Below are positions 1 through 47,256 of a stretch of DNA of 47,256 bases, one piece after another (within the stretch, counting starts at the first letter, position 1; each line of letters starts with the position of its first letter). Location of the stretch: positions 1 to 47,256 of the forward strand of contig DUYW01000004.1 in assembly GCA_013349825.1 (NCBI GenBank), in the 5' to 3' direction. Source of the DNA: Gammaproteobacteria bacterium (GTDB taxonomy: Bacteria > Pseudomonadota > Gammaproteobacteria > GCF-002020875). Made by a program: the position numbers and the translations under genes. The notes beneath the pieces are model-generated. The model saw only the letters and a list, made by a program, of their open reading frames with translations. It was not told the origin of the DNA and searched no databases.

Positions 1-72
1 CTTGCTAATAGCCTGCTATTGGCTGCGATCTTCGCCTTGATCTTGGACACTATGGACGTAATTCAAATTACC

Positions 73-92
73 CAGACTTGTTCAGAGGTTCC
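73..92 (+). repeat. 20-bp direct repeat, copy A (upstream of bcp)
   Basis: This 20-base segment matches 842-861 at 18 of 20 positions. A second shared motif, CCTTGATCTTG, lies before each copy (35-45 and 788-798). The two copies bracket the peroxiredoxin gene. The rest of 1-157 holds no gene I can support. Confidence 0.45.
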
Positions 93-157
93 TTAAACTT
101 AGAATTCTAGGCTTAAACAGAAAAATATTATTAATTTCAGACAACGGAGAATTATCC

Positions 158-634
158 ATGCTAGAAACGGGCGAAACTATTCCTCATTTTTCAAAACCTG
201 ATCAAGAGGGTAATGAGAAGGCCTTCAGTGACCTTACAGGAGAAAAAGGGCTTATCCTCTACTTCTACCCCAAAGACAACACACCCGGATGCACCAATGA
301 GGCAAAAGATTTTCGGGATGAGATTGAAACCTTCAGAAAAATGGGGGTTGAGGTGGTTGGTGTCTCCAAAGACACGGCACGCACCCATACCAACTTCATC
401 ACCAAGCATGAACTCCCTTTTACACTGCTCAGCGACAGTGATCCAGAGGCAGAGATGTGTCAAGCCTTTGGGGTATGGCAAGAGAAGAAAAATTACGGCA
501 AGGTCTATATGGGGATTGTGCGAACCACATTTCTGATTGATGCAAAAGGCACGATTCTGAAAGTCTACAACAAGGTACGCGTCAAAGAGCATGTATCAGA
601 AGTCTTCTCAGATACCCGCAATTTACTCAAATAA
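158..634 (+). CDS. bcp: Peroxiredoxin, Bcp/PrxQ family
   Basis: Thiol peroxidase that reduces hydrogen peroxide and organic hydroperoxides in the cytoplasm, normally re-reduced by thioredoxin. At 158 aa it has the usual family length and a single AhpC/TSA-type thioredoxin fold. The active-site segment TPGCTNEAKDFRD places the peroxidatic cysteine at C45. E. coli Bcp has a resolving cysteine five residues later (C50); here that position is K50. The only other visible cysteine is C101, so the enzyme may work by a 1-Cys mechanism or use C101 or an external thiol. The start is supported by GGAG at 146-149. It is monocistronic, convergent with the psiE-like gene, and lies between two imperfect direct repeats. 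Family assignment is secure; the mechanism is inferred. Confidence 0.93.
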   Translation: MLETGETIPHFSKPDQEGNEKAFSDLTGEKGLILYFYPKDNTPGCTNEAKDFRDEIETFRKMGVEVVGVSKDTARTHTNFITKHELPFTLLSDSDPEAEMCQAFGVWQEKKNYGKVYMGIVRTTFLIDAKGTILKVYNKVRVKEHVSEVFSDTRNLLK

Positions 635-671
635 AACCCGAACCTGAGAAAACCCTGAATAAGTCATGAAC

Positions 672-779
672 GAGTGTCTTACGCCTATAGAACCCAAACT
701 CTTCATTGAAAATCTTATGAACAGTTCACGATTAGTTTCGATTTTTCAAAGTGAAACATATACGCCGGGCAAGACACTC
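672..779. other. Intergenic inverted repeat, possible folded RNA or element remnant
   Basis: GAGTGTCTT at 672-680 is repeated in inverse orientation as AAGACACTC at 771-779, with a smaller GTTTC/GAAAC inverted repeat between the arms. No reading frame of note is present. It could be a 3' RNA structure or a decayed mobile element. Arms of nine bases about 90 bases apart can occur by chance. Confidence 0.3.
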
Positions 780-841
780 TGGGGGCACCTTGATCTTGAA
801 CCCTCTTTTAAACCCTATAGACAGACATGATTCATTTCGCA

Positions 842-861
842 CAGACTTATTCAGAGCTTCC
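842..861 (+). repeat. 20-bp direct repeat, copy B (downstream of bcp)
   Basis: This matches 73-92 at 18 of 20 positions. It lies immediately before the hairpin at 864-893, and its first five bases (CAGAC) could pair with GTCTG at 896-900, extending that hairpin. Confidence 0.45.
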
Positions 862-863
862 CC

Positions 864-893
864 GACTATTATCGCTCAAGGGTGATAATAGTC
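864..893. terminator. Strong hairpin between convergent bcp and psiE-like genes
   Basis: GACTATTATCGC (864-875) pairs with GTGATAATAGTC (882-893) through 12 base pairs, one of them G-U, with a 6-base loop. The position between two converging genes suits a bidirectional transcription end, but no T-run follows on either strand. Intrinsic termination is therefore uncertain. Confidence 0.5.
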
Positions 894-918
894 AGGTCTG
901 AACTGGGATGAACTCTAC

Positions 919-1377
919 TCAGCCATCCCCATATTGCTGTGCTCCCATCCCATTCTCATCGGTAATGCAACTCTCTGGTGAACTGGATGAGAATCGGCTG
1001 GAGCTATAACGTAGTACCAACACAGCAATACTCAAAATCAAAATTGAAGCTGAAATGGCAACCACTGACTCCATTGACATGGTCTTGATATCGATTGCCA
1101 GAAACCGGGTCATTGCAGTCATGGTGATAAACAGCAGGAAGATCACTGGAATACGGTGGGTACGGAAGAACACACCCACCATAGCCCCCAATTCCAGGTA
1201 GATAAAGAGTAACAAAATATCTCCCAGAGAGGCATGCCCTTTTGTGATGATCGTTATATATTCAACCACTGCTGACCATACAATGGTTGCCCCAACGACA
1301 AACAACCCCAACAAGTGAAACCCCTCCACTACATTATCACCCGCGCTGTGTACCCAAGAATATTTTTGTTGACTCAT
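919..1377 (-). CDS. PsiE-family inner-membrane protein
   Basis: A 152-aa protein resembling PsiE (phosphate-starvation-inducible E) family membrane proteins, whose biochemical role is unknown. Four hydrophobic segments lie near residues 20-44, 51-71, 76-95 and 104-124. The segment around 56-92 (LLLFIYLELGAMVGVFF, then RTHRIPV) is the most typical family block. The tail after residue 125 is serine-rich and polar. An SD-like GAGAAG precedes the ATG. The gene is divergent from the cytochrome c gene at 1515 and convergent with bcp. I could not find a convincing Pho box upstream, so phosphate control should not be assumed. Confidence 0.75.
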   Translation of the reverse strand: MSQQKYSWVHSAGDNVVEGFHLLGLFVVGATIVWSAVVEYITIITKGHASLGDILLLFIYLELGAMVGVFFRTHRIPVIFLLFITMTAMTRFLAIDIKTMSMESVVAISASILILSIAVLVLRYSSSRFSSSSPESCITDENGMGAQQYGDG

Positions 1378-1514
1378 GAACTTCTCATTCCTACGCTGTT
1401 TTTAATAAAATGCCCTACCTGTAACTTGAATTTTTATAGTAGCATACGCAACTGGATCGTTTTCAGAATAATAAAAACGAAAAAAATATCTATCAACTAC
1501 TGTCTGGAGGAACT

Positions 1515-2129
1515 ATGAATTTCAAAAAGACTCTTGCTGCAGCGCCACTCTTGCTGCTTCCATTTACGCTACAAGCTGCCGATCTTGAGAACGGTAAAAA
1601 ACTAAGCCGTAGCTGTGCACTCTGTCACGGCCAGTATTTGCAAGGGGTTGCTGGAGACCTCTACCCCCGACTCGCCGGCCTGCCCAGCGGCTATGTCGAA
1701 AATGAGCTGCACCGCCTTCAGGAAGGTCGCCGCAAGGCCCATATGCCAATGCTGATCACCAGCATGGTTGATATGTTGAGCGGCAGTGATATGGAAGATA
1801 TTGCGAACTACATGGAACATATCAATGTACCTGCTGCACATAAACGTAGCATTATGCAGGCCCCTGGAGATGTTGCGAAAGGCAAGGAAGTTTATCTGGA
1901 AGAGGAGTGCGATGGCTGTCACAACAAAGATGGCTCCGGAAAACCCAAGAAAGACATTCCCCCTCTGCGAGGTCAACACACAAGCTACCTGACCAAACAA
2001 ATTGAAGAATTTAAAAATATCACCCGTATCCATGATGGTGAAGATGAGAAAGAGGACAGCAGCTTTGCTGAATTTAACCAGGACATGGTACGTGACCTTG
2101 TTGCTTATCTCTCAACGCTTGACGATTAA
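1515..2129 (+). CDS. Periplasmic dihaem cytochrome c (c4/c553-like)
   Basis: Electron-transfer protein exported to the periplasm by a Sec signal peptide (residues 1-21, MNFKK followed by a hydrophobic stretch ending LQA). It has two class I cytochrome c domains with haem-attachment motifs CALCH (C34, C37, H38) and CDGCH (C132, C135, H136). Candidate axial methionines are in the MPMLITSM segment (78-84) and M191. The 204-aa length fits dihaem cytochromes c4, which typically feed electrons to terminal oxidases. GGAGG lies just before the ATG. It sits 15 bases upstream of the DUF302 gene and is probably co-transcribed with it. Its electron partner is not shown by the sequence; the cbb3 oxidase nearby is a plausible acceptor. 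Confidence 0.88.
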   Translation: MNFKKTLAAAPLLLLPFTLQAADLENGKKLSRSCALCHGQYLQGVAGDLYPRLAGLPSGYVENELHRLQEGRRKAHMPMLITSMVDMLSGSDMEDIANYMEHINVPAAHKRSIMQAPGDVAKGKEVYLEEECDGCHNKDGSGKPKKDIPPLRGQHTSYLTKQIEEFKNITRIHDGEDEKEDSSFAEFNQDMVRDLVAYLSTLDD

Positions 2130-2144
2130 TGGAGGAATCTGACC

Positions 2145-2648
2145 ATGAAATTTAACAATATCTTTTTTACGCTGCTATTCACTCTGCTGTTCTCAACCTC
2201 AGTATCTGCTACAGAGCCCAATGTTGGTGTTTTCAATGTAGAGCAATCGGTCATTAAAATTGCTCTGCGCGATGGCATTTCACCACAAGACGCTATTGAC
2301 GCAATGATGTCAAAAGCCAGTGATCTGAATATGAAAAATGTAGGCCGACAAAATGTCTCGGGTGAACTACAAGCACGTGGTCAAAAAGTGGGCCATCTTG
2401 AGGTCTTTCAGTTCTGCCGACCAGCGGATGCCCGTGTGATGGCTGACTACAATGTAGTCTATGCCGCTTATATGCCTTGTCGCATCTCTATGGTTCAGGA
2501 TAAGGCGGGACGCTACTGGTTGGTAACACTAAACCTGGACATGCTGATTGAGAATACCGTACTACCGGATGAGATCTATAGTCTCGCGATCAAAACCAAC
2601 AGCAACATGTTGACAATCATGTCCTCTGCAGCAACGGGTGAATTCTAA
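2145..2648 (+). CDS. DUF302-domain exported protein
   Basis: A 167-aa protein with a signal peptide (about residues 1-22, ending SVSA) and a DUF302-like domain over most of the mature chain. The recognisable core is at 87-128, EVFQFCRPADARVM followed by a hydrophobic stretch and PCRISM. Two cysteines (C91, C112) flank that core and could form a disulfide or bind a metal in the periplasm. The domain has no established biochemical function. It follows the dihaem cytochrome by 15 bases with its own GGAGG site and ends at a strong terminator, so the pair forms a two-gene unit. A role in periplasmic redox chemistry is inferred from context only. Confidence 0.72.
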   Translation: MKFNNIFFTLLFTLLFSTSVSATEPNVGVFNVEQSVIKIALRDGISPQDAIDAMMSKASDLNMKNVGRQNVSGELQARGQKVGHLEVFQFCRPADARVMADYNVVYAAYMPCRISMVQDKAGRYWLVTLNLDMLIENTVLPDEIYSLAIKTNSNMLTIMSSAATGEF

Positions 2649-2678
2649 ACACCCCCCCCTTTCATTAAAGAGAACGAT

Positions 2679-2713
2679 AAGCGGAAGAGGTTCAAACCTC
2701 TTCCGCTTTTTTT
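2679..2713 (+). terminator. Rho-independent terminator after the cytochrome c/DUF302 operon
   Basis: A 13-bp perfect stem (2679-2691 with 2696-2708) has loop TCAA and is followed by a T-tract at 2706-2713. It ends the plus-strand unit and lies just beyond the stop of the convergent membrane-protein gene. Confidence 0.93.
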
Positions 2714-2722
2714 GCCTCCAAT

Positions 2723-3178
2723 TCATAGCTCTCCATTGCCTGCACGACCAATGGCTGCAGTAGACATTACAAAGGTAGCTAACACCAGAAGTATCGCCGG
2801 CATCACAGCAACGCGTGTCAAGGCTACAAATGCGATAGAGTCAGGCTCTACAAACAGACGCACCAAGCCGATCAACAGCGCTACAACAGCATATCCAATA
2901 TAGAGCCAGCGGAACCGTTTCAGCCCTTGTGTCCAATGTGATTGAAGCCATTGCATAGAATCCTGATCAAATGCCATAACCTTGTTACGATAATAGAGCA
3001 GCAACAGGCTGCTGGAAATCACCGGCACCAGCATCCCCCAATAACCAAAGCCAAAGGATAGTCCTGCCGGTACCGCCAGCAGGTGGGAGAAAATCAGATT
3101 CAATACAAAGAGCTCATGAGGACGTTTTCCCTCTCTACACACCGTGGGATTATCTTGATGTTCATTTTGACTCTGCAT
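2723..3178 (-). CDS. Small four-helix membrane protein at the end of the cco maturation operon
   Basis: I do not recognise a family. The start is placed at the ATG at 3178, which has a GAGGAG-type ribosome site and overlaps the end of ccoS by 17 bases; a longer frame reaching 3247 would lie deep inside ccoS. The 151-aa product has a polar N-terminus and four hydrophobic segments near 24-43, 46-63, 90-110 and 116-138. A basic/aromatic amphipathic stretch (WLQSHWTQGLKRFRW) lies between the second and third. There are no haem- or metal-binding motifs. The overlap with ccoS implies translational coupling, so a role in cbb3 assembly or in the same membrane process is inferred. Confidence 0.65.
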   Translation of the reverse strand: MQSQNEHQDNPTVCREGKRPHELFVLNLIFSHLLAVPAGLSFGFGYWGMLVPVISSSLLLLYYRNKVMAFDQDSMQWLQSHWTQGLKRFRWLYIGYAVVALLIGLVRLFVEPDSIAFVALTRVAVMPAILLVLATFVMSTAAIGRAGNGEL

Positions 3179-3377
3179 CTTGCTCTCCTCTGCTGCTATC
3201 TGTAGATGATACAGTGGGGGTTGGAGCATCCGGCATCCGATCATCATCCATCAGGATTCTCGCACCATCCCCCTCCAAATCATCATACTGTCCTTTTCTG
3301 ATTGCAATGATTAACACTGCGACCAAAATAATACCCATTAAAATCATTCCGGGTATCAACACATAGATCACTTCCAT
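3162..3377 (-). CDS. ccoS: cbb3-type oxidase assembly protein CcoS
   Basis: A 71-aa protein with one transmembrane helix (about residues 3-26) followed by the family motif GQYDDLEGDGARIL and an acidic, serine-rich tail. CcoS is required for inserting cofactors (haem b and CuB) into CcoN in organisms where it has been tested. It is the last recognisable gene of ccoG-H-I-S, 44 bases after ccoI, and is the usual neighbour of ccoI. The length is normal to slightly long for the family. Confidence 0.92.
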   Translation of the reverse strand: MEVIYVLIPGMILMGIILVAVLIIAIRKGQYDDLEGDGARILMDDDRMPDAPTPTVSSTDSSRGEQDAESK

Positions 3378-3421
3378 TTTATTGACCTTATTCTACTCAA
3401 GCAATGAATCATGAGGCGGTT

Positions 3422-5902
3422 CTAATCCTTTTTATTAACCACGTGACGCCCAACCTCACTCCGGATTCGCGCCGCATTTCCAATCACCAACAGTGAGCTG
3501 ATGGGCATCGAAACCGCTGCAACCAGTGGTGTAATCCAGGCCATCATCGCCAAGGGGATCATAATAAGATTGTATAGAATTGAGATTGCAATATTTTGTC
3601 TAATTGTTTTAAGTGTTCGCTTGGAGAGTCGACTTGCCAGCTCAACCTGCTCTAGTTCGCTGCTGAGCAACACAATATCTGCACTTTCAACCGAAACATC
3701 TGTTCCGGAACCCATTGCGATACCAACATCTGCCATAATCAGTGCCGGAGCATCATTAACACCATCTCCGACCATTGCAATCATCTCACCCTGTTGCTGA
3801 AGTTCACGAATTACGGCAGCCTTTTGTTCCGGCAATACCTCGGCAATCACCTTCATCCCCCCTCCCAGGGCTGCTGCGGTTGCTTCTGCAACCTGTTTGC
3901 GATCTCCCGTCAATAGTGAGGTTCTCATCCCCTGCTGGTGCAAACGCTGTATCAGTCCAGAAGCACCATTGCGCAGCTGGTCTGCCAGGGTAGCAATACC
4001 TATCACTTCTTTATCCACTGCGAGATAGACTACACTTTCTGCGAGTTTCTCTCTCTGAAGTGCATACTCTTCAAGACTTGAGCTACAGCTGACCTGGTTC
4101 TTTTTCATCCAGCTGGCAGTACCCATGAATAGAGTACGCCCCTCAACAACCCCCTGTACACCGGCCCCCGGTGCATACTGAAAATCACTCAGTTGCACCT
4201 CATTAAGCTGCTCATTATCCAGCAACAATTCGGCCTGATGCACAATAGCATGAGCAACCGGGTGCTCTGAATAGCGTTCCAGTGCATGTGCGAGTTGGTA
4301 GAAACGCTGTTCATGCTCTCCTGCTACTAGTTGCAGCTGCTGCACCTGCAACTGCCCTTGGGTCAAAGTCCCTGTTTTATCAAATATCAGATGACGGATT
4401 GCAGAGAATGACTCCAATACACCTCCATTTTTGACTAATACACCGTGCCGGGCTCCGACTCCAGAGGCAACCGCAATCGCCATTGGCGTTGCCAGACCGA
4501 ATGCACAGGGGCAGGTAATGATCAGCACCGAGGTCGCAGCCATCAGTGCAACCTCAAAATCAACCTGGAGCCAAAAGAGGAAAGTAGCCCCCGCCAGAAC
4601 AAGTGTTGCCATAACAAACCAGGGGACAATACGATCTGCTGTACATTGAATCGGGGCCTTTGAGGCTTGCGCCTCTTCAACCAGATCAATAATTCGCCCC
4701 AGAGCACTATTTTTCAGCACCCCTTCAACTTCAAGCTCAACCACCCCATGACCATTCACTGTTCCTGCATATAGCCTGTCTCCTGCCTGCTTATGGACAG
4801 GAAGTGATTCACCACTGAGCATCGATTCATCAACCTCACTCTGCCCCGACACCATCCACCCATCAACTGCTACTCTCTGTCCAGGCTTGACCCGAACCCG
4901 ATCTCCCTGCTTCAGCAATCGCACCGCCACAACCTCTTCTTCATTTGTACCAATCCGTAAGGCCACACGCGGCTGAAGGTCCATCAAGCGCTGAGTAGAA
5001 GAGACGGCTTTACGTTTGGCTGCAGATTCCAGGTAACGCCCTACCAATATCACAAAAATGAAGTTGACCACGGTATCAAAATAGACTTCCCCTATCTCAT
5101 TTCCACTTACGGTGATATACGTTGAATAGAGATAAGTTATCGTGGCACCAATCGCAATCGGTAAATCCATGGTTAAGTGGCGAACTTTCAATCCACTCCA
5201 TGCCCCTTTCAGAAATGGAAAACCCGAGTAGAGCAGTGTTGGCGTAGCAAGCAAGAATCCTAACCAGTGAAACCAGTGTCGAAACTCACCCTCATCTGCA
5301 CCACTGTAGAGTGCAATCGAGATCCACAACAGGTTCATCATCGTAAATCCTGCGAAAACCAGACGATAAAGCAGTGATCGATCCCGTTTTCTGAGCGTCC
5401 CTTCTGCCGTCTCCGGATCAAAGGGAACCGCAACATAGCCAATTTGAGAGAGCCGTATAATCGCCTCAGAGAGCTTAATCTGCTGTGGGTCCCAACGAAG
5501 ATGGAGCCTTTTACCGGAGAGATTTACCTGGGCTGAGTGGACCCCCTGCAACGGCTCCAGAGAATGTTCTATCAACCAAACACATGCCGCACAGTGAATG
5601 CCTTCAACCAGTAAATTGATCTCTCGTAACCCGCCGCTAGAACGGACATACTCAGACTGAATCTCCTCAAGATCGAAAAGTGCGGCCTCTTCAGAAAGTT
5701 CCGGAGGAGGCGCTAATTGAATGCCTTCAGGGGTACGCTCATAGAAACCTTCCATGCCGGCACCATAAATTGCCTGACAGACACTACCACAGCCGTGACA
5801 GCAAAACTGCCGCTGCTCTCCCTGGATTAAACGGTTAACCGGCTGTTGATCTGGAACAGGAAGGCCGCAGTGGTAACAGCCCTCCTTATGGTGCCTACTC
5901 AT
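3422..5902 (-). CDS. ccoI: Copper-translocating P-type ATPase CcoI/FixI
   Basis: P1B-type ATPase that moves copper across the inner membrane for assembly of the CuB centre of cbb3 oxidase. The 826-aa chain begins with a cysteine-rich region (CYHC at 9-12; CCHGCGSVC at 34-42) typical of the FixI-type subgroup. An HMA domain follows with its metal motif CAAC (C104, C107). Then come membrane helices, the actuator motif with SGES near 363-366, the ion-binding CPC motif (C464-P-C466) and the phosphorylation motif DKTGTLT at D508. The hinge [10 protein letters not shown] lies near the C-terminus. All catalytic motifs are intact. It lies 36 bases downstream of ccoH and 44 upstream of ccoS on the same strand. 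Confidence 0.96.
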
Positions 5903-5938
5903 TCGCAGTGATCAAGTCCGGGAAGGTAAACAGCAGGC

Positions 5939-6448
5939 TTAAGAGGCCTCGGCATGTACCCGTTGTTCAGCGGTGTACGTATCCTCTTCGTGTTTCAGGG
6001 TTACTTGAAGATCCCACACCCCCTTCAACATGACCGTATAGTATGCACGATAGATACCCGGCTCGGTTTCAAGCAGAGAGACAATCATATCTTGCTGTCG
6101 ATCTGAAGGTCTATAAACCTGCAGATTACCACTCAAGCCAGTTACCTCCTTGCCATCTCTATCCATTACCGTAATTTGAAGCTGAGAAGGCGCACCAACT
6201 TTAACAACCCCAGACTCAAGGGATACTTGCCAACCCAAGCGTTTGCGTGCCTCGATCAGCTGCAGTACAGTGCGCTCATAGTCTCTGCCCTGCTCATAAT
6301 AGTCATCTTTAACCAGACCAGGATTGGTCAGAAAGGCGGTCATAATCATCCCTATATTGACCAGCACAACAACAACCAGCAGTAAAATCCACCCTAACAC
6401 CCACGGGTTTTTAAATGCCTGTTTATTGGATTGGGATAAAAAACTCAT
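5939..6448 (-). CDS. ccoH: cbb3 oxidase assembly protein CcoH/FixH
   Basis: A 169-aa single-pass membrane protein. A polar N-terminus precedes a transmembrane helix at about 16-40 and then the family segment NPGLVKDDYYEQGRDYERT (42-60). A periplasmic beta-rich domain completes the chain. FixH/CcoH proteins associate with CcoN during assembly of the cbb3 complex and act with the CcoI copper pump. Spacing to ccoG (24 bases) and ccoI (36 bases) indicates one operon. Length and architecture are normal. Confidence 0.92.
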   Translation of the reverse strand: MSFLSQSNKQAFKNPWVLGWILLLVVVVLVNIGMIMTAFLTNPGLVKDDYYEQGRDYERTVLQLIEARKRLGWQVSLESGVVKVGAPSQLQITVMDRDGKEVTGLSGNLQVYRPSDRQQDMIVSLLETEPGIYRAYYTVMLKGVWDLQVTLKHEEDTYTAEQRVHAEAS

Positions 6449-6472
6449 CTGTAATATTCCTCGATTAAAATT

Positions 6473-7888
6473 CTACCTAGGTCCTAAGAACATACTCTCA
6501 TATTTTGAGTTCAACTCAGGCTTCTCTACCCCTTCCAATTTGAAATAGACGGGCATAGAACTCTCTTTCATCGCTCTACGTGGCAATCTCAGGTAGACCG
6601 TATAAGGGGCCACTTTTCCCGGAGGAGAGACGAATGGTTCCTCAGCCCCAACCAGCTCGACCCCTTCCAACCCTTCCGCTGTTACTCGGACAGTCATCTG
6701 TTCATTGGTCTTATTGAGGATCTTCAACTCATATTTATTCTGAATGGATCCATTACTCAGTTGAACAAACAGCGGCTGACGTTCATGCAGTACCTTGATT
6801 TCCAAACCCGTTATATTCAGCAGACCATAAATAATACCCACAAAAGAGAGCGTCATAATCACAAGATAGACCAGTACTCTAGGCCGTTTCATCAACGGTA
6901 ATACCGGTTTACCTTCAAGCGCATCCACCGACTCATATCGAATCAATCCATGTGGTTTATCAATTTTATCCATTACCGAGTTACAGGCATCAATACATAG
7001 TGCACAGGTAATACACCCCTCATCCAACCCATGACGAATATCAACACCCGTTGGGCAGACTGCAACACACTGGTTACAGTCAATGCAGTCTCCATTACCC
7101 TCAACAGTCTCCCCCTTCTTGAGACGTCCGCGAGGCTCACCACGATTATAATCGTACGTTGGAATCATTGACTCACGATCCAGCATCACCGCTTGAATAC
7201 GTGCATAGGGGCAGAGCCAGAAACAGGTCTGTTCACGCAATACCCCCGCCATAATATAGGTCCCAACCGTAAACAGTGCCAGAACACTCCACTCGGTTGA
7301 ACTTGCTGTCAGCGTAAAATAATCAATCCATAGCTGATAGACATCGGTAAACCATGCCACAAAACTGACCCCTGTAAACATCGAAACCAGTATCCACAAC
7401 AGGTGTTTTTTCAACTTAACAACAATTTTATCTACATTCCAAGAGGCTTTATCCAGCTTTTTACGCTTCGCAGGAGATCCCTCCAGCTTCTCTTCCAACC
7501 AGGTAAAGATATCCACCCAGATAGTCTGAAAGCAGAAGAAACCACAGTAGACACGACCAAACAAGGTTGTCACCACAGCCAGCATGATCGCAAAAAAAAG
7601 CAGCACCAATGAAAGCATCCAGACATCTTGGGGCAGAATAGTAATCTCAAAGATATGGTATTGACGCCCGGGAATGTCAAACAGGACAGCCTGTCGACCA
7701 TTCCAGCGTAGATAAGGCCCAAAAAAGAAGAGCAACCAGCTTGAAGCGGCAATCCATTTCAGCCTACGAAACGCTCCTGGCATCCTTTTGGCGTGAATCG
7801 TCTCTTCACCGGTATTGATTTTCCACTCTTGACTCTCTGCATAGAGCGCATCAACTTCCTTTCGTTGACTGGATGTTGCCTCTGACAT
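6473..7888 (-). CDS. ccoG: Cytochrome c oxidase accessory protein CcoG (RdxA/FixG)
   Basis: A 471-aa membrane iron-sulfur protein linked to copper handling for cbb3 oxidase, with family members reported to reduce Cu(II). Membrane helices lie near 45-60, 88-110, 163-182, 203-217 and 333-353. Paired cysteines occur in CGFFC (C115, C119) and CFWLC (C222, C226). A 2x[4Fe-4S] ferredoxin-like domain has C268, C271, C274, C278 and C292, C295, C298, C302. The C-terminal third is an extracytoplasmic immunoglobulin-like domain. It is the first gene of the ccoG-H-I-S unit, preceded by a 229-base region containing a terminator for the upstream gene and an end-fragment of the CCTAGG repeat. Confidence 0.95.
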   Translation of the reverse strand: MSEATSSQRKEVDALYAESQEWKINTGEETIHAKRMPGAFRRLKWIAASSWLLFFFGPYLRWNGRQAVLFDIPGRQYHIFEITILPQDVWMLSLVLLFFAIMLAVVTTLFGRVYCGFFCFQTIWVDIFTWLEEKLEGSPAKRKKLDKASWNVDKIVVKLKKHLLWILVSMFTGVSFVAWFTDVYQLWIDYFTLTASSTEWSVLALFTVGTYIMAGVLREQTCFWLCPYARIQAVMLDRESMIPTYDYNRGEPRGRLKKGETVEGNGDCIDCNQCVAVCPTGVDIRHGLDEGCITCALCIDACNSVMDKIDKPHGLIRYESVDALEGKPVLPLMKRPRVLVYLVIMTLSFVGIIYGLLNITGLEIKVLHERQPLFVQLSNGSIQNKYELKILNKTNEQMTVRVTAEGLEGVELVGAEEPFVSPPGKVAPYTVYLRLPRRAMKESSMPVYFKLEGVEKPELNSKYESMFLGPR

Positions 7889-7961
7889 AACAAATAGACT
7901 CCACTAAACCCCATTAAACTTACTAAGCTATTACGAAAAAATGAATATTCGTACTCCATGT

Positions 7962-7987
7962 GGCTGTCCGAGAATAGAGAGCCTACT
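7962..7987 (+). repeat. Solo end-fragment of the CCTAGG repeat family
   Basis: Twenty-six bases containing TGTCCGAGAATAGAGAGCCT match the left end of the full element at 41837 in about 23 positions. Neither the element interior nor a matching right end follows, so this is a relic. It lies 74 bases upstream of the ccoG start codon. Confidence 0.7.
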
Positions 7988-8063
7988 ATTTCTAAACCAT
8001 TTCAGTCATAAAGTACTCACGTTTTACCATATTTAGCTGATATTTTCTCTATAAGATCAAGAT

Positions 8064-8091
8064 AAAAAGGGGAGCAGTATCACTGCTCCCC
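8064..8091 (-). terminator. Terminator between the ccoP-side genes and ccoG
   Basis: A perfect 9-bp GC-rich stem, GGGGAGCAG (8069-8077) with CTGCTCCCC (8083-8091), has loop TATCA. On the minus strand it is followed by TTTTTATC. It separates ccoNOQP and the microprotein from ccoGHIS, so the latter needs its own promoter in 7889-8060. Confidence 0.88.
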
Positions 8092-8117
8092 TCCGGTACA
8101 ACATCAAGTTCTAACAA

Positions 8118-8255
8118 TCAGTCTTCTGAATGTGTGGTATTCATCAGTGTACGCAATTTAAACCCTAAATAGATAACGATGATTGCAGTAACACCAATAG
8201 CAGCTACCGATGCTATAAGTACAAAATCTAGATCATGTCCGGTAAACATTCCCAT
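8118..8255 (-). CDS. Single-helix membrane microprotein downstream of ccoP (CcoM-like candidate)
   Basis: A 45-codon frame starts with ATG and a GAGAGGGA ribosome site seven bases upstream, and ends TGA just before the terminator at 8064-8091. The product begins MGMFTGHDLDFVLIASVAAI, continues with a hydrophobic run to about residue 31, then KLRTLM and an acidic tail. This gives one transmembrane helix with a short N-terminus and a basic cytoplasmic edge. It follows ccoP by 66 bases across a perfect hairpin. Known cbb3 oxidases can carry a tiny extra single-helix subunit (CcoM in Pseudomonas stutzeri); position and architecture suggest an analogous role. That is inference, since I cannot show homology. 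An internal ATG at codon 3 is an alternative start. Confidence 0.72.
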   Translation of the reverse strand: MGMFTGHDLDFVLIASVAAIGVTAIIVIYLGFKLRTLMNTTHSED

Positions 8256-8277
8256 AACACTATCCCTCTCTGCTAAA

Positions 8278-8306
8278 CCTCTCTTATCTGAAGCAGATAA
8301 GAGAGG
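8278..8306 (-). terminator. Perfect hairpin between ccoP and the microprotein gene
   Basis: CCTCTCTTATCTG (8278-8290) pairs perfectly with CAGATAAGAGAGG (8294-8306) around a 3-base loop. On the minus strand only GGTTTAG follows, a poor T-tract. It may be a partial terminator or a 3'-stabilising structure that sets the ratio of ccoNOQP to the small gene. Confidence 0.6.
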
Positions 8307-8321
8307 GAATTATTATCAAAT

Positions 8322-9245
8322 TTACTGACCGCCACCTAATTGGTGAACATAAACAGCAAGCTTCTTAACTGAACCAGCACTCAAATCCTTACCCAAAGGA
8401 CCAAAAGCAGGCATCACTGCATTTCGTGACGCAGGATCAATCAGCTCACTATTCACACCATGGGCAATGGTATGCAGTGCACTAGCGTGACGATGATCAC
8501 CGCCACCACTGACTTCAAAGCGCCATACAGCATCTGTCAAGTTTGCTGAACCGAGTGCCGCCATACCCTTGGCATCCATACCGTGACAAGCAAAACAGCC
8601 ACCCTTGGTTGGATTGATAAACAACTCTTTACCTACAGCATGCTCACCACCTTCACTCAGAGCAACTACATGCTTGGCTAGGTCAGCAATTTCAGTTTCG
8701 CTCAGGCGTGCCCCATAGTTTGGCATGATTCCCTTACGACCATTGTAGATGGTTGTCTCAATCTGTTCGACGGTACCACCGTAGAGCCAATCATCATCTG
8801 CCAATACTGGATAGCCAGACTGTGCTGCAGACATTGCACCATTACCTGAACCACCAGAACCATGACAGGCTGCACAGTAGTCACCAAAAAGTACCTTGGC
8901 AGATCGTACTGTATAGTTCTTCAGATCATCATCAGCAAGGATCATCGCAGCAGAGGTTTTTGGATCATTGATCTTATCCTCCCACTTCTGACGAACCTCA
9001 TCAATTGCAGCCAAGTCAGCTTTATACTCACTAACTGCAGTCCAACCCAATGATCCTTTACTGTACCCTTCGAGATCCAGTGAAGGAATTGAAGGGTATA
9101 GGAAGAAGTAGACCAGACACCAGATCCAGCTCGCGTGCAGACCAATGGTCCACCAACCAGGAGGATCGTTACTCAGCTCACGCAGGGTATCATCCCAGAA
9201 GTGACCTGTATTATTTTCATTTGGAAACGGATTATTCTCACTCAT
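8322..9245 (-). CDS. ccoP: cbb3-type cytochrome c oxidase subunit III (dihaem CcoP)
   Basis: Dihaem c subunit that receives electrons for the oxidase and passes them via CcoO to CcoN. The 307-aa protein has an N-terminal membrane region (a helix at about 36-54) and two cytochrome c domains. Haem motifs are CAACH (C124, C127, H128) and CFACH (C217, C220, H221); MPNYG (174-178) and MPAFG are likely axial methionine segments. The start overlaps the end of ccoQ by 4 bases, so the two are translationally coupled. Length and motif spacing are normal. Confidence 0.96.
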   Translation of the reverse strand: MSENNPFPNENNTGHFWDDTLRELSNDPPGWWTIGLHASWIWCLVYFFLYPSIPSLDLEGYSKGSLGWTAVSEYKADLAAIDEVRQKWEDKINDPKTSAAMILADDDLKNYTVRSAKVLFGDYCAACHGSGGSGNGAMSAAQSGYPVLADDDWLYGGTVEQIETTIYNGRKGIMPNYGARLSETEIADLAKHVVALSEGGEHAVGKELFINPTKGGCFACHGMDAKGMAALGSANLTDAVWRFEVSGGGDHRHASALHTIAHGVNSELIDPASRNAVMPAFGPLGKDLSAGSVKKLAVYVHQLGGGQ

Positions 9246-9475
9246 TTGTTTTCTCCGTGAATGCTGTTTTCAGCCAGAAATTTCTCCCCTTCTACCCCAT
9301 CCACGAGGTAGCGTTGAGACTCTAACTGCTCTTTGTTCTTTGGATTAAAGACCAGAAAGTAGGCTACCGCTAACACGAGCGCCACGGTTACAGTCACGAT
9401 CAATCCAACCCAATCGTTTACTGTCATCGAAGCCCAGTCGGTATAGAAGTAGCCCATCTCTTTTTCCGTACTCAT
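9242..9475 (-). CDS. ccoQ: cbb3-type oxidase subunit IV CcoQ
   Basis: A small single-helix subunit that stabilises the cbb3 complex. The ATG at 9475 shares one base with the ccoO stop codon (TGATG); a GTG one codon earlier is a possible alternative. The 77-aa product has a hydrophobic helix around residues 22-43 followed by NPKNKEQLESQRY, a polar stretch typical of CcoQ. Its stop overlaps the ccoP start by 4 bases. Assignment rests on length, topology and position between ccoO and ccoP. Confidence 0.9.
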   Translation of the reverse strand: MSTEKEMGYFYTDWASMTVNDWVGLIVTVTVALVLAVAYFLVFNPKNKEQLESQRYLVDGVEGEKFLAENSIHGENK

Positions 9476-10200
9476 CACTTACGGTAGGTCTTGCTGTAAT
9501 CCAGTTTAGCCATGGTTCCGAGCACCTGGAGATATGCAATCATTGCATCCATCTCCGTCTTGCCACGGATCTTCTCAGCCGCACCATTGATGTCCGAATC
9601 CAGATAAGGAACTTTTCCTATACCTGGCATCATCTGCATCACTTTCATGCGTGCCTCGATACCATCAGCGTCCACCTGATTCTCAGCCAGCCATGGATAG
9701 TTTGGCATTACAGACTCAGGAACTACAGAGCGAGGAGCCATCAGATGCTGGCGCTGCCACTCATCTGAGTATTTGCCTCCCAAACGCGCCAGATCAGGTC
9801 CGGTACGCTTTGAACCCCACTGAAAAGGATGATCATACATGGACTCAGAAGCGAGTGAGTAGTGACCATAACGCTCTTTCTCATCACGGAAAGGACGAAT
9901 CATCTGCGAGTGGCAGAGGAAACAACCTTCACGAATATAGATATCACGCCCTGCAAGCTCTAGCGCAGTGTAAGGACGAATACCATCACCTGCTTTCCAG
10001 GTTTCCAGGGTATCACCCTCTTTACGTTGCCAAAGAATCTCAGGATTTGCATTGTGCTCCATAGTCTCATCAATTGTGAAGAGTGGAACAATCTCTACCA
10101 GACCACCGACAGAAACGGCCACCATGGTAAAGAGCAGCATCAAGATCGCGCTACGCTCGATCTTATCCTGAAGTTTGGTTGAATAAATCTTATCAGCCAT
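9475..10200 (-). CDS. ccoO: cbb3-type cytochrome c oxidase subunit II (monohaem CcoO)
   Basis: Membrane-anchored monohaem cytochrome c that hands electrons to the CcoN active site. The 241-aa chain has one transmembrane helix (about 17-40) and the haem-binding motif CFLCH (C93, C96, H97) within the conserved block [29 protein letters not shown] supplies the likely axial methionine. Eighteen bases separate it from ccoN, and it overlaps ccoQ by one base. All expected family blocks are present. Confidence 0.97.
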
Positions 10201-10218
10201 CGTTATCTACTCCCTTAT

Positions 10219-11613
10219 TTAAGCTTGACGGTCTTTTGCTGTCGCAACCGTTACCACCACGTTGTAAAGCATTACAACGCCCCCAAGCCAGTAGATCAGG
10301 CCACCAATTGCACGCATCTTGTAGTAAGGCATCATCGCCGCTACAGATTCTGCGAAGGTATAGCTCAAAGTGCCATACTCATCATAGTCGCGCCACATCA
10401 GCCCCTGCATGATACCGGATACCCACATCGCAGTGATGTAGACCACCGCACCGATTGTTGCCAACCAGAAATGCAGATTAACCAACGCTGGAGAGTACAT
10501 TTTGGTATTCCAAAGTTTCTCAACCAAATGGTAGAGGGCACCTGCTGCAACCATTGCTACCCAACCCAATGCACCGGAGTGTACGTGTCCAATCGTCCAG
10601 TCTGTGTAGTGAGAGAGTGCATTCACTGTCTTCACGGACATTACAGGGCCTTCAAAGGTAGACATTGCATAGAACGCGAGTGAAACGATGAGGAAACGCA
10701 AAATGTAATCATCACGCAATTTATCCCAGGCTCCAGAGAGCGTCATCATTCCGTTTACCGCACCACCCCAAGACGGGATGATCATTGCCAGAGAGACTGC
10801 TGCACCGAGTGATCCAGTCCAGTCAGGCAGTGCTGTGTACTGAAGGTGATGTGCTCCCAGCCATACATAACCAAACATCAGTGCCCAGAAGTGGATCACA
10901 GAGAGGCGGTATGAGTAGACCGGACGGTTCGCCTGTTTCGGTACAAAGTAGTACATGATCCCGAGGAAGCCTGCAGTCAGGTAGAAACCAACTGCATTAT
11001 GGCCCCACCACCACTGAATCATCGCATCCTGAACACCAGAGAACAGTGAATAGGATTTAAACAGACTCACGGGGATTGCCAAGCTATTGACCACATGTAA
11101 ATAAGTGATCATTACCAGCATTCCGAGGAAGAACCAGTTAGAAACATAAATATGTGAAGTCTTCTTGTTGACCAATGTCATCACAAAATTGATAAAGAAA
11201 CTCAACCAGACAACGGCGATCGCCAAGTCAATCGGCCACTCCAGCTCTGCATACTCCTTACCCTGAGTGATACCCAGTGGCAGAGTAATTACTGCTGAAA
11301 CGATGATCAGGTTCCATCCCCAGAAGGTGAACCATGCCATGCCCGGACTCCAGATACGTGTACCACAGGTACGCTGTACACTATAGAAGGCCGTTGCCAT
11401 CAACGTTGAACCACCAAACGCAAAAATCACTGCATTTGTATGGAGAGGACGGAGACGACCAAAAGTCGTATACGGTAAGTCCAGATTCAATACTGGCCAA
11501 GCCAACTCCGCTGCGATATAGAAACCAACCAGGGTCCCTACAACCAGATAGACCACCGCGGCGATGGAAAACCACCGAACGGCACTAAAGTCATATTTTT
11601 CTGCTGCTTCCAC
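10219..11613 (-). CDS. ccoN: cbb3-type cytochrome c oxidase subunit I (CcoN)
   Basis: Catalytic subunit of a high-affinity haem-copper oxygen reductase that reduces oxygen to water while pumping protons, adapted to low oxygen. The 464-aa protein is almost wholly helical membrane segments. Recognisable blocks are [15 protein letters not shown] (low-spin haem ligand region), [13 protein letters not shown] and [13 protein letters not shown] (CuB histidines and active-site region), and [13 protein letters not shown]. It starts at GTG (11613) with AGGGAGG seven bases upstream. It is the first gene of the ccoNOQP operon, and its promoter must lie in 11614-11959. I see no TTGAT or ATCAA half-site there, so classic FNR/ANR control is not evident. 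Confidence 0.97.
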
Positions 11614-11959
11614 GAAAAACCTCCCTAAGGGATCATGAAAAAATTAGATAAAAGGTGCCATTCACTGCTATATCTTCTTAAAGTGTATAGAGCACCACCG
11701 ACTACTAAATAATTGCTTTTATGAAAACATACCCTTCAAACAGCTCAAAAGTATGTATATTCTACGGGCAATTCGCCAGCATATTACCTCGTGAGAAACC
11801 CTTTTACAAGAACTACAAACACTCTTTATAACCCATAGAAATAGTCAGACACTGAACTTTCTACTTCCATGAAAGCCAGCTCTGACAGCTGATACAATAC
11901 TTCCCTTTAACACCCCATAAATAGATAACGTACAGGCAGTGCGTATCCGGTAAAAACTG
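11614..11959. promoter_or_regulatory. Divergent 346-base region between ccoN and sbcB
   Basis: No gene is visible. It must hold promoters for ccoNOQP (minus) and sbcB (plus). A weak inverted repeat ACATAC (11727-11732) with GTATGT (11751-11756) has an 18-base spacer. TGATACAAT near 11890 could be a plus-strand -10 element. Neither TTGAT nor ATCAA occurs, so no FNR-type box is present. Confidence 0.4.
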
Positions 11960-13402
11960 ATGAGAGAAACCACCCTCTACTGGCACGATTACGAAACATC
12001 TGGTGCAGACCCTCGCGGTGACCGTCCCGTCCAATTTGCCGGCATTCGCACAGACCTTGAGTTAAACCCCATTGGTGAACCACTCATGGTCTACTGCCGC
12101 CCCGGCATGGACTATCTTCCTCAACCGGGTGCCTGCATGGTGACCGGCATCACCCCACAGGAGGCTTTAAACAAGGGAAGTTGTGAAGTCGATTTCATTC
12201 AACAAGTTATGGATGAGTTAGCAGTGCCAGGCACCTGTGGTGTAGGCTACAACACACTACGTTTCGATGACGAAGTGACGCGCAACACACTCTACCGCAA
12301 CCTCTATGACCCTTATGAACGTGAATGGAAATATGGCAATTCACGTTGGGATCTGATTGATCTTCTGCGCCTGACCCGGGCCCTTCGCCCGGAAGGGATT
12401 CAGTGGCCATTCTATGAAGATGGAAAACCCAGCATGAGACTGGAGCACCTCACTGCAATCAATGGAATTGACCACGGCATGGCACATGACGCACTGGCTG
12501 ACGTTCACGCCACCATTGCCATGGCCCGCTTGGTAAAGGAGCAGCAACCCAAACTCTACCACTACATCTGGGATCATCGAGACAAAAAGAGCGCCTCTGC
12601 CCTGCTTAACCTGAAAAAAAAGACACCTCTGCTTCATGTCTCCTCAATGATCCCTTCTGAACGCAGCAATCTGGCTATTGTGATCCCCATCGCACGTCAT
12701 CCTACCAATTCAAACGGGGTAATTGTCTACGATCTGTACCAGGACCCTACCCCATTGCTCTCACTCTCTGCACAAGAGATACAGTTGCGGCTCTTTACCC
12801 GCAATGAGGATCTACCCGAAGGAGTTGACAGAATTCCGTTAAAAACAGTCCACATCAACAAATGCCCCGTATTGGCACCACTCAATACACTCGATCATGA
12901 TTCACAACAGCGCCTGAAAATCGATGTATCACTCCAGCTGCAGCATGCCGGGATACTGCAGAACAGTCCTCACTTCGCACAACAGGTCTCTCAAGCACAC
13001 CTGCTCAACACCTTTCCTGAAGAGGTTGATCCAGACCGCATGATCTACAGTGGTTTTTTTGGTGATAGTGACAAACAACAGATGATGCGCATCCATACGC
13101 TCACTCCAGAACAGTTGGCGACCCAAACATTTACTTTCCAAGACCCTCGACTAGAACAGCTATTTTTCCGTTTTCGGGCCCGTAACTGGCCTGAATCGCT
13201 CAACGAGGAAGAGCAACAGCACTGGAGACGATTCTGTCAACATCGAATTCTTGATCAGGATAGTGGTAGCTCTATCCACTATGCACAATTCCAGTCAGAG
13301 ATTGCGACCCTGCTGCAAGAGCACGTTAATAACCCTGAAAAGATTCAGGTGCTGCAAGCCCTGATTGAGTATGGGGAACAACTACTCAATCAAGTACAAT
13401 GA
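11960..13402 (+). CDS. sbcB: Exodeoxyribonuclease I (SbcB/ExoI)
   Basis: Single-strand-specific 3'-5' DNA exonuclease used in recombination and mismatch repair. At 480 aa it is close to the E. coli length. The DEDDh exonuclease motifs are clear: HDYETSGADP near the N-terminus (D10, E12), NTLRFDDEV (second motif) and HDALADVHATIAMARL (third motif with catalytic H and D). The SH3-like and helical C-terminal ExoI domains follow. The start is the ATG at 11960 because motif I begins only nine residues in; no strong ribosome site is visible. Its last 13 bases overlap the end of the convergent oxygenase gene. Confidence 0.95.
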   Translation: MRETTLYWHDYETSGADPRGDRPVQFAGIRTDLELNPIGEPLMVYCRPGMDYLPQPGACMVTGITPQEALNKGSCEVDFIQQVMDELAVPGTCGVGYNTLRFDDEVTRNTLYRNLYDPYEREWKYGNSRWDLIDLLRLTRALRPEGIQWPFYEDGKPSMRLEHLTAINGIDHGMAHDALADVHATIAMARLVKEQQPKLYHYIWDHRDKKSASALLNLKKKTPLLHVSSMIPSERSNLAIVIPIARHPTNSNGVIVYDLYQDPTPLLSLSAQEIQLRLFTRNEDLPEGVDRIPLKTVHINKCPVLAPLNTLDHDSQQRLKIDVSLQLQHAGILQNSPHFAQQVSQAHLLNTFPEEVDPDRMIYSGFFGDSDKQQMMRIHTLTPEQLATQTFTFQDPRLEQLFFRFRARNWPESLNEEEQQHWRRFCQHRILDQDSGSSIHYAQFQSEIATLLQEHVNNPEKIQVLQALIEYGEQLLNQVQ

Positions 13403-14277
13403 ATACGATCATAATAACGGGCACGATAGAGCAACCGCTTTGAAGCGGGGTCATCTCCATCCTCAAACGTACTGCGATCATGCAGTACATTATTCGAAAT
13501 CAGCCCCCACCCTGACTGCAGGGTCGCGTGAAAAATATGTTCACAATCACTCTTTAGTAGTTGTTCCAACCACGCCACAGCTTCCTGAACCAGTGGGTCC
13601 TGATTCCATACAATATTACGCTTGCGCATCGTGTAACGCATATGGAGGTTACCCGCCGCAGTCACCATAAAGACCGGCCCAACCCGCTCTGGACGTAACT
13701 CCTCTCCATCAACTACATGGTTTGGAATCACCATCGCATCCTCACGCATCAATGCCCTTACATAATCTGTACTCTCTTCTCTCATCAGCAGATAGGCCAT
13801 CTCATGGTCCATCAAGCCATTTTCACCCCCTTCCATCGCAGGGCGAACACAATGAAGCAGGTTAGAGTAATTCTGTAGATCAAGACGATTGTAGTAACCG
13901 TCCGTATGCCAATGAATTTCTTTATTCGTATAGGGGATATAGGGCGCATGAAGCTGATCATCCTGCACCGTTAATGCGGTTACTGCATCCTCTTCTGCAC
14001 CCCTGTTATGGTTGATGTTATTACAGCCAAAACGCATACCCACTGCACGAGGAATATAGGTCCCCTCCTCTCCACCCAAGGCACTGACATAGATTGCCAT
14101 ATTGGAGCGACGACAACGCTCCAGCACGGCCTGATGTTCGCTGGCACTAATGGTTCTTGGATCATCGATCTCAACCAGTAGCTCGTTTAGGGATGCCGGT
14201 GCTTGTGACAGTTTACGATCACGCCAACGCAACCAGCTATCACTTTTGGCTAACTCAAATGGACTGTGATTACTCAT
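13390..14277 (-). CDS. TauD/TfdA-family Fe(II)/2-oxoglutarate-dependent oxygenase
   Basis: A 295-aa protein with the double-stranded beta-helix oxygenase signature. HWHTDGYYN carries the H-x-D iron ligands, NNVLHDRSTF the distal histidine, and RLLYRARYYD an arginine likely to bind 2-oxoglutarate. The substrate cannot be read from the sequence, since family members act on taurine, sulfonates, amino acids or lipids. The N-terminal 60 residues hold a conserved block (DDPRTISASEHQAV). It lies next to the MBL-fold hydrolase gene on the same strand (33-base gap), so both may be one unit. The 3' end overlaps sbcB by 13 bases in opposite orientation. Confidence 0.8.
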   Translation of the reverse strand: MSNHSPFELAKSDSWLRWRDRKLSQAPASLNELLVEIDDPRTISASEHQAVLERCRRSNMAIYVSALGGEEGTYIPRAVGMRFGCNNINHNRGAEEDAVTALTVQDDQLHAPYIPYTNKEIHWHTDGYYNRLDLQNYSNLLHCVRPAMEGGENGLMDHEMAYLLMREESTDYVRALMREDAMVIPNHVVDGEELRPERVGPVFMVTAAGNLHMRYTMRKRNIVWNQDPLVQEAVAWLEQLLKSDCEHIFHATLQSGWGLISNNVLHDRSTFEDGDDPASKRLLYRARYYDRIHCT

Positions 14278-14310
14278 GATTTTATATCATCCTGTTCTGT
14301 CAGAAAATTA

Positions 14311-15252
14311 TTAGAACTCATTGGCCTCAACTTCAAGGTAAGCATACCCCACATGCCTTCCTATTTCCAGCTCATAGCCTACCCAATTTCTATAGTGTAT
14401 CGTCTGCTCAACAACAATCGGTTTTACTTCGTCACTCTCAATCCCCTCATCAAAGGCGTACAGTGCAGCACCATAAACTGTATTCAGATAATCCGCAAAT
14501 GTAGTAACAACCTCACTACCTCCAGTTGGGCCATGACCGGGCACCCATGTCTCGGCACCACTCTTCAATACCTGTTGCAGCGCATTAGCGTTTCCCAGGA
14601 AAGTACCATCCTGCATACCACCAAAACGGCCCGACATAGCATTATCTCCCAGAAAAACCATCTTCTCTTCCACCACCTCCACCATTAGATCTGTATGGGT
14701 GTGTGATTGCCCATAATGGTGCATACGAAAAGTATGGTTTCCAATTTTTATTTCATCACCATGATTGAGGGCACGGTTAGGAAGCTCTGCAACTGTTCCA
14801 CGGGTAAAGCCCTCCGTCAATCGATCCATCATTGCAAGCCACTGACCGGCTTTTCCCTCTTCTGCCTCCTTGATCAGGTTGGGATGCCCATAGATTGGAG
14901 CATCAGGATAAGCTGCCCGTATTGCTTGATTGCCAAACCAATGGTCACCATGTACATGGGTGTTAAAGGTGGCTACTATAGGGGCAGAGGTCACTTGCTT
15001 GACCATCCGTAAAACCATCTCACCGACCTGAACACTAGAGCCTGGATCAACCAGTACCACCCCCGCTTCAGTAATAATCATCCCCGGATTATTTATAAAA
15101 CCCTGATTTTCTGCTGTAGGATGACCCAGAGGACCATGCATCACCCAACCATTTGCGGTTACCTGCTCGAATGGAAAATTTTTCACCACATTTTTTGCCT
15201 CAGCAATCAGGGAAAACATCCCCAGTAGAAATATCGTTAGAAAAACTCTCAT
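14311..15252 (-). CDS. Secreted metallo-beta-lactamase-fold hydrolase
   Basis: A 313-aa zinc hydrolase fold with a signal peptide (1-19, MRVFLTIF to AEA). Metal ligands are NTHVHGDHW (H99, H101, D103, H104), SHTHTD (second-shell histidine), FLGDNAMSG (bridging aspartate) and VPGHGP (final histidine). It resembles the SoxH/quinoprotein-relay type of periplasmic MBL proteins more than glyoxalase II or a true beta-lactamase. The substrate is unknown. The start is supported by a strong AAGGAGAT site. It is divergent from phhB (95-base gap) and precedes the oxygenase gene on the same strand. Confidence 0.82.
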
Positions 15253-15347
15253 TACATCTCCTTATAATCGATTATTATTATGCCACCCACTTATTGAGTA
15301 TATCTACCCAATATTATTCCATCCCAACCAGAAACCTTATATATTTC

Positions 15348-15689
15348 ATGTGCACACTTTCAGAAGAGCGTTGTGAGGCCTGTCAGACAGGGGCACCCAA
15401 AGTCAGCGATCAAGAGATGGCAATTTTAGTTCGTTCTGTTCCAGAGTGGAACTTTGAAACCCGAGACAATATCTTGCAGCTTGAACGAAGTTACTCTTTT
15501 CCAAACTTTGTCGATGCTCTCACTTTCACCCGGAAGATTGGTGAGCTTGCCGAGCAGGAGGGGCACCACCCTGCAATCTTAACGGAGTGGGGAAAGAGCA
15601 CCGTAACCTGGTGGAGCCACAAGATTGGTGGATTGCACCGTAACGACTTCATTATGGCAGCCAAAACTGACCAGATCTTCAATCAGTAA
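15348..15689 (+). CDS. phhB: Pterin-4a-carbinolamine dehydratase
   Basis: Dehydrates 4a-hydroxytetrahydropterin formed by aromatic amino-acid hydroxylases; in many bacteria it may serve other pterin or molybdopterin roles. The chosen ATG at 15348 gives 113 aa, normal for the family. A longer open frame reaching 15153 overlaps the divergent gene and lacks family features. The signature [20 protein letters not shown] and [15 protein letters not shown] are both present. The N-terminal [13 protein letters not shown] is common in proteobacterial members. No strong ribosome site is visible. It is followed after 8 bases by the YkgJ-type gene. Confidence 0.92.
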
Positions 15690-15697
15690 GGTCACAG

Positions 15698-16075
15698 ATG
15701 ACCAAGATTAAAATTACCCCCGAAAACAAGTGTAGTTTCTGCAAGGGGACCAAGTGTTGCAGCTATTTTACCCAGCAGATTGATACTCCCCGCAGTAAAG
15801 AGGATTTTCAGACCCTACTCTGGCAAATTGCGCACCACAACGTGGATATCTATCAAGATGAAGATGGCTGGTTTCTCCTGATCAATAACCCCTGTCAGTT
15901 TCTGGAAAAGAGTGGTGCATGCGGAATCTACAAGGATCGCCCTACCATCTGTCGTGAATATGAGAATGACTGGTGTGAATATGATGAACCGGCTGAGAAG
16001 CACTTCAAGCGCCACTTCACCAGCTATCAAGAACTCTTAAAATATTGCAGGAAACGCTTTAAACGGTGGCCATAA
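15698..16075 (+). CDS. YkgJ-family cysteine-cluster protein
   Basis: A 125-aa cytoplasmic protein with the cysteine pattern of the YkgJ / UPF0153 zinc- or iron-chelating family: CSFCKGTKCC near the N-terminus, then CQFLEKSGACGIYKDRPTICREY and WCEY. The cysteines very probably bind a metal or cluster; the cellular role of the family is not established. It starts eight bases after phhB and is probably co-transcribed, with cnoX 69 bases further on. Confidence 0.85.
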   Translation: MTKIKITPENKCSFCKGTKCCSYFTQQIDTPRSKEDFQTLLWQIAHHNVDIYQDEDGWFLLINNPCQFLEKSGACGIYKDRPTICREYENDWCEYDEPAEKHFKRHFTSYQELLKYCRKRFKRWP

Positions 16076-16144
16076 GCACCGCCCCCCATAGGCACCACCA
16101 AGAACCGATAAACGGCTGTCGACGGCCACAAGGACCATAAAACA

Positions 16145-17020
16145 ATGAATGAAAGCAGCGACGAAAATCTGCCCTATATTATCGATGTAAATGAAAGTAA
16201 TTTTGAAGAGGCCGTACTACAAGCCTCCTTTAAAGTTCCGGTGATGGTCGATTTCTGGGCTCCCTGGTGCAACCCATGCAAGATGTTAATGCCGATTGTC
16301 ACCAAGCTGGCCGAGGAGTTTGAGGGAAAGTTCATTCTTGCCAAGGTCAATGTTGATGAAAATCAACCACTGGCAACCCAATTCAATGCACGTAGTGTTC
16401 CTGCGGTTAAAATCTTCCGCAATGGGGCTGTTGTTGATGAATTTATGGGTGCTCAACCTGAAAGTAATGTACGCAAAGTTCTCGATAACCATATAGAGCG
16501 TGCCTCAGATCAGGCACGACTTGAGGCCAGCAAACTAATTCAACAGGGGGACCTGGATGATGCCATCGAGTTACTCCGGAAAGCCAACAGGGACGACCCT
16601 GATAATCCCAGGGTACGTAGTGATCTGATTGCCACTCTATTTCTACTCGAGGATTATGACCAGGTAGAGGAAGCCATTAAGGCACTGCCAGCCATAGAGC
16701 AAGAGGCCGATGAAATAAAGGGGCTGAAAAATCGGCTGCTATTCGCCAAAATAACCGTGAAAGCAGCAGATATGGATACACTGAAAAGTACCATCGCACA
16801 AAATCCCGACAACAGTGAGGCACGTTACCAATATGCGGCCCGACTTGTGATGGAAGGCGGGACTGAAGAAGGACTCAGTGAACTATTGATTCTCTTAATG
16901 CGGGATCGTAACTATGGTGATGATGCTGCACGAAAGGCGATGCTTGCAATTCTCGATTCCATGGGGGATCACACTACAGCTAATCAGTGGCGACGTAAGA
17001 TAGCCAACACCATACTCTGA
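16145..17020 (+). CDS. cnoX: Thioredoxin-like/TPR co-chaperone CnoX (YbbN)
   Basis: A 291-aa protein joining an N-terminal thioredoxin domain (WAPWCNPCKM, a CxxC active site) to C-terminal TPR-like helices, as in E. coli YbbN/CnoX (284 aa). CnoX works with GroEL/ES and DnaK to protect proteins under oxidative stress. The E. coli protein lacks a redox CxxC, whereas this one keeps both cysteines and could have thiol-reductase activity. Motifs VNVDENQPLATQFNARSVPAVKIF complete the thioredoxin fold. AAGGA lies about 11 bases before the ATG. It converges with the hybrid kinase gene, with no evident terminator between them. Confidence 0.92.
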   Translation: MNESSDENLPYIIDVNESNFEEAVLQASFKVPVMVDFWAPWCNPCKMLMPIVTKLAEEFEGKFILAKVNVDENQPLATQFNARSVPAVKIFRNGAVVDEFMGAQPESNVRKVLDNHIERASDQARLEASKLIQQGDLDDAIELLRKANRDDPDNPRVRSDLIATLFLLEDYDQVEEAIKALPAIEQEADEIKGLKNRLLFAKITVKAADMDTLKSTIAQNPDNSEARYQYAARLVMEGGTEEGLSELLILLMRDRNYGDDAARKAMLAILDSMGDHTTANQWRRKIANTIL

Positions 17021-17052
17021 AAAAGGCTAAAATCTCTCAGGCAATCTGACAA

Positions 17053-20000
17053 TCACTCCTCCACCACCTTCTGGAGGTGTTGCATTAACGTCCGTCTCAG
17101 CTCAATACGGTCAATCGGCTTCCCAAGAAAACCAGAACAGCCCGCAGCCTCAAATTCTTGATAGTGCTGGGGCATCATATTTGCCGTCAAGGCATAGATT
17201 GGCTGCTCATAACCTGACTCTCGCAACCGCCTTGTAGCCTCAATACCATTCATCACCGGCATCTGCATATCCATCAGCACCAGATCAAAGTGACCCGCTG
17301 ACGCGAGCTCTATCGCCTCTTGACCATTATTGGCCATTACCGCCTCTGCTCCATAACGATTGAGGATACGTCGTAATAGAATTTGTAGTTCAGGAGCATC
17401 CTCTGCAACCAGCACGCGCCCACTGAAGAGATCACTACTCGCTGCAGTAAATTGTTCTGCATCCTGCCGGACAGACTCTTTGACTGCACTCAATTTGAGA
17501 GGCAGGTACAACTCAAACCTGGAGCCTTTGCCAACTTTACTCTCCACTTGCAGGAACCCACCCATTTGACGCACCAGAGAGTGTGAAATATAGAGCCCTA
17601 ACCCGGCCCCCCTGAAACGGCGCGTTGTCGCAAAATCACCCTGTTCATAGGGTTGAAACAGCCGCTTCAGTGACTCTGGAGGTATACCGATACCCTGGTC
17701 CTCAACCGTAAACTGAAGCTGTTCACTATTTTTATCGACATTGATGGAAAAAGTCACCACCCCTTGATCGCTATATTTGATTGCATTGCCCAACAGATTG
17801 GTTAACACTTGATTGATTCGTCTTACATCTCCATTCAGTGCCTCCGTAAAATCAGCACTCTGAAACTCGACAACAAACTCCAACCCTGCCTGACTCGCCT
17901 GTAGGCTAAACATTTGCTGTAAATTTTCAACCAGCCGAGTCAAATAATAAGGCTGATCAAAAACCTCAAATTTACCTGATTCAATTTTAGAAATATCCAG
18001 AATATCGTTAATAATGGAGAGCAGTCCGCGGCTGGCAAGATCAATCGAGTGGAGCATTCTCTGCTGTGACTCTTGCAGTGAAGTTGCAGAGAGCAACTCA
18101 CAATTTCCGATCACAGAGGCCAATGGTGTTCTCAACTCATGGCTCATTGCTGCCAGAAACTCATCCTTGGTGCGGTTACTTTCCCGCGCGCGTTCCACAC
18201 CAATCAGCTCATTCAGGTCATGTAGTACCAGCACGGCCCCTTTAAATTGCTGCTCTCCATGTACCGCCTGAAATAGTGGTGCCCCTGAAACATAGACCGC
18301 AACACTCTGACCAGCAGCCCCCCTCAAGTGACGCTCTTTATGGCGTTCCACAAAGAGTTCACCAAACTCCGTCACCTGGAACTGCTCCCACTGATTCAGG
18401 TCAAATGGATTATGCAGCAAAACCAAAACGATCTGTCTCCCTTCTGCATGCAACGGTAGCAGACCCACCTCCACCTCAAGCACTACTCCCTCGGCATTGA
18501 GTAGAGGAAACACCCCTTCCCCCATCATCCTTGACTCCGTACTCTGGAAAAATTGCTCTACATGAGTATGATGATGCTCTTTATGTTCTCCGGGTATGAG
18601 CTGTGTCAGCCCCTGGCCCACCAACTCACCAGTCTTCCAACCGGTAAACTTCTCCATTGCATAATTTGAGCGTATCACAACGCCATGCTCATCAACCAAG
18701 AGCGTTGCAATAGAAGATTCATCACACATCTGATAAAGGTATTGCACCCTTTTATCCAATATTTTCTGCAGTTTCTTATCTGCATTTTTCAGGATCTGCT
18801 CTCCAGTAGTTGGAAGCAGACCTGCATCCTCTCCTACAAACAGGGTCTGAACTGAACGCCCAATCAAACGTTCATGATGGAGTCCGGTCCACTGCTCTAA
18901 TTGACTATTGACTCGAACAATACGGTTGGATGAATCAACCACAATCAACCCTTCCTGAATTGAGGCCAGAATAGAGGCATTCTCATTGCTCTGCTGCCGC
19001 AATTCAGCCGTACGCTCCTCCACCTTATTTTCCAGCCGCTGCTCGCTCTTCTTTTGCGCGGCAACCATCTCTTTGAGAGAGGCTGCCAACAGATTGAGCT
19101 CCTGGACCTTGCCATAGGGGTAGACATCAATGTGGTGGTTCTTGGTGGCCTCTGTCAAATGCTCAATCGGTTGCACCAGAGCGTGCGCATATCGATAGAT
19201 TACAACAACCAAAATCAATAGCAGCAAAGGAAGAGAGAGCAGAATATTTTCCCGCATCGTCTCCACGGGTCGAATGGCCTCCTCCTGATAACGCAGTACA
19301 ACCATGCCCCATTCCAGCTCTGGTATCCAGTCCCACACCGCATAGACCGGGTCACAGCCACCGCTCAACATCCATCCTGACCCGACCTGCTTTTGTAACG
19401 CATGGGTCATTGAGAATCTTTCTGGCTCATTCAACATCAGTTCAGCGCATGCTTCATCTTGTTCATGCAATAAATCAACTCGATAGTGGTTGATAAAGTT
19501 AATCCCTTGCCGGTCCATCCTCTGTTGGGCAACGACAACATCTCCGGTCTCCCCGAGTCCACTATGACTCTCCAGGAGTGAACTTAACTGATCCAGTGAA
19601 AACGGCCTCACCAACACACCGGACAGCCTTTTCCCGCCATCGCTCTGTTCAGTAAAAAGGGGTTCACCCATCAATACTGTTGCACGCTGCATCTGTTCGA
19701 CCCAACCAAAATTGGAGACTACCAGTTTATGCTCTGACTTCACTTTTTTCAGCAGATCAGAGATCACGGTCTCTCCATAAAATCCATTCTCGCTGAGATC
19801 AACGCCCAGTTCACTCTGCATGGGCTGTAGTGAAAAGACCAATGCTCCCTGTGGACTCACAATAAAGAGTTCATCCACCTCCTGCATTCTCAATAAAGGT
19901 TGATATTCTGAGCGAAAAAAACCACTTAGACGCTGGTATCGTTCTGAGTCAACGCCGTCTTCCTGGTATGCACGAACCAATTGAACTGCATTGATACGTA

Positions 20001-20229
20001 TTGTTGTGGTTTGTGAAAGTTGCTTAGTCCACCGTTTCTGCTGGTCAAAAAGCTCGAGAATCTGCTCTTTGCGCAATTCTGCATGATAGCGTAAAGACTT
20101 TTCTAGTGACTCCTCCAACATACGGTCAGAGAAAATGTAGATAACCCCACCGATCAAGAGTGTTGTAATGAGCAGAACAACAAGACTTGCCCTTAAGTAG
20201 TGCTCAAAGATTGAACGTGTTGCTACCAC
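17053..20229 (-). CDS. Membrane hybrid histidine kinase (sensor, HAMP, two PAS, kinase, receiver)
   Basis: A 1058-aa sensor. TM1 lies at about 14-33, a large periplasmic sensor region (Cache-like by size and pattern) at 34-325, TM2 at about 329-348 and a HAMP linker at 349-400. A PAS-like domain occupies about 415-475, and a second PAS-like domain 500-600. The dimerisation helix has the phospho-acceptor MSHELRTPL (H697). The ATPase domain has the N-box (NLLGNAIKYS), G1 (EDQGIGI) and G2 (GAGLGLYIS). A C-terminal receiver has D987 in LVLMDMQMPVMNG. All catalytic residues are present. No response regulator is adjacent, so the output is unknown. The ligand is not predictable. Confidence 0.93.
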   Translation of the reverse strand: MVATRSIFEHYLRASLVVLLITTLLIGGVIYIFSDRMLEESLEKSLRYHAELRKEQILELFDQQKRWTKQLSQTTTIRINAVQLVRAYQEDGVDSERYQRLSGFFRSEYQPLLRMQEVDELFIVSPQGALVFSLQPMQSELGVDLSENGFYGETVISDLLKKVKSEHKLVVSNFGWVEQMQRATVLMGEPLFTEQSDGGKRLSGVLVRPFSLDQLSSLLESHSGLGETGDVVVAQQRMDRQGINFINHYRVDLLHEQDEACAELMLNEPERFSMTHALQKQVGSGWMLSGGCDPVYAVWDWIPELEWGMVVLRYQEEAIRPVETMRENILLSLPLLLLILVVVIYRYAHALVQPIEHLTEATKNHHIDVYPYGKVQELNLLAASLKEMVAAQKKSEQRLENKVEERTAELRQQSNENASILASIQEGLIVVDSSNRIVRVNSQLEQWTGLHHERLIGRSVQTLFVGEDAGLLPTTGEQILKNADKKLQKILDKRVQYLYQMCDESSIATLLVDEHGVVIRSNYAMEKFTGWKTGELVGQGLTQLIPGEHKEHHHTHVEQFFQSTESRMMGEGVFPLLNAEGVVLEVEVGLLPLHAEGRQIVLVLLHNPFDLNQWEQFQVTEFGELFVERHKERHLRGAAGQSVAVYVSGAPLFQAVHGEQQFKGAVLVLHDLNELIGVERARESNRTKDEFLAAMSHELRTPLASVIGNCELLSATSLQESQQRMLHSIDLASRGLLSIINDILDISKIESGKFEVFDQPYYLTRLVENLQQMFSLQASQAGLEFVVEFQSADFTEALNGDVRRINQVLTNLLGNAIKYSDQGVVTFSINVDKNSEQLQFTVEDQGIGIPPESLKRLFQPYEQGDFATTRRFRGAGLGLYISHSLVRQMGGFLQVESKVGKGSRFELYLPLKLSAVKESVRQDAEQFTAASSDLFSGRVLVAEDAPELQILLRRILNRYGAEAVMANNGQEAIELASAGHFDLVLMDMQMPVMNGIEATRRLRESGYEQPIYALTANMMPQHYQEFEAAGCSGFLGKPIDRIELRRTLMQHLQKVVEE

Positions 20230-20408
20230 TGCCCCAAACCTCCATCCATCCGCTCATCACACTCCAACAGTGTGTGATCCCATTGATTCAATTGATTCAA
20301 TTGAACTCACGGTACACCGACTACCCACTAAACTCAACCAGAAACCTGAACAATCTCCATATTCACCAGCCAGTAGAGAAAGAGGCTTGAGATAAAAGTC
20401 GGGCTGAC

Positions 20409-21659
20409 TTATCGCACCGAATAGCGTGGAATTTTTGAAAAAGAGGGTAACGTATCCAGCTTGGGTAATGAGAGGCCACTCATCCCCCCCACCTCGGTCA
20501 ACTTATGGATAATTCCCCACTGCACTGGAGGAAAGTGGTTTCCAAAACGCAGCGCCGCCTTTCTCAATAGTTTTGCGGGCAATGTCTCATTGGTAAAGAG
20601 GCGGACAATCGCATTGGTGCCGTGAAAAATAGGACGACTTGCAAGCTGCTGCCTATGATCATAGTGTTGCAACACCGGCTCAGCATAAAATGGCTCACCA
20701 TTGGCAATCGCCTGCTTCATACGTTTCGCTAAACTAGCCTGTCCACGTAACCCCAGATTATAACCATGTGCCGTCACAGGATGCATGCCTACTGCTGCAT
20801 CTCCCAGTAGCACAAAGCGTGTTGAATGAAGGCGATTGGCATGTACTGCAACCAGTGGATAGGCATACCGTTGCCCCACCAGCTCCATCTCACCAAACTG
20901 CCCACCCAAACCTTCAGCGATGGTTGCATTAAACAGCGCTGGTTCCATATTGAGATAACGATCTGCCTGGCTTGTCGGAACCGTAATGACAACAGATGCC
21001 CGATCACCATTCAGCGGTAACAGTGCCAGGGTTCTCCCATAACGAAAACACTCCCAGGCTGTCTGTTGGTGTGGACGCTGATGGTTGGCACGAAACACGA
21101 TTGCGGTCCGCCCAAAGTCGAACATCTCTGCTGAGATTCCCATCATTCTACGGGTTGAGGAGAAACGGTTATCGGCAGAGACCACCATCTCAGCCTCAAT
21201 CTGTTCCCCGCTGGCCAGTGTCACCAAGGCACCTTGATCATCCGTACTCAGACCTGTGACCTCACACTCCGCCTGAACCTCTACGTTATTGGCTTCAACC
21301 ACCTGATCATAGATCGCCTGACGAATGGTATGGTTGGAGATCAGATATCCTAACTCGTTCACAGCCCGCCCGTGAGTGTCAAACGCCAAGGTATAATCCG
21401 ATGCCCCATCGACCACTTTTGCCGCTTCAAGTGGCGCAATCTCACTACTATCAATACGCTCCCAAAGCCCTAACTCCTGCATCACTTTTTTAGAGTGGTG
21501 GGTAATGGCAAAATCACGCCCATCATACTGAGGAGACCGAATATCCTTTAACGACTGACGCTCCAGAATGAGCACATTGAGTTTGGTGTCCGCCAATGAG
21601 CAACCAAAGCTGAGGCCTGCCGCGCCCCCTCCAATGACAACCACATCAACTCGTTTCAT
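20409..21659 (-). CDS. UbiH/UbiF/UbiM-type FAD-dependent hydroxylase
   Basis: A 416-aa class A flavoprotein monooxygenase. An N-terminal dinucleotide-binding motif VVVIGGGAAGLSFG (7-19) is present, with GRDFAITHHS as a ring-hydroxylase substrate-region motif and GDAAVGMHPVTAHGYNLGL as the FAD ribityl-binding motif typical of ubiquinone-pathway hydroxylases. It most likely hydroxylates a ring position during ubiquinone synthesis. The overall pattern recalls UbiM, a broad-specificity member, but I cannot separate it from UbiH/UbiF/UbiL by eye, so no symbol is given. Its start overlaps the stop of the upstream radical SAM gene by four bases. Confidence 0.8.
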   Translation of the reverse strand: MKRVDVVVIGGGAAGLSFGCSLADTKLNVLILERQSLKDIRSPQYDGRDFAITHHSKKVMQELGLWERIDSSEIAPLEAAKVVDGASDYTLAFDTHGRAVNELGYLISNHTIRQAIYDQVVEANNVEVQAECEVTGLSTDDQGALVTLASGEQIEAEMVVSADNRFSSTRRMMGISAEMFDFGRTAIVFRANHQRPHQQTAWECFRYGRTLALLPLNGDRASVVITVPTSQADRYLNMEPALFNATIAEGLGGQFGEMELVGQRYAYPLVAVHANRLHSTRFVLLGDAAVGMHPVTAHGYNLGLRGQASLAKRMKQAIANGEPFYAEPVLQHYDHRQQLASRPIFHGTNAIVRLFTNETLPAKLLRKAALRFGNHFPPVQWGIIHKLTEVGGMSGLSLPKLDTLPSFSKIPRYSVR

Positions 21660-22600
21660 ATCGACCTCACCCGTTGTACCTGAGACAGCTCTGGTTGGCG
21701 ACTCTTAACATGCCGACGTCTCAGCTCCTCTTCAATAGCATTGAGCACTTTCCACTTCTTGCCACACCACAGCGGTGTCAAAAGAATACTTTCAGAGGCC
21801 GTAGCCGTCAGCCGATGGTAGACCATCTCTTCAGGGGCCTGTTCAATCCAATTAACTACCGTCTCAACATACATCTCCTGGCTCATTGGCTCAAATTCTC
21901 CCTGACGCCACTGATTCGCCAACATCGTCCCTTTGACAACATGTAGCGGATGAAACTTAAAGCCATCGGTACCTAACTCCAACACCCGCTCCATAGTCTC
22001 CCGGTAATGGTATTCATCCTCTCCGGGCAGTCCTGCAATCAGGTGAGTACAGAGCTGTAACCCTCTCAACTGCGACGCTCGTACTGCCTGACGGTATTCC
22101 GAAAAGTAGTGGAGCCGGTTGACCCGATCCAGTGTCGTATCAAATGCCGACTGTAACCCCAACTCCAGCCACACCTCATGCCCCTCTTCACGATAACCGG
22201 CCAGTAGATCGAGGACAGGATCCGGTACACAGTCGGGTCGGGTACCCACAGAGATCCCTAACACATCAGGTTCAGCTAACGCTTCCCGGTACATTTGATC
22301 TAATGCTTGAGGATCTGCATAGGTATTGGTATAGGCTTGGAAATAGGCGATATAACGTTTAGCACCGGTACGTTTTTGAATTACCTGACGGCCCGATTCA
22401 ACCTGTTCCGCTACGCCACGTGATTTTCGTCCGTGAGGGCTGAAAGAGACGTTATTACAGAATGTGCAACCTCCTCTTCCTTTTGTTCCATCGATATTGG
22501 GGCAAGTAAACCCTGCATCAATCGCAACTTTGTGAACCCGCGTTCCAAAGCGCACCTTCATGGTACTCCCGAAGGTGCGAATATAGTCTGTCAGTGCCAT
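21656..22600 (-). CDS. YhcC-like radical SAM protein (TIGR01212 type)
   Basis: A 314-aa radical SAM enzyme with an Elp3-like core. Cluster cysteines C33, C45 and C48 occur in CPNIDGTKGRGGCTFC, matching the wide-spaced pattern of the YhcC/TIGR01212 group. ISVGTRPDCVPDPVLDLLAGY and LELGLQSAFDTTLDRVNR are typical internal motifs. The substrate of this family is not established. It is translationally coupled to the Ubi-type hydroxylase by an ATGA overlap, which may hint at a shared pathway or only at co-expression. Confidence 0.88.
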   Translation of the reverse strand: MALTDYIRTFGSTMKVRFGTRVHKVAIDAGFTCPNIDGTKGRGGCTFCNNVSFSPHGRKSRGVAEQVESGRQVIQKRTGAKRYIAYFQAYTNTYADPQALDQMYREALAEPDVLGISVGTRPDCVPDPVLDLLAGYREEGHEVWLELGLQSAFDTTLDRVNRLHYFSEYRQAVRASQLRGLQLCTHLIAGLPGEDEYHYRETMERVLELGTDGFKFHPLHVVKGTMLANQWRQGEFEPMSQEMYVETVVNWIEQAPEEMVYHRLTATASESILLTPLWCGKKWKVLNAIEEELRRRHVKSRQPELSQVQRVRSI

Positions 22601-22754
22601 AACGGCCCATCATACCTGATATAGGTCATAAGAGGGGTCCCTCCCTGAAGAGAGGAGAGTACTCGTATACCATTCACCGTCGCCTGTTTTCTGTATACAA
22701 CGAACACTCAATAACCCTGCCGATCACACGATAACCAAAAGTAGCCGCTATGAT

Positions 22755-25730
22755 TTAAAACTCTTCCCACTCTGAATCACTTGATGACTTTGCCGATACC
22801 AGGCTTGGTTTTGCCTCAGCTGCTGGTTTTCGAATTGTCGCTGGTGCTGCTGTAGTACTGCTCGCAACCGGTACCGATTCAGGGCTATCATTGAAAGCTG
22901 CTGACTCGATTTTATTGAGCAGATCAACCACCTGTTTAGAGAGTGGCTCAATCTCATTGAAACGCTGCTCTGCCTCCTGTTCGTTGCCTGATTTTTTCAG
23001 AGTCACAATCTCACTAATGGTTGTATGCATCTTCTCATGCACTTGATCCATCTCTTTCATTTCGGAAAGATAGGCAAATTTCTCACGTCCTTCCCAGTCA
23101 AGCCACTGCCCTAACATGCACTCGTGGTGTGAGACTGCTGACTTCTGGTCCATCTCAATTACACCATCCAGGAACCCTCTGATTTTCCCTCTCCAGGCCA
23201 GATGTGCAGAACGAGCCTTCATAAAGGTATCCGCGTACTCACCCTGAGCTGTGCCTATTTTGGCCATAGAGGAGAGTGCTGATGGGCTCAATTTAAAGAT
23301 TGAAACCACTTTACTCAACTCATCTGCCTGATGACTTAATTGAGAGCTGGAGGCAGCACTCTCTTCAACCAGTGCCGCATTCTCTTGTGTTGCACTATCC
23401 AGTTGCGTTACAGCCAGATTTACCTGATCAATCCCTTGTGTCTGCTCTTTGGTGGAGGCTGCAATTTCACCTGAGATATCATTCATCTTCTTCACAGACT
23501 CTTCAATTGCTTCAAGCGCCTCGCCACTTCGACCCACCAATTCAGCACCTTGCTCAATTCTGCTGGTCGTATCCTCAATCAACCCTTTAATATCCTTTGC
23601 TGCATCCGCAGAGCGTTGAGCCAAGGTTCTTACTTCTCCGGCAACCACCGCAAACCCCCGCCCATGTTCACCCGCACGAGCCGCCTCAACAGCGGCATTC
23701 AATGCCAAAAGGTTGGTCTGGAATGCGATACCATCAATCAAGCTGATAATCTCAGCAATTTTGTTGCTGGATTCATTGATACCTTCCATTGCCTTCACGG
23801 TATCTGCAACCACAATCCCCCCCTCTTTTGCCCGTCGTACTGATTCTGCAGCCAGCTGATTTGCCTGTGCTGCATTATCAGCATTCATGTTTACGGTGCT
23901 CGCCATCTGTTCCATGCTGGCAGCAGTCTCTTCCAGGCTGGCTGCCTGCTCAGAGGTCCGGCTGGAGAGGTCCATGCTGCCTTTTGAAATCTCATCAGAA
24001 CCACTGCGTACCAGTTCTGCAACAGAGCGCACCTTGGCTACAATCTGTTCAAAGTTAGTCTCGGTTGCATTGATAGAGTCTTTCAACACCCCTAATGCCC
24101 CCTGATAACTCCCCTCAATTTGGCGTGTCAGATCCCCTTCGCCCATTCGATTCGCCACCTGAACCGTCTCTTTTAATGCCCCCCCTAGGGCTTCCAGTGA
24201 CTGGTTGAGGTTTTGCTTGAGTGTATCCAGGTCGCCATAGGCTGTTTCTGTAACTCGGGCATCAAATTTTCCGATCGACACCGCACTCATCACCTGATTC
24301 ACATCATTGATGATCCGCTCCATGCTCTCCATTGCATTGATTAGGGATAGCTGGAACTCCTCTTCCATCTCGACCCCATCCAGACGATAGTCAAAACGTC
24401 CGTTTGAGATCGCATCCATCACCTCTTTGAGACCACCCATTGTCTTTTGCACACTATCGGCTGACCCATTCACCCCCTCTTTCAGAGTCAACAGATCTCC
24501 TTTAAGGTCTGCGGTCACACGATCTGTATAGACACCTTGTGCAACACCTGCCACCACCTTATTGGTCTCACTAATAGAAACCTGAAGCTTCTCCAGTAGC
24601 GTATTAAAAGATGTAGCAATATCCCCAATTCCATCCTGAGTTAAGACTTCGGTCCGTCTGGAAAGGGTTCCTTCATTCACCACTTCTTGTATCGCTTCAC
24701 GAATACGGATAACCGATAAACGGACGGTAGTACTCACTTGATAGGCAATAAAGACTGTCACACTAAACAGGACAACAATCAGAAACAGATAGATTCGGGT
24801 CACAAGAGCTGTGTGATCAAGCATCGTTTTACTCTCATTCAGGATATCCTGCCCCAAATAATCATCAACCTTTTTTAGTTGGTTTATTTTAAAAGTCATT
24901 GTTTTAAACCAATGCTCTGCCTCGATCCCAAAACCACCACTCTGAGCCTTTTCAAAAGCAACTTTTCGCATCTGTTCCACTGTTTCAACCGATTCATGAC
25001 GCATCGTTTTTTGATAAAACTGCTGACTCTTCTCTGAAGCCAGCGTTTTGAATACATGAAGAAAATTCTTTTGTGCTGTCACCAGCTCAATAAATTTCTT
25101 ATACATTCCCGGTGCAAACTGATTACTGCTAAAGGTTGCACTGAGAACCGCTCGTTCGATACCCACACGCTCTTTACTCTGCAGGTAATTCACATAGGCA
25201 GAAATTGTAGCCACCAATTTCGCATCGCTGATTCCATGAGGCATCTGTTCTACCACAGCCAACAGTTTGGTATTCATCTGGGTATACCAACTCACTACTT
25301 GAGGTAAGGGCAGAGCTAGACGGCTCACCTGTTGGCGAATTGAACTGATCTGTTGAAGTTCACTCAATAGTGCATTGAGCCGCTGCTCAATAATGGTCCC
25401 GTGTTGAGAGATATCAATGGTTGAGAGCAGCTCGTTCAGAGCTTTACTTCTCTGGTCCGTTAGGTCACGCTGTTTCGGCAAAATATCTGCAAATTTCTGC
25501 CCTTTGCTACCAATGAACCCGGCACTGGAGCCTCGCTCTTTCTGTGTCTCATGAATCAGTGCGCTAAGATGAGACGCAAGCTGGCTCATTTCTACTAACT
25601 TCTCCATCTCCTCGTGTTTGTAATCCTGATCCAGCAGGCTATCTATCGAGAAATAGAGCATTGCAACCAGAGGGATTGCAATCATTAAATATAGTTTTGT
25701 TTTGAGTCGAAAAGAAGAGAGAAACCTCAT
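22755..25730 (-). CDS. Methyl-accepting chemotaxis protein with NIT sensor and CZB domain
   Basis: A 991-aa chemoreceptor. The ATG at 25730 is preferred over TTG/GTG two codons earlier because AAAGGAA lies seven bases before it. TM1 is near 8-25. An all-helical NIT-type sensor contains HETQKERGSSAGFIGSKG, the nitrate/nitrite-sensing family signature. TM2 is near 314-336. A HAMP domain is followed by further HAMP-like segments to about 560, then a complete MCP signalling hairpin with FQTNLLALNAAVEAARAGEH. A C-terminal CZB zinc-binding domain (HLAWRGKI, SHHECMLGQWLDWEG, HEKMH) follows. The chain ends WEEF, resembling the C-terminal tether used by CheR/CheB. Nitrate sensing is inferred from the domain. 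Confidence 0.94.
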   Translation of the reverse strand: MRFLSSFRLKTKLYLMIAIPLVAMLYFSIDSLLDQDYKHEEMEKLVEMSQLASHLSALIHETQKERGSSAGFIGSKGQKFADILPKQRDLTDQRSKALNELLSTIDISQHGTIIEQRLNALLSELQQISSIRQQVSRLALPLPQVVSWYTQMNTKLLAVVEQMPHGISDAKLVATISAYVNYLQSKERVGIERAVLSATFSSNQFAPGMYKKFIELVTAQKNFLHVFKTLASEKSQQFYQKTMRHESVETVEQMRKVAFEKAQSGGFGIEAEHWFKTMTFKINQLKKVDDYLGQDILNESKTMLDHTALVTRIYLFLIVVLFSVTVFIAYQVSTTVRLSVIRIREAIQEVVNEGTLSRRTEVLTQDGIGDIATSFNTLLEKLQVSISETNKVVAGVAQGVYTDRVTADLKGDLLTLKEGVNGSADSVQKTMGGLKEVMDAISNGRFDYRLDGVEMEEEFQLSLINAMESMERIINDVNQVMSAVSIGKFDARVTETAYGDLDTLKQNLNQSLEALGGALKETVQVANRMGEGDLTRQIEGSYQGALGVLKDSINATETNFEQIVAKVRSVAELVRSGSDEISKGSMDLSSRTSEQAASLEETAASMEQMASTVNMNADNAAQANQLAAESVRRAKEGGIVVADTVKAMEGINESSNKIAEIISLIDGIAFQTNLLALNAAVEAARAGEHGRGFAVVAGEVRTLAQRSADAAKDIKGLIEDTTSRIEQGAELVGRSGEALEAIEESVKKMNDISGEIAASTKEQTQGIDQVNLAVTQLDSATQENAALVEESAASSSQLSHQADELSKVVSIFKLSPSALSSMAKIGTAQGEYADTFMKARSAHLAWRGKIRGFLDGVIEMDQKSAVSHHECMLGQWLDWEGREKFAYLSEMKEMDQVHEKMHTTISEIVTLKKSGNEQEAEQRFNEIEPLSKQVVDLLNKIESAAFNDSPESVPVASSTTAAPATIRKPAAEAKPSLVSAKSSSDSEWEEF

Positions 25731-26038
25731 CACCAAATTCCTTTAAGCTTGATTAAACACACATTTAAAATATGGATATATATTATGAACCATTCAAAAT
25801 CAGGGTCAGTCGGTGAGTATACTGTTGATTTTCAATCTGTGCTACCAATCGTCTTTCGTACACACAAAATCACCCCGCATGTAACTTATTGAAGACAAAA
25901 AACCTGTCCTCACACAGAGGTGAGAACAGGTAGAGCCCCCCAGCAGAGGAGGAGGTTGTGGGAAGCTCGCTATAGTGATTCATGCCTCCTACAGTTATTC
26001 CCACTATTCCATCTATTTTTTTCAAAACGGTAGCGGGT
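25731..26038. other. 308-base gap between MCP and sensor-kinase genes
   Basis: This region holds the kinase-gene terminator at 25896-25931 and presumably the MCP promoter nearer 25740-25850, which is AT-rich. A 71-codon minus-strand frame over 25870-26085 shows no protein-like features and crosses the kinase gene, so I do not call it. Nothing else is recognised. Confidence 0.5.
25896..25931 (-). terminator. Terminator downstream of the sensor kinase
   Basis: ACCTGTCCTCAC (25902-25913) pairs with GTGAGAACAGGT (25920-25931), with one mismatch in 12. On the minus strand the stem is followed by a T-rich run (complement of 25896-25902). It separates the two-component pair from the MCP gene. Confidence 0.85.
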
Positions 26039-27709
26039 CTAATCCATTTGATAGGGTAGCCAAAGTTGTGCAGCTGCACCCTCACCCTTACCTTGACTAT
26101 CCAAGGTCAATTTCCCACCGACAGAGGCCACAAAATTCCCGGCCACATGGAGACCAAAACCTTGATTATTGAACTTTGTAGTGAACCCATAACGCATCAG
26201 CTTATGTTGAATATCCGGATCAATCCCATCCCCATTATCCTCGATCACCAGCTTCACACCGCCATCCTCTTGTACTGCCCGGATGATAATCACTCCACCC
26301 CCTTTCTGTAGTTGCTTCTGGTAAATTGCCTCACCAATCGCCTCCATACTATTGGTAATCAAAATCATTAGTACCTGCAATAGCTGGTTTCTGGGTAGCC
26401 GCACCTCAGGGACCACCTCATCAACTTGCCGCTGAAGGTCGATGGCTCTTCTGCGCATATCAGTCTCTAGCAATATAAACAGATCATCCAGCAACTGCAC
26501 AATTGAAAAACGGACCAGACTCCCCTTTAATTTAGGCCCTAAATATTGAGGTCTTACCGCCGTGGCAATCTGCTCCATCCCTCGCCATACACTCTCTTTA
26601 TTGCGCTCAAATTGCTGAAACAGATCTTCTAAAGCATCTGGCAGGCGCAGAGATAACATATTGACAGATGTCTTTACTTTCTCCAGGTCACCCTCCACCA
26701 TCGCCAAACTCATCTGTTGCTGAATACGTACAAAAACCTCCTTGAGCTTGTGCATCTCATCAATCCCCTGCATCATCTCAGCAAAAGAGGATTGGGTTGA
26801 CTGAATGGTATTCCCCACATGGTGAAGGATACTGGAAGACATCTCGGCAACTCCTGCCTGAAAAGCCGCAAACTGCTCACGCGCCTCTATACGTACACGA
26901 CTGCTTAAATCACTCAATATCAGCACATGCCGCTGCTGTTTGTGGTGCTTACTTCCCCAGTAACGAAAGGCATAATGGAGCAACAGATGGCTACCATCTG
27001 CTTTCTCAATGGTAATTTCCCCTCTGGCAGGGTTTGGTTCATATTTAAGCAGACGCTGAATGGTCGGCAGTGGACTTTTGATAATCCTCTCTGCATCCAT
27101 TCCAAATAGCTGTGTAGCGGCTCCATTTACATAGAGCAACTGCCCCTCATGGTCTGACACCAGTATGGATTCATCCACAGTCTCTAGAACGGATTCGAGA
27201 GTACCTTCAAGACGTTGCCTCATCTCCTGCTCTTTCAACTGACCGCACAACTGTTGATCAAAATAGTGCGTTAGCTGCAGCACCTCCTGATCCAGAAATG
27301 GAGCCCCCAACAGCAATTCCTCTTTTTGCAGCTGGATCAGTGGTTGAGCATGCCGTTCACGTTCGGCCACAAACACACAGTGAACCCCTGTTGCACAATC
27401 CCGAACAACCTCCAACAACTGCTCTCCAGCCGCTCCAGAACAGATCGCCTCCGTGATAAAGGCAACGATAAAAGGCTCCCGCTGATCTGGTTGAATAAGG
27501 GTCACCGCTTTAGCAGCGGTGGAGACGCAAATCAAATCAAAGTAGCCCTCTGAAATAGTCTCGCTCTGTTTAAAGATTTTTCGAAAATGGTCATGCCGGG
27601 TTAAATCTCCATCAACGATCAGAACCTTTCTGCCAGAATGTTTGTTTGCTGCACGACCAATCAAGGCATCCACAGAGGAGACCATCGTTATAGGGTCTAG
27701 ATTAGTCAA
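26039..27709 (-). CDS. Soluble sensor histidine kinase with degenerate receiver and PAS domain
   Basis: A 556-aa cytoplasmic kinase with no membrane segment. Residues 27-150 resemble a receiver fold (KVLIVDGDLTRHD) but lack the phospho-acceptor aspartate: the expected site reads VAFITEAI. A coiled segment (155-172) and a PAS domain (172-275, ILVSDHEGQLLYVNGAA) follow. The H-box is unusual, SSSILHHVGNTIQSTQ (H296/H297), rather than the common SHELRTPL form. The ATPase domain is complete, with N-box ITNSMEAI (N453), G1 DNGDGI, F-box GFTTK and G2 GFGLHVAGN. It lies 42 bases after the XRE-receiver gene on the same strand and is its likely partner kinase. The signal is unknown. Confidence 0.88.
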   Translation of the reverse strand: MTNLDPITMVSSVDALIGRAANKHSGRKVLIVDGDLTRHDHFRKIFKQSETISEGYFDLICVSTAAKAVTLIQPDQREPFIVAFITEAICSGAAGEQLLEVVRDCATGVHCVFVAERERHAQPLIQLQKEELLLGAPFLDQEVLQLTHYFDQQLCGQLKEQEMRQRLEGTLESVLETVDESILVSDHEGQLLYVNGAATQLFGMDAERIIKSPLPTIQRLLKYEPNPARGEITIEKADGSHLLLHYAFRYWGSKHHKQQRHVLILSDLSSRVRIEAREQFAAFQAGVAEMSSSILHHVGNTIQSTQSSFAEMMQGIDEMHKLKEVFVRIQQQMSLAMVEGDLEKVKTSVNMLSLRLPDALEDLFQQFERNKESVWRGMEQIATAVRPQYLGPKLKGSLVRFSIVQLLDDLFILLETDMRRRAIDLQRQVDEVVPEVRLPRNQLLQVLMILITNSMEAIGEAIYQKQLQKGGGVIIIRAVQEDGGVKLVIEDNGDGIDPDIQHKLMRYGFTTKFNNQGFGLHVAGNFVASVGGKLTLDSQGKGEGAAAQLWLPYQMD

Positions 27710-27751
27710 CAGATTGTTCGAAGTTAGAGCAAGCTTTGCATTGGGCCATAA

Positions 27752-28456
27752 TCAATGAAGCAGCTCTCTCGCCTGCTGCCATTCATGCGCCATAAATGTT
27801 GAAAGCTGTATCAGTTCATCCTGCATATAGGGCTTCTGATGAAACACAAAGTGGCTCCCCACCTCTTCACGCATCTTCTGCAAAGTATGATCACGGTAGG
27901 CTGAAATAATGATTATTCGGATTTCAGGATCAACCTTACGGATTTCCCGAGCTGTTTTCAGACCATCCCAACCATTCGGCATACGCATATCCAGAAACAA
28001 CAGGGTATAGGGCAGATTTTGCTTCACGGCCTCTTTGACCCGCTTCAGCCCGACCTCACCACTGGTAACGGTATCAATGGTAAATTTCTGACTCTCTACT
28101 GAGCTGGAGGTAGCCTGTAGAAGCTCTAACAGTGAACTGATTCCACTCTGCTGTGTTGATTCAAAAGTCTGTTGGTAGCCTCGCAAAATCTCCGGATCAT
28201 CATCGACAGCAAGAATGCGAATCGTCTCCAACAATGGAACTATGCCATTTTTTACCTCTCTGGAGAGCTGCTGCGGCCTAAGCGGATAACCCAAATAACG
28301 AAAGACACGATCCACCTTGTCGAAACCACCATGAAAACGGCTATTTTCCATCATTGACAGCTCTTGACGACTGTTACCAGTGGCATCCGCCAATTGCTGT
28401 TGTGTCATTCCTGCCTGTTTACGCAAAACTTTCAGAAGATCCCAGAAATTATCCAT
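27752..28456 (-). CDS. Response regulator with N-terminal XRE helix-turn-helix (XRE-receiver fusion)
   Basis: A 234-aa regulator with inverted architecture. Residues 1-65 form a Cro/C1-type helix-turn-helix (VLRKQAGMTQQQLADATGNSRQELSMMENSRF). Residues 78-225 form a receiver with acidic pocket AVDDDPE, phospho-acceptor D156 (FLDMRMPNGWDG), ISAY and K208 (HQKPY). An insertion of about 30 residues follows the first receiver helix. Most response regulators place the receiver first and use OmpR, NarL or NtrC outputs, so this layout is uncommon. The ATG at 28456 starts the helix-turn-helix directly and has AAGGA upstream; an ATG at 28468 is the alternative. Two palindromes upstream are its probable operators. 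The cognate kinase follows. Confidence 0.88.
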   Translation of the reverse strand: MDNFWDLLKVLRKQAGMTQQQLADATGNSRQELSMMENSRFHGGFDKVDRVFRYLGYPLRPQQLSREVKNGIVPLLETIRILAVDDDPEILRGYQQTFESTQQSGISSLLELLQATSSSVESQKFTIDTVTSGEVGLKRVKEAVKQNLPYTLLFLDMRMPNGWDGLKTAREIRKVDPEIRIIIISAYRDHTLQKMREEVGSHFVFHQKPYMQDELIQLSTFMAHEWQQARELLH

Positions 28457-28517
28457 TGCAGCAGTCATCCTTATCAGAGGCAGATTCAAAGACTCGTTCT
28501 ATAAACGTTCCATATCC

Positions 28518-28532
28518 TTAGAGTACCTCTAA
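28518..28532 (-). promoter_or_regulatory. Operator-like palindrome 1
   Basis: TTAGAG-TAC-CTCTAA is a perfect 6-3-6 inverted repeat. On the minus strand it covers a possible -10 element (TACTCT, 28525-28520) lying 16 bases after a TTGACT -35 candidate (28547-28542). Binding here would block transcription of the XRE-receiver gene. Confidence 0.65.
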
Positions 28533-28552
28533 AATATACTTAGTCAATATTC

Positions 28553-28567
28553 TTAGAGTATCTCTAA
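28553..28567 (-). promoter_or_regulatory. Operator-like palindrome 2
   Basis: TTAGAG-TAT-CTCTAA is the same perfect 6-3-6 inverted repeat, centred 35 bases from copy 1 and upstream of the -35 candidate. Flanking bases are also conserved (CTTAGAG before and AAA/AAG-TAT after), so the paired sites are very unlikely to be accidental. Confidence 0.65.
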
Positions 28568-28650
28568 AGTATCGTTGAGTCCATTCCCTTGATATATAGA
28601 AAAACTGAGATACATAGTAGCAGCCTCCCCCTTACAACAACAAGCCATAT

Positions 28651-29295
28651 TCACTCACCTCGATGGGGTGATGACGAATCCTCTTTAACCGCTCTGGCGA
28701 CTGTGTACGCCTTCCCCTGTTTCAACTTCTTGTAATTACCAAAAACATCTTTAAAGTTTCGTTTGATAAACTCTCTCAGCCCATTAATAGTGACAACCAC
28801 AATTTGTGAACCAGGTTTCATCCTCTGATAACTATCACACAACAGTATGGTCAACAACTCACGACCCACCTTGGCAGGGATATTGGAAACCACCGTATCA
28901 AAATAGAGATCATCCGCTACCCCACTCAATCCGTTTGAAAGATAGGCACGACAGTTGGGCAGGTTGTTACTGAGCGCATTGCGGTTGGCATACTCAACGG
29001 CAAGATAATCTTTATCCACCATGTGAATCTCCCCCTGAGGTATCTCTTTACCCATAGCTACACCGAGTGGTCCATAGCCACAACCAATATCCAAAACTGT
29101 CTCACTATCTTCAACATCGAGATACTCCAATAGTAGATGGGTCCCCTCATCAATGGCTCGTGGACTGAACAGCCCCCAGGTTGTACGAAAATTGAGTGTA
29201 TGCCCCAGTAGCTGCTCTTGAAAAATGATATCTTTTTTCAGCTGTTCTACTGAACCACATCCCTGAACGGGCAGAGTCGAGTGCTTTTTTTTCAT
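28651..29295 (-). CDS. Class I SAM-dependent methyltransferase (RsmC/YbxB-like, MTS fold)
   Basis: A 214-aa methyltransferase with motif I VLDIGCGYGPLG (67-78), an acidic motif II (MVDKD, 92-96) and a position equivalent to the N-P-P-[FYI] catalytic motif at 138-141. That motif here reads NIPA instead of NPPx. The overall order matches the small MTS-domain group including RsmC C-terminal domains and YbxB, which methylate the N2 of guanine in rRNA. The altered motif IV leaves target and activity uncertain. The gene is divergent from purB and single on its strand. Confidence 0.8.
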   Translation of the reverse strand: MKKKHSTLPVQGCGSVEQLKKDIIFQEQLLGHTLNFRTTWGLFSPRAIDEGTHLLLEYLDVEDSETVLDIGCGYGPLGVAMGKEIPQGEIHMVDKDYLAVEYANRNALSNNLPNCRAYLSNGLSGVADDLYFDTVVSNIPAKVGRELLTILLCDSYQRMKPGSQIVVVTINGLREFIKRNFKDVFGNYKKLKQGKAYTVARAVKEDSSSPHRGE

Positions 29296-29397
29296 TCTGC
29301 CATTTTCTCACCTTGGATGGCTGTCGTCTCGCTTTTATCTTACAACAGCCCGTATAATTCACAACATATTATGGGCACCTCTACAAAGTAACAATAG

Positions 29398-30803
<1,406 letters not shown>

Positions 30804-30804
<1 letters not shown>

Positions 30805-31502
30805 TGATGAATGATTCCCGTATTGTGGTAGCCCTCGACTTTCCATCCGCTCATGAGGCATTGGCACTGGCTGAACAACTCGATCCTAACGGGTGCCGTG
30901 TCAAGGTAGGTAAAGAGCTCTTCACCCGTTCTGGGCCAGAGACAGTACGTCGATTGGTTGATCAGGGTTTTGATGTCTTCCTCGACCTGAAATACTACGA
31001 TATACCCAACACAGTAGCCCGTGCCTGTTCCGCAGCAGCCGACCTCGGGGTTTGGATGGTCAATGTACACGGCTCTGGTGGTCGCAAAATGATGGAGGCC
31101 GCCCGTAGCGCCCTCAGTGGTGACCATACACCCCTGCTGATTGCGGTTACTGTACTGACCAGCATGGACCAGAGTGATTTGGTTGAGCTGGGAGTCGATA
31201 CCTCTCCGGCAGATCAGGTACTGCGACTGGCGAAACTCGCTGACTCTTCCGGTATGGATGGGGTCGTCTGCTCCCCACAAGAGATCTCCTTACTGAGAGA
31301 AGAGATCCCCAGTAGCTTCAAGTTAGTCACTCCGGGCATTCGTCCTGCCGGCAGTGCTACAGGAGATCAGAAGCGCATTATGACCCCGGCTCAGGCGGTC
31401 GGACTGGGCAGTGACTGGCTGGTGATTGGACGCCCGATTACCGGGGCAGAAGATCCGTTGGCAGCACTGAATGCGATCAATGCTGAATTAACCTTGGTTT
31501 GA
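30804..31502 (+). CDS. pyrF: Orotidine 5'-phosphate decarboxylase
   Basis: Final step of UMP synthesis. The product is about 232 aa, normal length, with the catalytic block [14 protein letters not shown] (D-x-K-x2-D network), [12 protein letters not shown], and the phosphate-binding [16 protein letters not shown] with a [12 protein letters not shown] end. The ATG at 30804 overlaps the purB stop (TGATG) and has AAGGA just upstream; a second ATG follows immediately. Coupling of purB and pyrF joins purine and pyrimidine synthesis in one transcript. It converges with lapB with only 40 bases between. Confidence 0.95.
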
Positions 31503-31542
31503 TGGCGTACTAAGAGACAAAGACGTTAATAACGCTGTTACT

Positions 31543-32739
31543 CTATTCTCCAGAGACCCCGACAATCGGTTTGATGGTATTCCAGCGGTTACAGCCGGGA
31601 CATTGCCAGTGAAGATGGTGCGCCTGAAATCCACACTGCCCACATTGATACTCCGGCTTCTCCTCCTGCAGCTGAAGTGTCAATGCCTGCAACCCCAACA
31701 GCCCATCGCGTGCATCGGGTGCTTCAGCATGAGTCAGATTCAGTTTAATCAACTGCTCCAACCCGCGTACTGAAGGGCGTTGTTTCAACTGCTGAACCAG
31801 GTACTGTTCCGCTTTGCGCCCACCATGCATCAACTGGACCTGATCAACCGTAGCCAATAGAACTGTTGTACTGGGATGAGCTTCCAACAGTGCACTCAGA
31901 TAACTCAATACCTCATCTGGCTTTCCCTCTTCTCGATAGAGAGACAGCAACGGCTTAATCACATTGGGAATGTAGCTAGCACTCTGTCGTTCAATGCTCT
32001 TGTAGCTCTCAATTGCGAGCTGCTTACGACCCGTGGTTGCATAAATTTCAGCCCGAATAATGGTGGCACGGACAGAGTTGGGATCTTCTCTCAATGCCTG
32101 ATCCACCAGATGAGAGGCCTCTTTTAAATCACTCGAAAAGCGGGCAATTTCTGCTTTTTCACAGAGAAATTGTGCAATGGTTGCGCGACTATTCGCCTCA
32201 TTTACTGGACTTTGTTGTCCACTACGCAGTTGGCGACGCAGTGTCTCAATGGCACGATCCCACTCCTTCTCCTGCTGATAAATAATCACCAGATAACTGT
32301 AGGCATCCTGCTGATGGAGTTCCAGCTCAAGCAAGTCCAGGAAAGGGCGCTCTGCGCGGTCCAACAGCCCCGCTTTCATATAGTCTCTCCCCAACTCCAA
32401 CAGCGCTAAAGCCCTCTGTTCACCCGTGAGCATCTCACTCTTGACCAGATTACTGTGAAGTTGAATTGCCTGAGAGGTATCCCCCTGTCGTCGAAACAAC
32501 GTACCCAGCGCAAGGTGCGTCTCCACCATTTCCGGCTCCTCTTCCAACAGTCTCGAGAAGAGATCAATGGCACGCTCTTGCTCCTGATTTACAAGAAAGT
32601 TGAGTCCCTGAAAATAGCTGGAAGAGAGATGGTTGGTTCGTTCATGAACACTCTCCTCTCCTCTTTTGGCCAGCCACCACCCGGAAGCAGCCGCTACAGG
32701 CAGTAACAGAAACCCCAAATAGGGGAATAGTGTGTTCAT
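31543..32739 (-). CDS. lapB: Lipopolysaccharide assembly protein B (LapB/YciM)
   Basis: Membrane-anchored TPR protein that in E. coli adjusts LPS synthesis by guiding FtsH degradation of LpxC. The 398-aa chain has an N-terminal membrane helix (about 3-22), TPR repeats through about 350, and a C-terminal rubredoxin-like metal site with two CxxC pairs (C366, C369 and C380, C383). Architecture and length match E. coli LapB (389 aa). The ATG overlaps the lapA stop by four bases. Confidence 0.95.
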   Translation of the reverse strand: MNTLFPYLGFLLLPVAAASGWWLAKRGEESVHERTNHLSSSYFQGLNFLVNQEQERAIDLFSRLLEEEPEMVETHLALGTLFRRQGDTSQAIQLHSNLVKSEMLTGEQRALALLELGRDYMKAGLLDRAERPFLDLLELELHQQDAYSYLVIIYQQEKEWDRAIETLRRQLRSGQQSPVNEANSRATIAQFLCEKAEIARFSSDLKEASHLVDQALREDPNSVRATIIRAEIYATTGRKQLAIESYKSIERQSASYIPNVIKPLLSLYREEGKPDEVLSYLSALLEAHPSTTVLLATVDQVQLMHGGRKAEQYLVQQLKQRPSVRGLEQLIKLNLTHAEAPDARDGLLGLQALTLQLQEEKPEYQCGQCGFQAHHLHWQCPGCNRWNTIKPIVGVSGE

Positions 32740-32975
32740 TCAGGTATGGATTTGAGCGCCTTACGCAGACGAATCCGTAATGAGAGCAACAAGGGAAGTG
32801 CTGACAGGATGCCTAACACCACACCACAAGCAAGCATTGCCACCAACAGTAGCGACAGGGGAAATTCACCTTGTCCCAAATAGTAGTCAAAGGGAACGGG
32901 TGATGCATTGAGCACAGAGAACAGTGTCCCCAGAGCAATCACAATCAGAAACAGAACCAGAGTGATTAAGCGCAC
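32736..32975 (-). CDS. lapA: Lipopolysaccharide assembly protein A (LapA/YciS)
   Basis: A 79-aa inner-membrane protein with two helices (about 3-22 and 38-60) joined by NASPVPFDYYLGQGEFPLSLL, the family signature, and a short basic C-terminus. It partners LapB in envelope LPS control. It starts at GTG (32975) with AAGGAA eight bases upstream. The stop overlaps lapB by four bases. It follows ihfB after 115 bases with no obvious terminator, the conserved ihfB-lapA-lapB order. Confidence 0.93.
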   Translation of the reverse strand: MRLITLVLFLIVIALGTLFSVLNASPVPFDYYLGQGEFPLSLLLVAMLACGVVLGILSALPLLLSLRIRLRKALKSIPE

Positions 32976-33090
32976 AGATAAATTTCCTTAATAAATCGAC
33001 TCATCCAGTGCTACCGATGTTCAAATAGAGCAGGCTTTGAAAAGTGTTACACAACTCAAACCCCATCTACAGCCAGACCATCAACAGCCA

Positions 33091-33390
33091 CTAAGCGTCT
33101 TTCTTCAGCCAGGCCTCATTAACACGCTCGCGTAACTCCTTGCCCGGTTTAAAATGCGGTACATATTTCTCTTGCAGAGCCACCGACTCTCCCGTTTTAG
33201 GGTTTCGTCCCATACGTGCGGGACGGTGGTGTAGAGAAAAGCTACCAAATCCACGAATTTCAATCCGCTGCCCTTCACCTAATGCCTCAGTCATCGACTC
33301 GATAATAGTCTTTACAGCCACCTCCACATCGGTATAAGCCAAGTGTGGTAGTTTTTTATATAACGATTCGATCAGTTCCGATTTTGTCAT
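33091..33390 (-). CDS. ihfB: Integration host factor beta subunit
   Basis: DNA-bending nucleoid protein that forms a heterodimer with IhfA. The 99-aa product shows the HU/IHF fold, with the arm motif RNPKTGESV containing the intercalating proline and [17 protein letters not shown] in the body. An N-terminal [10 protein letters not shown] and the GFGSF block support beta over alpha or HU, as does its position after rpsA. It is 77 bases downstream of rpsA with an imperfect hairpin between. Confidence 0.95.
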
Positions 33391-33420
33391 GTTTCATCTC
33401 GAATTGAGTAGAATTTTGGC

Positions 33421-33452
33421 TGCAGTTCGCTGAGAAAACCCAGCCAACTGCA
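33421..33452 (-). other. Imperfect hairpin between rpsA and ihfB
   Basis: TGCAGTTCGCTG (33421-33432) pairs with CAGCCAACTGCA (33441-33452) at 11 of 12 positions around an 8-base loop. No T-run follows on the minus strand. It could be a processing site or partial attenuator that tunes ihfB relative to rpsA. Confidence 0.45.
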
Positions 33453-33467
33453 ACCGCCCCCTCTTAG

Positions 33468-35144
33468 TTAAGCATCCATCTGCTTCTTAATCAGATCACC
33501 AATAGTGGTAGCGCCAGCCTCTTCAACAGCATTTGCCTCATTGTAGTCTTTGATTGCTTTCTCTTCATCCAGAGACTCTTTCTGTTTAACAGAGAGATTC
33601 AGCGTATGTGACTTGCGGTCCACACCCAAAATAGCCACCTCAATCTCGTCACCCTGGCTCAATAGGGTACGTGCATCTTCAACACGCTCACGAGAAATTT
33701 CAGAAGCACGTAGGTAACCACTAACATCTTCACTCAAAGAAACAACCGCACCACGTGCATCAACCTCACCTAAAATACCCACCACTACAGTACCGCGTGG
33801 ATTTTCGGCTACATAGGTAGAGAATGGATCTTGCCCCAACTGCTTGATGCCTAAGGAGATACGTTCACGCTCTGCATCAATGGCCAAAACAACGGTCTCA
33901 ACCTCATCACCCTTGGCGTAGTTACGGATCAACTCCTCGCCATTCTCCTGCCAGGAGATATCCGAGAGGTGGACCAGACCATCAATATCACCATCCAGAC
34001 CAATAAAGATTCCAAACTCGGTGATCGATTTAATATTACCCACAAGGCGATCCCCTTTCTTGTGTGAACTGCTGAACAGTTCCCATGGGTTCGCCTTGCA
34101 CTGCTTCATGCCAAGGGAGATGCGGCGACGCTCTTCGTCAATATCCAGCACCATGACCTCAACTTCTTCACCCATCGCGACAACCTTGGATGGGTGGATA
34201 TTCTTATTGGTCCAATCCATTTCAGAGGTGTGAACCAACCCCTCAACACCATCCTCAATCTCAACAAATGAACCATAATCTGCGATATTGGTAATCTTGC
34301 CAAACACACGTGTGCCTGCAGGGTAACGGCGTGCAATATTCATCCAGGGATCATCACCCATCTGCTTCAGCCCAAGAGAGACACGGTTACGTTCACGGTC
34401 ATAACGAAGTACCTGAACCTCAACCTCTTCACCAACATTAACCACTTCAGATGGATGGCGGACACGCTTCCAGGCCATATCCGTAATGTGCAACAGCCCA
34501 TCAATACCACCAAGATCAATAAACGCACCGTAATCGGTAAGGTTCTTGACGATACCCTTAATCTTCACACCCTCTTCCAGGGTCTTGAGCAGCTCTTCGC
34601 GCTCTGAACTATACTCTGCCTCAACCACCGCACGGCGGGAGACCACAACATTGTTACGTTTCTGATCCAGCTTGATAACCTTGAATTCCAGATCCTTACC
34701 TTCAAGGTAGGTGGTATCACGTACAGGACGCACATCCACCAGTGAACCCGGAAGGAAAGCACGGATATCGTCAAGGTCTACTGTAAAACCACCACGTACT
34801 TTGCCGCTAATCATTCCGGTAACCGTCTCATTCGCATCCAATGCAGCCTGCAGACGGGTCCACGCCTCTTGGCGCTTCGCTTTTTCACGAGAGAGAATGG
34901 TCTCACCATAACCATCTGCAACCGCCTCCAGCGCCACCTCAACGATGTCACCAATAGCAACTTCCAGTTCACCTTCACGGCTACGAAACTGCTCGGCTGG
35001 AATTGCAGCCTCAGTCTTCAACCCTGCATTAACCAGAACAACCTCATCGGTGATATCGATAACGGTACCACTGACCAACTCACCACTCTGCATGACGGTT
35101 GAACGGAAGCTCTCTTCTAGAAGTTCTGCAAAATTCTCACTCAT
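33468..35144 (-). CDS. rpsA: 30S ribosomal protein S1
   Basis: RNA-binding ribosomal protein needed to load most mRNAs. The 558-aa product has the six S1 OB-fold repeats of the gammaproteobacterial protein. Clear repeat cores are ALVNAGL-type sequence near residue 35, [45 protein letters not shown] and [23 protein letters not shown]. The leader (35145-35230) holds several short inverted repeats and only a modest AGGAAAAG ribosome site. This is consistent with S1 autoregulation known in E. coli but not proof of it. A terminator separates it from cmk. Confidence 0.97.
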
Positions 35145-35230
35145 AATATCTTTTCCTAAAATCTACACCAGGTGGCTGGTTAGCTAGCTGCCATCCGGCG
35201 GTTGTGGGGCACCCGATCAAGAGGCCCATG

Positions 35231-35266
35231 AAAAAAAACAGAGAGAATTGACCCTTCAATCCTCTC
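35231..35266 (-). terminator. Rho-independent terminator between cmk and rpsA
   Basis: On the minus strand GAGAGGATTGA and TCAATTCTCTC form an 11-bp stem (one G-U) with a 4-base loop, followed by CTG and eight T residues (complement of 35231-35238). It ends the cmk transcript, so rpsA needs a promoter inside or just after it, unless read-through occurs. Confidence 0.9.
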
Positions 35267-35291
35267 CAAATTTACTTTGCTGCAAGCCCTG

Positions 35292-35978
35292 CTATTCAGC
35301 AGACAAACCGCGCTCTGCTGCCATTGCCAGCACGGTTGATACCACATCATCAATTGACATCAATGTGGTATCCAGCGTAATCGCATCATCAGCAGCCTTT
35401 AACGGTGAGGCTGAGCGCTCGGAGTCCATTCGGTCTCTTGCCTCAATTTCCTGCTGAAGGGCGCGAATATTAGCATCGTCCCCTTTCTTGATCAACTGCT
35501 TATATCGCCTTTTAGCACGCTCTTCAGCGCTTGCCGTCAAAAAAATCTTTAATCCCGCATGAGGGAACACGGTTGTTCCCATATCACGACCATCCGCCAC
35601 TACACCTGGAGGCTGTTCAAAGTCACGTTGGCGCTGAAGTAACGCTGTACGTACAGCAGGCAGTGCCGCTACCTGTGAGGCTGTTTTTCCCGCCTGTTCG
35701 GTACGAATCTCCTGAGTCACCTCCTCTCCATCCAACAGCACACGCACCCCGAGATTGGGATCATCTGCACCAAAACTGACCCCCAATCGAGCTGCCTCTG
35801 CTGCCACCGCTGCCTCATTTTCAAAGGCTATCTGCTTTCGTACCGCAGACAGCCCCAACACACGATAGAGAGCACCACTATCCAGATAACCCCAACCCAA
35901 TTGATGTGCTACGGCAAGAGAGACCGTCCCTTTTCCTGCACCTCCCGGACCATCAATGGTAATCACTCCAGCCGTCAT
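35292..35978 (-). CDS. cmk: Cytidylate kinase
   Basis: Phosphorylates CMP and dCMP. The 228-aa product has the P-loop DGPGGAGKGT (9-18), DSGALYRVLG, VVADGRDMGTTVFPHAGLKIFLTAS and RYKQL lid residues, all standard. The start overlaps the aroA stop by four bases. The aroA-cmk-rpsA order is widely conserved in Gammaproteobacteria. Confidence 0.97.
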   Translation of the reverse strand: MTAGVITIDGPGGAGKGTVSLAVAHQLGWGYLDSGALYRVLGLSAVRKQIAFENEAAVAAEAARLGVSFGADDPNLGVRVLLDGEEVTQEIRTEQAGKTASQVAALPAVRTALLQRQRDFEQPPGVVADGRDMGTTVFPHAGLKIFLTASAEERAKRRYKQLIKKGDDANIRALQQEIEARDRMDSERSASPLKAADDAITLDTTLMSIDDVVSTVLAMAAERGLSAE

Positions 35979-37291
35979 GATTGATGCTCCTCAATCTTTA
36001 AACCCACTGCAGCAGCCAATGTGCTGAAGCCGGGAAATGAGGTATTTACATTATCGCAATCTTCAATCTCAATCGGTGCAGTAGCACGCAGTGCCGCCAT
36101 TGCAAATGACATTGAGATGCGATGATCATGATGAGAGTGGACAATGCCCCCCCCCATCGTTCCACCCTGAATCACAATCCCATCTACCGTAGGTTTTGCA
36201 TCTACACCCAGCGTGGTTAGACCATCTGCCATCACCTGAATACGATCACTCTCTTTGACCCGCAGCTCCTCAGCGCCTCGCAGAATCGTCTCCCCTTGCG
36301 CACAGGCTGCAGCAACAAACAATACCGGAAATTCATCAATTGCCAATGGCACCTGATCCAGCGGAATCTCAATACCCTGTAACGGAGCTGACTGTACTCT
36401 CAGATCTGCAACCGGTTCACCGCCGGATACCCGCTCATTCAGTACCTCAATATTGGCCCCCATTTCACGCAGGATATTGATCACACCGATACGGGTTGGG
36501 TTGATCCCTACATGTTGCAGCGTCAAGTCTGAACCCTCTGCAATCGAGGCACCAACCAGAAAGAAGGCTGCGGAAGAGATATCTGCAGGCACATCCACCT
36601 GTGTTGCCTGCAACTGACCACCACCTGACAAACAGATCCTCTCTTTCTCCCGGCTCACCTCAACCCCAAAACCATTCAACATGCGTTCTGTATGGTCACG
36701 GGTAGGGGCCGGTTCGGTGACACAGGTTTGACCTTCAGCATAGAGCCCCGCCAACAGTAGACAAGACTTTACCTGCGCACTCGCCATCGGCATCTCATAG
36801 TGAAAACCCTTCATCGGTATCCCCCCCTTGATTCTCAGAGGTGCCGTACCATCGGCTTCGGTCTCGATGGTTGCCCCCATCTCCGCCAGCGGATCAGTGA
36901 CTCGACGCATCGGGCGTCCCGACAGGGACTCATCGCCCTCCAAGATGATATCAAACTGCTGCCCGGAGAGTAGCCCTGACAACAGACGCATCGAGGTACC
37001 GGAGTTCCCCAGGTCAAGCGGCTGAGCCGAGGCCTTTAACCCATTCATACCGACACCATAAATGGTCACCTTGCCTGCTGCCGTCGGCCCCTCAATCTGC
37101 ACCCCCATCTGCCTGAAGGCATTAAGAGTTGCCAGGCTATCCTCTCCCTGCAGGAAGCCACTGACCTCAGTGGTGCCCTCAGCCAATGAACCCAACATAA
37201 TTGAACGGTGAGAGATCGACTTGTCTCCGGGCACACGAATCGTACCCTTCAACTGCCCTCCCGGTTGAACCATAAATTTCAGACTAGACAT
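35975..37291 (-). CDS. aroA: 3-phosphoshikimate 1-carboxyvinyltransferase (EPSP synthase), class II type
   Basis: Joins shikimate 3-phosphate with phosphoenolpyruvate in the shikimate pathway. The 438-aa product has PGDKSISHRS, LGNSGTSMRLLSG, MASAQVKSCLL, RDHTERML, NPTRIGV and RVKESDRI. The combination GDKS, SAQ-x-K, R-x-H-x-E and N-x-T-R is the published signature set of class II EPSP synthases, distinct from the E. coli class I enzyme. Class II enzymes are often insensitive to glyphosate; that property is inferred here, not shown. It overlaps cmk by four bases and follows tyrA after 74 bases. Confidence 0.96.
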   Translation of the reverse strand: MSSLKFMVQPGGQLKGTIRVPGDKSISHRSIMLGSLAEGTTEVSGFLQGEDSLATLNAFRQMGVQIEGPTAAGKVTIYGVGMNGLKASAQPLDLGNSGTSMRLLSGLLSGQQFDIILEGDESLSGRPMRRVTDPLAEMGATIETEADGTAPLRIKGGIPMKGFHYEMPMASAQVKSCLLLAGLYAEGQTCVTEPAPTRDHTERMLNGFGVEVSREKERICLSGGGQLQATQVDVPADISSAAFFLVGASIAEGSDLTLQHVGINPTRIGVINILREMGANIEVLNERVSGGEPVADLRVQSAPLQGIEIPLDQVPLAIDEFPVLFVAAACAQGETILRGAEELRVKESDRIQVMADGLTTLGVDAKPTVDGIVIQGGTMGGGIVHSHHDHRISMSFAMAALRATAPIEIEDCDNVNTSFPGFSTLAAAVGLKIEEHQS

Positions 37292-37365
37292 GACAAAAAC
37301 CTTAAAACCAAAAAATAAATATTATCAATAGAGGCGAGTACAACTGCTCTCAAGCAGCTATTCAC

Positions 37366-38226
37366 CTATTCGTAGTGGTCATCCCGCGCCTGCTTGGCAC
37401 GGGAAAACAGCTCCAATAACCCATCACCCTCCCGCCCTCGGATCATCGCCTCAATCTCATCTAGCTCCTTACGGAACTGATCCAGCGTATCCAACAACGG
37501 CTTGCGGTTTGCCAACGAAATATCGCGCCACATGGTTGGGTTGCTGGAGGCGATCCGACTGAAATCACGAAAGCCACCGGCTGCAAAGTGGAAGATCTCC
37601 CGACTCGTCTCTTGCCTGGCCAACACATCTACCAGTCCATAGGCCAACAGATGAGGCAGATGGCTGGTGGCCGCCAATACCTCATCATGGTGTTGCACCC
37701 CCATCTCTACCACTTCGGCACCCGCCTTTTTCCACATCGCTGTAACCTTGTTGAGCGCCGCTTCATCTCGATTATCCAATGGCGTGAGAATCACCCGTCG
37801 CCCCTGATAAAGCGCTGTAAGCGCGGAGGCAGCCCCACTATTCTCAGTACCCGCAATCGGGTGGCCCGGAATAAACCAGGGCGGCACAACACCATCAAAC
37901 ACCTGCTGCGCATCACGCACCACACTCCACTTCACACTACCAACATCCGTCACCACTGCATCTTCCGCAAGATGCTCTTTCATCTCATCCAGCAGAGCTT
38001 TGACCGCGCCCAACGGCACCGCCACCACCACCATATCCGCATTACACACCGCATCCGCTACCGAGGTGGCGATCTCATCAATCACCCCAAGTTCCAGTGC
38101 CTGCTGCAGGTTCTCTTCTTCGCGCCCATAACCAACCACATGCTCAACAGCCTGTTCTGCCTTGAGCGCACGCATCAGAGAACCGCCGATGAGCCCCACC
38201 CCCAATAGTGCCAGACGCCGAATCAT
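37366..38226 (-). CDS. tyrA: Prephenate/arogenate dehydrogenase
   Basis: NAD(P)-dependent oxidative decarboxylation in tyrosine synthesis. I start it at ATG 38226, which overlaps the hisC stop by four bases and puts the Rossmann motif LALLGVGLIGGSL at residues 4-16. A longer open frame from 38430 would add 68 residues lying inside hisC that resemble nothing in the family. The 286-aa protein keeps GHPIAGTENSG and the C-terminal helical dimer domain (LPHLLAYGL, FAAGGFRDFSRIASSNPTMWRDI). No chorismate mutase domain is fused; that activity is in pheA. Confidence 0.95.
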   Translation of the reverse strand: MIRRLALLGVGLIGGSLMRALKAEQAVEHVVGYGREEENLQQALELGVIDEIATSVADAVCNADMVVVAVPLGAVKALLDEMKEHLAEDAVVTDVGSVKWSVVRDAQQVFDGVVPPWFIPGHPIAGTENSGAASALTALYQGRRVILTPLDNRDEAALNKVTAMWKKAGAEVVEMGVQHHDEVLAATSHLPHLLAYGLVDVLARQETSREIFHFAAGGFRDFSRIASSNPTMWRDISLANRKPLLDTLDQFRKELDEIEAMIRGREGDGLLELFSRAKQARDDHYE

Positions 38227-39341
38227 GACGACTCTCGCAAGATTTGGGTCAACACCTGAATACAGCGGTCGTTTTCTGACGGCAGGCCAATCGAGATACG
38301 CAGATGGTTCGGCATTCCATAATTGGCAACCGGGCGGGTGATCACCCCCTGTTGCTCCATCGCAGCGAAGATAGGCATTGCCGGTTGCCCCAAGTCGACC
38401 GAAACAAAATTGCCTGCCGAGGGGATCCACTCCAACCCGAGATGGTTAAAAGCGTGGGTCATCTTCTCCATCTCAGTGCGGTTGAGTTCAACGCCCTGCT
38501 GCAGGTGTACTTGGTCATCCAGCGCCGTAACTGCCGCCAGTTGGGCCAATGCATTCACATTGAAGGGCTGCCGTACCCGGTTGAGCAGATCGGCCACCCT
38601 CTCGCTGGAGAGGCTATACCCTACGCGATATCCAGCCAGACCATACGCCTTGGAGAAGGTGCGAGTGACAATCAAATTTGGGAACTGCTGCAGCCACTGT
38701 GTACTATCGGGATAGTCTGCGTCCGCCACAAACTCAATATAGGCCTCATCCACCACCACAACCACCTCAGCAGAGACCTGCTGCAAAAAGCTGTAGAGCG
38801 CAGCTTTACCAACCCAAGTACCGGTTGGATTATTGGGGTTCGCAATCCAGACCACGCGGGTATCTTCTCGAACTGCTGCGGCCATCGCCTGCAGATCATG
38901 CCCCCACTGCTCGGCAGGCACCACAATCGCCTCGGCACCAACTGCCTGAGTCACGAGCGGGTAGACCGCAAAGGCGTGCCCGGAAAAGAGTGCAGAACGC
39001 CCCTCTCCAAGAAACACCCGCGCAATCAGATCGAGCACATCATTCGAACCATTGCCCAGCGTGATCTGCTCCGGCTTACAATCATGGTGCTGTGCCAATC
39101 GCTCTCGCAGCGCAACCGTCCCACCATCCGGATAGCGTGCCTGCTCACCCAGCGCTGCTGCAACGGCCGTATTCACTTTAGGCGAGGGTCCCAGTGGATT
39201 CTCATTGGAGGCCAACTTGATAATGGCGGACTCTGCCAAGCCAATTTCTCGCGCCAGTGTCGAGATCGGCTTTCCCGGTTGATAGGGCCGCAACCCTTGT
39301 ACACCGGTTACCGCATGATCGACTAAATCGCAGCTAGACAT
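38223..39341 (-). CDS. hisC: Histidinol-phosphate aminotransferase-type enzyme (HisC)
   Basis: A 372-aa class I/II PLP aminotransferase with LASNENPLGPSP, WIANPNNPTGTW, the DEAYIEF block and the PLP lysine region TFSKAYGLAGYRVGY, ending with the arginine segment LRISIGLP. It sits between pheA and tyrA rather than in a his operon. In such operons the enzyme often serves as, or doubles as, an aromatic amino-acid aminotransferase acting on phenylpyruvate, prephenate or 4-hydroxyphenylpyruvate. Dual use is inferred from context. It is coupled to tyrA by an ATGA overlap. Confidence 0.93.
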   Translation of the reverse strand: MSSCDLVDHAVTGVQGLRPYQPGKPISTLAREIGLAESAIIKLASNENPLGPSPKVNTAVAAALGEQARYPDGGTVALRERLAQHHDCKPEQITLGNGSNDVLDLIARVFLGEGRSALFSGHAFAVYPLVTQAVGAEAIVVPAEQWGHDLQAMAAAVREDTRVVWIANPNNPTGTWVGKAALYSFLQQVSAEVVVVVDEAYIEFVADADYPDSTQWLQQFPNLIVTRTFSKAYGLAGYRVGYSLSSERVADLLNRVRQPFNVNALAQLAAVTALDDQVHLQQGVELNRTEMEKMTHAFNHLGLEWIPSAGNFVSVDLGQPAMPIFAAMEQQGVITRPVANYGMPNHLRISIGLPSENDRCIQVLTQILRESS

Positions 39342-39357
39342 ATTTTAGAGGTGATCT

Positions 39358-40452
39358 TTAAAGAATCGCTTTCGGATAGGAACCAAGCACACGAAACATG
39401 GTGGCACCAGATTCCAGTTTATCCAGCGCGCGCCTGACGTTGTCATCCTCAGCATGACCATCGATATCGACAAAAAAGAGGTAGTCCCAGTTACCACGAC
39501 GGGAGGGGCGCGACTCAATGCGGCTCATCGAGACTCCATTATCAGAAAACGGAGAGAGCAGCTCGTAGAGTGCACCGGGGCGGTTATGGGTAGAGACTAG
39601 CAGTGAGGTTTTATCACGGCCACTGGAGGAGGGAGACTGCTTGCCAACCACCAGGAAACGGGTGGTGTTATCGGGTTCATCTTCAATATTGCGAGCCAAT
39701 ACCTGCAAGTCATAGATCTCTGAGGCCACCTGCCCCGCAATCGCTGCGGCATCTGGCTCTTTCGAGGCGATACGTGCCGCCTCGGCATTACTGGATACGG
39801 TGATTTGATCGGCACCCGCCAGATGCTCATCCAGCCAATCCCGGCACTGCGCCAGTGACTGTTGATGAGAGTAGACCCGCTTCACCTGCCCCAGATCACC
39901 ATGCTGACTCATCAGGTAGTGATGAATCCGCAACTCCACCTCCCCATTGATGCGCAGCGGTGAATTAATAAACATGTCGAGTGTATGGCTGATCACCCCT
40001 TCGGTAGAGTTCTCAACGGGGACCACACCATAGTGGGCCTGATCTGACTCCACATCATGAAATACTGCAGGGATGGTGGCCATCGGCAGTGTGTTGACAG
40101 AGTGGCCAAACTGCTTCAGTGCCGCCGCCTGAGTAAAGGTGCCTTCTGGCCCGAGGAAGGCAATACGCATCGGCTCCTCCAGAGCAAGACAAGCAGACAT
40201 CACCTCACGGAACAGTCGTGCCATCTCCTCATCACCCAGTGGTCCACGGTTGCGCTCCATCACCTTGGCCAGCACCTGCGCCTCACGTTCAGGACGGTAA
40301 AACTCAACCGGCGTACCGACTTCAGCAGTAGCCAGTTTGGTCTCTGCGACCTCCTGCGCCAGTGCTGCACGCTGGCTGATCAACTGCTGGATCTGCTCAT
40401 CCAGCTGGTCAATCTCGTCGCGAATTTCAGTTAATCGGTTCTCTCCAGACAT
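39358..40452 (-). CDS. pheA: Bifunctional chorismate mutase/prephenate dehydratase
   Basis: Commits chorismate to phenylalanine. The 364-aa protein has an AroQ-type chorismate mutase domain (residues 1-90, RDEIDQLDEQIQQLISQRAAL). Prephenate dehydratase follows (about 95-270, FLGPEGTFTQAA, VVPVENSTEG, DDTTRF-like NTTRFLVV). A C-terminal ACT domain (about 280-355) contains NRPGALYELL and the ESRP motif that mediates phenylalanine feedback. All catalytic motifs are visible. It is 16 bases upstream of hisC. The serA terminator precedes it, so pheA probably has its own promoter. Confidence 0.96.
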   Translation of the reverse strand: MSGENRLTEIRDEIDQLDEQIQQLISQRAALAQEVAETKLATAEVGTPVEFYRPEREAQVLAKVMERNRGPLGDEEMARLFREVMSACLALEEPMRIAFLGPEGTFTQAAALKQFGHSVNTLPMATIPAVFHDVESDQAHYGVVPVENSTEGVISHTLDMFINSPLRINGEVELRIHHYLMSQHGDLGQVKRVYSHQQSLAQCRDWLDEHLAGADQITVSSNAEAARIASKEPDAAAIAGQVASEIYDLQVLARNIEDEPDNTTRFLVVGKQSPSSSGRDKTSLLVSTHNRPGALYELLSPFSDNGVSMSRIESRPSRRGNWDYLFFVDIDGHAEDDNVRRALDKLESGATMFRVLGSYPKAIL

Positions 40453-40500
40453 CCCGCCAGTTTACCTTAAACCTGACCTAAAACGTTAGCCTCAGAAACC

Positions 40501-40536
40501 ACAAAAGGCCTATCTTTCAACCGATAGGCCTTTTGT
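40501..40536 (-). terminator. Terminator downstream of serA
   Basis: A 14-bp perfect stem, ACAAAAGGCCTATC (40501-40514) with GATAGGCCTTTTGT (40523-40536), has an 8-base loop. A/T runs at both edges of the stem mean it could work on either strand. It lies between serA (stop 40555) and pheA. Confidence 0.88.
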
Positions 40537-40554
40537 TCGTACTCAATGGATCGA

Positions 40555-41718
40555 TCAGAGCACTCGAACCGAGAGTACCCCATCGATTTCCTGAATCTTC
40601 TCGACCACACCCTCTCCAACCTCACCTTCCACATCCAACAGATTATAGGCAATATCATCACGCGACTTGTTCATCATATCGCCGATATTTATACCAGAAC
40701 CCGCCAGCAGTGAGGTGATCTGTCCCACCATATTGGGCACATTGGAGTTGGCCACAGCGATACGGGCACCGCCGGTACGCGGCATCTTCATCTCCGGAAA
40801 GTTGACCGAGTTGGTGATATTGCCATTTTCCAGATAATCCTTCACCTGATCTGCCACCATAATTGCGCAGTTATCCTCTGCCTCTGCAGTGGATGCACCC
40901 AAATGTGGAAGACAGACCACACGGGGGTGGTTCTTGTTCTCGTTGGTTGGGAAGTCGTTGATATAGGCGTAAACCTTGCCAGAGTCGAGCGCTTCCAGCA
41001 CCGCCGTGTCATCCACGATACCGCCACGGGCAAAGTTCATGATAACCACATTGTCTTTCATAATTTTCAGGCGGTCGGCGTTAATCATATTGCGTGTCGC
41101 ATCAATCAATGGCACATGGAAGGTGATGAAGTCCGACTCGGAGAGCAGCTCCTCCACGCTATGCGCACGCACCGCCTCAGCGGAGAGGTTCCAGGCACTC
41201 TGAATAGTCATGGTCGGATCATAGCCCACCACCTTCATTCCCAATGAGATCGCGGCATTGGCAATCTGCACACCAATTGCACCGAGCCCAATCACCCCCA
41301 GGGTGCGTCCAGGCAGCTCAAATCCGACATACTTCTTCTTGCCAGCCTCGACATCTTTGGCGATCATGCCATCATCCCCTTCAAGGTTTTTGGCATAGTC
41401 CCACGCCTGCCCAATATTACGGCTGGCCATCAACATGCTGGCGATCACCAGCTCTTTTACTGCATTGGCATTGGCTCCGGGCGCATTGAAGACCGGGATA
41501 CCTTGCGCGGTCATTTTGTCGACCGGAATATTATTGACACCCGCACCGGCACGACCGACCGCTTTCAGGGTCTCAGGAATCTCCATATCGTGCATTTTAT
41601 AAGAGCGCAACAGGATAGCATCAGGGTGCTGGATCTCAGAAGCAATCTCGTAGTTGTCATGTGGCAAACGGTCCAAACCGACCGCTGCAATATTGTTTAA
41701 GGTAAGAATTTTATTCAT
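40555..41718 (-). CDS. serA: D-3-phosphoglycerate dehydrogenase
   Basis: First step of phosphorylated serine synthesis, NAD-dependent. The 387-aa product has the substrate domain (SYKMHD, GRAGAGVNNIPV), the Rossmann motif LGVIGLGAIGVQIANAA, FARGGIVDD with the catalytic arginine region, and HLGASTAEAEDN with the catalytic histidine. A C-terminal ACT domain follows from about residue 315, for serine feedback. AGGAGG precedes the ATG. A 283-base gap holding the 170-bp CCTAGG element separates it from serC, although the two enzymes act in sequence. Confidence 0.95.
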   Translation of the reverse strand: MNKILTLNNIAAVGLDRLPHDNYEIASEIQHPDAILLRSYKMHDMEIPETLKAVGRAGAGVNNIPVDKMTAQGIPVFNAPGANANAVKELVIASMLMASRNIGQAWDYAKNLEGDDGMIAKDVEAGKKKYVGFELPGRTLGVIGLGAIGVQIANAAISLGMKVVGYDPTMTIQSAWNLSAEAVRAHSVEELLSESDFITFHVPLIDATRNMINADRLKIMKDNVVIMNFARGGIVDDTAVLEALDSGKVYAYINDFPTNENKNHPRVVCLPHLGASTAEAEDNCAIMVADQVKDYLENGNITNSVNFPEMKMPRTGGARIAVANSNVPNMVGQITSLLAGSGINIGDMMNKSRDDIAYNLLDVEGEVGEGVVEKIQEIDGVLSVRVL

Positions 41719-41764
41719 TGATGACCTCCTATCATAAAATTATTGGGGGGGTTAGAGAGGCTCC

Positions 41765-41781
41765 ACCTCTGTGCAAGAGGT
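41765..41781 (-). other. Small hairpin in the serA leader
   Basis: ACCTCT (41765-41770) and AGAGGT (41776-41781) form a perfect 6-bp stem with a 5-base loop, 47 bases before the serA ATG. A run of seven G (41745-41751) follows on the plus strand. Regulatory meaning is unknown. Confidence 0.35.
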
Positions 41782-41807
41782 AGGGCCCCACAAAGTAGTT
41801 AATCGAG

Positions 41808-41835
41808 TTAGGTGCCTGTCTGAGAATAGAGAGCC
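41808..41835 (+). repeat. Truncated left end of the CCTAGG repeat element
   Basis: This 28-base segment matches the first 28 bases from CTAGG of the adjacent full element at 23 positions, including AGAATAGAGAGCC. It abuts the full copy directly, as if an older element had been deleted down to one end. Confidence 0.7.
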
Positions 41836-41836
41836 A

Positions 41837-42006
41837 CCTAGGAGCTTGTCCAAGAATAGAGAGCCTGCTGCGGAAAAGCTGAATTTGGCCATATTTCCCC
41901 ATCCTTTTCGTTAAGATAGTGGAACTATTCGCCTCAAATGATGACAAAATCTGTCACAAATCAGCTTCCCCTCGTTACGACTCCTATTCTCGGACAAGCA
42001 CCTAGG
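41837..42006 (+). repeat. Full 170-bp MITE-like element with CCTAGG terminal inverted repeats
   Basis: The left end, CCTAGGAGCTTGTCCAAGAA and on to position 41859, is matched by the inverse right end at 41984-42006 in 21 of 23 positions. Subterminal segments also pair imperfectly (GGAAAAGCTGAATTTG with CAAATCAGCTTCC), and ATAGT-GGA-ACTAT lies near the centre. Nearly the whole element could therefore fold as one long hairpin. It has no coding frame of note. A second copy at 47102 is about 95% identical. The terminal CCTAGG contains the serC stop codon. It could be a MITE mobilised by a transposase elsewhere, or a REP/BIME-like intergenic element. Confidence 0.8.
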
Positions 42007-43084
42007 CGTTCTCTTTCTCAAACTCTTTCATAAACTCAACCAGTGTATCGACACCCTCTTCTGGCATCGCATTGTAGATGCTGGCACGCATACCACCGAC
42101 AGAGCGGTGCCCCTTCAGGGTGACCAGACCGCGCTCTGCGGCACCCGCGAGGAATGCACCATCCAGCTCAGCATCCGCCAGTGTAAACGGTACATTCATC
42201 CATGAACGACCATTTTTGTCGACTGGATTACCATAGAAATCTGAACCGTCGATCAGGTTATAAATCTTGCCCGCCTTGCGCTGGTTGATTTCTCCCATCG
42301 CAGCCAATCCGCCCTGTTCCTTAATCCACTCAAACACCAGCCCTGCCATATACCAGCTGTAGGTTGGCGGGGTGTTGTACATAGAGCCATTATTGGCGTG
42401 TGTCTCATAGTTGAACATCACTGGCGTACTGTCCATCGCACTGCCAATCAGATCTTCACGCACGATGGCGATGGTCAACCCTGCCGGACCAATATTCTTC
42501 TGTGCACCAGCATAGATCACTCCATATTTGGAGACATCCATCGGCCGCGAGAGGATGGTTGAGGACATATCGGCGACCAGTGGCACACCACCCGTCTCTG
42601 GCACATAGTCAAACTCTACACCACCAATGGTCTCATTCGGGGTGTAGTGAAGATACGCTGCATCGGCATTCAGCTTCAGTGAATCTTGTGTCGGAACTGC
42701 ACAGAAACCACCCTCAGAGGTATCCGCTGCGACATTGACATCACAGAAACGCTTAGCCTCTGCAATCGCCTTTTTGGACCACATTCCGGTATTGAGATAG
42801 TCTGCACCGCTCTTACCACGCAGCAGATTCATCGGCACCATGGCAAACTGGCTCGAAGCGCCACCCTGCAGAAACAGTACCTTATAGTTTTCTGGAATCG
42901 ACATCACATCACGTAAATTCTGCTCTGCACTCTGCGCAATGGACATGTAATCTTTGCCACGGTGACTCATCTCCATCACCGACATTCCAGACTCACCCCA
43001 CTCCAGCATCTCCTGTTGTGCGCGCTCTATCACTGCAGCCGGCAACATCGCTGGCCCGGCACTAAAGTTGTAGCTTCTTGCCAT
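42002..43084 (-). CDS. serC: Phosphoserine aminotransferase
   Basis: PLP enzyme that makes 3-phosphoserine from 3-phosphohydroxypyruvate (also used in pyridoxine synthesis). The 360-aa product has FSAGPAMLP, GGASSQFAMVPMNLL, HYTPNETIGGVEF, ADMSSTILSRP and the PLP lysine in YAGAQKNIGPAGLTI. The C-terminus (VEFMKEFEKENA) has normal length. The TAG stop is formed by the CCTAGG end of the repeat element that begins here, so the insertion preserved or recreated the stop. It lies 210 bases downstream of gyrA and upstream of serA. Confidence 0.96.
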   Translation of the reverse strand: MARSYNFSAGPAMLPAAVIERAQQEMLEWGESGMSVMEMSHRGKDYMSIAQSAEQNLRDVMSIPENYKVLFLQGGASSQFAMVPMNLLRGKSGADYLNTGMWSKKAIAEAKRFCDVNVAADTSEGGFCAVPTQDSLKLNADAAYLHYTPNETIGGVEFDYVPETGGVPLVADMSSTILSRPMDVSKYGVIYAGAQKNIGPAGLTIAIVREDLIGSAMDSTPVMFNYETHANNGSMYNTPPTYSWYMAGLVFEWIKEQGGLAAMGEINQRKAGKIYNLIDGSDFYGNPVDKNGRSWMNVPFTLADAELDGAFLAGAAERGLVTLKGHRSVGGMRASIYNAMPEEGVDTLVEFMKEFEKENA

Positions 43085-43266
43085 CTCTTTCTATCCTCTT
43101 CATTTCAGTCAGATTTCCTCACGCAACAGGAGGGCAAGACAAAAGGGATTCGAAAGCACCCCTTCGCCCATGACCTCTACCCTTTACGTAAGACTATATT
43201 TTCAGAGTAACTATTCAGGGACAATCTGAACAGCTACTATCAAATTCTTTAACCTTTTTCGTAACC

Positions 43267-43298
43267 TTTTAATAGTTACTTTTAATAGTTACTTTTAA
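43267..43298. repeat. Tandem 13-bp repeat at the 3' end of gyrA
   Basis: TTTTAATAGTTAC occurs at 43267-43279 and 43280-43292, followed by a partial third TTTTAA that includes the gyrA stop codon. It is probably a slippage-type duplication with no evident function. Confidence 0.75.
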
Positions 43299-45856
43299 GA
43301 ATCGTCTTCTTCCTCACCGATATCATCCGGTGAGTCACTCTCCTCAACACGTTCAATTCCCACCAGCTTTTCGCCCCTGGTGAGACGAATCAAGGTCACT
43401 CCCTGGGTATTTCGTGATTGAGTAGAGACCTCAGAAACACGGGTCCGTACCAGTACGCCGCCATCCGAGATCATCATAATCTCCTCTTCCTCATTGACCT
43501 GCACCGCACCGACAATAGCGCCGTTACGTTCAGAGGTCTGGATCGAGATCACACCCTTAGTACCACGCCCCTTGCAGGGGTACTCCTCCTGTGGTGTGCG
43601 TTTACCAAAACCATGTTCTGTTGCCGTGAGAATATGACTCTTCTCGGGAACCAATAGAGAGATGATGTACTCACCCGCTTCCAATTGCATTCCTTTCACC
43701 CCACGCGCGGTACGTCCCATCGCGCGTACTGTGGACTCATTAAAGCGTACCGCCTTACCGCCACTGGCAAAGAGCATAATATCTCGCTCACCATTGGTAA
43801 GCTCAACCCCCACCAACTCATCTTCATCTCGTAGCTCAACTGCGATAATGCCGGCTGAGCGAGGTCGGGAGAAGTCCTTCAACGGGGTCTTTTTAACAAT
43901 ACCACTCGAAGCGGCCATAAAGACATATTGATCCTCAGCATACTCCCGAACCGGCAGGAATGCGGTAATGCGCTCGTCCTCCTGCAGCGGCAGCAAATTA
44001 TTGATGGGACGACCACGCGCTGTGCGTCCCGCCTGCGGCAGTTGATAAACCTTAAGCCAGTAGAGTCGCCCACGCGTTGAGAAGCAGAGAATGGTGTCAT
44101 GGCTGTTGGCCACAATCAACCGTTCAATGAAGTCCTCATTCTTGGTTGCGGCAGCACTCTTGCCGCGACCACCACGACGTTGCGCACTGTAGTCTGCAAC
44201 TGGCTGTGCCTTGGCATACCCACCGTTAGAGAGGGTTACCACCATATCCTCTTCGTTAATCAGATCCTCCAACGAAAGATCTGCCTCACTCTGGGTAATT
44301 TCAGTTTTGCGCTCATCTCCATATTTTTCACGCATCTCCACCAACTCTTCACGAATCACCTCCATCAACCGATCCGGGTCACGCAAAATCTTCAGCAGCT
44401 CTGCAATCTTGTCGAGCAGCACTTTATACTCATCAAGAATCTTGTCCTTTTCCAGCCCTGTCAGACGGTGAAGCTTTAGATCAAGAATCGCCTGTGCCTG
44501 TACTGGCGAGAGGTGATAGAGCGCATCAACCAGGCCATAACCCGCTTCCAAATTATCGGGGCGGGTATCGGCTGCATCACCCCGGTCCAACATATCGATG
44601 ACGATGCCCGGCGGCCACCCTTGTGCCATCAGTTTTGTCTTCGCTTCGGCAGGGTTTGCTGAAGACTTGATCAACGCAATAATCGGATCAATATTGGTCA
44701 GTGCAATCGCCAACCCTTCCAATACATGGGCGCGCTCACGCGCCTTGCGTAGTTCAAAAATGGTACGTCGGGTCACCACCTCACGACGGTGGCGAATAAA
44801 GACCTCCAGAGCCTGCTTCAGATTCAATAGCTGTGGTTGACCATCTACCAGCGCCACCATGTTGATACCAAACACATTCTGCATCGCGGTCTGCTTAAAG
44901 AGGTTGTTACGCACCACTTCAGCCACTTCACCGCGCTTAAGCTCGATCACCATGCGCATACCATCCTTATCGGATTCATCACGCAATGCAGAGATACCAG
45001 TCATCTTCTTCTCGCGCACCAACTCACCGATACGCTCTAACAACCTTGCTTTATTGACCTGGAAAGGGAGTTCATCCACGACCAAAGTCTGCTTCTTGCC
45101 CTCCTCCCCCTCAACATGGGTACGGGCACGCAGATAGATCCGCCCACGCCCTGTTTTATAAGCCTCATGAATACCCTTGACACCATTGATAATCGCACCG
45201 GTTGGAAAGTCCGGCCCCGGCAGATACTCCATCAGATCACTGATCTCCAGCTCAGGATTATCTACCAGCGCAATGGTGGCACTCACCACCTCCGTCAAGT
45301 TATGGGGTGGAATTTTGGTCGCCATCCCCACTGCGATCCCCTCTGAGCCATTAATCAGCAGATTCGGAAGCCGGGTCGGCATGATCGCGGGTTCATGCTC
45401 ACTCTCATCATAGTTGGGGGTGAAATTTACGGTCTCTTTATCCAGATCTGCCAACAGGTCATGTGCCATCTTGGACATGCGGATCTCGGTATAACGCATC
45501 GCAGCAGCAGAATCACCATCCACAGAACCGAAGTTACCCTGTCCATCCACCAGCATATAACGGAGTGAGAAGGGTTGAGCCATACGTACGATGGTATCGT
45601 AGACAGCCGTATCACCATGAGGGTGATATTTACCAATTACATCACCGACAATACGGGCCGATTTCTTGTAGGCTTTGTTCCAGTCATTTCCCAACTCATG
45701 CATCGCGTAGAGCACGCGGCGATGAACCGGTTTCAGCCCGTCCCTAGCATCTGGTAACGCACGCCCGACGATTACACTCATGGCATAGTCGAGGTACGAT
45801 TTCCGCATCTCCTCCTCGATATTGATCGGGAGGATTTCCTTTGCAAATTCAGTCAT
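43295..45856 (-). CDS. gyrA: DNA gyrase subunit A
   Basis: Breaks and rejoins DNA for negative supercoiling with GyrB. The 853-aa chain has the winged-helix/tower region with catalytic Y122 in [10 protein letters not shown] and the quinolone-resistance region [14 protein letters not shown]. The beta-propeller C-terminal domain carries the GyrA box QRRGGRG and ends in an acidic tail. Position 83 is threonine (serine in E. coli), as in wild-type Pseudomonas, and D87 is kept. This is read as natural variation, not acquired resistance. It lies 107 bases after mtnA. Confidence 0.98.
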
Positions 45857-45963
45857 TAATATTGTTATTCACGATTGTAGGCCAAACCCAATTCCAGCCC
45901 CAAATAAAGCGGCGATTATAGCAGGAAAACAGATAGAAATGTCGTCTCTGTCACGCCCAACGG

Positions 45964-47025
45964 TTACGTCTCAAACAGTGCCGCGATCTTCTCCCGGTTC
46001 GGTTTTTCAACCACCCCTTTCTCAGTCACAATTACATCAACCAGCTCTGCCGGTGTCACATCAAACACCGGATTCCATCCACTTGCATCCTGAGCCGCAA
46101 TACGCCCCCCCTCAAGACAGGCAAACAGCTCCTGAGACTCTCTCACCTCAATCGGGATCTGGTCACCATGAGGAACTGCGCGATCAATGGTAGAGGTCGG
46201 TGCCACCACCATAAATTTTACCCCATGATAGCGTGCAGCAATGGCCGCCGCATAGGTACCAATCTTGTTGGCCACATCCCCATTGGCTGCAATACGGTCC
46301 GACCCCACCACAACCCACTGCACTTTTTTCTGCTTCATCAGCCAGGACGAGGCACCATCCGCCAGCAGTGAAACAGGAATCTGATCCCGAATCAGCTCCC
46401 ATGCAGTCAGCCGTGCCCCCTGCAGCCAGGGGCGTGTCTCATCTGCATACACCGCAGAGAGCCTCTTCTCTTCCCAGGCGGCACGAATTACACCTAATGC
46501 CGTTCCATAACCACCCGTCGCCAATGCCCCCGCATTACAGTGCGTCAACACACCGCTACCAGACTCAATATAGGCCGCCCCCAACCGCCCCATGGTTTTA
46601 CAGGCATCGATATCCTCCTGATGAATCTGCTCAGCTTCACGTTGCAGACGCTCAAGCAGACCCTCTTCACCACCATCCAACAGTAGACGCATCCGCTCAA
46701 TAGCCCAATGGAGGTTGATCGCTGTGGGGCGCGCCTGACTCAACTCATCCAAATCATCTTCCAACGCTGAACGCCATGCCACACAAGCCGGGGCAGCTGC
46801 ATCCACTCCCAGGCGATTGCGTGCCGCCAGCACTACTCCATAGGCGGCCGTAATTCCAATTGCAGGCGCTCCTCGCACCACCATACTGCGAATGGCATCT
46901 GCCGCCCCCTCCACATCCTGAATCGTGAGGTAGATCTCCTCTTGCGGCAACAACCGCTGATCCAGCAAAATCAACTGCTCTCCATCCCACTGAATCGCAG
47001 GAGACTCTTTACGGTCCATCATCAT
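45964..47025 (-). CDS. mtnA: Methylthioribose-1-phosphate isomerase
   Basis: Isomerises 5-methylthioribose 1-phosphate to the ribulose form in methionine salvage. The 353-aa product is an eIF2B-like fold with VRGAPAIGITAAYG, the catalytic cysteine in THCNAGALATGGYGTALG and the catalytic aspartate in GSDRIAANGDVANKIGTY. Three ATG codons lie in a row at the start (47025, 47022, 47019); GAGGA about nine bases upstream suits the first. It is upstream of gyrA on the same strand; the upstream region holds copies of the CCTAGG repeat. Confidence 0.95.
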   Translation of the reverse strand: MMMDRKESPAIQWDGEQLILLDQRLLPQEEIYLTIQDVEGAADAIRSMVVRGAPAIGITAAYGVVLAARNRLGVDAAAPACVAWRSALEDDLDELSQARPTAINLHWAIERMRLLLDGGEEGLLERLQREAEQIHQEDIDACKTMGRLGAAYIESGSGVLTHCNAGALATGGYGTALGVIRAAWEEKRLSAVYADETRPWLQGARLTAWELIRDQIPVSLLADGASSWLMKQKKVQWVVVGSDRIAANGDVANKIGTYAAAIAARYHGVKFMVVAPTSTIDRAVPHGDQIPIEVRESQELFACLEGGRIAAQDASGWNPVFDVTPAELVDVIVTEKGVVEKPNREKIAALFET

Positions 47026-47063
47026 GACTCTATATCCTCACTTGTTTTTTTATGATCACTGAG

Positions 47064-47101
47064 AGTTTGCCCGAGAATAGAGAATCTACTGAGGACAAAC
47101 A
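47064..47101 (+). repeat. Collapsed copy of the CCTAGG repeat (both ends, no interior)
   Basis: A left end (GTTTGCCCGAGAATAGAGA) is joined after a few bases to a right-end-like GGACAAAC next to CCTAGG. The interior is missing. It abuts the full copy starting at 47102, the same tandem arrangement as at 41808-41842. Confidence 0.65.
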
Positions 47102-47256
47102 CCTAGGAGCTTGTACGAGAATAGAGAGCCTGCTGCGGAAAAGCTGAATTTGGCCATATTTTTCCATCCTTTTCGTTAAATAGTGGAACTATTCGCCTCA
47201 AATGATGACAAAATCTATCTCAAATCAGCTTCCCCTCGTTACGACTTCTATTCTCG
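47102..47256 (+). repeat. Second copy of the 170-bp CCTAGG element, cut by the window end
   Basis: It aligns with 41837-41992 with about seven substitutions and one single-base deletion (roughly 95% identity). The final 14 or so bases, including the right CCTAGG, would lie beyond the window. It sits upstream of mtnA in the same orientation as copy 1. Confidence 0.8.

Follow-up and report, generated by a model that had tools for sequence, protein, structure and literature searches.

The gene at positions 27752–28456 on the minus strand of the window, the 47,256-nucleotide stretch of gammaproteobacterial DNA that was analyzed, encodes a 234-residue response regulator; what is new here is that a reversed domain order, an apparently HipB-like XRE domain, and an inserted receiver are combined in one such protein. 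The reading frame was taken to start at ATG 28456, with ATG 28468 and TTG 28489 as other possible in-frame starts. The domain assignments come from the translation, in which HTH_3 (residues 8–59, E 6.7e-9, 36.1 bits against a curated cut-off of 23) and Response_reg (E 7e-15, 55.6 bits against 30.2) both score above their Pfam thresholds; the latter match is split by an insertion and its larger piece covers residues 113–217. In an AlphaFold2 model generated with an alignment of inserted receivers (mean pLDDT 87.4), both folds are present, the receiver fold being complete and the helix-turn-helix being made up of five helices (residues 4–15, 19–26, 30–37, 45–54, and 61–68), while the linker, residues 63–69, is weak. 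The profile score together with the five-helix fold places the protein among the XRE (HTH_3) proteins, and a receiver with an acidic pair, a phospho-acceptor aspartate, and a lysine places it among the two-component response regulators. The claim of the sequence-only reading that a complete XRE-type helix-turn-helix lies N-terminal to the receiver is thus borne out by Pfam, AlphaFold2, and Foldseek, the domain being detected by profile methods and structure prediction alike.

The receiver occupies residues 79–233 (27758–28222, minus strand) and resembles solved receivers in Foldseek comparisons. The numbering given earlier for its key residues, Asp156 as phospho-acceptor and Lys208, is correct, and the acidic pair Asp85/Asp86 completes the site; across 33 aligned inserted receivers, Asp85, Asp86, and Asp156 are invariant and Lys208 is nearly so. 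The insertion lies between α1 and β2, at approximately residues 101–122 (28091–28156, minus strand), where the alignment places it and pLDDT is lower. It had been described as unusual, which does not hold: the genome to which the window belongs (G000, 2.87 Mb) contains 31 matches to the protein, about 28 of which are other receivers with the α1–β2 insertion, and the alignment shows it at the same location, with variable length, in the other inserted receivers from this genome and related ones. The insertion is therefore an ordinary mark of a subfamily; what sets the protein apart is that its XRE domain precedes the receiver. The other inserted-receiver proteins of the genome, which include hybrid kinases, REC-GGDEF and REC-GGDEF-EAL proteins, and single receivers, share the insertion and an invariant Trp226 with the XRE-receiver protein but differ from it in having no domain that matches its XRE domain. 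Among the inserted-receiver proteins scanned with Pfam, the outputs were HisKA-HATPase-REC-Hpt, HATPase, GGDEF, GGDEF-EAL, GAF (in genomes other than this one), or none recognized, and no DNA-binding output was found. The inserted receiver is mostly N-terminal in these proteins and internal in a few, for example at L101, where it follows NIT and kinase domains, and at L106. Across the genus, inserted-receiver matches number 31 in G000, 59 in the congener G003, 32 in G002, and from 1 to 7 in the other three congeners, a large and uneven expansion.

The XRE domain (residues 4–60; 28277–28447, minus strand) appears to be of the HipB antitoxin type. Its top NCBIfam match is couple_hipB/Y4mF (E 2.1e-8, and 2.2e-9 for the orthologue described below), with a score of 34.0 bits that lies under the curated cut-off of 71.65; the XRE proteins adjacent to HipA at L083 and L114 are also under this cut-off, at 42.4 and 54.2. 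Foldseek matches to Stl/Orf20, HipB, and restriction-modification C proteins have weak E-values (3e-3 or above) for this short domain, and Legionella HipB superimposes with a TM score of 0.71 and an rmsd of 1.0. The nearest stand-alone XRE relatives in other genomes are mostly located beside toxin genes, two beside HipA and one beside a ParE-like gene that scores just below the Pfam cut-off. The HipB-like assignment is made with moderate certainty, given how short XRE domains are and how broadly they resemble one another. It does bear on the earlier description of the DNA-binding module as phage-repressor-like: among the nearest relatives of the helix-turn-helix, HipB-type antitoxins figure no less than phage repressors. 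An origin of the gene from phages or viruses was considered and rejected, the viral contigs yielding no relative and the phages a partial match to the receiver only. Although the domain is like those of the HipB/Y4mF antitoxins in its best profile match and in its resemblance to solved HipB folds, here it is fused to a receiver and the partner gene encodes a histidine kinase instead of HipA; no HipA toxin gene adjoins the XRE-receiver gene, whose neighbors encode the kinase and a methyltransferase. Elsewhere in the genome there are six HipA-like genes (L133–L138), two of them with recognizable HipB-like XRE neighbors. The XRE proteins beside these two match a profile of the XRE group, a result that is partly circular because the profile contains antitoxin sequences.

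The earlier statement that a kinase adjoins the gene was also correct, and this kinase is intact. The probable partner is a 556-residue histidine kinase (26039–27709, minus strand) that starts 42 bp downstream of the XRE-receiver gene, at TTG 27709 or at an ATG further in, and comprises a pseudo-receiver, a PAS domain (Pfam, E 6.4e-6), an H-box, and a HATPase_c domain (E 2.4e-14). The H-box, ILHHVGNTIQ with His296 (in its longer form AFQxGVAEMSxxILHHVGNTIQ), is missed by Pfam HisKA, but alignment with 14 relatives shows that it is intact, as are the N and G boxes. A degenerate receiver in the N-terminal region of the kinase (residues 46–152; 27254–27574, minus strand) matches the HMM of inserted receivers with an i-E of 1.7e-4 at Z=5000 and has no Asp at the LDMRMP position; it is a degenerate copy of the receiver type found in the partner. 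The presence of this Asp-less copy suggests that the kinase may have descended from a receiver-kinase fusion. The XRE-receiver gene and the kinase gene are likely to form a two-gene unit. A strong intrinsic terminator with a 12-bp stem and a T run (25902–25931, minus strand) follows the kinase gene and separates it from the next gene on the same strand, which encodes a NIT-HAMP-MCP-CZB chemoreceptor (22755–25736); cotranscription with this MCP gene was rejected on account of the intervening terminator. Kinases of the same core adjoin inserted-receiver genes at L099 and L108 of this genome, at L079 and L080 of genomes in the G120 family, and at L088 on a Variovorax plasmid, so that the pairing is recurrent. 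At these five loci an inserted-receiver gene with varying output stands beside a kinase whose H-box is of the AFQxGxxEMSxxxLHNxGN type, though diverged in the Variovorax kinase.

A similar pair is present in the same order in the congener G003: the orthologue of the XRE-receiver protein there has 63–64% identity, and the next gene, which overlaps that of the orthologue by 8 bp, encodes a kinase with a core of the same family. The helix-turn-helix domains of the two orthologues are 61% identical, and their recognition helices are nearly identical (RQELSMMENSRF against RQEVSMMENNRF).

Upstream of the XRE-receiver gene, a sequence search found two copies of the perfect palindrome TTAGAGnnnCTCTAA, at 62–111 bp 5′ of the start codon. 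The candidate operator nearer the gene, TTAGAGTACCTCTAA, is at 28518–28532, and the second, TTAGAGTATCTCTAA, is 35 bp further upstream at 28553–28567; both are included in a 29-nucleotide direct repeat with 86% identity and the same 35-bp spacing. No other exact copy of TTAGAGnnnCTCTAA occurs in the 2.87-Mb genome, and five congeners lack the palindrome. In 2000 dinucleotide-shuffled versions of the intergenic region no palindrome ever appeared twice, whereas a single palindrome of such length is frequent in them (39%). A search of the genome for a wider regulon at up to one mismatch gave 8 sites against 7 in a reversed control, and the one-mismatch sites were rejected as a regulon, those inspected falling in coding sequence or in unconvincing places. 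No convincing σ70 promoter was found at the palindromes, and a TTGACT lies between the two. The duplicated palindromes suggest that the XRE-receiver protein may regulate its own gene. It should be noted, however, that the region upstream of the G003 orthologue contains no TTAGAG site and has a different palindrome, TTTTACAGTTGTAAAA, which is present once in that genome and whose quality is reached in 5% of shuffles of the region. The two palindrome types could not both be operators if the orthologues recognize identical DNA; because the recognition helices are near-identical yet the palindromes differ, at least one type is doubtful in this role.

From these sequence comparisons we infer phosphotransfer between the kinase and the receiver, binding of the palindromes, and repression together with its direction. 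It is plausible, as had been suggested, that phosphorylation adjusts the action of a DNA-binding module resembling a repressor, and the two gene-specific palindromes upstream lend this some indirect support. The kinase would phosphorylate Asp156, after which the receivers would pair or be oriented differently, and this would affect how well two HipB-like XRE domains fit a palindromic operator. Most likely the protein would act at the promoter region of its own gene, which contains the two copies of TTAGAGnnnCTCTAA, making the operon self-regulating in the manner of an antitoxin operon, but under the control of a kinase. The preferred sign is that phosphorylation would favor dimerization and DNA binding. 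HipB has a dimerizing strand at the position that follows its XRE domain, whereas the corresponding segment here (LGYPLRPQQ) contains prolines and is predicted to form a turn and a helix; this replacement would leave dimerization to the receiver and is the reason for which promotion of binding is favored. This reading, a kinase-partnered XRE-receiver protein whose phosphorylation promotes dimerization and DNA binding at its own promoter region, is given about an even chance of being correct. The opposite sign, in which the unphosphorylated protein would be a ready-made XRE repressor and phosphorylation would release it, is a tentative alternative, improbable on balance yet substantial, and is the first of the two options named in the sequence-only reading. 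It draws on the candidate operators upstream of the gene and on the fact that XRE/HipB proteins usually act as ready-made repressors of the operons that encode them, but it is weakened by the prediction of no stand-alone dimerization strand after the helix-turn-helix.

It is possible, but rather unlikely, that the protein, as a DNA-binding regulator controlled by the same kinase, has its true targets elsewhere, at weak or degenerate sites, and that the TTAGAG palindromes serve another regulator. The G003 orthologue, with its near-identical recognition helix and no TTAGAG palindrome, fits this explanation, but palindromes that are duplicated here and missing from the rest of the genome are more what would be expected of a local autoregulator than of a global regulator. 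That the XRE domain serves in protein-protein interaction or is a relic, with the receiver acting as a single-domain phosphate relay or sink in the manner of other receiver-only proteins of the genome, is very improbable. In its favor are the many inserted receivers encoded in the genome, some of which lack a recognized output domain, and the location of the orthologue in a chemosensory-type cluster; against it are the 61% identity in the helix-turn-helix and an almost unchanged recognition helix. Equally remote is the idea that a two-component system has taken over the DNA-binding domain of a HipB-type antitoxin, yielding an antitoxin-like regulator that answers to a kinase and might in addition act on hipBA operators or HipA partners at other loci of the genome, with its six HipA-like genes.

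The order of domains can be compared with recorded response regulators. XRE is listed among response regulator outputs with the receiver N-terminal to it (PMC4601284); these REC-XRE regulators also have a receiver and an XRE helix-turn-helix in one protein, but in an order that is the reverse of that found here, where XRE (residues 8–59) precedes the receiver (residues 79–233). The output classification quoted in PMC2222644 is without XRE. C-terminal receivers are recorded with BetR, AlpA, HxlR, LysR, and MerR outputs (PMC4601284). The BetR-type regulators, listed in PMC4601284 and PMC4395418, have according to PMC4601284 a helix-turn-helix before the receiver, as here, but differ in its family, and no BetR domain was matched by Pfam in the XRE-receiver protein at E ≤ 0.01. 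LtrR of Methanococcoides burtonii, which is paired with the kinase LtrK in an operon-like arrangement, also has an N-terminal helix-turn-helix followed by a receiver, but it is archaeal and its helix-turn-helix is of the GlpR type as opposed to XRE (PMC4823666). The XRE-first architecture is uncommon, but helix-turn-helix-first response regulators are on record in LtrR and the BetR type. No characterized XRE-first response regulator was found in the literature searched, which covered few subscription papers. If confirmed, the present protein would be a worked bacterial example of such a regulator, in which, because the domain order is reversed, switching could not simply copy the OmpR or NarL models, and would show how a kinase can come to control an autorepressor of the antitoxin type; two-component signaling as a whole would look no different. 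The compact operon and the two unique palindromes make the proposal directly testable.

Among the six genomes of the genus, the XRE-receiver gene is present in G000 and G003 only. Outside the genus, no further XRE-receiver protein was found in 369 genomes of the class, in an overlapping sample of 399 genomes of the phylum, or in the order of G120, and none was found in viral contigs, phages, or plasmids; these searches detect relatives of this protein, miss unrelated fusions, and are not a measure of how rare the architecture is. A search of the genome_contigs set with the protein returned low-identity receiver matches only. The plasmid matches were rejected since they lie over the receiver, as were the alignments from S. 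meliloti that reach back to residue 42, which are weak (E 4e-4, 25% identity) and come from a locus (L087) with receiver and kinase matches and no XRE match. The G003 pair is located at L047 (G003:C86:1-20000), where, as read from the translations, it lies among genes of the CheA, CheB, and CheR-TPR types together with numerous receiver-kinase genes; the cluster may encode a chemosensory pathway that serves a different function in the cell.
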